The notes under the pieces: model-generated
What the model saw: only the letters and a program-made list of their open reading frames with translations
The model's database searches: none
Told to the model about the DNA's origin: nothing
Translations under genes and position numbers: made by a program
In this document: piece by piece, positions 1 to 64,000 of the stretch
Position numbering within the stretch: position 1 is the first letter of the stretch
Layout of the letters: each line of letters opens with the position of its first letter
Origin: Flavobacteriaceae bacterium
GTDB lineage: Bacteria; Bacteroidota; Bacteroidia; Flavobacteriales; Flavobacteriaceae
DNA length: 64,000 nt
Assembly (NCBI GenBank): GCA_013214065.1
Contig: JABSPK010000004.1
Span: 248,001-312,000 of the forward strand
Direction: 5' to 3'

Positions 1-1553
1 TAAACGATGTTCCTCTTGATGAGGTGCGCCCCAAGGGTTTTATGTCAACACGCATGGGAAAACGGAACATGCAATGGCGTGATGACCAGCCTGCAACTTT
101 GGTTTGGACCGAAGCCTTAGACGAAGGGGATGCCGCCAAGGAGGTCGCTTACCGTGATGCCCTGTATCAGTTAAAGGCTCCATTTACCGGTAAATCCGAC
201 CTATTGTTGCAGACTGCCCAACGTTTCGGGGGCGTTGAATGGGGTGACGAGGATACCGCGGTCGCCTACGATTATTGGTGGAATACGCGAAACTTGAAGA
301 CCTATCTTTTCAATCCTTCCGATGCTTCCGAAGCTCCCAAGGTCATTGGCGACCGCAATTACCAAGACCGTTACAGCGATCCGGGAAATTTCGTGACCGC
401 CAAAAACGCCTATGGTAGACGCACCTTGAAAGAAAGCGAAGGAAAATTGTTTTTGATGGGCGATGGGTATACCAAAGACGGACAGTTCCCATTCGTTGAT
501 GCCTTTGATCTACAAACCCAGGAAACCGAACGGCTCTATCAATCGGAGTACACCGACAAATTGGAAAGCTTGAATGCGGCGATCGATATGGATGCGGGTA
601 AAATTTTGGTACGCATTGAATCACAGACCGAATATCCCAACTATTACTTCAGGAATATCAAAGGGGATAACGAACTTACTGCCTTGACGGCTTTTGAAAA
701 TCCGTTCAAGAGTTTGGAAGAGGTAGACAAAAGGGTCATCAATTACAAGCGGGACGATGGCCTCGACCTTGAAGGTACTTTGTATTTGCCCTTGGACTAC
801 GAGGAAGGTAAAAAATACCCAATGATCCTTTGGGCCTATCCTAGGGAATTCAAGGATAAATCAAGTGCTTCACAAAGTACGACCAACCCGAATGAATTCG
901 TTTATCCATATTGGGGTTCCCCGATTTACTGGGTGACACGGGGTTATGTGGTCTTGGATGACGCTGCTTTTCCGATCGTTGGCGAAGGGGATGAAGAGCC
1001 CAATGATACGTTTAGGAGCCAGTTGGTCGGCAACGCTAAGGCGGCCATTGATGCGGTCGATGAACTCGGGTATATCGATCGTGAAAAAGTAGCTGTTGGC
1101 GGGCACAGTTATGGAGCCTTCATGACGGCCAATCTGCTCTCGCATTCCAACCTATTCGCTGCCGGTATCGCCCGTAGCGGGGCGTACAACCGTACCTTGA
1201 CACCCTTCGGTTTTCAAAGTGAGGAGCGTAGCTATTGGGAAGCCCCTGAGGTGTATTACACCATGTCACCCTTTATGCATGCCGATAAGATGAAAACACC
1301 TTTGCTTTTGATTCATGGGGTCGCTGACAACAACTCAGGAACGTATCCCTTGCAAAGTGAGCGGTATTTCAATGCCTTGAAAGGTTTAGGGGCACCTGTG
1401 CGTTTGGTCATGTTGCCCAAAGAGAGCCATGGATATCGTGCAAAAGAGTCGATCATGCACATGCTTTGGGAACAAGACAGTTGGTTGGAGACCCACGTAA
1501 AAAACAAAAAGACGGAAACCGCGATCGAAAATGCCGAACAGTTCAAGGATTGA
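1..1553 (+). CDS. S9 family peptidase, glutamyl endopeptidase-like (3' part)
   Basis: This is the C-terminal part of a serine peptidase of the prolyl oligopeptidase (S9) family. The reading frame is open from the window edge, so the N-terminal part lies upstream and the GTG at 24 is not a real start. The catalytic domain is complete. The nucleophile is in the motif GGHSYGAFM (Ser codon 1107-1109), the Asp is in HGVADNNSG (1326-1328) and the His is in ESHGYRAKE (1428-1430). The ESHGYRAKES block and the tail resemble the chloroplast glutamyl endopeptidase (CGEP) branch of S9. Such enzymes cleave peptides after Glu. It converges on the next gene. Confidence 0.9.
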   Translation, partial: NDVPLDEVRPKGFMSTRMGKRNMQWRDDQPATLVWTEALDEGDAAKEVAYRDALYQLKAPFTGKSDLLLQTAQRFGGVEWGDEDTAVAYDYWWNTRNLKTYLFNPSDASEAPKVIGDRNYQDRYSDPGNFVTAKNAYGRRTLKESEGKLFLMGDGYTKDGQFPFVDAFDLQTQETERLYQSEYTDKLESLNAAIDMDAGKILVRIESQTEYPNYYFRNIKGDNELTALTAFENPFKSLEEVDKRVINYKRDDGLDLEGTLYLPLDYEEGKKYPMILWAYPREFKDKSSASQSTTNPNEFVYPYWGSPIYWVTRGYVVLDDAAFPIVGEGDEEPNDTFRSQLVGNAKAAIDAVDELGYIDREKVAVGGHSYGAFMTANLLSHSNLFAAGIARSGAYNRTLTPFGFQSEERSYWEAPEVYYTMSPFMHADKMKTPLLLIHGVADNNSGTYPLQSERYFNALKGLGAPVRLVMLPKESHGYRAKESIMHMLWEQDSWLETHVKNKKTETAIENAEQFKD

Positions 1554-1589
1554 CCTTGAGCTGTAGTCGGTGCAATGCGTTTCAGCACC

Positions 1590-2480
1590 TTAGCGATCGT
1601 TCTTCCTTAGATGCAATACGAAGGTAGCGTTGAAACCGAAAAAGAGGTTGCCGTCACGGGTATTGAAGTTATTCCTGGTTTGGGTGATGAAAGCGTCTTC
1701 TGCGATATTCGGCGCATTGCTCAAATGGAATTGGAGCATCAAATCTGTCATTTCCCAATTGACGCCAATGGCAAACGCATCAAATGTGGTGACCGATTCA
1801 ACGGGGTTGGTGAGGTAATAGTATTCCGAGGAAATGGAAACATGCCCACCGATCCGGTAGCGTCCTCCAAAGCCGATCGCAAAATGGTTTCTAGGGTCTT
1901 CCGCACTCAATGAGGAGTTACGATGTATGAAGGTCGGTGCCACTTGGAGTGAGAGGTTCCTAGTGAATTTACGGGCCAATAAGGCTTGGGTGGTAAAGGA
2001 TAACTTATCTGAAAAACCGTCACTGCGATTGATGCTGCGGTTCGGATTGGTGCGAACACTTGTATTTTGGAACACGGTCAAGCTAAAAGGTGCTCCTTTG
2101 CCTTGGGAGACCTGCCGAATCAATTTGTATTTCAAATGGCCATCCAAGATGCCATCAAAGGTGGTAGCACCCACCCCTAAAGTCAATCGATCCGAAATGG
2201 CATACGACAATCCAAATCGGGTGCTTACCCGATCGGCCAGAAAACCTTGGGTACGCTGCGGAATGTTCCAAAAACGGGTGTTGGCCGAAATCTCCAAGGT
2301 ACCTTGTTTTCGGGTTTGTACGGATTGGCCCAAAGCCAAAACGGTCGTCTTGAAGGTCGCTTCGGTCAGAATGGTTTGATCATCGATTTCCCGTTCTACC
2401 TCATCCAACAGGGATTGTGCCCTTCCTAACGAAACGGTACATACGAATAGGACCAGCAGATAGCGTGCTTTATTTTTCAT
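1590..2480 (-). CDS. DUF5777 family outer-membrane barrel protein, copy A
   Basis: About 296 residues: a signal peptide ending near GRAQS, then alternating amphipathic strands (for example RFGLSYAISDRLTLGVG) with a charged C-terminal end, as expected for a small outer-membrane beta-barrel of the DUF5777 family. The function of the family is not known. The ATG at 2480 is preferred over the TTG at 2489. It overlaps the end of the upstream yceI-like gene by 11 bases, so the two are probably translationally coupled. It is the last gene of the minus-strand group 5367-1590. A paralogue with the same domain lies at 5811-6656, also beside YceI and OB-fold genes. Confidence 0.8.
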   Translation of the reverse strand: MKNKARYLLVLFVCTVSLGRAQSLLDEVEREIDDQTILTEATFKTTVLALGQSVQTRKQGTLEISANTRFWNIPQRTQGFLADRVSTRFGLSYAISDRLTLGVGATTFDGILDGHLKYKLIRQVSQGKGAPFSLTVFQNTSVRTNPNRSINRSDGFSDKLSFTTQALLARKFTRNLSLQVAPTFIHRNSSLSAEDPRNHFAIGFGGRYRIGGHVSISSEYYYLTNPVESVTTFDAFAIGVNWEMTDLMLQFHLSNAPNIAEDAFITQTRNNFNTRDGNLFFGFNATFVLHLRKNDR

Positions 2481-3015
2481 AGGATGCAAATTGGATTCTA
2501 AAGGTCACTTCGATGGTTTTCGCGATATTACCGGCCACAATGGGCGGTATTTTGATTTGGTAATCGGCCACGGTCATCGTAAAGGATCCCGTTAAGAGCA
2601 ATCCTTGACCGACACGTTCAATGGTGGTTTTGATTTCTTTTTCTTTGGTCACCCCATGAAGGCTGATCATGCCTTTGACCAATTTGGTCTGGGTTTCGGG
2701 CAGCTTGGGATCGAACTCCAAAATCCTTCCTTCGAAAGTCGCTTTCGGGTGGATGTCCGATTCGATATAACTTTCATTAAAGTGCTCTTGCATCAACGCT
2801 TTCTTGAAGACAAAAGCGCGCATCAACATACTGATGGCGATTTCGTTCTTGTCTAAATCAATGATGCTGAAGACTTGGTTGTTGGTCGCTTCGATGTTCT
2901 CTACCGAGGTATAGGAAAAAAAGGAAACCTGTCCTTGTCTTGCCACCAATCGGTCTTGGCCAAAGACGAGCGTCATCGGAAACAGCAGTAATAGTATTAG
3001 GGTCGGTCGGTTCAT
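2470..3015 (-). CDS. YceI family protein, copy A
   Basis: A 181-residue exported protein with an N-terminal signal peptide (FPMTLVFGQ) and a YceI lipocalin-like domain. Typical features are FKKALMQEHFNESYIESD in the middle and LHGVTKEKEI towards the end. YceI proteins form an extended barrel that holds a polyisoprenoid or similar lipid in the periplasm; the ligand here is unknown. It starts one base after the OB-fold gene and overlaps the DUF5777 gene. The second YceI of the window (7071-7634) shares the same FKNSLMQEHFNENYIESD block, so the two are clear paralogues. Confidence 0.88.
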   Translation of the reverse strand: MNRPTLILLLLFPMTLVFGQDRLVARQGQVSFFSYTSVENIEATNNQVFSIIDLDKNEIAISMLMRAFVFKKALMQEHFNESYIESDIHPKATFEGRILEFDPKLPETQTKLVKGMISLHGVTKEKEIKTTIERVGQGLLLTGSFTMTVADYQIKIPPIVAGNIAKTIEVTFRIQFASYEK

Positions 3016-3016
3016 T

Positions 3017-3445
3017 TTAGTTGGCGATTAATACACAGTTCAGTAATATGGCATCCATCAAAAAGCCTTTGCAGACCCCTTTAAGTTTTATGGAATCGCC
3101 CTTGGCGATCGATTGGATTTCTTCGACCATGCCACTGTCCATATCGCAAATCAAACAGGCATATTCACCCTGTCCTTGCAATAATACGGTATATCGGTTA
3201 TTCAAAAAAGTGACTTCCTTGACGGTGCCGGCCACTTCGATGACTTTTTCAACATAATTTTCATTGGCTTTCGCCTCATCCGCAAGAAATTCGGCCAAGA
3301 GATCCTTAGAGCTGATCTTGATTTCAACGAGGGTGTCGGAATCGACGGTTTCAGGAGCCCGGTTCACGTAATGTGTCACCCATATGGTGAGAAGAACGAC
3401 CAAAGTGAGGAAGCCGATTGCCGCAATGTAGTTTTTTCGGGCCAT
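3017..3445 (-). CDS. membrane-anchored OB-fold (tRNA_anti-like) protein, copy A
   Basis: A 142-residue protein with one N-terminal membrane anchor (residues 7-26). The external domain resembles the tRNA_anti-like OB-fold family; the strand pattern VIEVAGTVKEVTFLNNRYTV is followed by GDSIKLKGVCKGF. Two cysteines (CLIC) lie in the middle and two more near the end. With a periplasmic location, nucleic-acid binding is unlikely. It sits between a small lipoprotein gene and YceI. A paralogue at 6667-7074 is placed next to the second YceI. Function unknown. Confidence 0.75.
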   Translation of the reverse strand: MARKNYIAAIGFLTLVVLLTIWVTHYVNRAPETVDSDTLVEIKISSKDLLAEFLADEAKANENYVEKVIEVAGTVKEVTFLNNRYTVLLQGQGEYACLICDMDSGMVEEIQSIAKGDSIKLKGVCKGFLMDAILLNCVLIAN

Positions 3446-3468
3446 TTCAATAGGTGCCTTGATAACCG

Positions 3469-3499
3469 AAAGGGCCAGAATTATGGAAACTGGCCCTTT
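3469..3499 (-). terminator. hairpin terminator after the small lipoprotein gene
   Basis: A perfect 9-bp stem (AAAGGGCCA with TGGCCCTTT, 3469-3477 and 3491-3499) with a 13-nt loop lies 16 bases after the stop of the small lipoprotein gene. The T tract on the minus strand is weak, so it may only attenuate transcription into the OB-fold, YceI and DUF5777 genes. Confidence 0.6.
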
Positions 3500-3514
3500 G
3501 GTTTCAGACTAAAC

Positions 3515-3682
3515 TTAACTTAAAAAACAAGACATAGCAATTTGTTTCCCATCAATTTTAATGATCGTTGAGGTCGGTGGGTCGACTTCGTTTGCGGCAT
3601 AGGCACTATCGTCATCATCATTACACGAGTAGCCCAGTACCCCTAATAAGATCATCAAGTACATTATAAATCTAGTCTTCAT
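3515..3682 (-). CDS. small lipoprotein
   Basis: A 55-residue predicted lipoprotein. It starts MKTRFIMYLM and has a hydrophobic stretch ending in a lipobox (LGYSC) followed by an Asp run (NDDDDS). The ATG at 3682 gives a normal signal peptide; the longer start at 3703 only adds a tail. It lies 23 bases downstream of the lamin-tail lipoprotein and before a hairpin. No family is recognised. The Cys-Asn-Asp run after the lipobox resembles the surface-export signal of Bacteroidota lipoproteins (known for the group, inferred here). Confidence 0.55.
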   Translation of the reverse strand: MKTRFIMYLMILLGVLGYSCNDDDDSAYAANEVDPPTSTIIKIDGKQIAMSCFLS

Positions 3683-3705
3683 AATATGAAATTTAAGGTT
3701 CACGA

Positions 3706-5367
3706 TTAGTTGCCGGTATCGGTTCCGTCATTGTATCCGTCATAACCGTCAGTGGAATCGTCGTTGCTTCCGTTTCCATTGCCGTTATTTTGCCCGCCTT
3801 GGCTATTCGATGAACTTGATGAGCCGTTTCCAGATCCAAGGGTAGGGGTGGTGTCTTCTGCCCAATCATCTGAGGTGAATCCTTCTCCATCATAAGCGAT
3901 GCTGGATCCTGATGCTACGTTGGGCACAAAACCTCCCGCATTCCAGATACCCGCTTCGACGGCAACACTCTCCCTGACGTTTCCTGAGTTCCCCCATTGT
4001 ACGAAACTCCTGATGTTGTCGGCATTACCGAATCCATTGTTATTGGCGTATAGACCCAAACCGCCAGCGTGGTTAGGAGCTTCCAAAGCTGCTGGGGTAA
4101 TCACCAAGAAATCACCGGGGGCCAAATTGACATCACCAGAAACTATGGTGGTCATGGCTGGGTCACCGATCCTGAAGTATTGGCCAGGTCCGAAGCACAT
4201 CCAGTAGTCCGATAGATCGACGGTAGTGTTTCCGTTGTTATACAATTCGATGAGATCTTCTACCAAGTATTCGACTTCATTGATGATGACCGAACGGATT
4301 TCAGGTGCGGTAAAGCTGTTGGCTGCACCGAAGGTCGTTGTCGTTGTCTCAGACCAATCGGCTGCTGATGAGCCTTCTCCGTCATAGGCGATGCTGTTGT
4401 CGGCACTGCCTACAACGTCGACGTATTCACCAGCGGTCCAGAGCCCAGCTTCGACGGCCACATTCTCACGTGGACTACCTGCAGCACCCCACTGGACGAA
4501 ATCCAGGATGTTGGCGGCGTCAGCAAAACCATCGTTGTTGGCATAAAGGCCGATACCTCCGGTAGCGCTGGGCATTTCATAGGCAATACTCAAAAAGGCA
4601 CCGGGTTGAAGGTTTAAATCGCCTTCAACGCTCAAGTCTCCGACCCTTCTATAGGTTCCAGGGCCGAGGCAAAGAAAGTAATCGCTAACATCAACGGCTA
4701 CATTACCGTTGTTGTACAATTCTAGGAAGTTACCCAAGTAACCGACCTCGTTCAAGACGACAGAGGCTTCAGGGGTAACAGGTTCCGTGACGACATTGGA
4801 GCTTCCCAAAGTTACGGTAGAGGTCTCGGTCCAATCGGATGAGGCTTCCCCTTCGCCATCATATACAATACTGTTGGCAGCATCTTCAAGAACGGGGATA
4901 AAGTCACCAGCGGTCCAAATTCCAGCGGCAACGGCTACATTTTCACGCGCGTTTCCTGCATTACCCCACTGAACGAAATCGGCAATGTTCGCGGCATCTC
5001 CGAACCCGGAGTTGTTGATGTAAAGGCCAAGACCACCGGTAGCTCCTGGACGTGCATAGTTCAAGACCAAGAAATCACCGGGTTCCATAGTGGCATTACC
5101 CGAAGTGATCAAGGTACTGACCCGATCGTAAGTGCCTGGGCCAAGGCAAAGGAAATAATCGCTTACATCAATGGCGATGTCACCATTATTGTAGAGTTCG
5201 ACTTCGGCGCTAAGGTAAGCGACTTCGTTGATGACGACCGAGGCCTCACCTACAGGCCCGTTATCAACGGGTGGGTTGGAAGTATCGTCAGGCACCTCGG
5301 TGACATCGTCTTCCGAGCACGCCATAATAGCGATAGCAATTGCAAATAGTGATAGAAACTTTTTCAT
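3706..5367 (-). CDS. lipoprotein with three lamin-tail-domain repeats
   Basis: A 553-residue lipoprotein (MKKFLSLFAIAIAIMACSEDD). The body is three tandem copies, each about 150 residues, of a lamin-tail-like domain. Each copy has the sequence order VVINEV, ELYNNG, VDVSDYFLCLGPGTY, GLGLYANN, FVQWG and ENVAVEAG. Each ends with a linker of the type YDGEG-DW-T-LGS. The last 45 residues are Ser/Gly/Asn/Asp-rich low complexity. Such domains in secreted bacterial proteins are thought to bind surfaces or partners; no enzyme motif is visible. It is the first gene of the 5367-1590 group and has a promoter nearly identical to that of the cytochrome lipoprotein at 8044. Confidence 0.8.
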   Translation of the reverse strand: MKKFLSLFAIAIAIMACSEDDVTEVPDDTSNPPVDNGPVGEASVVINEVAYLSAEVELYNNGDIAIDVSDYFLCLGPGTYDRVSTLITSGNATMEPGDFLVLNYARPGATGGLGLYINNSGFGDAANIADFVQWGNAGNARENVAVAAGIWTAGDFIPVLEDAANSIVYDGEGEASSDWTETSTVTLGSSNVVTEPVTPEASVVLNEVGYLGNFLELYNNGNVAVDVSDYFLCLGPGTYRRVGDLSVEGDLNLQPGAFLSIAYEMPSATGGIGLYANNDGFADAANILDFVQWGAAGSPRENVAVEAGLWTAGEYVDVVGSADNSIAYDGEGSSAADWSETTTTTFGAANSFTAPEIRSVIINEVEYLVEDLIELYNNGNTTVDLSDYWMCFGPGQYFRIGDPAMTTIVSGDVNLAPGDFLVITPAALEAPNHAGGLGLYANNNGFGNADNIRSFVQWGNSGNVRESVAVEAGIWNAGGFVPNVASGSSIAYDGEGFTSDDWAEDTTPTLGSGNGSSSSSNSQGGQNNGNGNGSNDDSTDGYDGYNDGTDTGN

Positions 5368-5400
5368 TTTAATTGTTTTTATAGGATTTGTTAATTTCTG

Positions 5401-5480
5401 CTACAAAGCAACGATGCCTTGTGTGCTTCTTTCTTATAAATGTGTGTGAAAGGGAATTTTCGGCCTTAAAAGGGAATAAA
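5401..5480 (-). promoter_or_regulatory. promoter with tandem AAAGGGAA operator, copy A
   Basis: Two AAAGGGAA octamers (5449-5456 and 5469-5476, plus-strand reading) are exactly 20 bp apart, with GGCCTT between them. A CATTTATA element and then TTGCTTTG (minus strand, 5411-5404, one mismatch to TAnnTTTG) follow towards the gene. The 80-nt block aligns without gaps to 8083-8162; 36 of 42 bases match over 5435-5476. The distance to the start codon (82 nt from the nearer repeat) is also nearly the same. Direct repeats about two helical turns apart are the known layout of LytTR binding sites, and a LytTR gene lies at 8247. That link is inference. Confidence 0.7.
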
Positions 5481-5515
5481 TTCAGTTGGCCGAATTCCAC
5501 TTTTCACAAATGGTT

Positions 5516-5809
5516 TTAAGCGCATTCCCTTTGAATATCAAGTATTTGAGTGCATTCTATGCATGGAATGTCAAAACCGATCCGTTCTTCGCCCCGTTCG
5601 GGGAACCCTAAGTCGGAAAGGGCGTTCAATACCTTTGAAATTTCATTTGCCCTGATAAAATTGAAGACCACTAAGGCTTCCTCAGGATACAATCGTACAT
5701 GGGTCACATCTTCAATTTGCGACAAGACGTTTTTGATGGTTTCGGCGCATCGCTGGCAAAAAGATTGCTGGACCGGAATACGGGCTGTGTGTGATTTCAT
5801 CGCTTCCAT
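5516..5809 (-). CDS. small HMA-like cysteine protein
   Basis: A 97-residue protein with the length and pattern of a heavy-metal-associated (ferredoxin-like) domain. It has a CQRC motif at residues 18-21, then a helix, DVTHVRLYPEEALVVFNF and a second helix ending LGFPERG. A second pair CIEC (83-86) and a final Cys follow. The sequence alone does not say which metal it binds. The ATG at 5809 lies 1 base beyond the DUF5777 stop, so it is the last gene of the second cassette. The longer frame to 5890 would overlap the barrel gene and is not used. Confidence 0.6.
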   Translation of the reverse strand: MEAMKSHTARIPVQQSFCQRCAETIKNVLSQIEDVTHVRLYPEEALVVFNFIRANEISKVLNALSDLGFPERGEERIGFDIPCIECTQILDIQRECA

Positions 5810-5810
5810 C

Positions 5811-6656
5811 TTAAAAGACCCTTGATAAATTGAAGCCAAAGAAAATATCCAGTTCCGACCAATCACCGGTCGCCCGACCCAAAAAGCCATTGGTATTCAT
5901 CGGTTGGGCGTTGGTGAAGTGCAGTTGGAAAACGTGTCCCCCGGTTTCGATATCGATACCGATCGATAGTGGGTTCTTGAACGGTGAGGTATCGGCGCGG
6001 TTCAAATGCAATCCGTAATCGACATTCAATGAAAGCCGTTTCGATAGTTTGTGCCTTCCGCCGAATCCCAGGGCGTATTGTGAATTTTCCTGTTCATCGA
6101 TCGATACCAAATTATCGTGGAAAAGGGTGGGGATAAGTTCCAAGGAAAAATTCTTGTTGAATTTTTTTGAAATCAGCAATTGGGCGGTGTATCCCAAACG
6201 GTTTTGGAATTCCAACCCCGGAAGGTTCCCCTGATCCAGGGCACCGTTAATCAAAACGGTGCCAAAACCGACGAGGGTGATCGGAAAGCCCTTCTTTTGC
6301 TGTCGGGCCAAGCGAACTTTTAACGAACTCTCATAGGTTTTCAAGAAGGAACTACGTGAAACCCCTAGGGTGACCCCGTCTGAGATTCCATAGATAAAGT
6401 TCAATCGGGTGACCGCTTGGTCAAGACCGAAAAAGTCTTCAAAACCTGGTTTTATCGATCCAAAACGGTGCGAGACTACAAAGTAGAGTTCGTTTTTGGA
6501 TACCATTTTGGTCGATTCGAAATTGACGATTTTCAAACCTTTGAACGCGGCACTTTCATATTTGTCGGTCGCATCGGTATCGATTTCGTCGAATAGATCG
6601 TCTTGTGCTATCCCACATAGGGGTACAAAAAACAGAAGGAAAAACAGTATTCTCAT
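5811..6656 (-). CDS. DUF5777 family outer-membrane barrel protein, copy B
   Basis: 281 residues with a signal peptide (LFFLLFFVPLCGIAQ) and a barrel of amphipathic strands ending in an aromatic C-terminus (GFNLSRVF). It shares with copy A the blocks YGISDGVTLGVSRSSF, FSLELIPTLFHD and QYALGFGGRHKLSKRLSL. It lies 10 bases after the OB-fold gene and just before the small cysteine protein. Membership of DUF5777 is from recognition of the family; a role in moving or binding a periplasmic substrate is only a guess. Confidence 0.8.
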   Translation of the reverse strand: MRILFFLLFFVPLCGIAQDDLFDEIDTDATDKYESAAFKGLKIVNFESTKMVSKNELYFVVSHRFGSIKPGFEDFFGLDQAVTRLNFIYGISDGVTLGVSRSSFLKTYESSLKVRLARQQKKGFPITLVGFGTVLINGALDQGNLPGLEFQNRLGYTAQLLISKKFNKNFSLELIPTLFHDNLVSIDEQENSQYALGFGGRHKLSKRLSLNVDYGLHLNRADTSPFKNPLSIGIDIETGGHVFQLHFTNAQPMNTNGFLGRATGDWSELDIFFGFNLSRVF

Positions 6657-6666
6657 TGTTGGTGTT

Positions 6667-7074
6667 TTAGTTTGTTATCAATAATATGGCTTGGTCGACC
6701 TTGACCATTTCGAGCAGATCGTCATAACCGACATAGCGCCCTTTCATCACCACCATGGCCCCTTCGGACAACTGTGGGAGTTCCCGCTCGGGATCCAGGG
6801 CGACTTGAACGCTTCCATCCAATATGATGGTGTTGCCATCTTCTATTTCGGAGATGCCCCCGCTGATTTCGATGACGCTGTCGGCAAGTGCCTGTTCTTC
6901 GGAAACTGAGGCCTGGACCTTCTGCATGAGCGCTGCGGTCTCAATTCGCAATGCCGCTTTTTCTTCTGCGATATCGCGATGCCCGCCGAAGAGGTACTCA
7001 TTGGCCGCGAAAGCCAACAAGGCAACCAGTAAGATCGAAACGACGGTTAGCGTTATTTTTCTTCGTTGTTTCAT
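6667..7074 (-). CDS. membrane-anchored OB-fold (tRNA_anti-like) protein, copy B
   Basis: 135 residues with a membrane anchor at 8-24 and an external domain with the OB pattern of copy A: VIEISGGISEIEDGNTIILDGSV, then GAMVVMKGRYVGYDDLLEMVKVD. Unlike copy A it has no cysteines. Its ATG overlaps the stop of the YceI gene by 4 bases, a sign of translational coupling. The gene order differs from copy A, where OB comes before YceI, so the cassettes have been rearranged since duplication. Confidence 0.72.
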   Translation of the reverse strand: MKQRRKITLTVVSILLVALLAFAANEYLFGGHRDIAEEKAALRIETAALMQKVQASVSEEQALADSVIEISGGISEIEDGNTIILDGSVQVALDPERELPQLSEGAMVVMKGRYVGYDDLLEMVKVDQAILLITN

Positions 7075-7634
7075 TTCTTTTGAAGTTTGAAATTGACGGC
7101 AACCAAAACCTCTTTGGCGATTTTGTTGCGAACGATTTTTGGGATTTCAATGGCAAAGTCCTGGGGTGTGACCTTGAATTCACCTTCTATAAAAATGGTC
7201 TCATCGATACGATGGATGTTCATGGTGTCGTCAAGTTCATGGGTGACCCCGTGAAGTTCAAGGGTGCCTTTGATGCGCGCGGTTTTCGGGCTCGCATCCA
7301 AACCGTTAAGGTCCGTGTCTAAAAGTTCGCCTTTGAAAATCGCTTTGGGGTAGGTATCCGATTCGATGTAATTCTCGTTGAAATGTTCTTGCATCAACGA
7401 ATTCTTGAATCGAAATCCTTTGACCAGGGCAAGGGCGGCGATTTGATTGGTGGCCACATCAAGAATGGCCGTCGCAGATCCGGTGGTCGCCTTGACTTCT
7501 TCGAAGAGTTTTTCAGAAGCTTCGAAGGTAATCGAGCCGGTCTTGTCGATAAATTTCGATTGGGCCCGGCATATTTGGGTGCCGGATGTCGCTATGACCA
7601 AGCATAGTAATACTAAGGTTTTCAGTGTTTTCAT
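7071..7634 (-). CDS. YceI family protein, copy B
   Basis: 187 residues with an N-terminal signal peptide (LVLLCLVIATSGTQICRAQ) and a YceI domain containing FKNSLMQEHFNENYIESD, LHGVTHELDD and a C-terminal VAVNFKLQKK. It probably carries a lipid-like ligand in the periplasm, as known for the family. It lies 17 bases after the cytochrome lipoprotein gene and overlaps the OB-fold gene. It is the paralogue of 2470-3015. Confidence 0.88.
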   Translation of the reverse strand: MKTLKTLVLLCLVIATSGTQICRAQSKFIDKTGSITFEASEKLFEEVKATTGSATAILDVATNQIAALALVKGFRFKNSLMQEHFNENYIESDTYPKAIFKGELLDTDLNGLDASPKTARIKGTLELHGVTHELDDTMNIHRIDETIFIEGEFKVTPQDFAIEIPKIVRNKIAKEVLVAVNFKLQKK

Positions 7635-7651
7635 TTCAGTTTGTTTAGAGG

Positions 7652-8044
7652 TTATTCAGGTGTTCCTTCCTCGATCCATTGTGCGATCAAATCGATAGAT
7701 GCTTGAGGGATTCTCGCTGCCGGGGGCATCGCACCCGGTTCTCCGGTTTGCAAGGATGTCGTGCGAAGAATGGCATCGCTCCGAGAGCTGACTTGTGCAA
7801 AAGTGGTCAGTGAAAACGGTGCCCCGTTTCGTGTAGGGTTCGAATGACAACCCAAGCAGTTTCTGGTGATGATGGGTGCGATGTCGTCGCCATAGGTGAC
7901 CGTGGCGTTGGTTCCGTCATCTGGGTCTACGGTTTCTTCGTTTTCCCCTTCTTCGACTAACAGGAGGTCACTTTCACTGTCATTCGTACAGCCGATCAAA
8001 AGGAGTACGAAAACGGCTTGGAAGAAGATTGCTTTTCTTTTCAT
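7652..8044 (-). CDS. lipoprotein with a c-type cytochrome motif
   Basis: 130 residues starting MKRKAIFFQAV, with a lipobox (LLLIGC, Cys19) and an acidic linker. A compact domain with one heme c site follows: CLGCH at 63-67, with Met106 in GAMPPAARIP as the likely distal ligand and a final helix IDLIAQWIEEG. This is the short cytochrome type often tethered to the outer side of a membrane in Bacteroidota. The ATG at 8044 fits the lipobox better than 8104. As the first gene of copy B it carries the LytTR-type promoter at 8083-8162. It suggests electron transfer for the whole cassette. Confidence 0.8.
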   Translation of the reverse strand: MKRKAIFFQAVFVLLLIGCTNDSESDLLLVEEGENEETVDPDDGTNATVTYGDDIAPIITRNCLGCHSNPTRNGAPFSLTTFAQVSSRSDAILRTTSLQTGEPGAMPPAARIPQASIDLIAQWIEEGTPE

Positions 8045-8082
8045 ACGTTTGTTTTTGGTTGAACATTTATTTTTTTGCTTCA

Positions 8083-8162
8083 CCACAAAGCAACTGATGA
8101 CCAAAGGATTACATCATATAAATGTTGGCGAAAGGGAACTTTGGGCCTTGAAAGGGAAAGAA
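8083..8162 (-). promoter_or_regulatory. promoter with tandem AAAGGGAA operator, copy B
   Basis: AAAGGGAA occurs at 8131-8138 and again at 8151-8158, 20 bp apart, with GGCCTT between. CATTTATA and TTGCTTTG (minus strand, 8093-8086) follow at the same distances as in copy A. The nearer repeat is 87 nt from the cytochrome lipoprotein start. The block lies in the gap shared with the divergent LytTR regulator gene at 8247, so it could serve in autoregulation as well. A short CCGATC/GATCGG hairpin (8187-8204) lies between operator and regulator. Confidence 0.7.
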
Positions 8163-8246
8163 GTTGTTTGAAAAGGGTGCCTAAAACCGATCATTTTCGA
8201 TCGGCATACATTTGAACGGCAATCGAGGTTTTACTATTTTGGACGC

Positions 8247-9359
8247 ATGCGAAAAGACCGCTTGTACTTTTTTACCTTTTTGGCGATTACCTGCATCTTT
8301 ATTTTGATTGCCGGAATTTCAATTCGCTCAATTATCAAGGTCAGTGCGAATGAACTGCTCAAGACCCAATTGGAATCGAGCAAACGGGAAGCGAAAGAAG
8401 TGGCCACCCTCGTCGGTATGCAACTGGCGAACGGGATGAATCGGGATAGTGTGGTCGCTATGGTACAGAAAAGCATCGAACATACCGATATCGAGAACGG
8501 TTTTATTTGCATGTTCGATTGGTCGGGCAAGGAAATCTGCCATCCAGATATCACGAAAGTAGGGCAGCAGATCAATCCCCAGCAATCTTCGGTATCGTCG
8601 ATTGATGGTGAAATGACCTCTGAAGATTTTTATGACCTCTTGGTAAACCGCCGGAACGTGGGCGGGTTACTTGATTTCAAGGAAGAGGATAAAGAATCGG
8701 AGATCATTTACCTCTATCCTGTAGCGAATTCGGATTGGATCATCGCGGCGCATGCCAACACCGAAAAGATCACCTCGCAAATCGGTGCGCTGCGTGGAAA
8801 ATTCTACACCATCTTCAGCATCATGGGTTTTGCCATCATTTTATGTTCCGTCATTTTGGTGCGGTTGATTGGAAGTTCTTATGAAAAGCGGTTGGAAGCC
8901 AAGAACCAAAAACTCGAAGACGAGGTAATCAATTTGGCCAAGCTCAACAAAGACCTTGACAATTACCAACAACGGGTGACCGAGACGGATCCCGATGCGA
9001 AGAGCGAGGCCACCGATAAGGGCAAGAAGCGGTTCTTGACTTATGTCCGCAACGAACTAAGACCCATTTCGACCGAAGAGATCGCCTATATTTTTATGGA
9101 AAGTACGGTGACCTACGTCGTAGCGATCAATGGGGCACAATCTACTTCGAATTCCAGCCTTGATGAGCTGTTTTCCCATTTGGACGACACCCATTTTTAT
9201 AGGGCGAACAGGCAATTCATCGTCGCGATTTCGGCCATTCGAAAGATCATTAAATACGGAAACAACCAATTAAAATTGGTCGTCGAACCCGATTCGGATT
9301 TTGATATCATCATCAGCAAGAACCGGGCAGCCGAATTCAAGCAGTGGTTGAATTCTTAA
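8247..9359 (+). CDS. membrane-tethered Cache-LytTR transcription regulator
   Basis: 370 residues. Membrane helices at about 7-25 and 186-207 enclose an extracytoplasmic region that looks like a single Cache sensor (GFICMFDWSGKEICHPD near 85-101 and YLYPVANSDWIIAAHA at 155-170). A coiled coil (209-244) joins it to a C-terminal LytTR DNA-binding domain (263-368, with the block THFYRANRQFIVAISAIRKI). There is no kinase or receiver domain, so a periplasmic signal would be passed straight to DNA. It is divergent from the cytochrome lipoprotein operon, and the operators at 8131 and 5449 have the spacing that LytTR domains use. Family and topology are well supported; target genes are inferred. Confidence 0.85.
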   Translation: MRKDRLYFFTFLAITCIFILIAGISIRSIIKVSANELLKTQLESSKREAKEVATLVGMQLANGMNRDSVVAMVQKSIEHTDIENGFICMFDWSGKEICHPDITKVGQQINPQQSSVSSIDGEMTSEDFYDLLVNRRNVGGLLDFKEEDKESEIIYLYPVANSDWIIAAHANTEKITSQIGALRGKFYTIFSIMGFAIILCSVILVRLIGSSYEKRLEAKNQKLEDEVINLAKLNKDLDNYQQRVTETDPDAKSEATDKGKKRFLTYVRNELRPISTEEIAYIFMESTVTYVVAINGAQSTSNSSLDELFSHLDDTHFYRANRQFIVAISAIRKIIKYGNNQLKLVVEPDSDFDIIISKNRAAEFKQWLNS

Positions 9360-9362
9360 GTA

Positions 9363-10025
9363 TCAATACTCCGCCTTCAAGGTTTTGATGTCGGCAATGA
9401 GCTGCGCTATGGCGGTCTTGTTCAAGCCATTGTAAATACCCCTGATGTGCTTTCGTTTATCGACCAAGATGAAATTCTCGGTGTGCAGAAAACCGGATGC
9501 CTCTTTGGAAAGCCCTAAATCCTCATCTACAAAATAGGCGTAATGCCCCAAATCATAGATAGTGCTTCGATCGCCAGTTACTAAATGCCATTTACCGGAC
9601 TGCACACCCTTGGTATCGGCATAGCGCTTTAAAACAGGCACGGAATCGTACAAGGGGGTTACCGAATGCGAAATCAATATGATTTCCTGATCGGATTCAA
9701 ATGCTTCTTGAACCAATTGCATGTTCGCCGTCATTTTAGGGCAAATGCCCGGGCAACTTGTGAAAAAGAAATCCGCAACATAGATTTTATCCGCAAAGGT
9801 GTGCTCCGTAATCGTATCGCCCAGTTGATTGATCAATTCAAAATTGGGGATGCGGTGCATCCCCCGGATCGAATCGCTGTTTTCTTCCAACCAAGTCGGG
9901 GTGAACGACGGATCATTGTAATAAGGCAAAACGGCCACGCGACTTTCTTTTCGTAGTGCTGTCCGCTCTTGGCATCCCCAAGAAACCAAAACCAGTAGGA
10001 GCATGCTATTTCTGAACCACTTCAT
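9363..10025 (-). CDS. SCO1/SenC family lipoprotein
   Basis: 220 residues from ATG 10025, with a signal sequence and lipobox (LVLVSWGC, Cys18). The thioredoxin-like SCO domain carries the copper site CPGIC (Cys91, Cys95) and the conserved His181 in GFLHTENFILVD. SCO proteins deliver copper to the CuA site of cytochrome oxidase or act as thiol-disulfide reductases. The start at 10052 would overlap the previous gene further and lacks a clean signal peptide. It is the last gene of the minus-strand operon that begins with the EF-hand gene, and its stop nearly touches that of the LytTR gene. Confidence 0.9.
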   Translation of the reverse strand: MKWFRNSMLLLVLVSWGCQERTALRKESRVAVLPYYNDPSFTPTWLEENSDSIRGMHRIPNFELINQLGDTITEHTFADKIYVADFFFTSCPGICPKMTANMQLVQEAFESDQEIILISHSVTPLYDSVPVLKRYADTKGVQSGKWHLVTGDRSTIYDLGHYAYFVDEDLGLSKEASGFLHTENFILVDKRKHIRGIYNGLNKTAIAQLIADIKTLKAEY

Positions 10026-10554
10026 CTTCCAATTCGTAACAGAGGTTCGCACGTTTCATTCCAAAGAACCGGCCGTTTCTAGCCTCATAGTTCACGTATA
10101 GTTTGCCGGTTTCAAGCCAAGCCTGTTGCAGGCCCTCCTCCTTACCTTGATTGAAATGCATCAATCGGGCCAGTTGCCCATTCGGATACCATCGTTTTTG
10201 TACGCCATGACGTACGCGATCGACATAATTCGATTCAGAACTCAAATACCCATTGGGCCACCAGGTCAATGAAGTTCCTTCTAGGCGGTTTGCCTTGTAG
10301 GTCTTTTTGCTTGCCAATGCCCCATCTTCGTACCAGCTGAAAGCGGTGCCTTGGCGCTTGCCCTCAATGAAGGGGATTCGTGATGCCTCTTGGCCATTGT
10401 GATGCCAGCTCAGGGCTTGACCGTTAAACGGGCTGCCTTTGTAATGCCAAACACCCAGTTGTTTGTCTAAAACCAAGGTCGAAGCATCGATTCTAACAAA
10501 AGATCGGTTGCGGTTTGGGGCCTGTCCGTCGGCATCGCCTTGTGGTGCCCTCAA
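10006..10554 (-). CDS. YwqK-like MORN-repeat protein, N-terminus uncertain
   Basis: About 182 residues with at least four MORN/YwqK-type repeats (GSPFNGQALSWHHNGQ, GKRQGTAFSWYEDG, NRLEGTSLTWWPNG, RHGVQKRWYPNGQ). Relatives in this phylum usually begin with a lipoprotein signal; this one has none. The only start in the open frame is a TTG at 10554. A better-placed ATG at 10578, 4 bases after the YHYH stop, is followed in the same frame by a TAG at 10566-10564. The 5' end may thus be damaged, or the TTG is used. It overlaps the SCO gene by 20 bases. Function unknown. Confidence 0.65.
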   Translation of the reverse strand: MRAPQGDADGQAPNRNRSFVRIDASTLVLDKQLGVWHYKGSPFNGQALSWHHNGQEASRIPFIEGKRQGTAFSWYEDGALASKKTYKANRLEGTSLTWWPNGYLSSESNYVDRVRHGVQKRWYPNGQLARLMHFNQGKEEGLQQAWLETGKLYVNYEARNGRFFGMKRANLCYELEDEVVQK

Positions 10555-10582
10555 CGTTACGAACTAAATCAGGCCCATTACG

Positions 10583-11356
10583 CTAATTGATACTGCTAGG
10601 AGTGCCTTGGTAATCCCCTGGAAAAATGACATAATATTCATTGAGGTATAACTCATTTTGAATGTGGTAGTGGTATACGGGTTCATCGGAATGCTGGGTC
10701 AATCCGAAATGCCCGCCCGAGGCATCAAGGTCGGTCGGGTAATCACCGCTTTCAAAACACTTTCTTCCATATACAAAGAAGCCATCGGCAAGAATCCCGA
10801 TAAGGGCATCGTCGTCGTCAGACCAAGCTTTGGGTTCCAAATGATAATGGTAGGCCGAAGGCCCGATATGGCCGCCACTCCAATCAAGACTCCCCGCGGC
10901 GCCGCTCAATGGCCCATTTCCTTCTTGGTCATTATAGATCGCCGCTCCGCTGACGGCGATGCCGATGGCCCCGAGATTGGTCGATGTACTGTTCGCCGCT
11001 AGTTGGGGATCTGATGGAACTACCAAAGTCGCCGAGCCATTGAAATTCGGGATAATACTCGGGGTCAGGGCCACATCCGGTTCTTCACGATACAGGGCAT
11101 TGCCCTCGCCCCAATAGACGGTCTCATGGTTTGGGAAACCCGTAGTTTCTATCACGACATTGGTGCCGTCAAGGTAGATCGTGGTTTCGTTTTCATCGAA
11201 TTCCGCGAAAGCGGCACTCAGGGTCCCACTCGAAATATCGTCATCGGAGCCCGTGGCATCGTCATTCCCCAACAGGGGGTCTTCACTGTCTGAACTGCAG
11301 GCCAACGCCGCCAAAAGCAATAGGGCGACACTGAAAATCATCGATTTGTTCTTCAT
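10583..11356 (-). CDS. YHYH-domain lipoprotein
   Basis: 257 residues: signal peptide, lipobox (LLLAALAC) and an acidic linker, then a YHYH domain. Two copies of the YHYH motif are visible (AYHYHLEPKAW and PVYHYHIQNELY), with DGFFVYGRKCF and DLDASGGHFG between them. The His-rich motifs suggest metal binding, but the family has no proven activity. It lies 11 bases after the EF-hand gene and 28 bases before the YwqK-like frame. YHYH proteins often occur with SCO-type genes, as here. Confidence 0.85.
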   Translation of the reverse strand: MKNKSMIFSVALLLLAALACSSDSEDPLLGNDDATGSDDDISSGTLSAAFAEFDENETTIYLDGTNVVIETTGFPNHETVYWGEGNALYREEPDVALTPSIIPNFNGSATLVVPSDPQLAANSTSTNLGAIGIAVSGAAIYNDQEGNGPLSGAAGSLDWSGGHIGPSAYHYHLEPKAWSDDDDALIGILADGFFVYGRKCFESGDYPTDLDASGGHFGLTQHSDEPVYHYHIQNELYLNEYYVIFPGDYQGTPSSIN

Positions 11357-11367
11357 CGGTGTCGTTT

Positions 11368-11664
11368 TTAATTACGGTTCGGTCTTTCCCTACGTTTCGG
11401 TTTGGGGGCCTTCTCCAATTCTTCCCTTGAAATAAAACCGTCTTCGTTCGTATCGACCTTGTCGAAGTCCCTACTAAGGGGTCCTTTCACCTCCTTTTTG
11501 GAAAGTTTGCCACCTTCATTGGTGTCAAGGTGTTCGAAAATCTCATCGACTGTTGGTGGCTCACGCCGCTCTCTATCTCCATTGTTTGCCTGCGCCATGA
11601 GGGTGCCACTGGCGAAAAGGAACACCAAGGTGGATGCTACTAGCTTCATACTGTTTGTTTTCAT
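11368..11664 (-). CDS. exported EF-hand protein
   Basis: About 98 residues: a signal peptide (LVFLFASGTLMAQA) and two EF-hand loops. The second, DTNEDGFISREE, is canonical; the first, DTNEGGKLSKKE, has Gly at one calcium position. A basic, Pro/Arg-rich tail follows (KPKRRERPNRN). It probably binds calcium in the periplasm. Start choice is unclear because a 21-bp tandem repeat supplies in-frame ATGs at 11685 and 11664, and 11649 is also possible. It heads the EF-hand, YHYH, YwqK, SCO operon and diverges from the ECF sigma gene. Confidence 0.75.
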   Translation of the reverse strand: MKTNSMKLVASTLVFLFASGTLMAQANNGDRERREPPTVDEIFEHLDTNEGGKLSKKEVKGPLSRDFDKVDTNEDGFISREELEKAPKPKRRERPNRN

Positions 11665-11702
11665 GATTACTCTGTTTGTTTTCATGATTACTCTGTTTGT
11701 TT
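11651..11702. repeat. 2.5 copies of a 21-bp tandem repeat at a start codon
   Basis: The unit (plus strand 11651-11671 and 11672-11692, then a 10-base partial copy) spans the ATG and the A-rich leader of the EF-hand gene. The copies are identical and 21 is a multiple of three, so each brings an in-frame start. It looks like a recent slippage event. Confidence 0.85.
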
Positions 11703-11792
11703 AATTAGATGGAGATCGGTTAAAAAAACTTGCGCTTTGACTGCATTTTTTTGAAATCCTTTTATTTTGTAGCCACCTAAGACCATTGACTT

Positions 11793-12374
11793 TTGGAGGA
11801 CAAGGACTTTTTGGACGCTTTGATCGCACAGAAACAGGAAGCCTATGCCAAGCTTTTGGATACCTATCAAAAAATGGTGTTCAATACCTGTTTGTCGTTT
11901 GTTCCCAATGCTGAGGACGCCGAGGATATCGCCCAAGAGGTTTTTGTTGAAGTGTACCGCTCCATAAAGAAATTCAAGGGTGACGCGAAGCTTTCAACCT
12001 GGATCTATCGCATTTCGGTAAACAAGTCGTTGGAGTTCATCAGGAAAAAAAGTGCGAAAAAAAGATTTGGGTTCATGCAGTCGATATCAGGCGGCGTGGT
12101 GCCGATCGATCGATCAGGATATTTTACCGAATTCGATCACCCTGGCATATTGATGGAGCGCAAAGAGCAGCAAGAAATCCTGTACAATGCCATTGACAAA
12201 TTACCCGAAGCGCAAAAAGTGGTCTTTACCCTGAACAAAATCGACGGATTGAGCTATAAGGAAATAGCCGATATCACGCAGAAAAGTATTCCATCGATAG
12301 AATCCTTGTTGTTTCGCTCGCGAAAGAACTTAAAACGAATTTTAACGGCATATTATAAAAAAGAAGGTAGGTGA
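11793..12374 (+). CDS. ECF RNA polymerase sigma factor
   Basis: 193 residues of a sigma-70 family ECF factor. Region 2 has YQKMVFNTCLSFVPNAEDAEDIAQEVFVEVY and STWIYRISVNKSLEFIRK. Region 4 has LPEAQKVVFTLNKIDGLSYKEIADI and SIPSIESLLFRSRKNLKR. The frame opens with a TTG at 11793 and no ATG is available, so the start is a TTG. The next gene is a probable anti-sigma factor and the third a periplasmic metal-sensor-like protein, so the trio resembles a Cnr/CpxP-style envelope stress unit. It may also act on the divergent EF-hand operon. Confidence 0.9.
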   Translation: MEDKDFLDALIAQKQEAYAKLLDTYQKMVFNTCLSFVPNAEDAEDIAQEVFVEVYRSIKKFKGDAKLSTWIYRISVNKSLEFIRKKSAKKRFGFMQSISGGVVPIDRSGYFTEFDHPGILMERKEQQEILYNAIDKLPEAQKVVFTLNKIDGLSYKEIADITQKSIPSIESLLFRSRKNLKRILTAYYKKEGR

Positions 12375-12428
12375 CGCAAGGTTTTGATGTATCGTGCATC
12401 TAAATACGTAGAACCACCAACAAAAACC

Positions 12429-12746
12429 ATGGATGAAAAAAAAACTACACCACAGTTGATCGAAGACCTCTTGGATTCGGCCGATCAGGTCGACCGCGTT
12501 GAGGTGCCCCCGTTCTTCAAGCACAAGGTATTGCAACGGTTAGAGCAGGAAACTCACCCCGATGAAGCCCCTCCCATCCCTTATGGCTGGTTCACACCCA
12601 AAATTCAAATGGCGACACTCGTCTTATTTGTGTTGATGAATGTAGGCGGCCTTTGGATATACAGCAACGCCAATGAAGCCGAAGAACTGCAAACTTTTGC
12701 CGAAAACTTCGGTTTGAGCACGTCAGAAGACTCCATCTTAAATTAA
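12429..12746 (+). CDS. probable anti-sigma factor, single-pass membrane protein
   Basis: 105 residues from ATG 12429. The N-terminal cytoplasmic part is polar (PQLIEDLLDSADQVDRVEVPPFFKHKVL), one membrane helix lies at about 55-75 (MATLVLFVLMNVGGLWIY), and a short acidic tail faces outward. No domain is firmly recognised. Size, topology and position straight after an ECF sigma gene are typical of anti-sigma factors. The longer frame from 12384 adds 15 residues without a better ribosome site. Confidence 0.6.
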   Translation: MDEKKTTPQLIEDLLDSADQVDRVEVPPFFKHKVLQRLEQETHPDEAPPIPYGWFTPKIQMATLVLFVLMNVGGLWIYSNANEAEELQTFAENFGLSTSEDSILN

Positions 12747-12751
12747 AGGCA

Positions 12752-13222
12752 ATGAAAAAGAACGTATGGCTCCTAGTATTGCTGGTCTTTTTGATGGTCA
12801 TGAACAGTGTTTTGCTGTATTTGGTATTGCGTGAACCGGATCGCGGACCCAAACGACCGCGGGAATTCATCACGGAACGCCTTGGTTTCGATGAAGCCCA
12901 GCAGCTTGAATTTTCTGAAATCGAAGTAGCCCATCGAGCGCAAATGCAACGTATAGACGAACGCTTCGTCAGCTTGCGTGCCCAATTGTTTTCCGATATC
13001 GGTGCACGACCCAGGGCAGAGGTCTCCCAAGATTCCTTGATCGGTCTGATTGGATCGGTTTCGGCAGAACGTGAGCTGGAACTGCGGTCGTATTTCAAGC
13101 AGATCGAGGCGCTTTGTACCGATCGGCAAAAACGTGAATTACAGCATATAATCAACGGGGCCTTACGCCCGGGCCCGCCGGGCAGACGACCTCCACGCAA
13201 TGGTCCGCCACCCCCGCGATAG
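12752..13222 (+). CDS. Spy/CpxP/CnrX-like periplasmic metal-sensor protein
   Basis: 156 residues. A signal-anchor at 5-26 is followed by a mostly helical, charged domain (FDEAQQLEFSEIEVAHRAQMQRIDERF, then RELELRSYFKQIEALCTDRQKRELQHI) as in the periplasmic heavy-metal-sensor family. The C-terminus is Pro/Arg/Gly-rich (GPPGRRPPRNGPPPPR). Such proteins hold the anti-sigma factor in check or act as small chaperones. It starts 5 bases after the anti-sigma gene and a strong terminator follows. Confidence 0.75.
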   Translation: MKKNVWLLVLLVFLMVMNSVLLYLVLREPDRGPKRPREFITERLGFDEAQQLEFSEIEVAHRAQMQRIDERFVSLRAQLFSDIGARPRAEVSQDSLIGLIGSVSAERELELRSYFKQIEALCTDRQKRELQHIINGALRPGPPGRRPPRNGPPPPR

Positions 13223-13251
13223 CACCAACGCCAATGGCACGTTTAAATGAC

Positions 13252-13287
13252 AAAGTCCTGGAATTCCGATTCTTGGACTTTTTTTTG
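13252..13287 (+). terminator. rho-independent terminator after the sigma operon
   Basis: AAAGTCC (13252-13258) pairs with GGACTTT, starting at 13275, and the stem runs into a T stretch up to 13286. It ends the ECF operon 30 bases after the last stop. Confidence 0.85.
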
Positions 13288-13387
13288 GTCCTTTACCGTA
13301 TTAAGAAAATTTTAGCATAACTTAAGGCGTAATGTTAAAAAAAGGCTTGCGACCTACTGCCAAGCAACTACGAGAACCACCAACACC

Positions 13388-15004
13388 ATGAAAAACAACC
13401 TGATCGAAATCGCTAAGATTTCAACCCTTAAAAGCAAACAACCCACCTATGCCCTTGTCCAGAATACCGACTTGGTCATTGTCAAACACGAAACGGGCAT
13501 TTCGGTCTTATACGGTAGGTGCCTTCACCGTGGGGCACTGATGGCCGATGGCCACGTGGAAGGTAGTAATCTGATCTGTGGGGTGCATGGTTGGGATTAC
13601 CGCTACGATACCGGGGTCAGCGAATACAATAACAGTGAAAAGCTACATAAGTTTCAAGAATATATCGAAGGGGATGCCTTGATGGTCGATGGGGATGAAA
13701 TCGCCCAATTTGAAATCGATCACCCACAACCTTTCGATCGTGAGGCGTATTTGGGCCTTTATGCCGATACCCATCCTGAAGAAACCGAACCGTTTACGGG
13801 CTATATCAAAGAGTTGGCCAGAAATGGATTGAAGCACATCGGACACCATGGTTTTTCGGCTTCGATGGGCGTAGATCGTACCACCTTGCCCCAATGGAAA
13901 GACATCCAGTTTTTACCGGCCCAATTGGCTTCGAGGCCTTTGTTGGACCATGAAGCGGTGGCCACCCAAGTGACCATTGGGTCTAAAGCAAAGAAACCGT
14001 TGCAACTTGACATCCCGATTTTCGTAAGTGACATGAGTTTCGGGGCCCTGTCACGCGAAGCGAAGATCGCCCTTTCGAAAGGAGCTGAAATGGCCGGAAC
14101 GGGCATTTGCTCCGGTGAAGGCGGCATGCTGCCTGAAGAACAACAAAACAACTCCAGGTATTTCTATGAATTGGCTTCGGCCCAATTCGGATTTTCTTGG
14201 GACAAACTTGATAACGTACAGGCGTTTCACTTCAAAGGAGGACAAGGAGCGAAAACCGGAACCGGAGGGCATTTGCCGGGCACCAAAGTCAGCAAAGAGA
14301 TCGCTGAGGTCCGTGGATTGAACGAGGGGGAAACGGCCATTAGTCCGGCTACCTTTCCGGATTTTCATGGAGTCGATGATTTCAAGGCCTTCGCCCAAAA
14401 AGTCAGGGAGCGCACCGGGGGCATACCCATTGGATTCAAAATCGCGGCCAGCCATATCGAAAAGGACATCCAATTCGCACTCGATGTCGGTGTCGATTAC
14501 ATCATTCTTGATGGCCGTGGTGGCGGAACGGGTTCTGCCCCGACCATACTTAGGGACAATATCAACGTACCGACCATACCGGCATTGGCCAGGGCCCGAA
14601 AATACTTGGACAAAGTAGGCGCAACAGACGTGACCTTGATCATTACCGGCGGATTGCGGATCGCTGAAGATTTCGCAAAAGCCATGATGATGGGGGCCGA
14701 TGCCATAGCGGTTTCCAATTCGGCCATCCAAGCCATAGGGTGCTTGGGCATGCGTGCTTGTGGTTCGAACAACTGTCCGGTAGGGATCGCGACACAAAAA
14801 GAGCATTTACGGCAACGATTGATCATCGATGCCTCAGCCAAACAATTGCATAATTTCTTTTCGGCGACTGCCGATTTGATCCGGGTCGTGGCACGTTCGT
14901 GTGGGTATGACGATATCAATAAATTCAACGCAGATGATTTGTCCACCTACGATATCGATATCCATCGCTTGACCGGAATTCCATATGCAGGGGTAAATCC
15001 GTAA
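13388..15004 (+). CDS. Rieske domain fused to FMN-binding glutamate synthase-like domain
   Basis: 538 residues in two parts. Residues 1-100 are a Rieske [2Fe-2S] domain with ligands CLH (45-47) and CGVH (64-67). From about 150 onward it is a glutamate synthase (GltB/GltS) FMN-barrel domain: DIPIFVSDMSFGALSREAK, GTGICSGEGGMLPEE, KGGQGAKTGTGGHLPG, LDGRGGGTGSAP, and the cluster motif CGSNNCPVGIATQ. No amidotransferase domain is present, so it is not a normal glutamate synthase. FMN oxidoreductase chemistry fed by a Rieske centre is the best reading; the substrate is unknown. It is the first gene of a tight operon with two more Rieske fusions. Confidence 0.85.
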   Translation: MKNNLIEIAKISTLKSKQPTYALVQNTDLVIVKHETGISVLYGRCLHRGALMADGHVEGSNLICGVHGWDYRYDTGVSEYNNSEKLHKFQEYIEGDALMVDGDEIAQFEIDHPQPFDREAYLGLYADTHPEETEPFTGYIKELARNGLKHIGHHGFSASMGVDRTTLPQWKDIQFLPAQLASRPLLDHEAVATQVTIGSKAKKPLQLDIPIFVSDMSFGALSREAKIALSKGAEMAGTGICSGEGGMLPEEQQNNSRYFYELASAQFGFSWDKLDNVQAFHFKGGQGAKTGTGGHLPGTKVSKEIAEVRGLNEGETAISPATFPDFHGVDDFKAFAQKVRERTGGIPIGFKIAASHIEKDIQFALDVGVDYIILDGRGGGTGSAPTILRDNINVPTIPALARARKYLDKVGATDVTLIITGGLRIAEDFAKAMMMGADAIAVSNSAIQAIGCLGMRACGSNNCPVGIATQKEHLRQRLIIDASAKQLHNFFSATADLIRVVARSCGYDDINKFNADDLSTYDIDIHRLTGIPYAGVNP

Positions 15005-15006
15005 TC

Positions 15007-16242
15007 ATGTTTCAGATTTTTACAGGCATCGTTGCCTTATCATCACTACTTAGTTTTTTGAATAAAAAGCTGCTTAAACTTCCCGATACGATCGGTGTTA
15101 TGGTGTTGGCCATTGTGGCTTCGTTATTGCTCGCATTACTGGGCGTAGTCGATCAAGAAGCCTTCGTTTCGGTCTGTTCGATCATCGACACCATAGATTT
15201 TCGAACCATCTTGTTCGATTTCTTGTTGGGGTTTTTACTCTTTGCCGGATCGATTCATGTAGACCTCCATAGCCTAGTCGAAGAGAAAGGACCGGTTTTG
15301 GTCTACGCTTCGATCGGGGTATTGTTGTCCACGGCGCTGATCGGCAGTTTGTTCTTTTACCTGGCCCATGCCTTGGGTATGGAGGTGCCCTATGTATACT
15401 GTCTCGTATTCGGGGCCTTGATCTCGCCCACCGACCCAATCGCGGTCCTGGCATTGTTAAAGAAAGCTGGGGCGCCCAAAGACATGGAAATCAAGATCGT
15501 CGGTGAATCGTTGTTCAATGACGGTGTCGGTATCGTGGTATTTATTTCCTTATTATCCATTGCCACGATGAGTGGGGGCCATGGGATCGAACCATCACAT
15601 ATCGCCTTGGAATTCGTTCAAGAGGCTTTCGGAGGGGTAATGCTTGGTTTTGCTTTGGGATTTATGGGAAGGACCTTTTTAAAGCATATCACCGGATCTC
15701 CAATAGTAGCGGTCCATATTACTTTGGCCATGGTCATGGGAGGGTATTGGTTGGCCTCGATGATCCATGTGTCAGGAGCTTTGGCGATGGTCGTTATGGG
15801 GTTGATGGTAGGCAATTATTTGCATACGACCTGCAATGACGATCCATTGAAAGAGAACATGACCGTATTTTGGAGGGTGTTGGATGAAGTCTTGAATGCC
15901 ATACTGTTCGTTTTGATCGGGTTGGAAATCGTCAGTCTCGAATTCCAAAGTGGATATTTGGTGTTGGGTTTGCTTGCCATTCCCTTGGTATTGGCCTCCC
16001 GTTTCGCTTCGATGACCCTCTCGAATTTGTTCTTGAAGAAGAACCATCGCAGTGATTCCAAGAAAATAGCCATATTGACCTGGGCCGGTCTCCGTGGTGG
16101 TATATCGATCGCCCTGGCCCTGACCTTGCCTGAAGGGGAATTCCGCGAGGCCATCATTTTCACTACCTATTGTGTGGTGGTATTTTCGATCATCGTGCAA
16201 GGCCTGACCATTGATAAATTGGTCATCAAACTCTTAAGATAA
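15007..16242 (+). CDS. Na+/H+ antiporter, CPA1 (NhaP-like)
   Basis: 411 residues with about 12 hydrophobic segments. The motif GALISPTDPIAVLALLKKAGAPK and then GESLFNDGVGIVVF (the ND pair of CPA1 exchangers) are clear, and WAGLRGGISIALAL lies near the C-terminus. It exchanges Na+ for H+ across the inner membrane. It begins 2 bases after the Rieske-FMN gene and ends 4 bases before the Rieske-thiamine gene, so it belongs to the same transcript. That suggests the redox pathway is tied to pH or sodium balance (inference). Confidence 0.92.
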   Translation: MFQIFTGIVALSSLLSFLNKKLLKLPDTIGVMVLAIVASLLLALLGVVDQEAFVSVCSIIDTIDFRTILFDFLLGFLLFAGSIHVDLHSLVEEKGPVLVYASIGVLLSTALIGSLFFYLAHALGMEVPYVYCLVFGALISPTDPIAVLALLKKAGAPKDMEIKIVGESLFNDGVGIVVFISLLSIATMSGGHGIEPSHIALEFVQEAFGGVMLGFALGFMGRTFLKHITGSPIVAVHITLAMVMGGYWLASMIHVSGALAMVVMGLMVGNYLHTTCNDDPLKENMTVFWRVLDEVLNAILFVLIGLEIVSLEFQSGYLVLGLLAIPLVLASRFASMTLSNLFLKKNHRSDSKKIAILTWAGLRGGISIALALTLPEGEFREAIIFTTYCVVVFSIIVQGLTIDKLVIKLLR

Positions 16243-16246
16243 ACCT

Positions 16247-17599
16247 ATGGAAGATAAAAAACTGATTTGGCACAAAGTCCTCGATAACAAAAAGGACCTT
16301 CCCGAGGGTCGTGTAAAGACGGTTACGGCAGCCCATAAGGGAATTTGCCTGACCCATTTCAAAGGGGCTTTTTCGGCCCTTGACAACAAATGTCCCCATC
16401 AAGGAGGGCCATTGGGAGAGGGTTCCATAGAGAACGGCATGCTGCGTTGCCCTTGGCACGGGTGGGATTTTGATCCCTGCAGCGGAAAACCGCCCGGAGG
16501 TTATGACGATGGTATACCGACCTATGCAGTGAAAGAAGAGGGAGATGCGATTTATGTAGGATTGGAACCGGAGCCGGAACATGAGGCTACTGTTTCCGAT
16601 ATCATGGCAGAAACCATGGTGAACTGGGGGGTGACCAAAGTATTCGGAATGGTCGGACACTCGAATTTAGGCTTTGCCGACGCAATGCGCCGTCAAGAGG
16701 CCAAGGGAAAACTGAATTTCTATGGGATCCGACATGAAGGTGCCGCCGCCTTTGCCGCCTCTGCCTACGGAAAATTGACTGGGAAACCCGCGGCCTGTTT
16801 CTCCATTGCCGGCCCTGGCGCTACCAATATGTATACCGGGATGTGGGATGCCAAGGTCGATCGTGCCCCCTTACTCGCTTTGACCGGTCAAGTGGCCACC
16901 CAGGTAGTCGGAACAGGAAACTTCCAGGAAGTCGATTTGGTACGCGGGTTCAACACCGTGGCTGAGTTCAACCAACGGGTACAAAGCGATAGCAAGCACG
17001 CCGAACTGATGTCATTGGCCATCAAACATGCGATCCTAAACCGTGATGTTTCGCATTTGACTTTCCCTGATGAAGTCCAGGAACGAAAAGCCAAACCCAA
17101 CGCCAAGGCACAATCTCCCGAGCAAAGGATTACTTCATTGGAGATCGCTCCCCCGAAAACAGCCCTTCAGGATGCGGTAGCATTGATCAAAAAATCGAAG
17201 CGGCCGGTCATTATCATGGGGCATGGGGCACGAAAGCACAAAAAAGCCATCATCGCATTTGCAGAAAGTATGAACGCCGCGGTGGTGACCACTTTTAAGG
17301 GTAAAGGATTGATTCCTGACGACCATCGATTGGGCGGTGGCGTCTTGGGCCGTAGTGGTACACCGATCGCCTCATGGTTTATGAACGAATCCGATCTATT
17401 GCTCGTATTCGGGGCCTCCTTTTCGAACCATACCGGTATTACTCCGAAAAAACCGATCATCCAAGTTGATTTCGATCCTCTGGCGCTCAGTAAGTTCCAC
17501 AAAGTCGAAGTGGCGGTTTGGGGCGAGATTTCAAGAACTTTGGAGCAATTCACCGAGGCTTTGACCGGACAGATCGATACCGTCGATCAGACGGCATAA
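16247..17599 (+). CDS. Rieske-thiamine diphosphate enzyme, N-terminal part (cut by in-frame TAA)
   Basis: 450 residues. A Rieske domain has ligands CPH (49-51) and CPWH (68-71). The PYR domain of an acetolactate synthase/pyruvate oxidase-type enzyme follows, with the catalytic Glu in GIRHEGAAAFAASAYGK and the block CFSIAGPGATNMYTG. The central domain has KRPVIIMGHGARK and HTGITPKKPIIQVDFDP. A TAA at 17597-17599 ends the frame. The same frame continues directly with recognisable sequence to 18199, so the intact gene would encode about 650 residues. Nonsense mutation, read error, readthrough or a split enzyme are all possible. The reaction is probably decarboxylation or oxidation of a 2-oxo acid. 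Confidence 0.85.
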   Translation: MEDKKLIWHKVLDNKKDLPEGRVKTVTAAHKGICLTHFKGAFSALDNKCPHQGGPLGEGSIENGMLRCPWHGWDFDPCSGKPPGGYDDGIPTYAVKEEGDAIYVGLEPEPEHEATVSDIMAETMVNWGVTKVFGMVGHSNLGFADAMRRQEAKGKLNFYGIRHEGAAAFAASAYGKLTGKPAACFSIAGPGATNMYTGMWDAKVDRAPLLALTGQVATQVVGTGNFQEVDLVRGFNTVAEFNQRVQSDSKHAELMSLAIKHAILNRDVSHLTFPDEVQERKAKPNAKAQSPEQRITSLEIAPPKTALQDAVALIKKSKRPVIIMGHGARKHKKAIIAFAESMNAAVVTTFKGKGLIPDDHRLGGGVLGRSGTPIASWFMNESDLLLVFGASFSNHTGITPKKPIIQVDFDPLALSKFHKVEVAVWGEISRTLEQFTEALTGQIDTVDQTA

Positions 17600-18199
17600 A
17601 TCGCCGAACGATGGGACATCTGGAAGGCTGAAAAGGCCAAGCGACTTAAAGAGACTTCGAATCAAGGGGTCAGCTCGATCGCGGTTTTCGAAGCGATGAA
17701 CGCGCTCACCCCAAAGAATGCCGTAATGTGTGTCGATGTCGGCAACAATGCCTATTCCTTTGGTCGTTATTTCGAACCTTCTGATCAAGACTTCTTGATG
17801 TCTGGATATCTGGGTTCCATTGGCTTTGCCCTACCGGCCGCTATAGGTGCCTGGACGGCAGTTGAAGGAAAACGCCCTGTGGTCGCCGTTGCCGGTGATG
17901 GTGGGCTGTGCCAGTATCTCGCCGAGATCACCACTTTGGTCAAGTATGGTATGGACGTCAAACTCATTGTATTGAACAACCACGAATTGGGCAAGATATC
18001 AAAAGAACAGCGGGCCGGGGAGTTTGATGTTTGGAAGACTAGTCTTTCCAATCCGAATTTTGCGGATTTCGCGGTTTCTTGTGGGGCTTGGGGCCAGCGT
18101 GTTGAAGAACAAGCGGGTCTGGAAACTGCCATGAAGGCCCTATTCGCGCAAGACGGTCCTGCCGTATTGGAGGTTATGACCGATGTAAACCTGATCTAA
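17600..18199 (+). pseudogene. thiamine diphosphate-binding C-terminal part of the Rieske-TPP enzyme
   Basis: This is in the same frame as 16247-17599 with no shift. Codons directly after the TAA read IAERWDIWKAEKAKRL, which looks like normal linker. The PP domain follows: MCVDVGNNAYSFGRYF, GSIGFALPAAIGAW, and the cofactor motif GDGGLCQYLAEI up to VLNNHELGKI. The first ATG in the frame is at 17696, giving 167 residues and losing about 32 conserved codons. If translated separately it would be a PP-domain subunit; otherwise it is the dead half of an interrupted gene. It overlaps the next gene by one base (TAATG). Confidence 0.75.
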
Positions 18200-18411
18200 T
18201 GGAACTAGTGATACAAATCTTCTTGGGGATTTTGGCCGCCTATACCGTCCTGGGCATTTTGGTTGCCTTGCTCCTTGTCTTTCGATCCGTTTCGAAGCTC
18301 GATCCGGTTTTGGCCAATAGCAAGAAAAGTGTCAGGATCTTACTGTTTCCCGGCATGGTGGCCACCTGGCCCTTCTTGCTGAAGAAAATGCTTAAATCCG
18401 AAGAGCGATGA
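18199..18411 (+). CDS. small membrane protein of the Rieske operon
   Basis: 70 residues with one long hydrophobic helix at about 3-28 and a second short hydrophobic patch (ILLFPGMVATWPFLLKKM). The start overlaps the stop of the thiamine enzyme frame (TAATG) and its stop overlaps the next gene by 4 bases. No family is recognised. The tight coupling suggests a membrane subunit or assembly factor for the neighbouring redox proteins. Confidence 0.7.
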   Translation: MELVIQIFLGILAAYTVLGILVALLLVFRSVSKLDPVLANSKKSVRILLFPGMVATWPFLLKKMLKSEER

Positions 18412-18764
18412 TAGCAACACAACGACGTGCACATCGATGGATCTGGGTCGGCCTTAGCCTGGTAATTATGCTACTCTTAGTGCAGATCATTCCACGGTTG
18501 GATTATGCACGAACCGATGCGGTTCATACCGATAAGACCGAGAATATCCAATTTTTTCGAGGCGAAGGCCATATCGAGCTGCAACTGAATACGCCGTTGA
18601 AAGGTGCTTCTGCGGTCGTTTATGGGCTATCCCCGAAAGGGAAGTCGGTGCTAGGTCAATTGCAGGGCGCGAAAAGCTACCGATTTAAAATCGATGATTC
18701 GGTGACAGGAATCCTGATCGTCGATGAATTGCGGAATAATGAACTCTTTAAAACCGAATTTTAA
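18408..18764 (+). CDS. single-pass membrane protein of the Rieske operon
   Basis: 118 residues. A membrane helix at 11-27 (IWVGLSLVIMLLLVQII) is followed by an external beta-rich domain (IELQLNTPLKGASAVVYGLSPKGKSV). No cysteines or histidines suggest a cofactor. It overlaps both neighbours by 1-4 bases. Unknown family. Confidence 0.7.
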   Translation: MIATQRRAHRWIWVGLSLVIMLLLVQIIPRLDYARTDAVHTDKTENIQFFRGEGHIELQLNTPLKGASAVVYGLSPKGKSVLGQLQGAKSYRFKIDDSVTGILIVDELRNNELFKTEF

Positions 18765-19795
18765 TGGGATTGGATTATACTTGGGTACTATGGAACAAGC
18801 AGAAAAAGCGATATGATCGCTTCATTGCCATCGGTATGCTATCCTATTTGGTGTTGTTCTTTACCATCGGTTTTTTGACCAATCCTGAAATGATCGCTGA
18901 AACATTAATCATCCGGGCCTTTGGATCCCTGGCTTTGTTATTGCTTCACATCATCTTGGTCATCGGACCTTTATCGCGATTAAACCCAAAGTTCTTGCCC
19001 TTGTTGTACAACCGTAGGCATTTGGGGGTCAGCATGTTTTTGGCGGCCTTCATCCATGGGGTGATCTCGATCATCCAATTCCATACCCTGGGCGATACCA
19101 ACCCGATTTATTCCATTTTTACTGAAAACCTGGATTATGGATCCTTGTGGGATTTTCCGTTCCAAGTCCTCGGTTTTTTGGCATTGCTCATCCTGTTCGT
19201 CATGGCATCGACAAGCCATGATTTCTTTTTGCATAACCTGTCGGCCCGGGTTTGGAAGCGCTTGCACATGATGGTTTACTTGGCCTATGCCCTGATTTTG
19301 ATGCACGTATTCCTTGGGGCCTTTCAACAAGAGGCCTATACCGTGACTACCTTGGTCTTGGTCCTTGGTTTCATACTCTTATGCGCCTTGCACCTTAGCG
19401 CGGCTTTTAAAGAAGCTACGATCGATGGCCAAAAAGCCCAGTTGGTCGACACCAATTGGCAAAAGGTCTGTTCGCCTTCAGAGATCGAAGAAGGAAGGGC
19501 CAAACTATTTACGGTCGGTGGCGAACGTGTGGCCCTATTCAAACATCAAGGGGCCATTTCCACCGTTCACAATGTCTGTAAACACCAAGGCGGTCCGCTG
19601 GGAGAGGGTAAGATCATCGATGGTTGTATTACCTGTCCATGGCATGGATACCAATATTTACCGCATAATGGGCAATCACCACCACCGTTTACCGAAAAAA
19701 TCAAGACCTATGCCCTAAAACTTGAAGACGGGTCGATTTATATCGATCCCCAGGGGTTTGAAGAAGGAACCGAAGTATCACCATTAGTTTGTTAG
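18764..19795 (+). CDS. ferric reductase-like membrane domain fused to a Rieske domain
   Basis: 343 residues. Residues 15-215 form about six membrane helices of the ferric-reductase/MsrQ/cytochrome b-like type, with candidate heme ligands His86, His98, His168 and His181. A Rieske domain (228-335) follows on the cytoplasmic side, with ligands CKH (272-274) and CPWH (291-294) in HNVCKHQGGPLGEG and CITCPWHGYQY. It could pass electrons between quinol or heme in the membrane and soluble partners. I know of no characterised protein with this arrangement. It starts at the stop of the previous gene. Confidence 0.82.
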   Translation: MGLDYTWVLWNKQKKRYDRFIAIGMLSYLVLFFTIGFLTNPEMIAETLIIRAFGSLALLLLHIILVIGPLSRLNPKFLPLLYNRRHLGVSMFLAAFIHGVISIIQFHTLGDTNPIYSIFTENLDYGSLWDFPFQVLGFLALLILFVMASTSHDFFLHNLSARVWKRLHMMVYLAYALILMHVFLGAFQQEAYTVTTLVLVLGFILLCALHLSAAFKEATIDGQKAQLVDTNWQKVCSPSEIEEGRAKLFTVGGERVALFKHQGAISTVHNVCKHQGGPLGEGKIIDGCITCPWHGYQYLPHNGQSPPPFTEKIKTYALKLEDGSIYIDPQGFEEGTEVSPLVC

Positions 19796-19796
19796 C

Positions 19797-20552
19797 ATGC
19801 AGGAAAACGAGGAATTCTATGTGGGTTATGTCGACGCAGTAGGCAAAAAGACGAAAAAGCAGCTGAGACGCTTTGTGATGCTGGCCTTGGGGCTGTTGTT
19901 GTTGGCAGGTTCGACCTTTGCGTTTTTTCAACGTCCTGCGGCCAACAGTTCCTTTGATTTTGGGGCTCCCACCGAAGTGACGGGGGTTTTCCATGAATCA
20001 CCATACCCGATGTTAAGGGTGCGTTTGGCGGAAAACGAATACAAGGAAATCGTCTTATTGGGATTTGGGAAATTCGGAGCGAACCCCTATTTAAAGGAAG
20101 TGCGCGTTAGCCATGGCGATCTCCATGGGAAGACCTTGCAGATCGAAGGGGAGTTGATTTATTATAACGGCAAAACCTTGTTGCAGATCGATGACAGCCA
20201 AAAAGTGACGGTCTTGGGTGATGCTGAGTACGATGAAGCGACCCTGGCCTTAGGCCAAAGATCGATCCAAGGGGAGATTATCGATCCCAAATGCTATTTC
20301 GGGGTGATGAAGCCCGGCTATGGGAAAATCCACAGAAGTTGTGCGGCCCTTTGTATCGCAGGAGGCATGCCCCCGGTATTGGTGAGCGCCGCTGAAAGTG
20401 GGGAGGAAGCATATTTTTTATTGACCGATTTGAAAGGAAAACCAATCCACAAAGACATATTACCGTATATAGGGCAACCCGCCCTTATAAACGGGGAAGT
20501 GGAGCAGATCGGGGATTGGAAGTTGATGAAGATTTCCGTGGATCGCATCTAA
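19797..20552 (+). CDS. membrane-anchored protein with conserved Cys/His block
   Basis: 251 residues. One membrane helix lies at 27-44, then two similar beta-rich halves with an OB-like pattern (LQIEGELIYYNGKTLLQID and ALINGEVEQIGDWKLMKIS). Between them is the block CYFGVMKPG (Cys166) followed by HRSCAALCIAGGMPP (His179, Cys182, Cys186). The three Cys and one His could bind a metal or a cluster. It begins one base after the ferric-reductase/Rieske stop. The family is not named by me; the operon points to a redox or assembly role. Confidence 0.65.
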   Translation: MQENEEFYVGYVDAVGKKTKKQLRRFVMLALGLLLLAGSTFAFFQRPAANSSFDFGAPTEVTGVFHESPYPMLRVRLAENEYKEIVLLGFGKFGANPYLKEVRVSHGDLHGKTLQIEGELIYYNGKTLLQIDDSQKVTVLGDAEYDEATLALGQRSIQGEIIDPKCYFGVMKPGYGKIHRSCAALCIAGGMPPVLVSAAESGEEAYFLLTDLKGKPIHKDILPYIGQPALINGEVEQIGDWKLMKISVDRI

Positions 20553-20584
20553 AAGTTGGATAAAACATCAACAATATTTTGAAA

Positions 20585-21034
20585 ATGAAGTTACCATTAA
20601 GCTTTTTTGTCGTCTTATGGATAGGTTTCGCAGGTTTTGCCCAATCGATCGATTACAATACCAAGAAAGGGTATGTCGCCAATGGGTATGACGTCGTCGG
20701 TTATTTTGACGGAACCGCAATTCAAGGAAAAAAACAGCATACAGCGACCCATGATGGGGTCAAGTATAAGTTCGCAACGGCCGAAAATCTAAAGACCTTC
20801 AAGGCCGAACCTGGGAAATACGTGCCCCTTTACGGAGGATATTGTGCCTATGCCGTGGCGACCAAAAGCGATAAGGTGTCGATCGACCCTGAAACTTTCG
20901 AAATCCGCGATGGGCGATTACTTTTGTTCTACAATGCCTGGGGTACGAATACCTTGGAACTGTGGGAACAGGATTCACCGGAAAAATTGAAGGCCAAGGC
21001 CGACCAAAACTGGGAGAAAATCAAAAACGACTAA
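20585..21034 (+). CDS. exported YHS-domain protein
   Basis: 149 residues from ATG 20585. It has a signal peptide (FFVVLWIGFAGFAQS) and a YHS-type domain: VANGYDVVGYFDG, GVKYKFATAENLKTFKAEPGKYVPLYGGYCAYAVA, and the tail FYNAWGTNTLELWEQDS. YHS domains are small, metal-linked folds; the single Cys lies in GGYCAYAVA. It is 32 bases after the previous gene. A TATTTTG sequence directly before the start could be a weak promoter. Confidence 0.85.
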   Translation: MKLPLSFFVVLWIGFAGFAQSIDYNTKKGYVANGYDVVGYFDGTAIQGKKQHTATHDGVKYKFATAENLKTFKAEPGKYVPLYGGYCAYAVATKSDKVSIDPETFEIRDGRLLLFYNAWGTNTLELWEQDSPEKLKAKADQNWEKIKND

Positions 21035-21047
21035 GCCAACGGATCAA

Positions 21048-21710
21048 GTGTTGCAGCTAAGGAACTTTATCAAATTAGTGATCGCAGGGATGCTCATCAG
21101 CTTTGTGGGTGCCCTTCCTTTGGGTTCGCTCAACATTACGGCCTTTGATATTGCTGCCAATGATGGTTTCAGCAGTGCCATAGGGTTCGCCTTAGCGGCT
21201 ATTGTCGTCGAACTGATCTATGTACGCTTGACCCTATTGGGAAATCGCAAATTGGTCGTTGGCGATCGGTTCGCCCGCTATGCCTTACCTTTTGCAGCGG
21301 CCCTCCTTTTGTATTTAGCGATAGCCAGTTTTTATACGGCAAAGGTTTCAGTCGATGTCCCTGTAGGACCGATGCTGTTTCCCAAAATCGCTTCGCCCAT
21401 TCTATTAGGCCTATTACTCAGTGCCTTGAATCCATTACAGATCCCGTTTTGGATGCTTTGGAACAAGTATTTATTGGACAAGGGTATTTTGGCCCATCAA
21501 CGGTCTTCATACGCCGGATATATGATGGGCATTGGATCGGGCACCTTTTTAGGATTGCTGGTCTTTATGTTCTTGGGCCGGTTCATCGTATCGAATTATG
21601 AAGGGTACCATGTGGTGACCAATACCATTCTTGGGATCTTATACCTCGGTTTTTCATGTTATTTGCTGATATTGCTCTATAAAAAACATACAAATCTTAA
21701 AACACCCTAA
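21048..21710 (+). CDS. LysE family transporter-like membrane protein
   Basis: 220 residues with six hydrophobic helices. The start has the LysE-family signature GALPLGSLNITAFDIA and the middle has LLSALNPLQIPFWMLWNK. LysE/RhtB proteins export amino acids; the substrate here is unknown. The frame begins with GTG 21048; TTG 21051 is an alternative. It follows the YHS gene by 13 bases. Confidence 0.75.
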   Translation: MLQLRNFIKLVIAGMLISFVGALPLGSLNITAFDIAANDGFSSAIGFALAAIVVELIYVRLTLLGNRKLVVGDRFARYALPFAAALLLYLAIASFYTAKVSVDVPVGPMLFPKIASPILLGLLLSALNPLQIPFWMLWNKYLLDKGILAHQRSSYAGYMMGIGSGTFLGLLVFMFLGRFIVSNYEGYHVVTNTILGILYLGFSCYLLILLYKKHTNLKTP

Positions 21711-21716
21711 ACCAGA

Positions 21717-22205
21717 ATGATGTTCGAATCTTCAATACAAACCCTTGAACAGTTCAAAGCCGTGTTGTGCCAGTTGCCGGAAGCGTGTTATTCACGGCCG
21801 ATCGAGGTGTTATCGAATGCGACTATCGGTCAACACTCGAGACATGTGATCGAGTTGTATAGCTGTTTGATCGCCGGCTATGAAGGCAGCATGGTCTGTT
21901 ATGACAAACGCCAGCGCAACAAAAAGATCGAACATGAGGTGGCCTATGCCATTGAACAGTTGGAAAGCATCCAAGCGCATTTGAAAAAACCGAACAAGCC
22001 TTTGCAAGTCGCCTATGAGTTAGCTGGGCAAGAAGTGGTTTTGGAATCCAATTACAACCGCGAGGTCATGTACAACCTGGAACATGCGATCCATCACCAT
22101 GCATTGATCAAGGTGGGTATTTTAGACCAGACCGACATCATCGTTCCCGAAAGCTTTGGGGTAGCCCCCTCTACGATGCAATATCGAAAGGTATGTGTAC
22201 AGTAA
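21717..22205 (+). CDS. DinB-like four-helix protein
   Basis: 162 residues with the helical pattern and His positions of the DinB/YfiT superfamily: IGQHSRHVIELYSCL, NYNREVMYNLEHAIHHHALIKVG and PESFGVAPSTMQYRK. The three His would form a metal site. Members include thiol transferases and stress proteins; no specific activity can be assigned. It begins with tandem ATGs 6 bases after the transporter and overlaps the NRDE gene by 13 bases. Confidence 0.7.
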   Translation: MMFESSIQTLEQFKAVLCQLPEACYSRPIEVLSNATIGQHSRHVIELYSCLIAGYEGSMVCYDKRQRNKKIEHEVAYAIEQLESIQAHLKKPNKPLQVAYELAGQEVVLESNYNREVMYNLEHAIHHHALIKVGILDQTDIIVPESFGVAPSTMQYRKVCVQ

Positions 22206-22915
22206 GCTATATCAAAAACGGACCGACCGTGTTGATCACGAGTAATCGCGATGAGCACATCATGCGCAAAAATGCCTTGGCTCCGGCCGAGCAGGATATC
22301 AATGGTAAAAAAGTCGTGTTCCCCAAAGACCCAAAAGCGGGTGGTTCTTGGTTTGCCGTAGCCGAAGACGGTGCGGTGGTCGTTTTGTTGAACGGTGCTT
22401 TTGAAAAGCATGTTTCCAGCGGACCTTATCGAAAAAGCCGCGGTTTGGTGGTGCTTGATGTAGCCTCACAAGAACATCGAAAGCCTTTTTTAAAGTCGAT
22501 GGATCTTGAAGGTATCGAACCCTTTACCTTACTAGTGTACGAGCAGGGAGAACTAAACGAACTTCGATGGGACGGTTTGCGAAAGACGCTGTCAAACAAG
22601 GATATAGATCAAGCCCATGTTTGGTCATCAGCTACCCTGTACGACCCGGAAACCATAGCCCATCGCGAAGGACTCTTTGAGGAGTTTCTCAATCAGGGTG
22701 AGCGAAGCGCTGCAGGAGTAATCGCTTTACATTCGAACGACAATGGTGATTCGGAAAACGGCTTCATAATCGATCGCAAGACCGGTTTAAAGACTTTTAG
22801 CGTAACCCAGGCGATCATTTCGCAAAACACGGTGACTTTAGATCATCACGATTTGTTGAATGCAAAGACCTATAGAACGGTATTGGACGGCCAACAGCTT
22901 GAACCCACGAATTGA
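22193..22915 (+). CDS. NRDE (TANGO2-like) family protein
   Basis: 240 residues beginning with MCTVSYI and the name-giving SNRDE at about 17-21. Further family blocks are PKDPKAGGSWFAVAEDG, VVVLLNGAFEKH and GLRKTLSNKD. The initiator-near Cys and the NRDE motif recall Ntn-hydrolase-like folds. TANGO2 relatives have been linked to heme and CoA handling in other organisms; here the role is open. It overlaps both neighbours (ATGA with the next gene). Confidence 0.88.
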   Translation: MCTVSYIKNGPTVLITSNRDEHIMRKNALAPAEQDINGKKVVFPKDPKAGGSWFAVAEDGAVVVLLNGAFEKHVSSGPYRKSRGLVVLDVASQEHRKPFLKSMDLEGIEPFTLLVYEQGELNELRWDGLRKTLSNKDIDQAHVWSSATLYDPETIAHREGLFEEFLNQGERSAAGVIALHSNDNGDSENGFIIDRKTGLKTFSVTQAIISQNTVTLDHHDLLNAKTYRTVLDGQQLEPTN

Positions 22916-23958
22916 TGGAACGATTGAAATTGACATGGCATCGCTTGACACATTGGGAGTATTGGCCCTTATGGGCGGTCTATTACCCGCTGTTTCCCGT
23001 GTGGCTGTATTTTTCGATCAAAGCACGTTCGTTTTTCTTTTTCAATACCGCCAACCCAATGATGAAAAACGGTGGCATGGCCATGGAATCCAAAAAAGAT
23101 ATTTATGAGATGATTCCAGACCGGTATATCCCCAAGACGATTTTGATCGAAAAAGGGAATACCGCAACCAAGATGCTCGATCGGGTCAAGGAGGCTTCCA
23201 TTTCTTTCCCCTTGATCGCCAAACCGGATATCGGTATGAAAGCCTTTGGGGTCGCCAAAGTATATGACGAACAAGGGTTATCGGCCTATCTTAAGCAGAG
23301 CCCGGAGGATTTTTTGGTCCAGGAGTTGATCGAGTATCCTAAAGAAGTGGGTATTTTCTATGTGAGACATCCGGATGAACCCAAAGGGCGTATTACGGGT
23401 ATCGTTTCGAAGGAGTTTCTCGCCGTAGTCGGTGATGGCTTTGCGACCATTGAGCAGCTGATCAAACGCAATCCACGTAGTCATTTACAACTCAAAGCCT
23501 TGCGCAAACGTTTCGGCAAGAAATTGCATTCGGTGTTGGGTGAAGGGGAACAGTTCATTTTGGTGCCGTTCGGAAGCCATACCCGAGGAGCTAAATTCAT
23601 TGACTACTCCCACCGCATCAATCCGGATTTGGTCGAGGTTATCGATACGATCTGCACCCAAATACCCGAATTCCATTACGGTCGTCTCGATGTGCTGTAT
23701 CGTTCATTTGACGAATTGAGTGCCGGAAAGCACTTTTCGGTCATCGAAATCAATGGGGCAGGTGGTGAGGCCACCCATATCTACGATCCCAAACATTCGC
23801 TGTTTTTCGCATGGAAAGAAATCACACGGCATTGGAACCAGTTGAATTTGATCAGTATCAAAAACCACCGACGTGGTTTTTCGTATTTGAGTTTTAAGGA
23901 TGGGCGCGCTATGCTTCGCGAAAATGGGGCTTTGGAAGAACAATTAAAATTGGTATGA
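22915..23958 (+). CDS. ATP-grasp fold protein
   Basis: 347 residues. The N-terminus is aromatic-rich and may touch the membrane (WPLWAVYYPLFPVWLYF). The rest matches ATP-grasp ligases: FPLIAKPDIGMKAFGV (nucleotide Lys), FLVQELIEYPKEVGIFY, HYGRLDVLYRSF and VIEINGAGGEATHIYD. It probably joins a carboxylate to an amine or similar group. The ATG at 22915 overlaps the NRDE stop. The substrate is unknown. Confidence 0.8.
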   Translation: MERLKLTWHRLTHWEYWPLWAVYYPLFPVWLYFSIKARSFFFFNTANPMMKNGGMAMESKKDIYEMIPDRYIPKTILIEKGNTATKMLDRVKEASISFPLIAKPDIGMKAFGVAKVYDEQGLSAYLKQSPEDFLVQELIEYPKEVGIFYVRHPDEPKGRITGIVSKEFLAVVGDGFATIEQLIKRNPRSHLQLKALRKRFGKKLHSVLGEGEQFILVPFGSHTRGAKFIDYSHRINPDLVEVIDTICTQIPEFHYGRLDVLYRSFDELSAGKHFSVIEINGAGGEATHIYDPKHSLFFAWKEITRHWNQLNLISIKNHRRGFSYLSFKDGRAMLRENGALEEQLKLV

Positions 23959-23959
23959 A

Positions 23960-24526
23960 ATGAAGTTAGCACGGTTGATCTTGATTTTGATGGGATGTGC
24001 AGTGACCTCTGTTTCAGCCCAACAGGCTGATATGCCGAAAAACCAATTGGGGGTTTCGGCACAATTTTATCCGGCGGGTTTTATACCCACGGTGAACCTA
24101 GAGCATCACCTCAAAGGAAAGACCTCCTTGTTGCTCCGATTGGGGGCCAACATCGTCGACCGTCAAGACTTCAGCGATGAGAACCTGACAGAGGAAGGTA
24201 CGGGTTTTGGAGGATCACTAGGGGTCCGAAACCGCTATCCCTGGGGCAAAGGGGATTTTATCGCCGGTTTGAATTTGGATGTGTGGAGCTTGACCATTGA
24301 TTGGACCGATATCGCACCTACCGATGCCCCGCTTTCAGGGAGTACCTTTACCTTGGTCGTCCAACCTTGGTTGGAAGCCGGGTACTTTTTGCCCATAAAA
24401 AATAGCAATTCACAAATCGGATTTTCCTTGGGTTTCGGTCGTGAAATCAATGCGATAACCAGTGGTGAGGAGGTCGAACAAGGGTTTATCGCCAGCGCTT
24501 CCTTACAATTCCAATTTGGGCTATAG
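23960..24526 (+). CDS. small outer-membrane barrel-like protein
   Basis: 188 residues with a signal peptide ending near SVSAQQ. Alternating strands follow (TSLLLRLGANIVDRQ, FIAGLNLDVWSLTID, QIGFSLGFGREINA) and a final FQFQFGL-type end typical of outer-membrane barrels. It starts one base after the ATP-grasp gene, so the same transcript is likely. No family recognised. Confidence 0.65.
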   Translation: MKLARLILILMGCAVTSVSAQQADMPKNQLGVSAQFYPAGFIPTVNLEHHLKGKTSLLLRLGANIVDRQDFSDENLTEEGTGFGGSLGVRNRYPWGKGDFIAGLNLDVWSLTIDWTDIAPTDAPLSGSTFTLVVQPWLEAGYFLPIKNSNSQIGFSLGFGREINAITSGEEVEQGFIASASLQFQFGL

Positions 24527-24542
24527 GGGATGAACTACTAGT

Positions 24543-25289
24543 TCAGGAGGTGAGTGCCTGAAAAGCGGCATCCAAAAACGAAACCACCGCTTCCTCATTA
24601 TGATTCCCAACCGCTAATACCGCGCCTTTGAATCCCTCGTTTTTCCATTCTCCCAGCGGAAGCGGATCGAAATCGTCCGTTGCGATACCCTCCTGCCCAT
24701 GGTATCCGCTGATATAGAAATAGTGTTGGTCGACCATGCTGTCAGGAATTGCCATTCCCATTCCCACCGAACGCCCAGAACCATCTTCCAAGACCACGAA
24801 CGCCCCGGTATCGAAGTGATGCGGCCAAACGCGCACATCCGATGAGAGTTTGATTTTTTCCAAGAATGCCCCTAACGCATCATTGGCCAGTACCCGTATC
24901 GCGAGCAAGGCATCGATTTGATCGATATTTTTCTTTTCAAAGACAAAGTCCGCACCCCATTCGAAATCCAGGGCATAATGAAGGTCAAAGCGATAAGGCG
25001 TTTCGAAGCCAAGGTCTTTGGCCGACCGTTCCAACCAATGGAGGGCTTCTTGATGCGATTTACCATGCAATTCGAAATGGGTTTTTGCCGCATCCGTCCA
25101 GCATAAACTGAAATTAGGGACATCGAATCGCAATTGCAGCCCCTGGTCATTCAGTGGCCAGCTTTCAAAGCTTCGGCTTGAACTGTCAAAATTGACGTTC
25201 GTATGGCTGTCATCGGATTTGGCTGCCGAGAAACTCTTTCCGGCCATGGCCAAGAATTGGGAAGCGAGATGTAGTTGTCGGTTCATCAT
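24543..25289 (-). CDS. conserved hypothetical protein
   Basis: 248 residues, soluble, without signal peptide or membrane helix. Notable blocks are WPLNDQGLQLRFDVPNFSLCW, DVRVWPHHFDTGAFVVLED and DQHYFYISGYHG. The His pair in WPHHFD and the later HYFYISGYH could be functional. No function can be assigned. Two ATGs (25289, 25286) are possible. It lies 4 bases after the barrel gene at 25293, so the two are probably cotranscribed. Confidence 0.65.
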   Translation of the reverse strand: MMNRQLHLASQFLAMAGKSFSAAKSDDSHTNVNFDSSSRSFESWPLNDQGLQLRFDVPNFSLCWTDAAKTHFELHGKSHQEALHWLERSAKDLGFETPYRFDLHYALDFEWGADFVFEKKNIDQIDALLAIRVLANDALGAFLEKIKLSSDVRVWPHHFDTGAFVVLEDGSGRSVGMGMAIPDSMVDQHYFYISGYHGQEGIATDDFDPLPLGEWKNEGFKGAVLAVGNHNEEAVVSFLDAAFQALTS

Positions 25290-25292
25290 GGA

Positions 25293-25817
25293 TCAATTTT
25301 GGTTTTGAGGATGGGTCGGTTTTTGAAGGAGGAATACGGCGCCAATAGTAAAGAACTCATCACTCAAGGCCCCGATTACCCCTTTGAATTCGGTAAACAA
25401 CAATACTCCGCCGGTATTGTAGTGGAAGCCCGCACCATAATTGATGCCGGGAGCCGTTTCGCGTATAAGGGTTCCAGCCGTTGATGGAATGCGCTCTTGG
25501 TCTGAACTGAAGTTGAATCCCCCAACGGGATAGATTCCGAAACGCGGCGCCAGCTCGAAAAGGTAGTGCGCGTTCAGATTGACCTCCCAAACCGAAGTTT
25601 CATAGGTGTCATCGAGCTGTTGGTAGGGGAAAAAGGAAAACTCCGGACCAAAACAAAATCGTTCGTTCACCCCAAAATATGCCCTGACATTGGCACCGAT
25701 CAACGAGGTAGCCGGTGCGGTGGTCGGTCCGATACCTACCATCCAACCTTCTTGGGCCGATAAAAAGGATGCGTGACATAAGAGGTAAAGGAGAAGAAGG
25801 CGTTTGGTCGGCGACAT
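25293..25817 (-). CDS. outer-membrane beta-barrel protein
   Basis: 174 residues with a signal peptide (LLLYLLCHASFLSAQ) and eight or so amphipathic strands (RAYFGVNERFCFGPEFSFFP, WEVNLNAHYLFELAPRFGIYPVGGFNF, FTIGAVFLLQK), similar to small OmpA/OmpW-like barrels. No catalytic motif. It is the first gene of a two-gene unit with the hypothetical gene downstream. Confidence 0.7.
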   Translation of the reverse strand: MSPTKRLLLLYLLCHASFLSAQEGWMVGIGPTTAPATSLIGANVRAYFGVNERFCFGPEFSFFPYQQLDDTYETSVWEVNLNAHYLFELAPRFGIYPVGGFNFSSDQERIPSTAGTLIRETAPGINYGAGFHYNTGGVLLFTEFKGVIGALSDEFFTIGAVFLLQKPTHPQNQN

Positions 25818-25900
25818 AGTTAAATGTAAGCAATTGTTTCAATATCAACGGTCTAGCGGCCGTTGCTTACGAGTCTAAAGTCGCAATGTAAATGGGAAAC

Positions 25901-26881
25901 TTACGTTAGCGCACTGCTTTTCCTTCGCTTGATCGCCTCGATGATCATCGGGGCGTGTACCCGGGAGTTTTCGATAAACCATTTGTGGGTTTCCATCCCA
26001 CCACAAATCACCCCGGCGAGGAAGAGCCCCTCGACATTCGACTCCATGGTTTCGGGATCGTATTGGGGAAGTTTCTTTCCATCATCCGAAAGGACGATAC
26101 CCAGGGCTTCAAGGAAGTTGAAGTCGGGGCGATATCCGGTCAAGGCCAAGACGAAGTCATTGGCAATCGTCAGCGTGCCGTCAGAGGTGGTGATATCGAG
26201 TTCATTTTCCCTGATTTCGGAAACATTGGCATTAAAATAGGCTTTGATACTGCCTTCTTCGATGCGATTGATGATATCGGGCCGAACCCAATACTTGACC
26301 CGTTGACCGACTTCGGGCTGCCGAATGATCAGGGTAACCTCCGATCCTTTTCGCCAACATTCCAAGGCGGCATCAACCGCCGAATTACTGGCACCGATGA
26401 CGGCCAGCTTTTGACTGGCATAAAAATGGGGGTCTTTGTAATAATGCGAAACCTTAGGCAGCGATTCTCCCGGCACGTCGATCAGGTTGGGCAGATCATA
26501 AAACCCGGTGGCCACGATCAAATTGTCGGCGCTGTAGCGGTCTTTGGACGTTTCGATATGGAAGCTTCGATCTGTTTTGGAGACTTGCTCGACCTTCTCG
26601 AACAATTTCATGCCCAGGTCGTTTGAAGTGACGATACGCCGGTAGTATTCCAACGCTTCGTTGCGTTTGGGTTTGGCTTCTTTACTGATAAAAGGAATTC
26701 CGTCTATTTCCAATTTCTCCGATGAGGAGAAAAACTGCATATTGATCGGATAGTTGAAAAGGGAGTTGACTATGGGGCCTTTTTCGATAATCGTATAGCT
26801 CAGGCCGTTTTTTTGGGCTTCCAGGCCACAGGCGATACCAATGGGTCCCCCTCCGATGATGACCACATCAAAATGCTGCAT
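25901..26881 (-). CDS. ypdA: YpdA-type flavin disulfide reductase
   Basis: 326 residues. The FAD site is DVVIIGGGPIGIACGLEA at the N-terminus, and the NAD(P)H site is LAVIGASNSAVDAALEC near 160. FLAGVICGGMETHKWFIEN near the end is characteristic of YpdA/Bdr. In Firmicutes this enzyme reduces bacillithiol disulfide with NADPH, and many Bacteroidota also make bacillithiol. The start overlaps the rpe stop by one base, so the two genes form one transcript. Confidence 0.88.
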   Translation of the reverse strand: MQHFDVVIIGGGPIGIACGLEAQKNGLSYTIIEKGPIVNSLFNYPINMQFFSSSEKLEIDGIPFISKEAKPKRNEALEYYRRIVTSNDLGMKLFEKVEQVSKTDRSFHIETSKDRYSADNLIVATGFYDLPNLIDVPGESLPKVSHYYKDPHFYASQKLAVIGASNSAVDAALECWRKGSEVTLIIRQPEVGQRVKYWVRPDIINRIEEGSIKAYFNANVSEIRENELDITTSDGTLTIANDFVLALTGYRPDFNFLEALGIVLSDDGKKLPQYDPETMESNVEGLFLAGVICGGMETHKWFIENSRVHAPMIIEAIKRRKSSALT

Positions 26882-27540
26882 TAGGGCAATTCTTTTTTTA
26901 GGTTTTGAATCGTTCGGATCGGATTGTCACTACCGAAAACAAAACTCCCGGCAACCAACACATCAGCCCCGGTGGTAACCAACTTTTTGGCATTTTTCGA
27001 ACCAACGCCTCCATCGATCTCGATCAGGGTCTTTGCCTCTTGCTCCGTAATCATCCGTTTCAGGTCGGAAACTTTTTTATAGGTGTTTTCGATAAACGAT
27101 TGCCCTCCGAAACCAGGATTGACGCTCATGAGGCAGACCAAGTCGACTTCGGTTACGATGTCTTCGAGAACATGGGTCGGTGTATGCGGATTCAAGGCGA
27201 CCCCTGCCTTCATACCCGCGTTTTTAATGGCCTGTACGGTGCGGTGCAAATGGGTGCAGGCTTCATAGTGCACCGTGAGCACATCGGCACCCAAGTCGGC
27301 AAAGGTTTGGATATAGCGATCCGGATCGATGATCATCAAATGCACGTCTAGGGTTTTCTTGGCATGTGCGGCTATGGCCTTGATTACCGGCATACCGAAA
27401 GAGATATTCGGAACGAATACCCCATCCATCACATCCAGATGAAACCAATCGGCCTCACTTTGGTTGACCATTTCAATGGCATCTTGGAGATTCGCGAAAT
27501 CGGCGGCCAATAAAGAAGGGGCAATGCGTGCAGTGCTCAT
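26881..27540 (-). CDS. rpe: ribulose-phosphate 3-epimerase
   Basis: 219 residues of normal length. Catalytic blocks are APSLLAADFANL, FHLDVMDGVFVPNISFG, DVHLMIIDPDRY, CLMSVNPGFGGQSFI and EIDGGVGSKNA. It interconverts ribulose 5-phosphate and xylulose 5-phosphate in the pentose phosphate pathway. It is the first gene of the rpe-ypdA pair and has its own TAnnTTTG box just upstream. Confidence 0.96.
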   Translation of the reverse strand: MSTARIAPSLLAADFANLQDAIEMVNQSEADWFHLDVMDGVFVPNISFGMPVIKAIAAHAKKTLDVHLMIIDPDRYIQTFADLGADVLTVHYEACTHLHRTVQAIKNAGMKAGVALNPHTPTHVLEDIVTEVDLVCLMSVNPGFGGQSFIENTYKKVSDLKRMITEQEAKTLIEIDGGVGSKNAKKLVTTGADVLVAGSFVFGSDNPIRTIQNLKKELP

Positions 27541-27557
27541 AGTACGGAAATATGGTA

Positions 27558-27565
27558 CAAAAGTA
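27558..27565 (-). promoter_or_regulatory. -7 promoter box of rpe
   Basis: TACTTTTG on the minus strand fits the Bacteroidota consensus TAnnTTTG. It ends 18 bases before the rpe ATG, giving a leader of only about 10 nt. Confidence 0.6.
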
Positions 27566-27785
27566 CGGAAATGCGGTGAGCTTGATTTGGGCCGGAAAAG
27601 TGCTTGGAAACGAATTTTTTAAAATTTGGTACGGGAGCTACCCTGCCCTCCCCAAAAAGGGGATTCCCAGTACCATGTGTCCAAATGATTGACAGTCCCA
27701 ACCAGGGTAAGAACGGTCGGGGTTTCCTTCCGAAATCATATAGAATTTAAGGCAAAATGCTGATTGTGAGGTGTATATAAATGAA

Positions 27786-27810
27786 AAACTCCGGTAATCA
27801 GCCGGAGTTT
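27786..27810 (-). terminator. terminator of rpoD
   Basis: AAACTCCGG and CCGGAGTTT form a 9-bp stem with a 7-nt loop. On the minus strand the stem is followed by TTTTTCATT, so it ends the rpoD transcript about 110 bases after its stop. Confidence 0.8.
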
Positions 27811-27922
27811 ATTCATCAATCAAAAAACGAACAGTCATGATAAACTGTTGTAGTGCTACAAATTACAACTTTAATACCAAAAAAACAATTTAAGGTTTAT
27901 TTAACTGTAATTTGCTCGGGAT

Positions 27923-28786
27923 TTATCCCAAATATGTCTTTAAAATCTTACTTCTTGAGGTATGTTTCAAACGTCTGATCGCCTTTTCCTTGATCTGTCG
28001 AACGCGTTCGCGGGTCAAGTCGAAGGTCTCCCCGATTTCTTCCAAGGTCATGGAATGTTGACCCGCCAAACCGAAATAAAGTCGAATGACGTCGGCTTCC
28101 CTTGGGGTCAAGGTTTCCAAGGCACGTTCGATTTCGGTACGAAGCGATTCGTGCAACAATTCCTTATCCGGGTTCGGTGATTCCCCACTGCGGAGTACAT
28201 CGTATAGATTCGAATCTTCGCCATCGATCAAAGGGGCGTCCATGGATACGTGACGTCCTGAATTTTTCAAGGATTGCTTGACATCTTCGACGGTCATATC
28301 CAATTCCTTCGCGATTTCCTCTGCTGAAGGTACCCTTTCGTGGGCCTGCTCCAAGAAGGCGAAGGTCTTGTTGATCTTGTTGATCGATCCGATTTTATTC
28401 AAAGGAAGACGAACGATACGCGATTGTTCCGCCAATGCTTGAAGGATTGACTGACGGATCCACCATACCGCATAGGAAATGAACTTAAACCCACGGGTCT
28501 CATCGAAACGCTGGGCCGCTTTGATCAAACCCAAGTTGCCTTCGTTGATCAAATCGGGTAGGGTCAAGCCCTGGTTTTGGTATTGCTTGGCCACGGACAC
28601 CACGAAACGCAGGTTGGCCTTGGTCAATTTCTCCAAAGCGATTTGGTCACCAGCCTTGATACGTTGGGCCAATTCCACTTCTTCATCGGCCGTGATCAGA
28701 TCAACTTTTCCGATTTCTTGTAAATACTTGTCCAACGAGGCGGTCTCCCTATTGGTGACCTGTTTTGTAATCTTTAACTGTCTCAT
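27923..28786 (-). CDS. rpoD: primary RNA polymerase sigma factor
   Basis: 287 residues. Region 1.2 is at the N-terminus ([26 protein letters not shown]). Region 2 has [18 protein letters not shown] and [15 protein letters not shown]. Region 3 follows, and region 4 has [14 protein letters not shown] and [18 protein letters not shown]. Region 1.1 is absent, as is usual for Bacteroidota primary sigma factors, which read TTTG/TAnnTTTG promoters such as those in this window. It stands alone, with a terminator downstream. Confidence 0.95.
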
Positions 28787-28902
28787 CTAATTTCCCTTCT
28801 AATTAAGTCGTCGAGCTTGGGGCTCATATGGTTATACGTAAGAATTCTGAAAATGTTACAATTTGGTAAAATTTATTCCGAAAAATTTTCGTATCCATAA
28901 AA

Positions 28903-28928
28903 AAACCCCCGGATACTTCCGGGGGTTT
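28903..28928 (-). terminator. terminator of pnp
   Basis: AAACCCCCGGA and TCCGGGGGTTT form an 11-bp stem with a 4-nt loop, and a run of seven T follows on the minus strand. It lies 20 bases after the pnp stop. Confidence 0.92.
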
Positions 28929-28948
28929 ATCATTTGATCAAAGACGGG

Positions 28949-31162
28949 TTAATCCCTGTCCCTTCTTGGTTTCCTGTCGCGGTTGCCACCACCACGTCGA
29001 TCACCACGATCATTGCGTGGAGGACGCTCTTTATACCCTTCAGGTTTCGGCAACAAAGCCCGACGCGATACTTTTTCTTTTCGCGTTCTTGGATCCAAAC
29101 CAAAGTACTTAACATCGAACACATCACCCATGTTGACGACATCCGAGACTTTCTCGGTACGTTCCCATGCGAGTTCGGAGACGTGGAGCAAAATTTCGTT
29201 GCCCGGGGCCTCGATATATTCGACTACCGCACCGAAATCAAGCATTTTGATGACTTTGACCTCGTATACGCTACCCACTTCGGGTTTGAACATCAAGGCA
29301 TCGATTTTGGCGATAACCGCGTCGATACCCTCTTGGCCAGTACCCAAGATCTCGACGATACCTTCTTCGGTATCGGGATCTTCGTTGATAACGATAGTGG
29401 TATTGGTTTCTTTCTGTAGCTCTTGGATGACCTTACCTCCAGAACCGATAACGGCACCGATGTATTCGTTTGGAATGATCTTGGTGACGATTTTCGGAGC
29501 GTAGGATTTGACCTCGGCATTCGGGGCCGCGATCGTATCGGTCAAGCGGTTCAAAATATGCAATCGACCATCTTTGGCTTGCATCAAGGCTTTTACCAAG
29601 ATCTCATAGGAAAGACCTTTCACCTTGATATCCATTTGACAGGCGGTAATACCATCAGCGGTACCGGTTACCTTGAAATCCATATCCCCCAAGTGATCTT
29701 CATCACCCAAAATATCGGAAAGCACGGCATAATTACCTGAATCGGCATCGGAAATCAATCCCATGGCGATACCTGAAACCGGTTTTTTCAATTGTACACC
29801 GGCATCCATAAGGGCCATGGTGCCCGAACATACGGTTGCCATCGAAGAAGAGCCGTTCGACTCCAATACTTCGGAGACTACACGTACGGTATAAGGGCAA
29901 TCATCAGGGATCATGCCTTTCAAAGCCCGTTGGGCCAAGTTTCCGTGACCGACTTCCCGTCTTGAGGTACCACGAATAGGTCGGGCCTCACCGGTTGAAA
30001 ACGGAGGGAAGTTGTAGTGTAGGTAAAACGTTTCCTCACCTTCGTATGAAGGCATATCGATGATGTTGGCATCCCTTGAAGTTCCCAAGGTCACCGTTGC
30101 CAAGGCTTGCGTTTCCCCGCGGGTAAAAATCGATGATCCGTGAACCGAAGGCAAATAGTCGATCTCACACCAGATGGGTCGGATCTCATCGGTCTTACGT
30201 CCATCCAAACGCAATCCTTCGTTCAAGGTCAGGTTACGTACGGCTTCTTTTTCGGCCTTGTGGTAATATTTGGAAACCAAATCGCCGACTTCCTCCAATT
30301 CCTCTTCGGAAAAAGACGCTTTGATCTCTTCTTTGATCGCTCCGAAGGCTTCGCTGCGTTCATGCTTGGCCGATCCTTTTTTCGCGATTTCATAAACACG
30401 GTCGTACGCCATTCCGTGTACCTTTTGTTGCAAGGCCTCGTCTTCGGCTTCCGGTTCGTATTCACGGACGTCTTTCTTACCTACCGCTTCGGCAAGTCGT
30501 ACCTGTGCGGCACATTGTACTTTAATGGCTTCATGGGCGAATTTAATGGCCTCGACCATTTCCTCTTCGGAGATTTCACTCATTTCACCTTCGACCATCA
30601 TTACGGAGTCTTCAGAAGCTCCGATGACCATATCGATATCGGAATCCTTCAATTGGGCCCGTGTCGGGTTGATGATCAGTTCTCCGTCTACCCGTCCTAC
30701 TCGGACCTCTGAAATCGCACATTCGAATGGGAAATCGGATAATTGGATGGCTGCGGACGCTGCCAATCCCGCCATTGCATCGGGCATGACATTCTCGTCA
30801 TGCGACATTAATTGGATCATCACCTGGGTCTCAGAGTGGTAATCTTTCGGGAAAAGTGGTCGCAATACGCGGTCAACGAGACGCATAGTCAACACCTCGC
30901 CGTCACTAGGGCGGGCCTCACGTTTGAAGAAACCTCCAGGGTAACGTCCTGCTGATGCGAATTTTTCACGGTAATCAACGGTCAAGGGCAAAAAATCGAC
31001 GTCTGAAGCCTTGTAGTTCGATACTACGGTACAGAGCATCATGCACTTGCCTGACTGGACCACAACGGAACCGTGTGCCTGTTTGGCCAGTTTTCCGGTT
31101 TCGATAGAGATTTCCCTACCGTCACCGAGGTCAATGACCTCTTTAAAAGTTTTTGGAATCAT
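28949..31162 (-). CDS. pnp: polynucleotide phosphorylase
   Basis: 737 residues. Two RNase PH domains are separated by a helical linker; signatures include [20 protein letters not shown] and [25 protein letters not shown] ([15 protein letters not shown]) and S1 ([19 protein letters not shown]) domains follow, then an Arg/Gly/Asp-rich tail. The enzyme degrades RNA 3' to 5' with phosphate. It is downstream of rpsO, the usual bacterial order. Its leader contains hairpins that could mediate self-control, as known in E. coli. Confidence 0.97.
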
Positions 31163-31174
31163 AATACATTAATA

Positions 31175-31298
31175 CTACCCCTGAACAGGGGCAAATTCAA
31201 CAATTGGTCTTCCGTCATCCTGACGGTCGGGTTGTGTTGTGTTGTCGACCAATGAAAAACTGAGTACAGCTTTTTGTGTTGCCTTTCCATGGGAAAGG
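31175..31298 (-). promoter_or_regulatory. pnp leader with two hairpins
   Basis: Between the rpsO terminator and the pnp start there are two inverted repeats. CCTTTCC-ATG-GGAAAGG spans 31282-31298. CCCCTG and CAGGGG span about 31176-31189, only some 14 bases before the ATG. They could form RNA structures near the ribosome site. Confidence 0.5.
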
Positions 31299-31311
31299 AC
31301 TTAAAAAAATA

Positions 31312-31334
31312 GGGGAGGCAAAAGCTGCCTCCCC
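31312..31334 (-). terminator. terminator between rpsO and pnp
   Basis: GGGGAGGC and GCCTCCCC form an 8-bp stem with a 7-nt loop. On the minus strand TATTTTTTT follows. It separates rpsO from pnp, possibly with readthrough. Confidence 0.9.
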
Positions 31335-31342
31335 AAAAAAAA

Positions 31343-31612
31343 TTATTTTCGAATACCCAATTCCTTGATCAAGGAACGGTACTTTTCGATGTCTTTTTTC
31401 TTCAAATAGTCCAATAGACTACGTCTTTTACCTACCATCTTCACCAAGGATCGCTCGGTGTTGAAATCTTTGTGGTTTTTCTTAAGGTGTTGGGTCAAGT
31501 GGTTGATCCTATGCGTGAACAACGCGATTTGCCCTTCAGTCGAACCGGTGTTGGTCGCTGAGCCGCCGTGTTTCTTGAAAATGTCGGCTTTTACTTCTTT
31601 GCTTAAATACAT
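31343..31612 (-). CDS. rpsO: 30S ribosomal protein S15
   Basis: 89 residues, the standard length. Typical sequence is [28 protein letters not shown], then [22 protein letters not shown]15 binds 16S rRNA early in assembly of the small subunit. It has its own promoter (box at 31673-31666) and a strong terminator. Confidence 0.98.
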
Positions 31613-31665
31613 TCCAATATTGTTTAAATGATTTTTATGTATCCGATTGGGTCTCCATCAGGGCG

Positions 31666-31673
31666 CAAAGATA
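31666..31673 (-). promoter_or_regulatory. -7 promoter box of rpsO
   Basis: TATCTTTG on the minus strand is a perfect TAnnTTTG, 53 bases before the rpsO start codon. Confidence 0.7.
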
Positions 31674-31868
31674 CTTCCTTTTTTTAAAATGAAAAATTGC
31701 GGGCCGATTAAACCTTTTCGATTTTGGTCGGTCATAGGAACGCATGTCAAAAATTTGATCTCCGGATTCACTATCAACAGATGCTAGCCAAGATAGTGAA
31801 CTTCGGAAAAAAAACGCCCCAATACGATTTAGGGCTTTACGAATGTTAAACAATTAAAAAGCTACACA

Positions 31869-32750
31869 ATGAAAAAGAGTCTCAAACCAATGAACTTTTC
31901 AAAACAGCTATGGGTAATGGCCGCCTTGGGCGCCATGACCTTCACCTCATGTGAAACGGAGGAATCGACGACCGAGGAATCCTTGACGACCCAAGAGGTC
32001 ATCACCGAGACCGAACTGAACTACAGTGACGAATCGGATCAGATTGCCGAAGAAGTCGCTTCGATAGCCGAAGATGTCTACGCTACGGAGGAGATCACGG
32101 CGATTTCGAAAGGCAATTACCGTTCGGATTTTCTCCCAGACTGTGTGACCATTACGACTGTATCAACCGACACCACCCGAGAAAAAACCATCGATTTCGG
32201 TGCGGGTTGTGAATTGCCCAACGGCAATGTATTGAGCGGCATAATCGTTATGAGTTACGCCATTGATATGGAGTTGGCCGAAAAAACGATTACCCTGGCC
32301 TTAGAGGATTTTACGTTCAATGGAGTGGCCGTAGCCGGTGGAGCCGATATTCTTAGGATGCGTTCCAATGAGAGCGGCAACCCACAGGCCACAGCCAATG
32401 CCTCCTTTAACGCTACCTGGCCCGATGGGGAAACGGCTTCCTTTAACGGAACGCGTACCCGCGAATGGATCGAGGGTTACGGAAGTGGTTTTTGGGGAGA
32501 CAATGTCTTTTTGATCACTGGGAACAGGACCTTCGTCAATAGAGCGGGGAATACTTTCGAAAAGGTGGTTACCGTACCACTTCGTCGCGAGCTTTCATGT
32601 CGATTTATCGTTAGCGGGGTCCTTGAAATTACCAGAAACGCCAATACCGCGAATTTAGACTTCGGTGATGGTAGTTGTGATGCCAAGGGTACCCTGACCT
32701 ACCCTGATGGGAGTTCCGATGAGGTATTCCTTAGAAGGTTCTTGAAATAA
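31869..32750 (+). CDS. hypothetical lipoprotein
   Basis: 293 residues. A signal sequence ends in a lipobox (MTFTSC), followed by a Glu/Thr-rich linker. The rest is a beta-rich domain with sparse cysteines (FLPDCVTITTV, FGAGCELPNG, RRELSCRFIVSG, FGDGSCDAKGTL), perhaps two disulfides. NGTRTREWIEGYGSGFWGDNVFLITGNRTF is the best conserved-looking part. No function can be given. A bidirectional terminator follows. Confidence 0.75.
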   Translation: MKKSLKPMNFSKQLWVMAALGAMTFTSCETEESTTEESLTTQEVITETELNYSDESDQIAEEVASIAEDVYATEEITAISKGNYRSDFLPDCVTITTVSTDTTREKTIDFGAGCELPNGNVLSGIIVMSYAIDMELAEKTITLALEDFTFNGVAVAGGADILRMRSNESGNPQATANASFNATWPDGETASFNGTRTREWIEGYGSGFWGDNVFLITGNRTFVNRAGNTFEKVVTVPLRRELSCRFIVSGVLEITRNANTANLDFGDGSCDAKGTLTYPDGSSDEVFLRRFLK

Positions 32751-32770
32751 GACCAATAAATAAAAAAAGA

Positions 32771-32796
32771 AAGCCCTGATCATCAGGGCTTTTTTT
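32771..32796. terminator. bidirectional terminator between lipoprotein gene and accD
   Basis: AAGCCCTGA and TCAGGGCTT form a 9-bp stem with a 3-nt loop. T runs lie on both sides (TTTTT on plus, TCTTTTTTT on minus), so it can end both converging transcripts. It overlaps the accD stop codon. Confidence 0.9.
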
Positions 32797-33655
32797 ATTG
32801 TCGAACCGGATTGTTCTGGATAAGGTCGATATACAGATTGATCTTTCTTTTCAAATCCCTCCGGTGTGAAATGAAATCCAAAAAGCCGTGCTCCTTGACG
32901 AATTCCGCTGTTTGGAAACCGTCGGGCAAGTCTTTTCCGGTCGTATCCTTGACGACGCGGGGACCTGCAAAACCGATCAAAGCGCCAGGTTCGGAGATGT
33001 TGATATCACCCAACATGGCATAGGATGCCGTGGTACCCCCGGTAGTCGGATCGGTACAAAGCGATATGTAAGGTATCTTGGCTTCAGCCAATTGTGCCAA
33101 TTTAGCGGACGTTTTGGCCAATTGCATCAAAGAAAGGGCCGCTTCCATCATACGGGCCCCACCTGATTTCGAAATCATCAAAAATGGGATTTTCTTTCGC
33201 TTGGCGACATCGATGGCCCTAGCGATCTTCTCACCGACCACACTTCCCATCGAACCTCCGATAAAACTGAAATCCATACAGGCGATGACCAACTCTTTCC
33301 CCAAAGATTTACCAACCGCGGTGCGAACGGCATCGTTCAATCCTGTTTTGGCCTTAGCGGCTTTCAAACGGTCGGTGTACTTTTTGGTATCGGTGAACTT
33401 CAAGGGATCTTTCGAACTCAATTTCTCGTCCAATTCCTTATAATCGTTATCGTCGAAAAGGATCTCGAAATATTCCTTGCTACCGACCCTGACATGGTAA
33501 TCATCTTCAGGGCTGACATAAAAGTTTTTGGCGAGCTCTTCGGATTCGACGATTTTTCCGGTGGGCGATTTGTACCAAAGGCCCTTGGGAGTGTCTTTTT
33601 TCTCCTCCGTCGCGGTCTGTATCCCTTTTTCCTTTCTTTTGAACCAAGCGGTCAT
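32795..33655 (-). CDS. accD: acetyl-CoA carboxylase carboxyltransferase subunit beta
   Basis: 286 residues. The carboxyltransferase core is clear: [58 protein letters not shown] and [13 protein letters not shown]. It transfers CO2 from biotin to acetyl-CoA for fatty acid synthesis. The N-terminal zinc ribbon seen in E. coli is recognisable by its flanks ([23 protein letters not shown]), but its four Cys positions are Ser30, Gly33, Ser48 and Asp51. It follows fbaA by 15 bases. Confidence 0.95.
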
Positions 33656-33670
33656 ATGATTGAATTTAGG

Positions 33671-34738
33671 TTAGAGGGTATTGATGTTGTTCAGGTCTTC
33701 GAAGGCCTGTTTTAAGCGATCTCCGAATGACTTTTCGCCGTCTCGGAGCCATACGCGTGGATCGTAGAATTTCTTGTTCGGCTGATCATCACCATCAGGA
33801 TTGCCGATCTGCGATTGCAAATAGCCTGATTTTCCTTGAACGTAGTCACGTACCCCGGCCATGAAAGCGTATTGTAAATCGGTGTCGATGTTCATTTTGA
33901 CGACGCCATAACCGATGGCCTCCCGGATTTCCTCAAGAGACGATCCCGAACCTCCATGGAAAACGAAATCGATATGGTTGTGCCCTACGCCGTATTTGTT
34001 CGAGATAAACTCCTGTGAGTTTTTCAAGATTTTCGGTGTCAAGGTAACATTACCTGGTTTGTACACCCCGTGAACGTTTCCGAATGCGGCCGCTACGGTG
34101 AATCGTGGCGAGACTTTGGAAAGCTCTTCGTAGGCATAGGCTACTTCTTCGGGCTGTGTGTATAGTTTGGAGCTATCGACATCGGTATTGTCAACACCGT
34201 CTTCCTCACCTCCGGTAACCCCCAATTCGATTTCAAGGGTCATGTCCATTTTGGCCATGCGCTCCAAGTACTGCTTGCAGATTTCGATATTTTCTTCGAT
34301 CGGTTCCTCTGAAAGGTCGATCATATGGGAACTGTACAAGGATTTTCCGGTCGCTTTGTAGTGTGCTTCACTTGCATCCAAGAGCCCATCGATCCATGGC
34401 AAGAGTTTTTTGGCACAGTGGTCGGTATGCAAAATAACCGTTGCCCCATAGGCCTCGGCCATTTCATGTACGTGCTTCGCACCTGCGATACCCCCAAGAA
34501 TGGCCGATCGCTGGTTTTCATTGGAAAGACCTTTGCCCGCGTTGAATTGTGCCCCACCATTCGAGAATTGGATGATGACGGGTGAATTCAAATTGGCTGC
34601 GGTTTCCAAAACGGCATTAACCGTATTCGATCCGATCACATTGACCGCGGGAAGGGCGAACCCTTTCTCCTTGGCGTAGTTGAATATTTTCTGGACTTCA
34701 TCGCCGGTAGCAACGCCCGGCTTGATGGAATGAGACAT
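33671..34738 (-). CDS. fbaA: class II fructose-bisphosphate aldolase
   Basis: 355 residues of the FbaA type. The zinc and substrate motifs are TVILHTDHCAKKLLPWIDGLLDA, ELGVTGGEEDGVDN, AAFGNVHGVYKPGNV and VFHGGSGSSLEEI. It cleaves fructose 1,6-bisphosphate in glycolysis and runs in reverse in gluconeogenesis. It has a good promoter box at 34777-34770 and is followed by accD in the same direction. Confidence 0.97.
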   Translation of the reverse strand: MSHSIKPGVATGDEVQKIFNYAKEKGFALPAVNVIGSNTVNAVLETAANLNSPVIIQFSNGGAQFNAGKGLSNENQRSAILGGIAGAKHVHEMAEAYGATVILHTDHCAKKLLPWIDGLLDASEAHYKATGKSLYSSHMIDLSEEPIEENIEICKQYLERMAKMDMTLEIELGVTGGEEDGVDNTDVDSSKLYTQPEEVAYAYEELSKVSPRFTVAAAFGNVHGVYKPGNVTLTPKILKNSQEFISNKYGVGHNHIDFVFHGGSGSSLEEIREAIGYGVVKMNIDTDLQYAFMAGVRDYVQGKSGYLQSQIGNPDGDDQPNKKFYDPRVWLRDGEKSFGDRLKQAFEDLNNINTL

Positions 34739-34769
34739 AGTTTCGTCGGTTACAGGTTAAAACAGTAAG

Positions 34770-34777
34770 CAAAAGTA
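34770..34777 (-). promoter_or_regulatory. -7 promoter box of fbaA
   Basis: TACTTTTG on the minus strand is a perfect TAnnTTTG, 31 bases before the fbaA ATG, in the 54-base gap after tamL. Confidence 0.7.
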
Positions 34778-34792
34778 ATAAAATAATCAGGC

Positions 34793-37387
34793 TTAAAAAG
34801 GATAATTGATACCGATATTGAGTACCGCTTCGTTTAGGTTGAAGTTGGTAAACCAACGATCTGAACCGATCAATGCGGGGTTGTAGGTTTTAAAGCCCGT
34901 ATCCAATCGGATGACGAAATAGGTAAAGTCGTACCGTAGACCAAAGCCGGTACCCAGGGCGATATCTCCCAAAGATTCAAAACCGTTGAAGGTAGCATCG
35001 GGGTCGTCTACATTATCGAACACGTTCCAAATATTGCCCGCATCGGCAAAGAAGGCCCCCTTGATATCCCCAACGATGGGAAATCGGTATTCAAGGTTAA
35101 AGGCCAATTTAAAGTTCGCTTCATTGAAATCGTTGAGGTTCTGAGTGCGGCCCGGACCTAAGGAATATACATCCCAAGCCCGATTGTCATTCGATCCCCC
35201 ACCGAAATAACTGCGTACAAAGGGGATGTTGTCTGAATTGCCGTAGGGTATGGCCAACCCCATAAAGCCCCGAAACGCCAGTACATTGGTGTTCGAAAGG
35301 CTCCAGTGCTTGATGTAGTCGAATTCCGTTTTCACGTATTGGGAATAGGGTACGTTGAACACCAAGCCCTGTTCGCTATCGTTTTGGTTGAACGGGATGA
35401 AATTCTCGAAAAGAGCCAACATATTCCCCGCACTTTCCAACCGGATGCGGTATTGAAAGAAATTATTGTCTTTGATATCGACCCGATTGTCTTTCTGGTA
35501 GGTGAAGTTCGAACTAAAGATCAGGTTGTTGCTCGTCAACCGTACCCTCCGCTCTTCAATACTGCGCACCTGATCGAAATCATCTTGGTCCAAGGCCAGA
35601 CCCTGGTTGAGGATGGCATCGGTGAACCCCGTGGTACCCTCGGTGATGATCAGTTCGGGTTCATCGTCCGGATCGGAGGCGGGGTCTACGTTCTCATCGA
35701 AAAATCCTTCGAATCCGGCAACGCCCTCATAGGCATCGGCAATACCGTCAAGCGAGTTGTAGGTGTTGCCATACACATTGTAAAAATCCCCAGTGTCGGT
35801 ATTGCGAACGAACTCGATATTCAATAGTTCGAGGGTGTTCTTTTGAAAATTCGAAGGAGACCAGCTGTAGCTGACGATGGAATTCAGCGACTGGCGATCC
35901 AAACCGATGTTTTGCTGAAAGTTGGTACCGATCGATACCCGGGTCTGGGGAACCATATAATACGGGATGATCTTTTCCGTATTGATTGGGAACCATATTC
36001 TTGGAAAGGTGAGGTTGATGTCACCTCCGATTTCGGAGGTAAAGGTCTCATCGGACGCATTATCACTTAAAAAACCGATGGACCCCCTTGCCGACAAACT
36101 CAAGGTTTCGGCCCCGCCGAAAATATTTCTGGTGATGACCGAAGTACTAAAACCTGCGCCTAGCTGCTGGATATTGGACCTGCTGATGTCGAAATCCAAG
36201 CCCAACGAATACTTCGAACGGGGCACCAAATAGATGTTCGAGGTGAGGTATCGCCCGGTTTCATCAGGTACCAGCTCAAAACTGGGGTATTTGAAAGTGT
36301 TCAGGTTGACGATTTGGCGTTTACTACGTATCTCATCCAACTCCCGGTAAATGCTGTCTTTTTCAAAGAAAATCGCATCGGTCAAGGCTTCGGGCCGGTA
36401 TTTGAGTTCATCTTGAAAGAAAATGGTGTAATTCTCATACGTAATCGAATCCAAGGTGCTTTTGTCGGTATTGAACCGATAATCCGAGTAGATGTTGATG
36501 TTTTTGAAGCGATTGACTTGATAAGCCAAGGTTCCGACCGAATCGCCCGGACGTTTCAGGTTTTCGATATTGAGTTCCACATCCATTTTCTGATCGTCGG
36601 CCAATTGGGTGGTATCCCTCAAAATATTATAATTGATCGAACTCTCTTGAAAATTGTAGATGCCTGAATTCCTGAACAAGTTGGTCAAGCGTTGGCGCTC
36701 ACCACCGAATTTGGCCAAGTCGAATTGTTCACCCGCCTTGACCAATGAGCCTTCAACGTTTCGAGCCAAGATTGAATCGAGGTCTTTGGAGGCGATGTTC
36801 TGCGAGAGGCTATCGATAAAATAAGGTTTGCCCAAGGCCACGTGATAGTTGATTACAGCCCGTTTGCGTTTGCCATAGGGTTTGATCTCATAAGACGCTT
36901 GGTTGTTGAAGTACCCCTTGCTTCCGTAATAGGTTTCAAGGCGTTCCATGGACTTGTTCGTTCGAACGGTGTCGATAATCGCCGGTGCTTCACCAATGCG
37001 CTTAAAAAGGTTGCTATAGCCTTTTACAACAAAGGATTGCCCCAGTCGATCGACCTGTTTGTTCGAAAGCAAACGCCCCAATCGTTTTTTGCGTTTCGGT
37101 TTGCGCTGCAACCAATCTTGGTAAAGGGAATCCGGATTTTCCTTGGCGAGGTTATAGATGTTCAAACGAAGCGGATACCCCAGTACACTGCTGTTCGGGC
37201 GTTGTGAAATCAGGTTTTTAATGGCGTCATCGGTGACCTTGACACTATCGGCATAGATGCTGTTCTTCGTGAGCAGTAGCTCCTCGTCCCCGACCTTTTT
37301 GATCGCATTACAAGAAGCTAAGGCACATGCTAATAAGAATAAACCTATTTTTGCCTTACTTTTTTTAAGCACCAACCGTAGCTTCAT
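34793..37387 (-). CDS. tamL: TamL, lipoprotein-type BamA/TamA family protein
   Basis: 864 residues from ATG 37387. The N-terminus is a lipoprotein signal (LFLLACALASCNAIKK), which distinguishes TamL from proteobacterial TamA. POTRA-like repeats follow (MERLETYYGSKGYFNNQASYEI, RLTNLFRNSGIYNFQE). A 16-strand Omp85 barrel follows, with the characteristic FVRSYFGGGSNDNRAWDVYSLGPG and a final NIGINYPF. It helps insert outer-membrane proteins. A TAATTTTG box lies 6 bases before the ATG. Confidence 0.9.
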   Translation of the reverse strand: MKLRLVLKKSKAKIGLFLLACALASCNAIKKVGDEELLLTKNSIYADSVKVTDDAIKNLISQRPNSSVLGYPLRLNIYNLAKENPDSLYQDWLQRKPKRKKRLGRLLSNKQVDRLGQSFVVKGYSNLFKRIGEAPAIIDTVRTNKSMERLETYYGSKGYFNNQASYEIKPYGKRKRAVINYHVALGKPYFIDSLSQNIASKDLDSILARNVEGSLVKAGEQFDLAKFGGERQRLTNLFRNSGIYNFQESSINYNILRDTTQLADDQKMDVELNIENLKRPGDSVGTLAYQVNRFKNINIYSDYRFNTDKSTLDSITYENYTIFFQDELKYRPEALTDAIFFEKDSIYRELDEIRSKRQIVNLNTFKYPSFELVPDETGRYLTSNIYLVPRSKYSLGLDFDISRSNIQQLGAGFSTSVITRNIFGGAETLSLSARGSIGFLSDNASDETFTSEIGGDINLTFPRIWFPINTEKIIPYYMVPQTRVSIGTNFQQNIGLDRQSLNSIVSYSWSPSNFQKNTLELLNIEFVRNTDTGDFYNVYGNTYNSLDGIADAYEGVAGFEGFFDENVDPASDPDDEPELIITEGTTGFTDAILNQGLALDQDDFDQVRSIEERRVRLTSNNLIFSSNFTYQKDNRVDIKDNNFFQYRIRLESAGNMLALFENFIPFNQNDSEQGLVFNVPYSQYVKTEFDYIKHWSLSNTNVLAFRGFMGLAIPYGNSDNIPFVRSYFGGGSNDNRAWDVYSLGPGRTQNLNDFNEANFKLAFNLEYRFPIVGDIKGAFFADAGNIWNVFDNVDDPDATFNGFESLGDIALGTGFGLRYDFTYFVIRLDTGFKTYNPALIGSDRWFTNFNLNEAVLNIGINYPF

Positions 37388-37412
37388 AAAGGTCAAAATT
37401 ACATGATTTCAT

Positions 37413-38132
37413 ATGGTTAGCAAAAACCGACTTAAGCTGATCAAAAGCTTACATCAAAAAAAGTACCGAAATCAACACCGCCTCTTTTTTGTGGAAGGAA
37501 AGAAAATGGTCGATGAGCTGTTGGAAGCCGGCATGCGACCCTTTGAACTTTTGGTGACCGAAGCCCAACAGGAATTTTTCAGTCATCCCGAACAGGTAAG
37601 CATACCTGACAAAGCACTTGAAAAAATTAGTGCGTTACGCAGTCCGAACGGTGTATTAGGGGTTTTCCACATGCCCGAGATCCGACCACCCGATACCAAA
37701 GGTTGGCTATTGGTTTTGGATGGTGTTCGGGATCCCGGGAATCTGGGGACCATCATCCGGCTTTGCGATTGGTTCGGTGTTGGCACCCTGATTTGCTCTG
37801 AGGATACGGCCGATGTATACAATCCCAAGGTGCTGCAAGCTACGATGGGTTCGGTCGCGCGGGTCAATGTGGTTTATTCCGATTTGGTTCCTTTTTTGGA
37901 ACAGTATGACGGACCGATCTATGGAACCTTCATGGAGGGCAAGTCGATTTACAAGGCACGGTTTCCGGAAAAGGGGGTGTTGATCATGGGGAACGAAGGA
38001 TCTGGAATCTCAACCGAAGTCACCCAACTGATCACTGAAAAAATCGGTATTCCATCGCACGGCGACAGTCTGGCCGAGAGTTTGAACGTGGCCAATGCGA
38101 CCGCCATCTGCTTCAGTGAATTGCGCAGGTAG
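37413..38132 (+). CDS. TrmH/SpoU family RNA 2'-O-methyltransferase
   Basis: 239 residues. An N-terminal substrate-binding part (QKKYRNQHRLFFVEGKKMVDELL) is followed by the SPOUT knot: LVLDGVRDPGNLGTIIRLCDWFGV, VLQATMGSVARV, LIMGNEGSGIS and SLAESLNVANATAICFSEL. It methylates a ribose in rRNA or tRNA; which one cannot be read from sequence. It diverges from tamL with only 25 bases between. Confidence 0.9.
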   Translation: MVSKNRLKLIKSLHQKKYRNQHRLFFVEGKKMVDELLEAGMRPFELLVTEAQQEFFSHPEQVSIPDKALEKISALRSPNGVLGVFHMPEIRPPDTKGWLLVLDGVRDPGNLGTIIRLCDWFGVGTLICSEDTADVYNPKVLQATMGSVARVNVVYSDLVPFLEQYDGPIYGTFMEGKSIYKARFPEKGVLIMGNEGSGISTEVTQLITEKIGIPSHGDSLAESLNVANATAICFSELRR

Positions 38133-38133
38133 C

Positions 38134-38832
38134 CTATTCGAAAGTAAAATTGATGAAAATACCCCGGGTACGCATGGCATTGATGTTGCCGGTCCATGGG
38201 CTATTAGGGTCCTCATCCCGCACCAGTTCGTCATTTAGGGCGAATACGCCGCGGATCGAAGGGGTAAACTTGAAGTATTCGGTATAGAAATCGATCCCAA
38301 AACCCAATTCATAACCATAGACGTTCTTCTTCATCCGGAACTCCCCGCTGCTATTGTCTTCCAAACTATCTTCTTTGGCACCTAGGTTAAGTGCGGTATA
38401 GACCCCGCCGATGACAAAAGGTTTGATATTATTGAATCTACGGGTACTGACCTTGAGCAGGAACGGAAAGCGAATGTAGGTCGACCGGACTTCACGAATG
38501 GCATCATTGGCTTCCTCAAAGTTCGGAAAGCCCAAATCCCTTTGGGTATATAACAGGCCGGGCTCAAAGCGGAAATCCAGGAATTCATTGATGCGCAATT
38601 CCCCCAACACCCCGACATTGAAGCCAAAACTTTTATTGACCAAGACATCTTGCCCAATGTCGTTTTCATATTCAAATTGGAAATCATACTGGTTGAATCC
38701 GAGAAAGTACCCGAAATTGATAAGCTTCTTATCCTCATTTTGGATATTGAGGATCGGATCTTTTCCGAATTGGGCATGTATCGTTAGACAGCAGAACGCG
38801 GTCAACAACAAAAACGATGAGGTTTTTTTCAT
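38134..38832 (-). CDS. porT: PorT/SprT-like type IX secretion barrel protein
   Basis: 232 residues with a signal peptide (LLLTAFCCLTIHAQ) and an outer-membrane barrel. The sequence INFGYFLGFNQYDFQFEYEND, RFEPGLLYTQRDL and YIRFPFLLKVSTRRFNNIKPFVIGG is typical of PorT. PorT/SprT is needed for type IX secretion and, where present, gliding. The location 4 bases after ubiE is the usual order in Flavobacteriaceae, which supports the call. Confidence 0.88.
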   Translation of the reverse strand: MKKTSSFLLLTAFCCLTIHAQFGKDPILNIQNEDKKLINFGYFLGFNQYDFQFEYENDIGQDVLVNKSFGFNVGVLGELRINEFLDFRFEPGLLYTQRDLGFPNFEEANDAIREVRSTYIRFPFLLKVSTRRFNNIKPFVIGGVYTALNLGAKEDSLEDNSSGEFRMKKNVYGYELGFGIDFYTEYFKFTPSIRGVFALNDELVRDEDPNSPWTGNINAMRTRGIFINFTFE

Positions 38833-38836
38833 TCAG

Positions 38837-39565
38837 TTACTTTGACGCTACATAAATAGTGGCAACCCCGAACGTTTGGGGTTTGTTCTCTATAGCTATA
38901 AACCCCGTTTTACTTAAAATATTGTTGAACTCCTCACCATGTGGAAAGACGGCCGCTGATTTCGACAGGTAGCGATAGGCTGTCCGATCTTTTGAAAACC
39001 AACGCCCAATGGCGGGTAATAGGTAGCCTGAATACAGGTGGTACCCTTGTTTGAATGGAAATTTAACCGGTACCGAGGTTTCCAACACCACGAAAGAACC
39101 TCCCGGTTTCAATACCCGGTATATCTCGGCTAATCCTTTTTCCAAATTTTCAAAATTCCGAACCCCAAAGGATACCGTGATGGCATCAAAGCTGTTGTCG
39201 TCAAACGGAAGGTGCTCGCTATCGCCCAATTGCATGGAAATGGTAGCATCAAGCCCTTTTTTAAGGATTTTTTCCTTGCCGACTTCCAACATTCCAGGAG
39301 AGATATCGAGGCCAATGATCGTTTTGGCCCCCGTTTCGACCAAATTGACCGCGAGATCGCCAGTGCCCGTAGCGATATCAAGTACGCTTTCCGGTTTTGC
39401 TTTGGCGACTTCCTTGACCACCTTTTTACGCCACTTTACGTCAATACCCAGCGAAATCACCCGGTTCAATCCGTCATATTCTTTTGAAATAGCGTCGAAC
39501 ATCTGGGTGACCTGCTCCTTTTTCCCCTTTTCGGAATCGTCATAGGGTCGTACATTTTGCGACAT
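38837..39565 (-). CDS. ubiE: demethylmenaquinone methyltransferase
   Basis: 242 residues from ATG 39565. Class I SAM methyltransferase with SVLDIATGTGDLAVNL, IIGLDISPGMLEVGKEKI, FDAITVSFGVRNFENLEKGL and RVLKPGGSFVVLETS. It makes menaquinone from demethylmenaquinone, the quinone used by Na+-NQR in this phylum. The longer frame to 39625 runs through the promoter and is not used. A TATCTTTG box lies 16 bases before the ATG. Confidence 0.94.
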   Translation of the reverse strand: MSQNVRPYDDSEKGKKEQVTQMFDAISKEYDGLNRVISLGIDVKWRKKVVKEVAKAKPESVLDIATGTGDLAVNLVETGAKTIIGLDISPGMLEVGKEKILKKGLDATISMQLGDSEHLPFDDNSFDAITVSFGVRNFENLEKGLAEIYRVLKPGGSFVVLETSVPVKFPFKQGYHLYSGYLLPAIGRWFSKDRTAYRYLSKSAAVFPHGEEFNNILSKTGFIAIENKPQTFGVATIYVASK

Positions 39566-39581
39566 AGCGGAATTTTGGGTG

Positions 39582-39589
39582 CAAAGATA
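39582..39589 (-). promoter_or_regulatory. -7 promoter box of ubiE-porT
   Basis: TATCTTTG on the minus strand is a perfect TAnnTTTG close to the ubiE start, so the leader is only about 10 nt. Confidence 0.65.
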
Positions 39590-39636
39590 CAATCTCGTTG
39601 CCCATGCCCGGTAGTAGGGCAACAAAATAAATTACG

Positions 39637-39644
39637 TAATTTTG
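39637..39644 (+). promoter_or_regulatory. -7 promoter box for trkA-trkH
   Basis: TAATTTTG on the plus strand is a perfect TAnnTTTG, 114 bases before the trkA ATG. It leaves a fairly long leader in which I see no clear structure. Confidence 0.55.
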
Positions 39645-39758
39645 CCGAAAATCAACACTTTGGATTTTAAGAAGGGCATGCCCATGCCGCATGACAGACA
39701 CGCTTTCCGAGAAACGTTAATGATATACGGTGATTCTTTTTAAACGTAGAAAAGCAAA

Positions 39759-41108
39759 ATGAAGATAATCATTGCAGGAGCTGGTGAAGTCGGATTTCAT
39801 TTGGCCAAACTCTTGTCATACGAAGCCCAGGAAATTACCCTGATCGATACGGATAAAGAAAGTCTCTCCTATGCCGATAACCATTTGGACATCAGGGTGC
39901 TCCGAGGTGATGCCACCTCAATTGAAGTACTACAGGACGCCAAGGTGGCGGCTTCCGATTTGGTCATTGGGGTAACTTCATCCGAAACCACCAACCTCAC
40001 CCTTTGTTTGTTGGCCAAACAATTGGGGTGCAAGAAAACCATTGCCAGGATATCGAATACCGAATTCGTAGACAACCGGCAATTGATCAAATTCGACGAG
40101 TTGGGCATCGATGAGCTGATCTCACCCGAAGAATTGGCGGCAAGTGAGATCCAATTGCTTTTAAACCAATCCGCTTTCAACGATACCTACGAGTTTGAAG
40201 CGGGCCTATTGACCATGGTGGGAGTGTTCTTACCGAAATCAGCCCCTTTTGTCGGAAAGATGGTGAAGGAAGCGGCAAAAATCTTTCCTGAGATCCATTT
40301 CATGCCGATCGCCCTACAACGTATGGGCACACAATATACCCTTATTCCCAGGGGTGATACCGTCTTCAAGGAAGGCGATCAGGTCTATTTCATCACAGCT
40401 GCTGAAGGGGTCGAAGAGTTGTACAAGCTCACCGGGATGCAAAAGAAAGACATCAAAAACGTGATGATCTTAGGTGGTAGCAAGGTCGGATATAATACCG
40501 CACGAGATCTTTGCGCCAAGAAATTCAATGTCAAGCTGATCGAGAAGAGCAAGGAAAAAGCTTTTGATATGGCCGATGATCTTCCGAATGCCTTAGTGAT
40601 CAATGGCGACGGACGAAACGTAGAGCTTTTGGAAGAGGAAAGCTTGGAATCGATGGATGCCTTTATCGCGGTCACGGGGAATTCGGAAACCAACATCATG
40701 TCATGCCTCGTAGCCAAATCGAAAAAGATCAAAAAGACCATTGCCTTGGTCGAGAATATGGATTATTTCCAGTTGTCGCAATCCATCGGCATCGACACCT
40801 TGATTAACAAAAAGCTTTTGGCGGCCAACAACATTTTCCGCTATGTCAGAAGGGGAGAGGTGCTGGCTTTGACCCGGTTGAACAGTTTGAACGCTGAAAT
40901 TCTGGAGTTCGAAGTAAAGGCCTCATCCGTAGTGAACGGAGAGGTCATCCGCGAATTGAATTTTCCAAGGGAAGCCATCATAGGCGGGGTCATCCGCGAT
41001 GGCAAAGGGATCATCGCCTTGGGCGATTTCAAGATCGCCGAAGGGGATAAGGTGGTGGTCTGTAGTCTACCGAAGGCCATTCCCCAGATAGAAAAGCTCT
41101 TTTTATGA
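39759..41108 (+). CDS. trkA: Trk potassium uptake regulatory subunit TrkA
   Basis: 449 residues with two tandem RCK units. Each begins with an NAD-binding fold (IIAGAGEVGFHLAKLL at the N-terminus, MILGGSKVGYNTARDL near 235) and ends with a TrkA-C domain. It gates the TrkH potassium channel in response to nucleotides. Its stop overlaps the trkH start (ATGA). Confidence 0.96.
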   Translation: MKIIIAGAGEVGFHLAKLLSYEAQEITLIDTDKESLSYADNHLDIRVLRGDATSIEVLQDAKVAASDLVIGVTSSETTNLTLCLLAKQLGCKKTIARISNTEFVDNRQLIKFDELGIDELISPEELAASEIQLLLNQSAFNDTYEFEAGLLTMVGVFLPKSAPFVGKMVKEAAKIFPEIHFMPIALQRMGTQYTLIPRGDTVFKEGDQVYFITAAEGVEELYKLTGMQKKDIKNVMILGGSKVGYNTARDLCAKKFNVKLIEKSKEKAFDMADDLPNALVINGDGRNVELLEEESLESMDAFIAVTGNSETNIMSCLVAKSKKIKKTIALVENMDYFQLSQSIGIDTLINKKLLAANNIFRYVRRGEVLALTRLNSLNAEILEFEVKASSVVNGEVIRELNFPREAIIGGVIRDGKGIIALGDFKIAEGDKVVVCSLPKAIPQIEKLFL

Positions 41109-42598
41109 TGGGATTGAATTTCCGGATCATCGTTCACATCATGGGCCTGTTATTGCTTTGCAACGGCTCGTTCATGTTCGTGGCCGCGTTGGTCAGCGGT
41201 ATTTACAAGGATGGGGCGACACTTGATATCACCTTGGCCGCTATCGTCACCATGTTGGTAGGGGTTATGGCTATGTTCTACACCCGGGGGCATCGCAAAG
41301 AGGTAAAACGTAAAGAGGGGTACATTATCGTGACTTTCGGATGGTTGATCATGTCGATCTCCGGGGTCTTGCCCTATATTTTTTCGGGCACTATTCCCAG
41401 TTTGACCAATGCATTTTTTGAGACTATTTCGGGCTATACGACGACGGGAGCTTCCATTCTCGATGATATTGAGGCCATGCCCAAAGGTATTCTGTTTTGG
41501 AGGAGCCTTACCCATTGGATCGGTGGCATGGGGATCATCGTCTTGGCCATAGCCATTTTGCCACTGCTCGGAATCGGTGGAATGCAGCTTTTTGCTGCAG
41601 AGGCTCCTGGACCTGGAGGAGACAAGCTCCACCCCCGAATTACCGATACCGCCAAACGGCTTTGGCTTATTTATGTCGGATACACCGTCGCCGAAACCCT
41701 TTTGTTGCGTTTGGCCGGGATGTCCTTTTTCGATGCGGCCAATCATGCGTTGGCAACCTTGTCTACGGGCGGGTTCTCTACCAAAAACGCCAGTTTGGCC
41801 TATTGGAACGCCCAGCCTTTGATCCAATACATAACCATGTTGTTCATGTTTTTGGCAGGGGCCAATTTCGTGATGAGCTATTTTGCTTTTACCGGAAAAG
41901 TGCAGCGGGTGATCAAGGACGAAGAATTCAAGGTATACAGCATTTTCATCATCATCTTTACCATTGTGGCGACCTTGATCGTCTATTTTCGGGCGAACGT
42001 GCCGGTTTCCGATTTTCATCCCCAGGTTTTCGGGGGCTTCGAAAGCGCGTTCCGACATGGATTGTTCCAAGTGTTGGCCATCGTGACCACCACCGGATTC
42101 GTTACGGCCGATTTCACCTCTTGGACCCCTTTTCTCACCATTTTCTTTTTTGGATTGATGTTCCTGGGGGGTTCTGCGGGATCCACGGCAGGGGGGATCA
42201 AGGTCATGCGGCACTTATTGATCATCAAAAACGGGATCCTGGAATTCAAGCGCACCTTGCATACCAATGCGATCATACCGGTGCGGTATAACAACAAAAC
42301 TGTGACCGAACACATTGTCTACAACATCATCGCCTTTTTCGTGCTCTATATGTTGTTGTTCATTATCGGGGCCTTGGTATTGGGTTTGATGGGCCTTGAT
42401 TTCGTATCGGCCATTGGTGGCGCGGCCTCTTCTTTAGGCAACGTAGGTCCGGCTTTGGGCGATTTGAACCCGGTCAGTAATTACAACAGCTTACCCGATT
42501 TGGGCAAGTGGTGGTGTGCGTTCTTGATGCTCTTAGGACGTTTGGAATTGTTTACCGTCTTGATTTTGTTAACTCCCTATTTTTGGCGACGCACCTAG
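41105..42598 (+). CDS. trkH: Trk potassium transporter membrane subunit TrkH
   Basis: 497 residues, very hydrophobic, with four pore repeats: SGYTTTGASILDDI, ALATLSTGGFSTKNAS, VTTTGFVTADF and ASSLGNVGPALGDL. The Gly of each filter loop is present. It carries K+ into the cell, driven by ion gradients. It is translationally coupled to trkA through a 4-base overlap. Confidence 0.96.
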   Translation: MMGLNFRIIVHIMGLLLLCNGSFMFVAALVSGIYKDGATLDITLAAIVTMLVGVMAMFYTRGHRKEVKRKEGYIIVTFGWLIMSISGVLPYIFSGTIPSLTNAFFETISGYTTTGASILDDIEAMPKGILFWRSLTHWIGGMGIIVLAIAILPLLGIGGMQLFAAEAPGPGGDKLHPRITDTAKRLWLIYVGYTVAETLLLRLAGMSFFDAANHALATLSTGGFSTKNASLAYWNAQPLIQYITMLFMFLAGANFVMSYFAFTGKVQRVIKDEEFKVYSIFIIIFTIVATLIVYFRANVPVSDFHPQVFGGFESAFRHGLFQVLAIVTTTGFVTADFTSWTPFLTIFFFGLMFLGGSAGSTAGGIKVMRHLLIIKNGILEFKRTLHTNAIIPVRYNNKTVTEHIVYNIIAFFVLYMLLFIIGALVLGLMGLDFVSAIGGAASSLGNVGPALGDLNPVSNYNSLPDLGKWWCAFLMLLGRLELFTVLILLTPYFWRRT

Positions 42599-42704
42599 AA
42601 ACAATCGTTCCAATTTGCCGGTAAAACCGAAGCTTCACCCGCGATTGGATAGCTGTAAATCTCTGTGTACATTTAGGAGCGGTTAAGATCATCAAATCAT
42701 AGCT

Positions 42705-43667
42705 TTGGATTTCCAAGACGCCTTATTTATCGGAAAATCGTTCATGGAGGAACACACCTCCTTTTCTGAATTGGTAGAACGCATCGGGGTTGCCTTTGCT
42801 ACCGGTGCGGTCGTAGTACCGCCACGGCACCATCATGATTTCAAAAACCGGCCCGATGCACCCAACAATACCTTGCTTCTCATGCCAGCATGGACCTTGG
42901 GTCAAGACCTTGGGGTGAAGGTGGTTACGGTGAACCCGGAAAACTCCAAAAAAGGGATGCCGGCCATCCAAGGCAGCTATCTCTATATGGATGCCGCTTC
43001 CGGAACCCTGAAAGCGATTATGGACGCCAAAGTACTCACTGCGAAACGTACGGCAGCGGCCTCAGCCCTGGCTTCCACTTTTCTATCGAGATCTGATGCC
43101 AAATCCCTGCTGATGATCGGAACCGGCGCCTTATCGATAAACCTGATTTTGGCTCATGCTTCGGTACGACCATTGACTCAAATTTACGTTTGGGGCCGCG
43201 ATATTTCCAAAGCAGAAGCCATAGCCCAAGCGCTGGACGATGCCACATTTTCCATTGAAGCCGTAGCCACTATCGAATCGGTGCTTTCATCGGTCGATAT
43301 CGTTTCTTGTGCTACCCTTTCTCCTGACCCCTTAGTCTTTGGTACGCTATTGGTTCCGGGTCAGCATGTCGATTTAGTCGGTGCCTATAAACCCGATATG
43401 CGCGAATCGGATACCGATGTAATCACTGGATCGCAAGTGTATGTCGATTCCATGATGGCACTCGAAGAAGCCGGCGATCTCGCCATACCAATACGAAAGG
43501 GCATCATCGATGCTGCCCATATCAGAGCGGATTTGGCCGAATTGACCAGCGGTGCGAAACCAGGCCGCACCAATGATGGGGAGGTAACGGTTTTCAAGTC
43601 GGTCGGCCATGCCTTGGAAGATTTGGTGGCGGCCCAATATTATTATCAAAAATCCACCCATGGGTAA
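42705..43667 (+). CDS. ornithine cyclodeaminase/pyrroline-2-carboxylate reductase family protein
   Basis: 320 residues. Motifs of the family are VVVPPRHHHDF, VKVVTVNPENSKKGMPAIQG, DAKVLTAKRTAAASALAS, the dinucleotide site MIGTGALSINLILAH and VDSMMALEEAGDL. It starts with TTG 42705; no ATG is available. The partner downstream is a proline racemase-family gene overlapping by 8 bases. Paired in this way, such proteins reduce pyrroline-2-carboxylate to L-proline in trans-3-hydroxyproline use (known for LhpI); that assignment is inference here. Confidence 0.82.
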   Translation: MDFQDALFIGKSFMEEHTSFSELVERIGVAFATGAVVVPPRHHHDFKNRPDAPNNTLLLMPAWTLGQDLGVKVVTVNPENSKKGMPAIQGSYLYMDAASGTLKAIMDAKVLTAKRTAAASALASTFLSRSDAKSLLMIGTGALSINLILAHASVRPLTQIYVWGRDISKAEAIAQALDDATFSIEAVATIESVLSSVDIVSCATLSPDPLVFGTLLVPGQHVDLVGAYKPDMRESDTDVITGSQVYVDSMMALEEAGDLAIPIRKGIIDAAHIRADLAELTSGAKPGRTNDGEVTVFKSVGHALEDLVAAQYYYQKSTHG

Positions 43668-44727
43668 TACCTATTTGAATAGCAAAGGTTTTAGGCAACC
43701 TGACCTTCCTGATGATTGGTTGCAAATCAAAAGCATGGACCTCCATACGGGTGGTGAGCCTTTACGGGTGATTTTGGACGGTTTTCCGGAATTGCAAGGG
43801 AACAACGTTCTTGAGTATCGCAACGATTGTCTTTTGAACCACGATACCTTACGCCGTACCTTGATGTTCGAACCAAGGGGGCATGCCGATATGTACGGTT
43901 GCCTCTTGGTACCTCCAAATGATGTTACCGCTGATTTCGGTATCATCTTTATGCATAATGAAGGATATAGTACCATGTGCGGTCATGCCATTATCGCCAT
44001 TTCGGTCTTGGCCTTTACCCTAGGTTGGAAACCGATCCAAACAGGCACGAATACCTTGATTATCGATGCGCCATGCGGGCGGATCACTTCGTTTGTCGAT
44101 TTCGATGCCCAAAAAAACGTACAAAACGTGGCTTTTCACTGTGTGCCGAGTTTCGTACTGGCCTTGGATGCCCAAATCGAGCTACCCAGTTTGGGGACGG
44201 TCTGCTATGATCTGGCCTATGGAGGGGCTTTTTATGCCTATGTCGATTTGGCGAAGAACTCCCTGGGACTCGAACTCGGACCGGATCATGTAACACGGCT
44301 TATCGATGTCGGTATGCGTATCAAAAACGGGATCATCGCAAGCGAGAGGGTCATCGATCATCCCTTTGAATCCGAATTGGGGTTTCTTTACGGCACCATA
44401 TTCATCGATACCGCATCGAGAGCGGGCTTGCATAGTAAAAACGTCTGTATTTTCGCCGATGGTGAGGTAGACCGATGCCCAACGGGATCCGGGGTTTCAG
44501 GACGCATGGCCATTCATGATCTTCGAAACGAGATCCAATTGGACCAACCGATAGAAATCGAAAGTATTACGGGGTCTACCTTTAAAGGCAGTGTGGTCGA
44601 ACGCTTACCTTATGGTCCTTACCGGGCAGTCGTTCCCAAAGTCGAGGGAATGGCCTATATCACGGGCAGCCACACTTTCGTAGTCGATCCCAATGACCCA
44701 CTGAAAAACGGCTTCTTGGTGCGATAA
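43660..44727 (+). CDS. proline racemase family protein (hydroxyproline epimerase or dehydratase)
   Basis: 355 residues from ATG 43660. Family motifs are SMDLHTGGEPLRV, the first catalytic site STMCGHAIIA (Cys107) and the second site DRCPTGSGVSGRMA near 271. Both Cys are present. Racemases and 4-hydroxyproline epimerases use two Cys, while the characterised trans-3-hydroxyproline dehydratases I know replace one. The coupled reductase gene upstream argues for the dehydratase route, so the exact activity is open. Confidence 0.8.
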   Translation: MGNTYLNSKGFRQPDLPDDWLQIKSMDLHTGGEPLRVILDGFPELQGNNVLEYRNDCLLNHDTLRRTLMFEPRGHADMYGCLLVPPNDVTADFGIIFMHNEGYSTMCGHAIIAISVLAFTLGWKPIQTGTNTLIIDAPCGRITSFVDFDAQKNVQNVAFHCVPSFVLALDAQIELPSLGTVCYDLAYGGAFYAYVDLAKNSLGLELGPDHVTRLIDVGMRIKNGIIASERVIDHPFESELGFLYGTIFIDTASRAGLHSKNVCIFADGEVDRCPTGSGVSGRMAIHDLRNEIQLDQPIEIESITGSTFKGSVVERLPYGPYRAVVPKVEGMAYITGSHTFVVDPNDPLKNGFLVR

Positions 44728-44728
44728 G

Positions 44729-45922
44729 TTATTGGCCTACCGCTTTTTTAATCCGCGCAATGGCTTCGGTAATCTGGGCCTCAGAGGCCGCATAAGAAAT
44801 TCGGATACCTGTTCCGTTTCCGAAGGCATCACCAGTAACGGTGGCTACGTTAGCATGTTCTAAAAGGTACAAGGAGAAATCGGAAGCATTGTTGATGGTG
44901 ACCCCATTCAATTCCTTACCGAAAAAAGCCGAAATATTTGGAAACACATAAAAGGCCCCTTGGGGTTCATTGCATTCGAACCCTTCGATTTCGTTGAGCA
45001 ACGACAAGATCAATTCTCGTCTGTTTTTAAACTCATCCACCATATATTGCACGCGATCCGGGGATTCGGTCAAAGCGGTGATTACGGCACGCTGGGCGAT
45101 ACAATTCGCCCCACTGGTGACTTGGCCCTGCAATTTGTTTGAAGCTCTGGCGATATAACTAGGTGCACCGATGTAACCGATCCTCCACCCGGTCATGGCA
45201 AAAGCTTTGGCCACACCGTTCACGGTCACCGTGCGGTCATACATGTCTTCAAAGGAAGCCATGGAGGCGTGCGGCGTACCCCCATAGTTGATGTGCTCAT
45301 AGATTTCGTCACTGACCACGATGATCTGGGGGTGTTTTTGCAAGACATCGGCAAGTCCGCGCAATTCTTCTTTGCTATAAATCGAACCACTGGGGTTACA
45401 CGGCGAGCTGTACCAAAGCATTTTGGTTTTTGGGGTAATGGCCGCCTCCAGTTGTTCCGGTGTCATTTTGAAATCGTTTTCCAAGGTAGTGGCCACTTCG
45501 ACCGGCACCCCTCCCGTCAATTTTACGATGTCCGAATAGCTGACCCAATAAGGGCAAGGCAAGATCACTTCGTCTCCGACGTTCAAACAAGCTTGGGCGA
45601 CATTGTACAGGGCTTGTTTCGCCCCAGTGGACACGACGATCTGTGAAGGTTCGTAATCGAGCCCATTATCGCGTTTGAATTTGGTGATGATCGCTTCCTT
45701 AAGTTCCACATAGCCGTCTACCGGAGTATACGAGTTGTAATTGTCGTCTACGGCCTGCTTCGCTGCTTCCTTAATGAAATCGGGAGTGTTGAAATCGGGT
45801 TCCCCCAAACTCAGTCCGATGATGTCCTTTCCCTCGGCTCGTAATTCCCTGGCCTTTGCGGCCATAGCTAGGGTGGCCGAAGGCACTAAACTATTAATGC
45901 GGTCAGAAAGTCGGTTGTCCAT
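44729..45922 (-). CDS. aspartate-type aminotransferase (class I/II PLP enzyme)
   Basis: 397 residues. Motifs: GLSLGEPDFNTPDFIKEAA, VVSTGAKQALYNVAQA, SPCNPSGSIYSKEEL, VVSDEIYEHINYGG and the PLP lysine in NGVAKAFAMTGWRIGY. It most resembles the thermophile-type aspartate aminotransferase that converts aspartate and 2-oxoglutarate to oxaloacetate and glutamate. It follows the desaturase gene by 13 bases. Confidence 0.93.
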   Translation of the reverse strand: MDNRLSDRINSLVPSATLAMAAKARELRAEGKDIIGLSLGEPDFNTPDFIKEAAKQAVDDNYNSYTPVDGYVELKEAIITKFKRDNGLDYEPSQIVVSTGAKQALYNVAQACLNVGDEVILPCPYWVSYSDIVKLTGGVPVEVATTLENDFKMTPEQLEAAITPKTKMLWYSSPCNPSGSIYSKEELRGLADVLQKHPQIIVVSDEIYEHINYGGTPHASMASFEDMYDRTVTVNGVAKAFAMTGWRIGYIGAPSYIARASNKLQGQVTSGANCIAQRAVITALTESPDRVQYMVDEFKNRRELILSLLNEIEGFECNEPQGAFYVFPNISAFFGKELNGVTINNASDFSLYLLEHANVATVTGDAFGNGTGIRISYAASEAQITEAIARIKKAVGQ

Positions 45923-45935
45923 AAGTCGTGGTTTG

Positions 45936-47036
45936 CTAGTATTGCAAAACGGGCTGTTTGCCCAGTTCTTTCAAGTGTTTGAAGTGCGAAATTATAGCTT
46001 TTCTGGTAGTTTTATATTCATTGTACGGCAAATTAAATTCCTTGGCCGTCTGTTTCACAATTTTCGAAATTTTTGTGTAATGGATGTGACTGATGTTCGG
46101 GAAGATATGATGTTCGACCTGATGGTTCAGACCACCGGTAAACCAGTTGACGATCCGGTTTTTGGTGCCGAAATTGACCGTAGTGAACAGTTGGTGGATC
46201 GCCCAGGTATTTTTCATGGTTCCGCTTTCATCAGGCAATGGGGTATCGGCATCATCAACGATATGGGCCAATTGGAAGATGACGCTCAAGATCACTCCGG
46301 CAACATAGTGCATGATGAAGAATCCTAATAATACTTGCCACCAAGGTGCATCGACGAAAACCATCGGCAAAACGATCCAAACCGTGATATAAATCAATTT
46401 GGTCACTACCAAGGTGCTCCAATTGATCACCGGATTCGGCAATTTACCATATGACAGTTTGCGCTTCATATAGCGGTACATCTGTTGAAAGTCAGTCGTA
46501 ATCGCCCAGTTGAAGGTCAATAGGCCATACAGCAATATGGAATAATAATGCTGGAACTTGTGGTGTTTGCGCCATTCGGCATGCTTGGAGAACCGAAGGA
46601 TGCGACCCGCTTCCATATCTTCGTCATGCTCATGGATATTCGTATAGGTGTGGTGTAGCACGTTGTGCTGTACCTGCCAATTGTAAACATTGCCAGCAAG
46701 GATGTAGATGCTGCTTCCCATCAATTTGTTTACCCATTTTTTATTGGAATACGAACCGTGGTTGCCGTCATGCATGACGTTCATACCCACACCGGCCATG
46801 CCGACACCCATGGTGATGGTCAGTAACATATAGGCCCAGAAAGGGAGGTCTAAAGTGAGAATGAGAAAATAGGGGGTCAAGAAAATCGCGAACATAACGA
46901 TGGTCTTGAGGTGTAGTTTCCAATTCCCCGTTTTTTTGATCTTATTTTCGTTAAAATAGGTGTTGACCCTTTTGTTGAGTGTTCTGAAGAATTGGGCGGA
47001 ATCTTTTCTTGAGAATCGGATGGTCTCCTTTTCCAT
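45936..47036 (-). CDS. membrane fatty acid desaturase
   Basis: 366 residues from ATG 47036. Four or so membrane helices and the three His boxes of acyl-CoA/acyl-lipid desaturases: MHDGNHGSY, HNVLHHTYTN and NHQVEHHIFPN. The last box with Q in front is typical of front-end (delta-5/6 type) desaturases, though no cytochrome b5 domain is fused. It introduces a double bond into a fatty acyl chain. The longer frame to 47063 lies on the promoter. Confidence 0.9.
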   Translation of the reverse strand: MEKETIRFSRKDSAQFFRTLNKRVNTYFNENKIKKTGNWKLHLKTIVMFAIFLTPYFLILTLDLPFWAYMLLTITMGVGMAGVGMNVMHDGNHGSYSNKKWVNKLMGSSIYILAGNVYNWQVQHNVLHHTYTNIHEHDEDMEAGRILRFSKHAEWRKHHKFQHYYSILLYGLLTFNWAITTDFQQMYRYMKRKLSYGKLPNPVINWSTLVVTKLIYITVWIVLPMVFVDAPWWQVLLGFFIMHYVAGVILSVIFQLAHIVDDADTPLPDESGTMKNTWAIHQLFTTVNFGTKNRIVNWFTGGLNHQVEHHIFPNISHIHYTKISKIVKQTAKEFNLPYNEYKTTRKAIISHFKHLKELGKQPVLQY

Positions 47037-47050
47037 AAAATTATTTTTTA

Positions 47051-47058
47051 CAAAGGTA
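47051..47058 (-). promoter_or_regulatory. -7 promoter box of the desaturase gene
   Basis: TACCTTTG on the minus strand fits TAnnTTTG and ends 14 bases before the ATG, leaving a leader of under 10 nt. Confidence 0.6.
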
Positions 47059-47118
47059 ACCAAACCTGCAGTGGGAAGGCCACCATTTTGAAAACGGTTG
47101 TAAGGTACCTAAAAGTAT

Positions 47119-47126
47119 TATTTTTG
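47119..47126 (+). promoter_or_regulatory. -7 promoter box of rsmG
   Basis: TATTTTTG on the plus strand fits TAnnTTTG and ends 20 bases before the rsmG ATG. Confidence 0.55.
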
Positions 47127-47146
47127 GCCAAAATAACAATTGGTCG

Positions 47147-47770
47147 ATGAATGCAGCCCTAGTTTATGAATATTTTACCACTCTAAACGACGTTCAAAAA
47201 ACCCAATTCGAGCGATTGGCCGGACTCTACAAGGATTGGAACCAAAAGATCAATGTCGTTTCAAGGAAGGATATCGAAGAGCTATACCTGAGGCATGTGC
47301 TCCATTCTTTGGGTATTGCCAAGGTACAGCGGTTCAATGAAGGCGCCGATGTGCTTGACGTAGGTACCGGCGGGGGGTTTCCGGGTATTCCGTTGGCCAT
47401 CCTGTTTCCAAAGACACGATTTACTTTAGTCGATTCCATCGGTAAGAAAATAAAGGTGGTCGAAGAAGTCAAAGAAGGACTGGGTCTTGAGAACGTAACT
47501 ACTTTTCATGGCCGGGTCGAAGCACATCATGGAAAGTTCGATTTCATCGTGAGCCGGGCCGTGGCCGCCATGCCGACCTTTGTGCACTGGACCGAAGGAA
47601 AACTCAAAAAACGCTCGCTTCACGAACGCAAAAACGGTATTCTGTACTTGAAAGGAGGGGATTTGACCGAGGAGCTTGCCAACTTCCCCGAGGCGGAGAT
47701 TTTTGATCTAAAGGACTTTTTCAAGGAAGATTTTTTCGACACGAAGAAAGTAGTGTATCTCGCCCAATAG
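47147..47770 (+). CDS. rsmG: 16S rRNA m7G527 methyltransferase
   Basis: 207 residues. SAM-binding block DVLDVGTGGGFPGIPLAILFP, then FTLVDSIGKKIKVVEEV and FDFIVSRAVAAMPTF, all typical of RsmG/GidB. It methylates G527 of 16S rRNA. It is a single-gene unit, with a shared terminator after it. Confidence 0.95.
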   Translation: MNAALVYEYFTTLNDVQKTQFERLAGLYKDWNQKINVVSRKDIEELYLRHVLHSLGIAKVQRFNEGADVLDVGTGGGFPGIPLAILFPKTRFTLVDSIGKKIKVVEEVKEGLGLENVTTFHGRVEAHHGKFDFIVSRAVAAMPTFVHWTEGKLKKRSLHERKNGILYLKGGDLTEELANFPEAEIFDLKDFFKEDFFDTKKVVYLAQ

Positions 47771-47795
47771 TGGGCCAGCTCCCTTAAGACATAAA

Positions 47796-47817
47796 AAAAG
47801 CCCCAAACGGGGCTTTT
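47796..47817. terminator. bidirectional terminator after rsmG and the DinB gene
   Basis: AAAAGCCCC and GGGGCTTTT form a 9-bp stem with a 4-nt loop. The minus strand has a longer T run (TTTTTTT), which favours the DinB transcript. Confidence 0.9.
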
Positions 47818-47821
47818 GCGA

Positions 47822-48340
47822 TTATTGTTGTTGGCTCCAAGGCGGTACCACACCGTTTGAGCGCGCATAGGCGATCAATTGGCCTTTGTGTTCCCCATTG
47901 TGCTCCATCAAGACCAGCAAACCACCAAGCATGTTCATTTTTGCAAAGCCGAAATCGACTTCTTCCCCGAGCTTTCCGGTTTCGACCAGGTCGATTTTTT
48001 CCAAAACGAAGGCATTCGATTTTTTCAAGGCAGCAATGACGTTGGCTTTACCTGTAATTTTCCCCAAGGCCATCATATCGACATCTTCAGGTGGCGGAAA
48101 GCCCATTTTGGATGCTAAAAAGTAATTGCCTCCCGCAACGTGCATCAAGGCTTCGCCAACGGAATTGACACCATCCATCGGCCGCCAATCGTATTGGTCT
48201 TCGGAAAAGGCTTCGGCCAGTTGAATGACCTGACCTTGATTTTGGGTCAAAATTCCTTTAATCGTATTCTGAACCATAGCGTCTTGGGCGAGAAGACCAC
48301 TAGTGATCATGGTTAGAACAAGTACTGCAAATTTTTTCAT
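47822..48340 (-). CDS. exported DinB-family protein
   Basis: 172 residues from ATG 48340 with a signal peptide (LVLTMITSGLLAQD). The DinB fold shows as DQYDWRPMDGVNSVGEALMHVAGGNYF and GLLVLMEHNGEHKGQLIAYARSNG, with the metal-binding His in HVAG and EHNGEH. Many exported DinB proteins in this phylum have no assigned role. It is not closely similar to the DinB-like gene at 21717. Confidence 0.85.
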   Translation of the reverse strand: MKKFAVLVLTMITSGLLAQDAMVQNTIKGILTQNQGQVIQLAEAFSEDQYDWRPMDGVNSVGEALMHVAGGNYFLASKMGFPPPEDVDMMALGKITGKANVIAALKKSNAFVLEKIDLVETGKLGEEVDFGFAKMNMLGGLLVLMEHNGEHKGQLIAYARSNGVVPPWSQQQ

Positions 48341-48442
48341 TGTGATTGTGTTAGATTGCGTGTCACTGATTTTCAGCGAACCACCCAAAAATAGGGATTA
48401 ATCGTATTGAAGCTGTCTTTTTTTGAAGGGAAATTCGGCGAA

Positions 48443-49315
48443 TCAATCGAGGCCCGCTTTTGAATCCCCGTACCATGGGAGTGAAGGGTCGGGACGCAAC
48501 AATCCGGGGTCGAAATTGTCAAAGGCCATACTATCGACCGCTATTTTATGGATCCACCGGCTCGTTTTTTTTAAGTGGTTTGATTGGATGATCAATTCGC
48601 GGGGATAGGTAGTTCCTGTCGCATCCTTATGGAAGCTTTCGAACCGTATCGAACCGTATTGGCTTTTTGGAACGGGGAATTTGAGGTCCCTGATCGTAAA
48701 GTTGGCAAACCGAAGCACCTTGGTTTCGGTATCGAAGTATAGCAAGTATTGGTCATTTTCCGGATGGGGGGCAAGCTGCTTCCAGCTGGCCAATACCAGT
48801 TCGTATCGGCGTCCTTCGAATTCCGTACTGCCCGCGTATTTTAAGATCGGTGCGTTGTGCAAACGTAAGGGGAGTTCAAAGAAATATTGGATTGCGGTCA
48901 GGCCAAAGACCAATTTTGGACGGTTTTTGAATCGGGTGGCACCCTCGTTTTCAAAACGATACGCTTTATGCGATTGCACGCCGTAGGTTCGATTCCGTCG
49001 CGTTTCGGTATACCGCAATTGTCCATCGAATGACCGGGTGCGATAGCGTAGTTCCATCGCTTTGTTGTCTTTCGGAAGGGGGTTAGACCATGCCAAGTAG
49101 CTGCGCCAATCATCCTTGGCCCAGACGGTATAGACCGTCGACGCGGCCAGTTGTTTGTAATAGGGTTGGGTCAGGGCTTCATCGAGTATCGCGAGGGCCT
49201 TTGGGTCACGATCCCTTTCAAGGTCGGCTAGGTCGGGGGTTCGAAGATCGGCAAGTTTACAGGCCGAAAGGCAACCCACTATCACCAGTGCTAAGAAGAC
49301 GTTTTTATGGTCCAA
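48443..49315 (-). CDS. hypothetical lipoprotein
   Basis: 290 residues beginning with a TTG at 49315 (no ATG fits). A signal sequence ends in a lipobox (VGCLSAC), then a mixed alpha/beta domain with DWRSYLAWSNPLPKDNKAMELRYRTRSFDG and YLLYFDTETKVLRFANFTIRDL. The latter resembles the beta-strand pairs of LolA/LppX-like carriers, but this is weak. A TATTTTG sequence overlaps the start. No function assigned. Confidence 0.65.
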   Translation of the reverse strand: MDHKNVFLALVIVGCLSACKLADLRTPDLADLERDRDPKALAILDEALTQPYYKQLAASTVYTVWAKDDWRSYLAWSNPLPKDNKAMELRYRTRSFDGQLRYTETRRNRTYGVQSHKAYRFENEGATRFKNRPKLVFGLTAIQYFFELPLRLHNAPILKYAGSTEFEGRRYELVLASWKQLAPHPENDQYLLYFDTETKVLRFANFTIRDLKFPVPKSQYGSIRFESFHKDATGTTYPRELIIQSNHLKKTSRWIHKIAVDSMAFDNFDPGLLRPDPSLPWYGDSKAGLD

Positions 49316-49375
49316 AATAGGCTTTATTGCCTAAGACGATTTTCTTTTCCATTGCTTACATCAAGTGAAGAAAAA

Positions 49376-49403
49376 CGACCTTGAACAATGAAGCTCAAGG
49401 TCG
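49376..49403 (-). terminator. terminator of pruA
   Basis: CGACCTTGA and TCAAGGTCG form a 9-bp stem with a 10-nt loop, and TTTTTC follows on the minus strand, 14 bases after the pruA stop. Confidence 0.88.
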
Positions 49404-49416
49404 TGCGTTGATGTGC

Positions 49417-51045
49417 TTACCCTAAAAATGGATATCGGTAGTCTTCAGGGGTTACGAAGGTTTCTTTGATCAATCGTGGTGAAACCCAACGCAAGAGGTT
49501 TTGCGCCGATCCGGCTTTGTCATTGGTTCCAGATGCCCGAGCACCGCCGAACGGCTGTTGGCCGACAACGGCCCCGGTCGGTTTGTCATTGATGTAGAAG
49601 TTACCTGCGCAGTTCTGCAAGGCTTTGGTGGCTTCATCGATCGCATAACGGTCAGTGGCCAAAACCGCACCGGTCAAGGCGTACTCCGATGTGCCGTCGA
49701 CCAACTCCAAAGTTTGGCTCCAATCGGCATCTTCATAGACATAGACGGTGACTACAGGGCCGAAGAGCTCGGTACACATGGTGGTATACTTCGGGTCTTT
49801 GGCCAAAATGACCGTGGGTTCGATGAAATAACCTTTTGATTTATCATAACCGCCACCAACGACGATTTCAGCGTTCGAATCTGCTTTTGCCCCATCGATA
49901 TAGCTGGCCAATTTATCAAAGGAGCCTTCGTGTATCACGGCTGTGATGAAATTCGACATGTCTTCAGGCGATCCCGGCTTGTTGAAGCTCTCAACATCTT
50001 TTTTGACGGCCTGTAATATCGTATCGGCTGTCGATTTTGGGAGGTACACCCTGGAAGCCGCACTACATTTCTGGCCTTGGAATTCGAAAGCTCCACGGGT
50101 AATGGCCGTAGCAACCTGTTGTGGTTTTGCAGAGGGGTGGGCAATGATAAAATCTTTACCACCGGTTTCGCCCACGATCCTTGGGTAGGTTTTGTAGGTG
50201 TGGATGTTGGTTCCGATCTGTTTCCAAAGTTCCTTGAATACATGCGTCGATCCGGTAAAGTGAAGTCCGGAAAAGTCAGGACTGGACAATACCGTTTCCG
50301 TAATCATCACAGGGTCACCCATGACCATATTGATAACACCATCGGGCAATCCGGCCTCTTTAAATACGTCCATGATGACTTTGGCTGAAAACACCTGGCT
50401 GTCACTGGGTTTCCACAATACGACGTTACCCATCATCGCGGCACTTGCAGGAAGGTTTCCTGCGATAGCGGTAAAATTAAAGGGGGTAATGGCGTATACG
50501 AAACCTTCTAGGGGGCGGTATTCGACCCGGTTCCAAATGCCTTCTGCCGAATCCGGTTGTTCTTCATAGATCTGGCTCATGAATTCTACGTTAAAACGCA
50601 AAAAATCGATGAACTCACAGGCGGCATCGATTTCGGCTTGGTGAATGGTTTTTGATTGGGCGATCATCGTAGCGGCATTGATTTTCGCACGGTAAGGCCC
50701 AGCGATCAATTCGGCTGCCTTCAAAAATATCGCCGCACGCTGTTCCCAGGTCAAATCGGCCCATGCTGTTCGGGCTTGCAAGCAATTCGCAATCGCTTTT
50801 TCAGTCAAGGCTTTGTCTGCGGTATGATAGGTGCCGACCACATGTTGATGGTCGTGCGGGGGTGACATCGGTTTGGTCGCGCCGGTTTTGACGGCTTCCG
50901 GTCCGATATAGAGCGGTACCTCTACCTCACCGTTGAAATAGGCTTTGTATTGGTGCAGTACGGCTTCCCTTTCCGGGGTGCCGGGTGCATAATTTTTAAC
51001 GGGTTCATTGATCGCTGTAGGAACATGAAAAAAACCTTTACCCAT
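49417..51045 (-). CDS. pruA: L-glutamate gamma-semialdehyde dehydrogenase
   Basis: 542 residues, the type of delta-1-pyrroline-5-carboxylate dehydrogenase found as a separate protein in Bacteroidota and eukaryotes. Motifs: EGFVYAITPFNFTAIAGNLP, FTGSTHVFKELW, YPRIVGETGGKDFI (catalytic Glu) and AFEFQGQKCSAASRVYLP (catalytic Cys). It oxidises glutamate semialdehyde to glutamate with NAD+, the second step of proline use. It stands alone between a promoter box and a terminator. Confidence 0.96.
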   Translation of the reverse strand: MGKGFFHVPTAINEPVKNYAPGTPEREAVLHQYKAYFNGEVEVPLYIGPEAVKTGATKPMSPPHDHQHVVGTYHTADKALTEKAIANCLQARTAWADLTWEQRAAIFLKAAELIAGPYRAKINAATMIAQSKTIHQAEIDAACEFIDFLRFNVEFMSQIYEEQPDSAEGIWNRVEYRPLEGFVYAITPFNFTAIAGNLPASAAMMGNVVLWKPSDSQVFSAKVIMDVFKEAGLPDGVINMVMGDPVMITETVLSSPDFSGLHFTGSTHVFKELWKQIGTNIHTYKTYPRIVGETGGKDFIIAHPSAKPQQVATAITRGAFEFQGQKCSAASRVYLPKSTADTILQAVKKDVESFNKPGSPEDMSNFITAVIHEGSFDKLASYIDGAKADSNAEIVVGGGYDKSKGYFIEPTVILAKDPKYTTMCTELFGPVVTVYVYEDADWSQTLELVDGTSEYALTGAVLATDRYAIDEATKALQNCAGNFYINDKPTGAVVGQQPFGGARASGTNDKAGSAQNLLRWVSPRLIKETFVTPEDYRYPFLG

Positions 51046-51076
51046 GGTCGAAATTTTATTAAGATTAGAATTTCGG

Positions 51077-51084
51077 CAAAGGTA
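51077..51084 (-). promoter_or_regulatory. -7 promoter box of pruA
   Basis: TACCTTTG on the minus strand fits TAnnTTTG, 31 bases before the pruA ATG. Confidence 0.65.
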
Positions 51085-51121
51085 ACGAAACCGTTTTCGA
51101 ATTTAAAGGATGTGCCTAGGT

Positions 51122-51508
51122 TTAGTTCTGCGCGAAAGGAGCGGCGAACTTGAAGGTCGGTACTTCGACGACGAACTCTTCGGAGGATACCAAATTGACC
51201 ATCTCGTAATGTCCTTTCATCGCACCAATGGGTGAAGCCAAAAGGGCCCCTGAACTGTAGGTATGTGATTTACCCGGTTTGATGACCGGTTTCTTGCCGA
51301 TCACCCCTTCACCATCGATGGTCTCCATCTCTTTCAACGAATCGAAAATGTCCCAATGCCTCAAGGTGAGCTGCATGGGCTCTTTGCATTGGTTTTCAAT
51401 GGTAATGGTATAGCCGAAGGCATAGTGCATTTTGTAGTTCTTGAAGAAGGTACCTTCAAAACTGGTCTGCACCGATACTTTGATTCCTTTGGTAACTTGT
51501 GTGATCAT
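51122..51508 (-). CDS. apaG: ApaG (DUF525) protein
   Basis: 128 residues, the usual ApaG length, with a fibronectin-like fold. Conserved parts are HYAFGYTITIENQCKEPMQLTLRHWDIFDS, DGEGVIGKKPVIKPGKSHTYSSGALLASPIGAMKGHYEMV. It is linked in enterobacteria to Co2+/Mg2+ resistance; the mechanism is unclear. It starts one base after the DUF3667 stop. Confidence 0.94.
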   Translation of the reverse strand: MITQVTKGIKVSVQTSFEGTFFKNYKMHYAFGYTITIENQCKEPMQLTLRHWDIFDSLKEMETIDGEGVIGKKPVIKPGKSHTYSSGALLASPIGAMKGHYEMVNLVSSEEFVVEVPTFKFAAPFAQN

Positions 51509-51509
51509 A

Positions 51510-52712
51510 TCAATACGTAAATACGCTTCCGGTAAACAACAAAAGCACCGTGAAGAATGCCAATATTGTAAAAACCGTATTCAGAAACAAATATTTAACA
51601 ATCGTTTTAAACCTTCCTTGGCCGTAAAACCTCCGCATTGCCTTGTACAGGTAAAACCCGAAGATCAGAAAGAAGATGCCCACAGAGGCGGTGCCAAATA
51701 TGGAATCTACCATCCAGCTAAGGATCAGCAAGATAAACATAAGGGACTGGTTGTGGAAACTAAAGATCAAATGATCGGTATAGGTATGGTTTTTACGGAT
51801 GTAAACCAAATAAATGAAGATCGTGAAGATGGGAAGGAAGAAGAAAATCACCAGAGGGACTTTGGCGATCGTATTGTTCAAATAGGTGCCGGGTTGGGCA
51901 ATGGCCTTTAGGGAACTCTTTGAACCGTTGAAGGCCATCCTGTTTTTAAAGCTGTCGTCAACGGCGAATTTTTCACGGGCCTCTTCGAAATTCTTGATCG
52001 AGTCTTTTTGTAAGAAGGTGAAGAAAAACTCCATCCGTTCCAAAAGACTTCCCGAACCATCGGTTTGTAGGGTGGCGAAATACCCTTTCGGGTCTGCGAG
52101 CATGAAGGAATCCTTGCGCGCTTCCTCGCGGATTCCGGTATTGATGATCGTTTGCAACGAATCGATACTGCCGATACCTGGGATGGTTTGCTCGGGGATA
52201 TTCTCCAACGAATCGAGTTGTTGAAAGACCTGTTCGGTCGTTTCTTGGAAGGATACCGTGTCCTGTTCGGCCGTATCACCATCTTCGTTGAAGCGGAATG
52301 ACATCGGGCCGGTCTGTTCGAACTTGTCTTCTAAGTCCATGTCGTCCAAATCCGACAAGCCATTGTCATAGGTCACCATCAAAAAATACAAGAAGGCCAG
52401 ACTGAACAGAAATCGAAACGGATTGGTATACGAAATCCGTTTGCCCCTAATGTAATCCTTAGTAATCGTGCCCGGTTTCAATAGCAGGGTATACAATGTC
52501 TTGAACAATTTCGAATCGTAGTTGATCAAGCTTGAGGCGAACTCATCGAAGAAGTCCTTTAAGACCAGTTTTTTCGTACTGTTCGCTTGGCCGCAATTGG
52601 GGCAGTATTTATCGCTTATATCGATGATGTGGCCGCAATTCGTGCATTCGGTACCCCGGAATTTGAGTTCGTACCGTCCTTTGGATATCAGCCCACCCTT
52701 TTTATCCGCCAT
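51510..52712 (-). CDS. DUF3667 membrane protein with zinc ribbon
   Basis: 400 residues. The N-terminus has a zinc ribbon (CTNC at 23-26, CPNC at 37-40), then FFDEFASSLINYDSKLFKTLYTLLLKPGTITKDYIRGKRISYTNPFRFLF-type sequence that defines DUF3667. A long polar region (about 110-280) lies between the first membrane helix and a C-terminal bundle of about four helices. The role of the family is unknown. It is cotranscribed with apaG. Confidence 0.87.
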   Translation of the reverse strand: MADKKGGLISKGRYELKFRGTECTNCGHIIDISDKYCPNCGQANSTKKLVLKDFFDEFASSLINYDSKLFKTLYTLLLKPGTITKDYIRGKRISYTNPFRFLFSLAFLYFLMVTYDNGLSDLDDMDLEDKFEQTGPMSFRFNEDGDTAEQDTVSFQETTEQVFQQLDSLENIPEQTIPGIGSIDSLQTIINTGIREEARKDSFMLADPKGYFATLQTDGSGSLLERMEFFFTFLQKDSIKNFEEAREKFAVDDSFKNRMAFNGSKSSLKAIAQPGTYLNNTIAKVPLVIFFFLPIFTIFIYLVYIRKNHTYTDHLIFSFHNQSLMFILLILSWMVDSIFGTASVGIFFLIFGFYLYKAMRRFYGQGRFKTIVKYLFLNTVFTILAFFTVLLLFTGSVFTY

Positions 52713-52741
52713 AGGTCGTTTGGTTACGGCCTTAAAGATAC

Positions 52742-53989
52742 TTAATTGCTTATAGTTCTCGAATTGGTATTGCCGATGCCGATGATGCTGTCGTAGAGGT
52801 CGCCGAAATTGCGATAGTACACGAGGATCATGTAGTTGTTTTCGGTAAAATGGAAGTTGCCGCTTACATAGTTCAGGTCGATCGTACCATCTTCACGCTC
52901 AATGACGTATTTGTAGTTATAGAACCCCTGTTTTATCGGATAGCTCAGCTCCATATTCCCGCTCTCCTCATTGTAGGTCATTCGGTTTTCGTCGTTGAGG
53001 TCGTAGTTGTTGAACTTGCCGTAGACATAGACGTTGTCAAGACCCAATTCACTGGTGTAGGGCAGACTGAAGTGTACCATGGAGTATTCGGCTTCACGGG
53101 CCACATCATCCCCTTGAAGGGTGCGTACGATAAAATCCCCATTGATATCCGGAAAATAGGTGTACGGTTGGTCGTTGCGAAAAGGGTTGGGAAAAAGGTA
53201 ATGGTGGTACAGATCTTTAAATTCGATATCGGATATCGCGAAAGTGGGTGCCCGGAGGTCTTTGGTGTCGAAATTCAAAAATTCGTTACCCCCGTAAAAA
53301 CTCGTTTCTTGGTCGTATTTGTAAACCAGTTCATTGCCCAAGGTGAACTGGGGTTTGATGTTATAAATAGCGGTGGGCCAAAAATGGTTCTGGATTAAGG
53401 CGACTTTGATCTCGCGTTTCGGGTTGACGATCGGAAAACCACTGGTATTGATGTTGAACTGCACCACTTGTTTCTCGTTCAGGAATTCGAAATCACGTGA
53501 ACGTTTGACGACTCCGCCCACGCGTACCAAATCGCGATAGATGACAAAGCGACGCGAAAATTGCAGTTCGCCATAACTGTTGTACACTTCGAGCACGTAA
53601 TTACCGCTGACCTTGAACCTTATTTGGTCGTTCGGTAGGGTCAATCGATAGTTTGAATACGGTTGTAGGGTGGTATAACTGTTTTCATAATCGATGATGC
53701 GTTGATTGTCCATCCCCACCAAATACTGCGATTTAAGCAGTTGGGAAGGGGTCCAATCGTAATCGCAATGCACGATTTTATAATAATAATCCTGTTCGCT
53801 GGCCGTAAGGTCGTCGAATTCCAAAGTCAAGGATTCGTTGAGCTGTAAAACCGGGAATTGATCTTCGGTAGGTCCCTTGAAAACGATGGTCTTGATATGA
53901 GCGGGCGGATTGACTTCCTCCTGCACTTGCCCGTGCAGGAACTGGCCCAAAGCCAAACATACCATGAATTGTTTGATCAAAATGCGCAT
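52742..53989 (-). CDS. type IX secretion plug protein (DUF5103)
   Basis: 415 residues with a signal peptide (MVCLALGQFLHGQ). The two immunoglobulin-like halves of DUF5103 are visible: IKTIVFKGPTEDQFPVLQLNESLTLEFDDL and DYYYKIVHCDYDWTPSQLLKSQYL, later YVYGKFNNYDLNDENRMTYNEESG and YPIKQGFYNYKYVI. This protein closes the SprA translocon pore in type IX secretion. It fits the porT gene at 38134. The start codon is ATG 53989. Confidence 0.9.
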   Translation of the reverse strand: MRILIKQFMVCLALGQFLHGQVQEEVNPPAHIKTIVFKGPTEDQFPVLQLNESLTLEFDDLTASEQDYYYKIVHCDYDWTPSQLLKSQYLVGMDNQRIIDYENSYTTLQPYSNYRLTLPNDQIRFKVSGNYVLEVYNSYGELQFSRRFVIYRDLVRVGGVVKRSRDFEFLNEKQVVQFNINTSGFPIVNPKREIKVALIQNHFWPTAIYNIKPQFTLGNELVYKYDQETSFYGGNEFLNFDTKDLRAPTFAISDIEFKDLYHHYLFPNPFRNDQPYTYFPDINGDFIVRTLQGDDVAREAEYSMVHFSLPYTSELGLDNVYVYGKFNNYDLNDENRMTYNEESGNMELSYPIKQGFYNYKYVIEREDGTIDLNYVSGNFHFTENNYMILVYYRNFGDLYDSIIGIGNTNSRTISN

Positions 53990-54098
53990 TTACATCGAAT
54001 TTTCGGGGTAAAGGTAAACAAAAAGCATGCCTTGATAATTAAGCTCGACGTAATCCCAATTTTCTAGTCAATTATTATAATCATAATGCTTTAAGTAG

Positions 54099-54106
54099 TA
54101 AATTTG
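54099..54106 (+). promoter_or_regulatory. -7 promoter box of the nqr operon
   Basis: TAAATTTG on the plus strand is a perfect TAnnTTTG, 34 bases before the nqrA ATG. Confidence 0.7.
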
Positions 54107-54140
54107 CGTGCAATTTTGATAACAAAAGGTCTACTACAAT

Positions 54141-55493
54141 ATGTCTAAAGACATCCGAATCAAAAAAGGGTTGGACATCAACCTTGTCGGGGCTGCTGAA
54201 CAGACTACTTCCAAAGCCGTAACGAGCAACGTATACGCCCTGAACCTAAACGATTTTCACGGAATTACACCCAAAATGTTGGTCAAACAAGGGGCTGAGG
54301 TCAAGGCCGGTGAACCGTTGTTCTACAATAAGACCAACGAGGCCATGCAGTTTGTGTCGCCAGTCAGCGGAGAGTTGGTCGAAATCGTGAGGGGTGCCAG
54401 AAGGCGCATCTTGACGATCAAGATCCTAGCCGATAAAGAGCAACAGTTTGCTACCGGTAAGAAAGCGGCCATCGATGGTATGGATGGCATAGCCGTGAGG
54501 GAAACCCTTTTGGCTTCAGGCTGCTGGCCCTTTATCAAACAACGGCCCTATGCGATCATCGCCGACCCAATGAATACCCCCAAGGCGATTTTTATCTCGG
54601 CCATCGCGACAGCGCCACTGGCTGCCGACGTTGAATACGTTCTGGCAGGAAAGGAAGCAGAGATCCAAGCCGCAATTACCGCCCTAACGAAAATGACCCC
54701 TGGCAAGATCCATGTAGGGGTCAAGAACGCTTCCGGTTCCGTCTTTGCGAACATTGATGGGGTGAGCCTTCATCAAGTGAGCGGGCCTCACCCGGCTGGT
54801 TTGGTCGGTACACAGATCAATAAAATAGACCCGGTCAATAAAGGCGAAGTGGTTTGGACGGTCGACCCCCAAGATTTGGTCATTATCGGGGAATTGCTCT
54901 TGACCGGAAAATTCAACGCCGAACGTACCGTAGCGCTGGCAGGATCGTCCGTGAAGGCCCCGAAATATTACACGACCAAGATCGGCGCGGAACTTTCGAC
55001 CTTTTTGTACGCCAGTGGGGTGAACGGTGATAATTTCAGATTGATCAACGGTGACGTCTTGACGGGCACCAAGGCCAGTCCTGATGGGTACCTTGGCTTT
55101 TACAACAGCACGGTTTGTGCTATTCCGGAAGGCGACGATTATGAATTCTTCGGTTGGAACAAACCCGTTTTCAACAAAATATCCTCGACCAGGGCATTGA
55201 CCTTTTCTTGGTTGAACAAAAAGAAACAATACGATCTCGACACGAATACCAATGGGGAACATCGCGCCTTTGTGGTCACAGGCCGTTATGAAGAAGTATT
55301 TCCGTTGGATATTTACCCCATGCAGTTGCTGAAGGCCTGTATGGTCAAAGATTTGGACGAAATGGAACAGCTCGGGCTTTACGAAGTAGCTCCCGAGGAT
55401 TTTTCGTTAACGGAATTCATTTGTATTTCGAAACAACCGCACCAACAGATTATCAGGGAAGGACTCGATTTGTTACATCAAGAAATTGGATAG
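54141..55493 (+). CDS. nqrA: Na+-translocating NADH:quinone reductase subunit A
   Basis: 450 residues of the NqrA family. Conserved parts include INLVGAAEQTTSKAV, LVKQGAEVKAGEPLFYNK, GCWPFIKQRPYAIIADP and VSGPHPAGLVGTQINKIDPV. NqrA is the soluble peripheral subunit that contacts quinone. It is the first gene of nqrABCDEF and is separated from nqrB by one base. Confidence 0.97.
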   Translation: MSKDIRIKKGLDINLVGAAEQTTSKAVTSNVYALNLNDFHGITPKMLVKQGAEVKAGEPLFYNKTNEAMQFVSPVSGELVEIVRGARRRILTIKILADKEQQFATGKKAAIDGMDGIAVRETLLASGCWPFIKQRPYAIIADPMNTPKAIFISAIATAPLAADVEYVLAGKEAEIQAAITALTKMTPGKIHVGVKNASGSVFANIDGVSLHQVSGPHPAGLVGTQINKIDPVNKGEVVWTVDPQDLVIIGELLLTGKFNAERTVALAGSSVKAPKYYTTKIGAELSTFLYASGVNGDNFRLINGDVLTGTKASPDGYLGFYNSTVCAIPEGDDYEFFGWNKPVFNKISSTRALTFSWLNKKKQYDLDTNTNGEHRAFVVTGRYEEVFPLDIYPMQLLKACMVKDLDEMEQLGLYEVAPEDFSLTEFICISKQPHQQIIREGLDLLHQEIG

Positions 55494-55494
55494 T

Positions 55495-56760
55495 ATGGGA
55501 ATGAAAGAAAAACTCCATCAGCTAAAACTTAAGTATCAAGGCAAAAAAATGGCACCGGCATTCAATGCCCTCCATACGTTTTTGTACACGCCCAATGAAA
55601 CCACCCATTCCGGTGGGCACATCAGGGCCGTCGACGATTTGAAACGTACGATGAATACCGTGATCATGGCTTTGGTGCCTTGTTTGATCTTCGGTATTTT
55701 CAATGCCGGATACCAACACTATTCGGCCATCAATGGCTTTCCTGCCGAGTTCTCGCTATTCGAGCATTTCCTGACATGGGATAACTTCTGGCTGGGCGCC
55801 ATCACCGTATTGCCTTTGGTCATCGTATCCTATGGTGTCGGTCTGGCGATCGAATTCGTTTTTGCCGTCATCAAAGGGCATGAAGTCGAAGAAGGATATC
55901 TGGTAACCGGAATGTTGGTGCCGTTGATCATACCCGTTGATACCCCTTTATGGATGTTGGCCATCGCGGTCGCTTTCGGAGTGGTTATCGGGAAAGAAGT
56001 ATTCGGAGGTACCGGAATGAACATCCTTAACCCGGCATTGACCATCCGCGCCTTTTTGTTCTTCGCCTATCCAACATGGATGAGCGGTGATAAAGTATGG
56101 GTTCATGGTGCTGTCGATCTCGCAGGTACGGCCGATGCCATATCAGGGGAAACCGTATTGGGGTACTTAGCGCAAGGCAACAATGCCGAGGCATTTGCCA
56201 AATACGATTTGATGGAAATGTTCATGGGCTTCATCCCAGGTTCGGTCGGTGAAACATCGACCTTGTTGATTTTGTTGGGTGGCCTGTTCTTGATTTTTAC
56301 AAAAATCGCCAGCTGGAGAATCATGTTGAGTGCCGTTATCGGTTCCTTGGTCATGGGCTTGATGTTCAATGGCATCGTCGATGCGGGTTGGATCCCCGAA
56401 TACAGTAAGTTTTACGGATTGATGAGTTTTGAATTCTGGCAGCATTTGATCGTCGGGGGGCTGGCCTTCGGAATCGTCTTTATGGCTACCGATCCAGTAA
56501 CCGGGGCACAGACCAACCGTGGCAAATGGATCTATGGATTCCTTATCGGGTTCATCTCGGTCATGATACGGGTTTTCAACCCAGGATATCCGGAAGGGGT
56601 CTTTTTGGCCATCTTGTTGATGAACGTATTCGCACCGACCATCGATCACTATGTGGTTCGCGGTAACGTCAATCGAAGGATGAAGCGATTGAAGACGGTA
56701 ACCATCCATCCGAAAATCACCGATGGGGAAGCAAAAGAATTAAAAGTAGAAACAGTTTAG
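55495..56760 (+). CDS. nqrB: Na+-NQR subunit B
   Basis: 421 residues from ATG 55495. About ten membrane helices. The motif AISGETVLGYLAQGN contains the Thr that carries the covalent FMN in known NqrB proteins. GKEVFGGTGMNILNPALTIRAFLFFAYP and MATDPVTGAQTNRGKW are also characteristic. It forms the main sodium path and riboflavin site. It is tightly packed between nqrA and nqrC. Confidence 0.97.
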   Translation: MGMKEKLHQLKLKYQGKKMAPAFNALHTFLYTPNETTHSGGHIRAVDDLKRTMNTVIMALVPCLIFGIFNAGYQHYSAINGFPAEFSLFEHFLTWDNFWLGAITVLPLVIVSYGVGLAIEFVFAVIKGHEVEEGYLVTGMLVPLIIPVDTPLWMLAIAVAFGVVIGKEVFGGTGMNILNPALTIRAFLFFAYPTWMSGDKVWVHGAVDLAGTADAISGETVLGYLAQGNNAEAFAKYDLMEMFMGFIPGSVGETSTLLILLGGLFLIFTKIASWRIMLSAVIGSLVMGLMFNGIVDAGWIPEYSKFYGLMSFEFWQHLIVGGLAFGIVFMATDPVTGAQTNRGKWIYGFLIGFISVMIRVFNPGYPEGVFLAILLMNVFAPTIDHYVVRGNVNRRMKRLKTVTIHPKITDGEAKELKVETV

Positions 56761-56764
56761 CGCT

Positions 56765-57514
56765 ATGGCAATCAATACCGAAAAGAATTCCTATACCGTC
56801 TTGTTCGCCGTGATCATGGTCGTGGTGGTGGGTACCATATTGGCCTTTTTAGCCTCCGGACTCCGACCACAAATCGATGAGAACGAACGGTTCGAAAAAC
56901 AGCAAAACATCCTGTACGCCATGGGTGTCAATAACAATGAAGGCGCTGGTGATGTGAATTTTATCCCGACGACCGAAGTCGAGGAAGAGTTTTCAAAATA
57001 TATCAAAGAGCAATTGGTCATCGTGAATGGGGAGGTGAAACCCCAAGAAGAAGCCTATTTGATCGATCTGAAGAAGCAACTTAGTGCCCTGAAAAACGGC
57101 GAGGACGCCAAGCTGCCCTTGTTCATCGGGGAAAAGGATGCCAAGAAATTCTGCATCATCCCGATGTACGGAAAAGGTCTTTGGGATGCCATCTGGGGCT
57201 TCATTTCCTTGGATGAGGAAATGGTGGTACAAGGCGTGTATTTCGACCATAAGGGGGAAACCCCGGGATTGGGAGCCAACATCAAGATGCGTTTTTTCAT
57301 GGATGATTTCGTAGGGGAATCCTTGATGGACGGAAACAGCTATGCCGGTGTCAATGTGGTCAAAGGCAATAACGATCCCTTGAACAACGACAAGGCCGAC
57401 AATGAGGTCGATGCGCTGGCAGGTGCGACCATTACAGGAAATGGGGTTTCGGCCATGATCAAAGAAACCTTGAAAGCCTACAAACCTTATTTAGAAACAA
57501 TTAGAACCAAATAA
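56765..57514 (+). CDS. nqrC: Na+-NQR subunit C
   Basis: 249 residues with one N-terminal membrane helix (10-31) and an FMN-binding domain. The flavin-carrying Thr lies in DALAGATITGNGVSAMI, the target of ApbE. GKGLWDAIWGFISLDEEMVVQGVYFDHKGETPGLGANI is the other family block. It passes electrons between NqrF and NqrB. Confidence 0.97.
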   Translation: MAINTEKNSYTVLFAVIMVVVVGTILAFLASGLRPQIDENERFEKQQNILYAMGVNNNEGAGDVNFIPTTEVEEEFSKYIKEQLVIVNGEVKPQEEAYLIDLKKQLSALKNGEDAKLPLFIGEKDAKKFCIIPMYGKGLWDAIWGFISLDEEMVVQGVYFDHKGETPGLGANIKMRFFMDDFVGESLMDGNSYAGVNVVKGNNDPLNNDKADNEVDALAGATITGNGVSAMIKETLKAYKPYLETIRTK

Positions 57515-57515
57515 T

Positions 57516-58163
57516 ATGGCATTGTTATCGAAAAAAGATGCGAATCTCATCTTGGATCCCTTAGCGGATAACAACCCGATCACCATCCAGGTTTTAGGGA
57601 TTTGTTCCGCCCTGGCGATTACCGCTGAACTGCAGGCCTCGATCGTGATGGCCGTATCGGTCATCTTCGTACTGGGTGTGGGTAATGTTGTTATTTCCTT
57701 AATGCGCAACATCATTCCGTCGAAAGTTCGGATCATCGTACAATTGATCGTGGTCGCTACCCTGGTGATCATCGTCGACCAGGTGTTGAAGGCCTTTGCG
57801 TATGAATTGAGCAAGACCCTTGGAGCCTTCGTAGGATTGATTATCACTAACTGTATCATCATGGGGCGGTTCGAGGCCTTCGCTTTGGGTAACGGTCCGT
57901 GGAAGTCGTTTTTGGACGGCATCGGAAATGCCCTTGGTTATGGTGTCATATTGATCATCGTCGGGTTCTTTAGGGAACTTTTGGGTTCAGGAACCTTGTT
58001 GGGTATCCCGGTCTTGGGGGACCCCATTACGAAGACCGGACTGTATTCCATCGGTTATGAAAACAACGGTTTTATGATCATTCCACCAGCGGCATTGATT
58101 GTCGTGGGGATCATCATTTGGGTACAGCGTTCACGAAACAAAGCATTGATTGAGGAAGCTTAA
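57516..58163 (+). CDS. nqrD: Na+-NQR subunit D
   Basis: 215 residues with six membrane helices. Typical: NPITIQVLGICSALAITAELQ, LGAFVGLIITNCIIMGRFEAFA and GNALGYGVILIIVGFFRELLGSG. NqrD and NqrE form a pseudo-symmetric pair that holds an intramembrane [2Fe-2S] cluster; the Cys of CSALA and NCIIMG are present. Confidence 0.97.
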   Translation: MALLSKKDANLILDPLADNNPITIQVLGICSALAITAELQASIVMAVSVIFVLGVGNVVISLMRNIIPSKVRIIVQLIVVATLVIIVDQVLKAFAYELSKTLGAFVGLIITNCIIMGRFEAFALGNGPWKSFLDGIGNALGYGVILIIVGFFRELLGSGTLLGIPVLGDPITKTGLYSIGYENNGFMIIPPAALIVVGIIIWVQRSRNKALIEEA

Positions 58164-58177
58164 AAGAGATAGCGATT

Positions 58178-58939
58178 ATGTTAGAACATCTAGAATTATT
58201 TTTTAAGTCCATTTTCATAGACAACATGGTTTTCGCCGTGTTCTTGGGAATGTGCTCGTATTTGGCGGTTTCTAAAAAAGTAAGTACCGCCGTCGGACTT
58301 GGTGCGGCCGTAATATTCGTATTGGCGGTGACCGTACCCTTGAACTGGTTGCTCGATCAATACCTATTGCGCGACGGCGCTTTGGCTTGGTTGGGTCCCG
58401 AATATGCCGACTATAACCTGAGCTTCTTGTCCTTCATCCTGTTTATCGCTACTATCGCGACCATGGTTCAACTGGTCGAGATCGTTGTGGAGAAGTTCTC
58501 TCCGGCCTTATACAATTCCTTAGGGATTTTCTTGCCCTTGATCGCCGTGAACTGTGCGATTTTAGGGGGATCCTTGTTCATGCAAGCACGTGAGATACCT
58601 ACCTTGGGATTGGCGTTCAATTACGGTGTCAGCTCTGGGATCGGTTGGTTTTTGGCCATTTTGGCGATCGCGGCCATTCGCGAGAAAATCCGCTATTCCA
58701 ACGTTCCGGCACCGCTACGCGGACTCGGGATAACCTTTATCATTACTGGACTGATGGGTATCGGTTTCCAAAGTTTCGGGGGCATGTTGACCGGTGACAA
58801 CGAACCGCCGGAAGGGGAGACCCAAACCGCTGAACAATCGGAAACGGTAATACCGGTCGATGAAGAAAAAATTGAAAACGAGATCGAGGAAGACGACAAA
58901 GCGATCTCTTATAACGAAGCAGTAAACCAAGGAAAATGA
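58178..58939 (+). CDS. nqrE: Na+-NQR subunit E with acidic C-terminal extension
   Basis: 253 residues. The first 200 are a normal NqrE (VFAVFLGMCSYLAVSKKVSTA, LGIFLPLIAVNCAILGGSLF, GVSSGIGWFLAILAIAAIREKI) with the cluster Cys in MCSYL and NCAIL. The last 50 or so (GDNEPPEGETQTAEQSETVI and on to the end) form an acidic hydrophilic tail not seen in the E. coli-like or Vibrio proteins I know. The tail could face the cytoplasm. The stop overlaps nqrF by 4 bases. Confidence 0.96.
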   Translation: MLEHLELFFKSIFIDNMVFAVFLGMCSYLAVSKKVSTAVGLGAAVIFVLAVTVPLNWLLDQYLLRDGALAWLGPEYADYNLSFLSFILFIATIATMVQLVEIVVEKFSPALYNSLGIFLPLIAVNCAILGGSLFMQAREIPTLGLAFNYGVSSGIGWFLAILAIAAIREKIRYSNVPAPLRGLGITFIITGLMGIGFQSFGGMLTGDNEPPEGETQTAEQSETVIPVDEEKIENEIEEDDKAISYNEAVNQGK

Positions 58940-60246
58940 TTTTAGCCACAAGTACGGGAGGGACCATCCTGATTACGGTCGTAGCCTTTTTGATCTTATT
59001 ATTGCTTTTGGTGGCACTTTTGCTTTTCACCAAAGAAAAATTATCGCCATCCGGTCCGGTTACCTTGACCATCAATGGAGAGAAGAAAATCGAAGTACCT
59101 TCAGGGGGTACCTTGCTGTCGACCTTAGGAAACCAAAAGGTCTTTTTGCCTTCGGCCTGCGGTGGGGGTGGAACCTGTATCCAGTGTGAATGCCATGTGC
59201 ATGCAGGAGGTGGTGAGGCCTTGCCTACCGAGACCCCGCACTTCTCACGTAAAGAGCTGCAACACGGGGCTCGTTTGGCGTGTCAGGTCAAAGTAAAGCA
59301 GGATATGGAGATTTCCATTCCAGAAGAAGTATTCGGAATCAAGAAATGGGCTGCCAAAGTAGTACGTAATTACAACGTAGCTTCCTTTATCAAGGAGTTC
59401 GTTGTGGAGATTCCGGAAGAAATGAACTATAAGGCCGGTGGGTATATCCAAATCGAGATCCCACCTTGTGAGGTCAAATACCAAGATATCGATATCACCG
59501 CGCATCCGGAAGAACACGAAACCCCTGATAAGTTCAAGAACGAGTGGGATAAGTTCAACCTATGGCCGTTGGTGATGAAAAACCCGGAGACCGTAGAACG
59601 CGCTTACTCGATGGCCTCTTATCCTGCTGAAGGACGTGAGATCATGTTGAACGTCCGTATTGCGACCCCACCATGGGATCGTTCGAAAAACGGTTGGATG
59701 GATGTCAATCCAGGGGTGGCCTCCTCCTATATTTTCGGGTTGAAAGAAGGAGACCCTGTGACCATTTCAGGTCCGTTCGGTGAATTCTTTATCAATGAAT
59801 CAGAGTCGGAAATGTTGTACGTAGGTGGAGGAGCCGGAATGGCCCCGATGCGTTCCCATTTGTACCACCTCTTCAAAACCTTGAAAACCAATAGAAAAGT
59901 AACCTATTGGTACGGTGGTCGTTCGAAACGGGAATTGTTCTATATCGATCACTTCAAGCAACTGGAGCGTGACTTTCCGAACTTTAAGTTCTATATGGCC
60001 CTTTCCGAACCTTTGGAAGAGGATAATTGGACGGTCAAGAAAGACATTGACGATGAGGCAGGGGATGGCTTTGTCGGATTCATCCACAATTGTGTGATCG
60101 ACAACTATTTGAACCATCATGATGCCCCTGAGGATATCGAGTTATACTTCTGTGGCCCGCCATTGATGAACAAAGCGGTTCAAAAAATGGGCGAGGATTT
60201 CGGAATTCCCGATGAGCATATCCGCTTCGATGATTTCGGAGGCTGA
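58936..60246 (+). CDS. nqrF: Na+-NQR subunit F
   Basis: 436 residues. A membrane helix (10-30) is followed by a [2Fe-2S] ferredoxin domain (SACGGGGTCIQCECHVHAGG with the fourth Cys in ARLACQVKV), an FAD domain (ERAYSMASYPAEG) and an NADH domain (MLYVGGGAGMAPMRSHLYHL, YWYGGRSKRELFY, YFCGPPLMNKAVQKM). It takes electrons from NADH into the sodium pump. It is the last structural gene, and a terminator follows at 60288. Confidence 0.98.
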   Translation: MILATSTGGTILITVVAFLILLLLLVALLLFTKEKLSPSGPVTLTINGEKKIEVPSGGTLLSTLGNQKVFLPSACGGGGTCIQCECHVHAGGGEALPTETPHFSRKELQHGARLACQVKVKQDMEISIPEEVFGIKKWAAKVVRNYNVASFIKEFVVEIPEEMNYKAGGYIQIEIPPCEVKYQDIDITAHPEEHETPDKFKNEWDKFNLWPLVMKNPETVERAYSMASYPAEGREIMLNVRIATPPWDRSKNGWMDVNPGVASSYIFGLKEGDPVTISGPFGEFFINESESEMLYVGGGAGMAPMRSHLYHLFKTLKTNRKVTYWYGGRSKRELFYIDHFKQLERDFPNFKFYMALSEPLEEDNWTVKKDIDDEAGDGFVGFIHNCVIDNYLNHHDAPEDIELYFCGPPLMNKAVQKMGEDFGIPDEHIRFDDFGG

Positions 60247-60287
60247 TCGAGAATCCAAGAGCATCCAGAATACAAACAACAACACAA

Positions 60288-60315
60288 CCGATACGACCAA
60301 CGTATCGGTTTTTTT
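60288..60315 (+). terminator. terminator directly after nqrF
   Basis: CCGATAC and GTATCGG form a 7-bp stem with a 7-nt loop, followed by seven T. The next start codon (60326) lies only 10 bases after the T run, so downstream genes depend on readthrough or another signal. Confidence 0.88.
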
Positions 60316-60325
60316 GTCAAAAGCT

Positions 60326-60685
60326 ATGGGCAAACCCTTATCGGAACAAGAATTGCACAACTTAGCGATGAACATCGTCGGCCGCGAACTGGAAGCGGAC
60401 GGCTTCGAATTCATGGCAGTCAATAGTAAACCCAAAAAGAACCCGCAGTTCGTATGTCTTAAGGACAAGATCTTGCATTTCATCATTGTGCGTAATGTGC
60501 CGTACCCTCAAGATCCAACGACCTATGATGTGGAACTGCTGCAAAAAATGAAAGATCATGCCGATAAGTTCGAAGCCAAGACCTATTATGCGGGTGTAGG
60601 CCTTTCGAACGCCCGGGATCGTATGGGTCCGGTACTGTTGGATGAAGAATATATCGTTGATTATAAAGGATTAGTTGAACTATGA
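60326..60685 (+). CDS. small Nqr-associated protein
   Basis: 119 residues from ATG 60326. Sequence such as MGKPLSEQELHNLAMNIVG, FEFMAVNSKPKKNPQFVCL and LHFIIVRNVPYPQDPTTYD is found between nqrF and apbE in other Bacteroidota, where it is often labelled as an NqrF-like protein. It has none of the NqrF cofactor motifs. It is soluble, alpha/beta and of unknown function. Its stop overlaps apbE by 4 bases. Confidence 0.75.
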   Translation: MGKPLSEQELHNLAMNIVGRELEADGFEFMAVNSKPKKNPQFVCLKDKILHFIIVRNVPYPQDPTTYDVELLQKMKDHADKFEAKTYYAGVGLSNARDRMGPVLLDEEYIVDYKGLVEL

Positions 60686-61698
60686 AATCGAAGTTAACAC
60701 CTTGTCTTATCGCCGTTTTGACCCTTTTGGCCATGAGCTGCGCCGATTCCCCCATATCAGAGAAAAGCCGCTATACCGGTAATGCTTTGGGAACGACCTA
60801 TGCCATTACGTTAATCACCGAAAAAGATCATGCACTCCAAGAGCCCATTGATTCAGTGTTCCACGTGGTGAATAGCTCGATGTCGACCTATTGGCCCGAT
60901 TCCGATATCTCGAGGATCAACAAAGGCGATTCTACCGTTGTGGTCGACGCCATGTTCCGTGAGGTTTTCGAGTTGTCAGCAGGGATATTCGAAGCCACTA
61001 ACGGGTATTTCGACCCAACGGTCGGTACTTTGGTGAACGCATGGGGTTTTGGGCCCGGCGCACAACAACAAATGGACAGTACCAAAGTGGACAGTCTTTT
61101 GACCTATGTAGGTTTTGAAAAGGTACGTTTGCTGGCAGATGGTCGGATACAAAAAGCGCATCCGGCTATTTATTTCGACTTCAATGCCGTTGCCAAGGGG
61201 TATACCCTGGATCGGTTGGGTGTCTTGCTCGATGAGCATGCGATTTCCGATTATCTCATCGAACTCGGGGGTGAGATCCTCTGTAAGGGGATGAATACCA
61301 TCAGCCAAAAATCGTGGACTGTTGGAATCGATGATCCCCAAGCCGAGGGGGTACGGCAATTAAAAAACGTAGTCGCGCTACAGGATGCCGCCATGGCATC
61401 GTCGGGCAACTATCGAAAGTTCAGGGTAGACCCTGAGACCGGTAAGAAATACGTACATACCGTAGATCCGAAAACCGGCTTTACTAAAAATGCAAAAGTA
61501 CTCGCCACCAGCGTGATCGCTGCTGATTGCGCGACCGCCGATGCCTATGCTACGGCTTTTATGGCCATGGAGTTGGAGGCTACGAAACGGCTACTAAGTG
61601 AGACCACCGACCTGGAAGCGTACATCATCTATTTGGACGATGCCGGACTGACTTCGGAGTTTATGACTCCCGGCTTCGAATCGCGGGTTAGGCGCTAA
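60682..61698 (+). CDS. apbE: FAD:protein FMN transferase, lipoprotein
   Basis: 338 residues with a lipoprotein signal (LLAMSC). ApbE motifs: GNALGTTYAITL, FDPTVGTLVNAWGFGPG, YFDFNAVAKGYTLDRLG, ELGGEILCKG and the Mg/FAD-binding ADCATADAYATAFMAM. It attaches FMN to Thr residues of NqrB and NqrC outside the inner membrane. The position after the nqr genes fits this role. Confidence 0.95.
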   Translation: MKSKLTPCLIAVLTLLAMSCADSPISEKSRYTGNALGTTYAITLITEKDHALQEPIDSVFHVVNSSMSTYWPDSDISRINKGDSTVVVDAMFREVFELSAGIFEATNGYFDPTVGTLVNAWGFGPGAQQQMDSTKVDSLLTYVGFEKVRLLADGRIQKAHPAIYFDFNAVAKGYTLDRLGVLLDEHAISDYLIELGGEILCKGMNTISQKSWTVGIDDPQAEGVRQLKNVVALQDAAMASSGNYRKFRVDPETGKKYVHTVDPKTGFTKNAKVLATSVIAADCATADAYATAFMAMELEATKRLLSETTDLEAYIIYLDDAGLTSEFMTPGFESRVRR

Positions 61699-61699
61699 A

Positions 61700-62464
61700 T
61701 TATTTCTTGACCCAGGGTATGACCTCCGTAGGGGCGAGTCGGTAGGTTTCGATTTTTTCCGTCCCCAGTTGTTGGGCGTAGGGTACTTCCTTTACGGTAA
61801 ATCCGGCCCGCCGGAGCTTGTCGAAGTAATCGCGTCCGTAAATGCGAACATGGTCGTATTGGCCAAAAATCTTGGCCCGTTCTTTTTTATCGGTGATGGA
61901 GTCGTCTTCAAAGGTTTCGGCCCTATTTAGATCCTGGGGAATTTGAAATATACCCCAACCCCCTTTTTTCATCACCCGGAACAATTCCGACATGGCTTTT
62001 TCGTCATCAGGGATATGCTCTAAGACATGATTGCAAAGAATAACGTCAAAACTATCCTCTTCGAAAGGAAGATCGCAGATATCGGCTTTGACATCGGCCA
62101 AAGGGGAATTCAGATCAGTAGTAGTATAATCGAGGTTCGCCAGTTTTTTAAAACGCTTGTAAAAGGCCTGTTCGGGGGCGAAATGCAGTAAGGACAAGGG
62201 CGCCTCGAAAAAATCCGTCTCGTTTTGCAAAAACAACCATAACAAACGGTGCCGCTCCAACGAAAGGGTAGAGGGTGACAATACATTTTCCCTAGGTTGC
62301 TCATACCCATAGGGCAAGAAACTGCGAAATCCTTTACCGTCAATGGGATCGGTGAATGTTGAGCCGCGATAGTACCATGCCAATACCGGTCGGATCCAAT
62401 AACTGATCGTAATCAAAAAGGGTCTTGGAACTAAATTGAGGAAAAATTGAAAGACCTTTTTCAT
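61700..62464 (-). CDS. class I SAM-dependent methyltransferase
   Basis: 254 residues. Core motifs: LLHFAPEQAFYKRFKKLANLDYTTTDL, ADICDLPFEEDSFDVILCNHVLEHIPDDEKAM and MKKGGWGIFQIPQD. These match the methyltransferase_11 group often found near cell-surface sugar or lipid genes. The substrate is unknown. It starts 8 bases after map, in the same direction. Confidence 0.85.
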   Translation of the reverse strand: MKKVFQFFLNLVPRPFLITISYWIRPVLAWYYRGSTFTDPIDGKGFRSFLPYGYEQPRENVLSPSTLSLERHRLLWLFLQNETDFFEAPLSLLHFAPEQAFYKRFKKLANLDYTTTDLNSPLADVKADICDLPFEEDSFDVILCNHVLEHIPDDEKAMSELFRVMKKGGWGIFQIPQDLNRAETFEDDSITDKKERAKIFGQYDHVRIYGRDYFDKLRRAGFTVKEVPYAQQLGTEKIETYRLAPTEVIPWVKK

Positions 62465-62472
62465 GTTCGGTT

Positions 62473-63291
62473 TCAGTTCTGGGTCAACGACTTTCGAAAT
62501 TCGTTTTCCTCTTCACTTGTAATCCCCAAGGCGTCGTAGATGTATTGGAAGGTCGATAACAACTCGGGCCGCCCATCGATCAAGGCCACATCGTGCTCGA
62601 AATGGGCGCTAGGCTGGTTGTCGGCGGTCAAAATGGTCCAACCGTCTTTCAATTGTTTGATGCGTCGGGTGCCCCTATTGATCATCGGTTCGATGGCAAC
62701 GACCATTCCGTCCTGGAATTTTTTACCGCGTCCCCGTTTCCCGTAATTCGGCATTTGGGGGTCTTCATGCAGTTCGGTACCCAGGCCGTGCCCGACCAAT
62801 TCCCGTACGACACCATACCCGTGGGACTCGCAATGCCGTTGGATGGCGAAACCGACATCACCGACACGGTTGCCGACTTTGAATTCACGAATGCCGAGGT
62901 ATAAGGATTCTTTGGCCACCCGCAACAACTTGCGGGTCGCTTCATCGACTTCACCGACTTCGAAAGTATAGGCATGGTCGCCGTAAAACCCATTTTTCAA
63001 TGCACCGCAGTCGACAGAAATGATATCCCCTTCTTGTAAAACCTCATTGCCTGGAATTCCATGGACCACCTGGGCGTTCGGACTCCAGTTCAAGGTGTTG
63101 GGAAAATCATACATTCCCAAAAAGCCCGGCTCGGCCTGATGGTCGCGGATGAAATCCTCTGCCATTTTATCCAATTTGAGCGGATGTGCTCCCGGTTTGA
63201 TTTCCGCGGCCAGCATTCCCAGGGTCTTTGAGACCACCAAGGCGCTTTCACGCATCAGTTCGATTTCCTCAAGGGTCTTGATTCGTAGCAT
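62473..63291 (-). CDS. map: methionine aminopeptidase, type I
   Basis: 272 residues without an N-terminal zinc finger. Metal ligands lie in GDIISVDCGALKNGFYGDHAYTF (two Asp), VGHGLGTELHEDP (His), VVAIEPMI (Glu) and FEHDVALID (Glu). It removes the initiator Met from new proteins. A TATCTTTG box ends 5 bases before the ATG. Confidence 0.96.
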   Translation of the reverse strand: MLRIKTLEEIELMRESALVVSKTLGMLAAEIKPGAHPLKLDKMAEDFIRDHQAEPGFLGMYDFPNTLNWSPNAQVVHGIPGNEVLQEGDIISVDCGALKNGFYGDHAYTFEVGEVDEATRKLLRVAKESLYLGIREFKVGNRVGDVGFAIQRHCESHGYGVVRELVGHGLGTELHEDPQMPNYGKRGRGKKFQDGMVVAIEPMINRGTRRIKQLKDGWTILTADNQPSAHFEHDVALIDGRPELLSTFQYIYDALGITSEEENEFRKSLTQN

Positions 63292-63296
63292 GGCAG

Positions 63297-63304
63297 CAAA
63301 GATA
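63297..63304 (-). promoter_or_regulatory. -7 promoter box of map
   Basis: TATCTTTG on the minus strand is a perfect TAnnTTTG with only five bases between it and the ATG, so transcripts may be leaderless. Confidence 0.55.
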
Positions 63305-63329
63305 GTTCGAATAAGCTAAAGAAAGTACC

Positions 63330-64000
63330 CTACCTGAGCAACGAATGTTGCGTCATGGCCTGCGGCTGTGCAATGCCCATAAGATCTAAAATGGTCGGGG
63401 CGATATCACCCAAGACCCCATTGTTGATGGCGCGCAACTCAGGGTCGACCAAAATCAAGGGCACAGGGTTGGTGGTATGGGCCGTATTCGGGCTGCCATC
63501 AGGGTTCACCATGGTGTCACAGTTGCCATGATCGGCAATGACCAGGGTAGTGTACCCATTTTCCAAGCCGGTGCTGATCACATCCTTTGCGCAGGAATCG
63601 ACGGTTTCACAGGCCTTGATTGCGGCTTGCATATCGCCGGTATGCCCCACCATATCGGGGTTGGCAAAATTCAAACAAACGAAATCGGCCGTTTGGTTTT
63701 GGAGTTCGGGTAGAATGGTGTCGCGTATGTCAAAGGCGCTCATTTCTGGCTTTAGGTCGTAGGTCGCCACTTTTGGCGACGGACAAAGCAAGCGCGATTC
63801 CCCCGAAAAAGGTGCTTCACGACCACCGTTAAAGAAAAAGGTAACGTGCGGGTATTTTTCGGTTTCCGCGATTCGGATTTGTTTCTTACCGGCATTTGCG
63901 ATCACCTCCCCTAAGGTCTCTTTGATGTTCTCCTTATCATAAACAACCTCGATACCCTTAAAAGAATCGTCGTAATTGGTCATGGTGACGTAATGCAGGT
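63330..64000 (-). CDS. gpmI: 2,3-bisphosphoglycerate-independent phosphoglycerate mutase (3' part)
   Basis: The C-terminal 220 or so residues of GpmI. The frame is still open at the window edge (upstream codons read LHYVT before MTNYDDSF), so the ATG at 63983 is internal. Motifs: YPHVTFFFNGGREAPFSGESRLL, NFANPDMVGHTGDMQAAIKACE, ADHGNCDTMVNPDGSPNTAHTTNPVP. It interconverts 3- and 2-phosphoglycerate with Mn2+. map lies downstream in the same direction. Confidence 0.96.
   Translation of the reverse strand, partial: LHYVTMTNYDDSFKGIEVVYDKENIKETLGEVIANAGKKQIRIAETEKYPHVTFFFNGGREAPFSGESRLLCPSPKVATYDLKPEMSAFDIRDTILPELQNQTADFVCLNFANPDMVGHTGDMQAAIKACETVDSCAKDVISTGLENGYTTLVIADHGNCDTMVNPDGSPNTAHTTNPVPLILVDPELRAINNGVLGDIAPTILDLMGIAQPQAMTQHSLLR

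Follow-up and report, generated by a model that had tools for sequence, protein, structure and literature searches.

The window, the whole stretch of 64,000 nucleotides that was analysed, carries a series of frames between positions 13388 and 21034 that all read in one direction and are spaced -4 to +26 bases from one another, except at an interruption inside one of the enzymes (Table 1). The original prediction described a run of eight frames in one direction at this place. The direction and the tight spacing stand, but the thiamine enzyme is broken in two and the run extends past 21034 as far as 24526, with the genes for a LysE-type translocator, f16, a TANGO2 family protein, f17, and f22, at gaps of -13 to +13. 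Promoter-like sites number 7, compared with a mean of 16 in shuffles, with a promoter consensus that may not suit the host organism, and terminator-like sites number 21, compared with 16; both counts are uninformative. Both the Na+/H+ antiporter and the YHS protein were correctly named from the start. As for the two small proteins predicted to be membrane proteins, g4 has one strong hydrophobic segment by hydropathy, while g5 has just the one at its N terminus.

Table 1 Genes of the co-directional run and the convergent frame that follows it, with positions in the window
Feature	Position	Strand	Description
GLTR (g1)	13388..15004	+	N-terminal Rieske and glutamate-synthase FMN domain; PF00355 42.6 bits, PF01645 294 bits
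g2, Na+/H+ exchanger (CPA1-like)	15007..16242	+	PF00999 207 bits; 12 hydrophobic segments
TPPR part 1 (g3N)	16247..17599	+	First part of a ThDP enzyme resembling pyruvate oxidase, with Rieske, PYR and middle domains; ends at TAA
TPPR part 2 (g3C)	17600..18199	+	PP domain, GDG...NN; PF02775 110 bits, residues 46-192
g4, 70-aa membrane protein	18199..18411	+	Constant companion of FRER
g5, 118-aa protein	18408..18764	+	Single N-terminal hydrophobic segment preceded by basic residues
FRER (g6)	18764..19795	+	Six hydrophobic segments, paired His (86/98, 168/181), C-terminal Rieske
g7, anchored tandem-OB protein	19797..20552	+	Invariant C166, H179, C182, C186
g8, YHS-domain protein	20579..21034	+	NCBIfam NF041384, 114.7 bits vs cut-off 70
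LysE-type translocator	21048..21710	+	PF01810 47.8 bits
f16, 162-aa protein	21717..22205	+	No Pfam match at E 0.001
TANGO2 family protein	22193..22915	+	PF05742 47.5 bits
f17, 348-aa protein	22912..23958	+	No Pfam match at E 0.001
f22	23960..24526	+	Final co-directional frame of the run
f2, DUF5996-related protein	24546..25289	-	Convergent in this window

Three of the proteins are, as predicted, fusions of a Rieske domain to different partners, identified in Pfam as Glu_synthase (GLTR), TPP_enzyme_N/M/C (TPPR), and Ferric_reduct (FRER). The Rieske domains score 42.6, 56.7, and 62.3 bits, all above the Pfam cut-off of 20.3, and each has the complete C-x-H...C-x-x-H ligands. In a Rieske tree of 35 rows, including 9 further Rieske domains taken from the same set of genomes, the TPPR domains and the GLTR domains form one lineage each (100/99), so each of these two fusions is old. 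The FRER domains need two changes and are unresolved in this tree, which is built on short domains and leaves 13 of its 32 inner branches open. A recent duplication of one Rieske domain within the operon was rejected, as the TPPR and GLTR lineages are separate and well supported.

TPPR was expected to be a single open frame. An in-frame TAA at 17597-17599 leaves a first part of 450 codons, which covers the Rieske, PYR, and middle domains, and a second of 199 codons, which includes the PP domain. This stop lies within the linker that precedes the PP domain, whose start (at about 17735) has an ATG upstream of it at 17696. Over the two open frames, the ThDP fold is recognized by TPP_enzyme_N (114.5 bits), M (118.1 bits), and C (110.1 bits). 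No in-frame stop occurs in the other 21 matches of the TPPR family draw. Among the 80 named TPPR loci, in a scan that may favor uninterrupted copies, the longest frame reaches at least 630 aa in 79, and the remaining one begins at its contig end. TPPR is also interrupted in genome G088, by a different stop. For this genome, and in a way compatible with the other readings discussed below, there is a serious possibility, a little short of even, that the ThDP arm is no longer functional or is on its way to being lost, and that the operon functions as GLTR plus FRER-g7. The stop, its absence from the relatives, and the different stop in G088 argue for such a loss, whereas the position of the stop and the downstream ATG suggest that two polypeptides could assemble, every expected domain is still recognized across both halves, and a base-calling error is possible.

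Among proteins of solved structure, TPPR is closest to the Escherichia coli pyruvate oxidase PoxB (3eya, E 2e-84). The ThDP domains align over almost their full length, sharing the GDG...NN motif and with no gaps at profile positions 316 to 418, and the alignment ends at residue 527 of 572 (chain 3ey9), profile position 647 of 652. Nevertheless, TPPR adds the N-terminal Rieske domain and has no counterpart of the C-terminal tail of PoxB (residues 528 to 572 of 3ey9), which is membrane-binding, and its halves in the window (268 and 127 bits) are well below the pyruvate oxidase equivalog cut-off (NF006377, 742 bits). Roseivirga and a Cyclobacteriaceae locus (L049 and L050) include malic enzymes, which make pyruvate, within this run (two of the proteins confirmed with Pfam and the others read by eye). 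As PoxB is the nearest solved relative and malic enzymes are found in the same run, the oxidation of a 2-oxo acid, already suggested by the original prediction, is the favored reading of TPPR from its sequence.

GLTR (538 aa) resembles the large subunit of glutamate synthase (GltB/Fd-GltS) in its FMN synthase domain, which holds the C-x5-C-x4-C [3Fe-4S] motif, but the Rieske domain stands at its N terminus in place of the glutaminase part. The Pfam scan found neither a glutaminase domain nor an NAD(P)H-binding domain in the protein. The loop that is PGEGG in the three GltS chains compared (two of which are the same protein) reads TGTGG in GLTR, and the score of 128.8 bits is far under the glutamate synthase equivalog cut-off of 1047 (NF008730).

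By hydropathy, FRER has six hydrophobic segments, which are followed by the Rieske domain. The six segments and the paired histidines of the haem-ligand type in TM3 and TM5 (86, 98, 168, and 181, invariant in 18 of 18 alignment rows) are those of the superfamily of MsrQ and the ferric-reductase-domain proteins (NOX and FRE), and a Rieske-bearing member has been drawn before, as architecture M4, in PMC3591440. FRER differs in scoring below the MsrQ equivalog cut-off (NF003831, 41.5 versus 130 bits) and in having g4 and g7 as its constant partners; no molybdopterin-type Pfam match was found in the ten cluster stretches scanned. The g4 gene is present in 22 of the 23 FRER loci examined. Neither g4 nor g5 has a Pfam or NCBIfam match at E 0.01, and the part of g5 beyond the N-terminal segment is probably extracytoplasmic.

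The last component of this module, g7, has a membrane anchor after basic residues and a C-H-C-C set that is invariant in a 22-row alignment. Its structure model (pLDDT 87.7) gave generic OB-fold matches with VIA-align 2 (Z up to 7.7), concentrated on residues 52 to 148, with the half containing C/H/C/C barely covered, and no Foldseek match at E 0.001 or better. Assignment to a known family was rejected, as there was no convincing sequence relative in the PDB (best E 0.61) and no Pfam family was matched by more than one of the 22 members (best E 0.027). With its OB-fold, its invariant C/H/C/C, and no convincing Pfam match, g7 is a candidate for a new extracytosolic redox or metal protein.

The layout is reminiscent of the MsrQ-like flavinylated systems, in which a cytosolic donor, a six-helix haem protein, and an extracytosolic acceptor are co-encoded (PMC8238504). 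Here, however, an FMN-binding Pfam domain is absent from all 22 members of the family of g7, the putative acceptor (E 0.1), and the donor role would fall to a fused Rieske domain. The main text of that paper does not mention Rieske. Judging by title and abstract, no open-licence PMC article among those listed deals with a fusion of Rieske to a ThDP enzyme or to GltS, or with the cluster. The novelty claimed by the original prediction holds in this sense for the set, but not for the combination of Rieske and ferric reductase, known as M4.

The association of the three fusions is real. Among 395 Bacteroidota genomes, GLTR is found in 10 of the 11 genomes with TPPR (1.3 expected) and in 12 of the 13 with FRER (1.6 expected). 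Fisher tests that ignore relatedness, on TPPR from 9 genera and FRER from 10, give P values of 3e-9 for TPPR-GLTR, 3e-11 for FRER-GLTR, and 1e-7 for TPPR-FRER. The three are together on the same strand in 24 of the 80 TPPR loci, including one from the acidobacterial Pyrinomonadaceae (L064), and two more genomes of the Acidobacteriota draw (L204 and L210) have them side by side on opposite strands. Co-occurrence in other genomes, on which the original prediction had been staked in advance, was thus found, and the same gene set recurs in distant bacteria of at least two phyla, a pattern that suggests an electron-transfer system not yet described. When the count is restricted to the 57 TPPR loci flanked by 5 kb or more on each side, GLTR lies within 6 kb in 43 and FRER in 22.

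The membrane haem protein had been proposed as the sink for the electrons, but it is not obligatory. FRER is absent genome-wide (E 1e-40) from all nine searched genomes that have TPPR and GLTR and no FRER at the locus. It is missing from 23 of the 31 TPPR genomes searched, a sample picked mostly for a FRER-free locus, and GLTR adjoins FRER without TPPR in L158, L160, and L162. FRER, g4, and g7 are an optional membrane module, while TPPR and GLTR are the common pair.

GLTR is not a necessary FMN partner either. A protein of the FMN_red family (PF03358) is coded in nine TPPR loci, none of which has GLTR, and it occupies the GLTR slot in three syntenic comparisons (L036/L034, L044/L042, and L068/L072). 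The genomes of eight of these loci were searched; none has GLTR anywhere (E 1e-60), and at least six also lack FRER. GLTR is therefore replaceable, with the FMN_red protein filling its slot, and this swap provides a direct genetic test of the role of the glutamate-synthase-like protein. Neither of the two lies within 6 kb in 8 of the 57 well-flanked TPPR loci. The close form of FMN_red is also found in 6 of 11 genomes without TPPR, and with the more distant forms, which are common, the count reaches 60 of 249 genomes. Last, 38 of the 48 genomes with GLTR have no TPPR, so GLTR must have other donors.

Several other genes of the run reappear in relatives. The YHS gene g8 also follows FRER-g7 in L202 and is near it in L211, and the clustering places the LysE-type translocator in 12 loci, counting the window. 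f16 is found in the FRER loci L202, L211, L171, L174, and L180, f17 in L171, L174, L180, and L205 to L209, and the TANGO2 family gene in L202. In many relatives, f2 lies between GLTR and TPPR; 5 of the 22 members of its family match PF19459, although the one in the window does not, and its model (pLDDT 93.7) gave only partial-length matches to secretion chaperones (VIA-align 2, Z up to 7.6), from which no function was assigned. Neighbors elsewhere include OsmC (L057), a histidine-specific methyltransferase (L104), YjeF_N (L156), DUF427, DUF2721, and Crp-type regulators. These neighbors are what would be expected from a co-regulated stress island, in which separate Rieske enzymes are co-expressed and each is fed by a general ferredoxin or reductase; the free separation of the modules and the three distinct old Rieske lineages, with no shared copies, also fit. 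Even so, the pairing of TPPR with GLTR is too tight for a loose island, and the replacement of GLTR by a different flavin protein at an unchanged position is indicative of a specific role as partner, so we consider this explanation possible but on balance unlikely.

We tentatively prefer, while giving it somewhat less than an even chance, to see the cluster as a modular electron-transfer system. TPPR, pyruvate-oxidase-like and probably FAD-bound, would decarboxylate a 2-oxo acid oxidatively, most likely pyruvate, and the electrons would leave through its own fused Rieske centre, unlike in PoxB, which passes them to quinone at the membrane. The usual acceptor would be the Rieske centre of GLTR, and from there the FMN and [3Fe-4S] of the glutamate-synthase-like domain, a flavin role that the FMN_red-family protein would take in some lineages. 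In genomes with the optional module (g4, FRER, and g7, in some cases with g5), the same Rieske centres may also reduce that of FRER, whose two haems would move electrons across the membrane to the putative metal site of g7 (C/H/C/C), as MsrQ serves MsrP. The substrate, the cofactors, the Rieske-to-Rieske transfer, and the direction of flow are what we infer from gene content, motifs, and distribution. Counted against this mechanism are the interruptions of TPPR here and in G088, the dispensability of FRER, the frequent presence of GLTR without TPPR, the loci with neither GLTR nor FMN_red, and the abundance of FMN_red forms outside TPPR genomes. Separate Rieske lineages would also be expected from parallel recruitment, and the OsmC, histidine methyltransferase, and YjeF_N neighbors suggest a general stress island.

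Electrons could also flow in reverse, with GLTR or FMN_red as the source and either FRER, for export, or TPPR as the destination. The FMN_red family is named for NADPH-dependent reductases, and the adjacency of GLTR and FRER without TPPR would suit such a flow, but GLTR has no NAD(P)H-binding Pfam domain and ThDP oxidases normally release electrons, which makes it improbable. About as improbable is a sensory role, in which the Rieske domains would respond to redox state or oxygen and turn their enzymes on or off while carrying little current, as their joining to three unrelated enzymes, N-terminally in two and C-terminally in one, might suggest. Against it, FRER is a transmembrane electron-transfer fold with two paired-His sites, and its Rieske domain, after the last helix, takes the place of the FAD- and NADPH-binding domains of full-length FRE and NOX relatives (PMC3591440), a position that suggests an electron-input role.

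Extending the modular electron-transfer system, the Rieske domain may act as a shared plug through which TPPR, GLTR or FMN_red, and FRER plus g7 exchange electrons by means of matched Rieske centres. This would amount to an electron pool based on Rieske centres, in parallel with quinones and ferredoxins, in Bacteroidota and Acidobacteriota, a generalization that we put forward as speculative and rather unlikely. If the coupling is real, it would let bacteria send the electrons of a ThDP-dependent oxidation to flavin enzymes, and also to the far side of the membrane, with no need for quinone or free ferredoxin.

Fourteen co-directional stretches, separated by -13 to +26 bases except at the interruption in TPPR, make up the cluster, and three of the encoded proteins (GLTR, TPPR, and FRER) carry Rieske domains over the Pfam cut-off. 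The 3.48-Mb genome has only two other Rieske matches, both off the cluster's contig.

Coordinates and domain content of the features discussed (window positions unless a relative's locus is named)
Feature	Position	Content	Source
Cluster	13388-24526		
GLTR (g1)		Rieske + Glu_synthase	Pfam
TPPR (g3)		Rieske + ThDP enzyme	Pfam
FRER (g6)		Ferric_reduct + Rieske	Pfam
In-frame stop in TPPR	17597-17599	TAA	
Start codon upstream of PP domain	17696	ATG	
TANGO2-family gene	22193-22915		
f2	24546-25289	DUF5996-related	
TPPR of G088, in L017	8172-10124	TGA at codon 615	
Histidine-specific methyltransferase, in L104	4741-5700	PF10017	
Pycsar-effector-family protein, in L081	10362-10997	PF18967	

The original prediction looked for the fusions to co-occur in other genomes, and their pairs do exceed expectation. 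In one set of 395 Bacteroidota genomes searched for all three, TPPR was present in 11, GLTR in 48 (two with an internal stop), and FRER in 13 (two truncated at contig ends). GLTR was counted if the match started within the first 14 residues, thus taking in the Rieske part (61 genomes matched, and 13 without this part were left out), and FRER if the match extended beyond its Rieske part (16 matched, and 3 Rieske-only matches were left out). With relatedness ignored, TPPR and GLTR occurred together in 10 genomes versus 1.3 expected (p 3e-9), FRER and GLTR in 12 versus 1.6 (p 3e-11), and TPPR and FRER in 6 versus 0.4 (p 1e-7); all three were found in 6, the window's genome among them. The exceptions to pairing with GLTR were one genome with TPPR (G128) and one with FRER (G219).

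Gene order was compared in the best 80 of at least 80 loci from a TPPR scan of the genome_contigs collection, mostly Bacteroidota by title. The complete trio of fusions is found in 24 of these, always on one strand. In stretches of up to 10 kb either side, some on short contigs, the strand of TPPR also carries GLTR in 54/80, the Na+/H+ exchanger in 43/80, and FRER and the membrane-anchored OB protein g7 in 28/80 each. Where TPPR is flanked by at least 5 kb in both directions (57 loci), GLTR lies within 6 kb of it in 43, the exchanger in 37, FRER in 22, and an FMN_red-family protein in 6; in 8 neither GLTR nor FMN_red does. A histidine-specific methyltransferase lies near GLTR and TPPR in L104, with proteins of similar look in L091, L076, and L096, and the Pycsar-effector family is close to the cluster in ten loci. 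One uncultured Croceitalea genome has two TPPR genes on separate contigs (L033 and L073).

The set extends to a Pyrinomonadaceae MAG of the Acidobacteriota (L064), one of the best 80 loci, which has all three fusions. FRER was found in 12 of 149 genomes of a phylum draw around it, adjoined by full TPPR and GLTR in three (L064, L204, and L210; L211, whose TPPR match covers the Rieske part only, was excluded), and in L204 and L210 these two are on the strand opposite FRER. Shewanella hanedai (L063), also among the best 80, has TPPR and a GLTR match without the first 133 residues, with no FRER match at E 1e-40.

FRER has companions of its own, as the small membrane protein g4 and g7, both carried by the window, each accompany it in 22 of the 23 FRER loci scanned (a set outside which G127 falls); in the misses, L180 and L179, FRER is at a contig end. 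YHS, f16, TANGO2, and f17 lie near FRER in some genomes of the L064 phylum (L202, L205-L209, and L211), and therefore the genes past 20552 are the usual company of the FRER module. The TANGO2-family gene shares its run with a membrane heme-type protein; by their titles, publications are at odds on a heme-trafficking role for TANGO2 homologues. The TPPR and GLTR pair exists without FRER, as none of nine such genomes searched matches FRER at E 1e-40. The gene f2 often accompanies GLTR and lies between GLTR and TPPR in many loci; it is present in 11 of 25 GLTR loci without adjoining TPPR, with weak scores in three.

GLTR itself can be replaced. An FMN_red-family protein of 245 to 252 aa is present in 9 of the best 80 loci, none of which has GLTR (chance 1.3e-5, assuming independent loci), and none of eight such genomes searched has GLTR anywhere at E 1e-60. 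It takes the GLTR slot in L036 versus L034, L044 versus L042, and L068 versus L072, where the scanned genes from the slot to TPPR are otherwise in identical order, extending in the first two pairs through FRER to f17. Among 249 family genomes, a close form (84-96% identity) occurs in 11, of which 5 have TPPR and 6 lack it (Fisher p 0.001); counting any relative of it raises the number to 60. This argues against a one-to-one rule. Of 14 other TPPR genomes, searched because GLTR was missing at the locus, 8 carry a GLTR match at another site, which in 6 is full-length and unbroken.

TPPR was originally read as one frame, which must be corrected: the in-frame TAA closes a first frame of 450 codons in the linker ahead of the PP domain, which continues downstream in the same frame. 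No stop interrupts the other 21 TPPR matches in the 249 family genomes, and the longest frame reaches at least 630 aa in 79 of the best 80 loci, the remaining one (L058) beginning at a contig end; ranking by match may favor uninterrupted copies. A different in-frame stop interrupts TPPR in G088, and G312 (L018), of the same genus, is uninterrupted. Because the window's stop is in the linker and an ATG precedes the PP domain, the gene may be a split yet working enzyme, a decaying gene, or a base-calling error.

The nearest solved relative of TPPR, aligned over the ThDP part, is Escherichia coli PoxB, whose last 45 residues (of 572) bind the membrane. These are unaligned in TPPR, which differs also in its Rieske domain, and both differences suggest a protein acceptor replacing quinone. 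Malic enzymes encoded in a single run with TPPR and FRER in L047, L049, L050, and L053 would favor pyruvate as the substrate; Pfam confirms one such protein in L049 and one in L050, and the others were identified by eye. GLTR keeps the FMN domain and three cysteines of GltS but lacks the glutaminase part, and the loop PGEGG of the GltS chains shown is TGTGG in at least 97% of 54 rows. With the FMN_red swap added to these differences, GLTR is less likely to be simply a glutamate synthase. The six hydrophobic segments of FRER carry invariant His 86/98 and 168/181, so two heme sites are likely. The single anchor of g7 is preceded by basic residues, its structure model (pLDDT 87.7) has two OB-like domains (the second called from strand order), and C166, H179, C182, and C186 are invariant in 22/22 rows. 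Given these His pairs and g7 features, it is plausible that electrons would pass from a cytosolic Rieske domain through the FRER hemes to an external g7 site.

Whether the three fusions form a coupled electron-transfer system is, judged from sequence, possible but somewhat doubtful, because the modules come apart freely among loci, the Rieske domains are separate old lineages, and the neighbors are of stress type (OsmC, histidine methyltransferase, and YjeF_N). Separate lineages suit parallel recruitment of Rieske domains equally with matched partners, so the former also fits; the neighbors and the loose modules fit a co-regulated stress island. Architecture M4, a ferric-reductase-domain protein with a Rieske domain, is drawn in PMC3591440, and PMC8238504 describes MsrQ-like systems whose flavin partners are external. 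Among the papers listed in the literature searches, none was seen to describe the Rieske-ThDP fusion, the Rieske-GltS fusion, or the cluster. As far as these searches reach, the cluster is undescribed as a system, and each of its proteins represents a known family in an unusual architecture.
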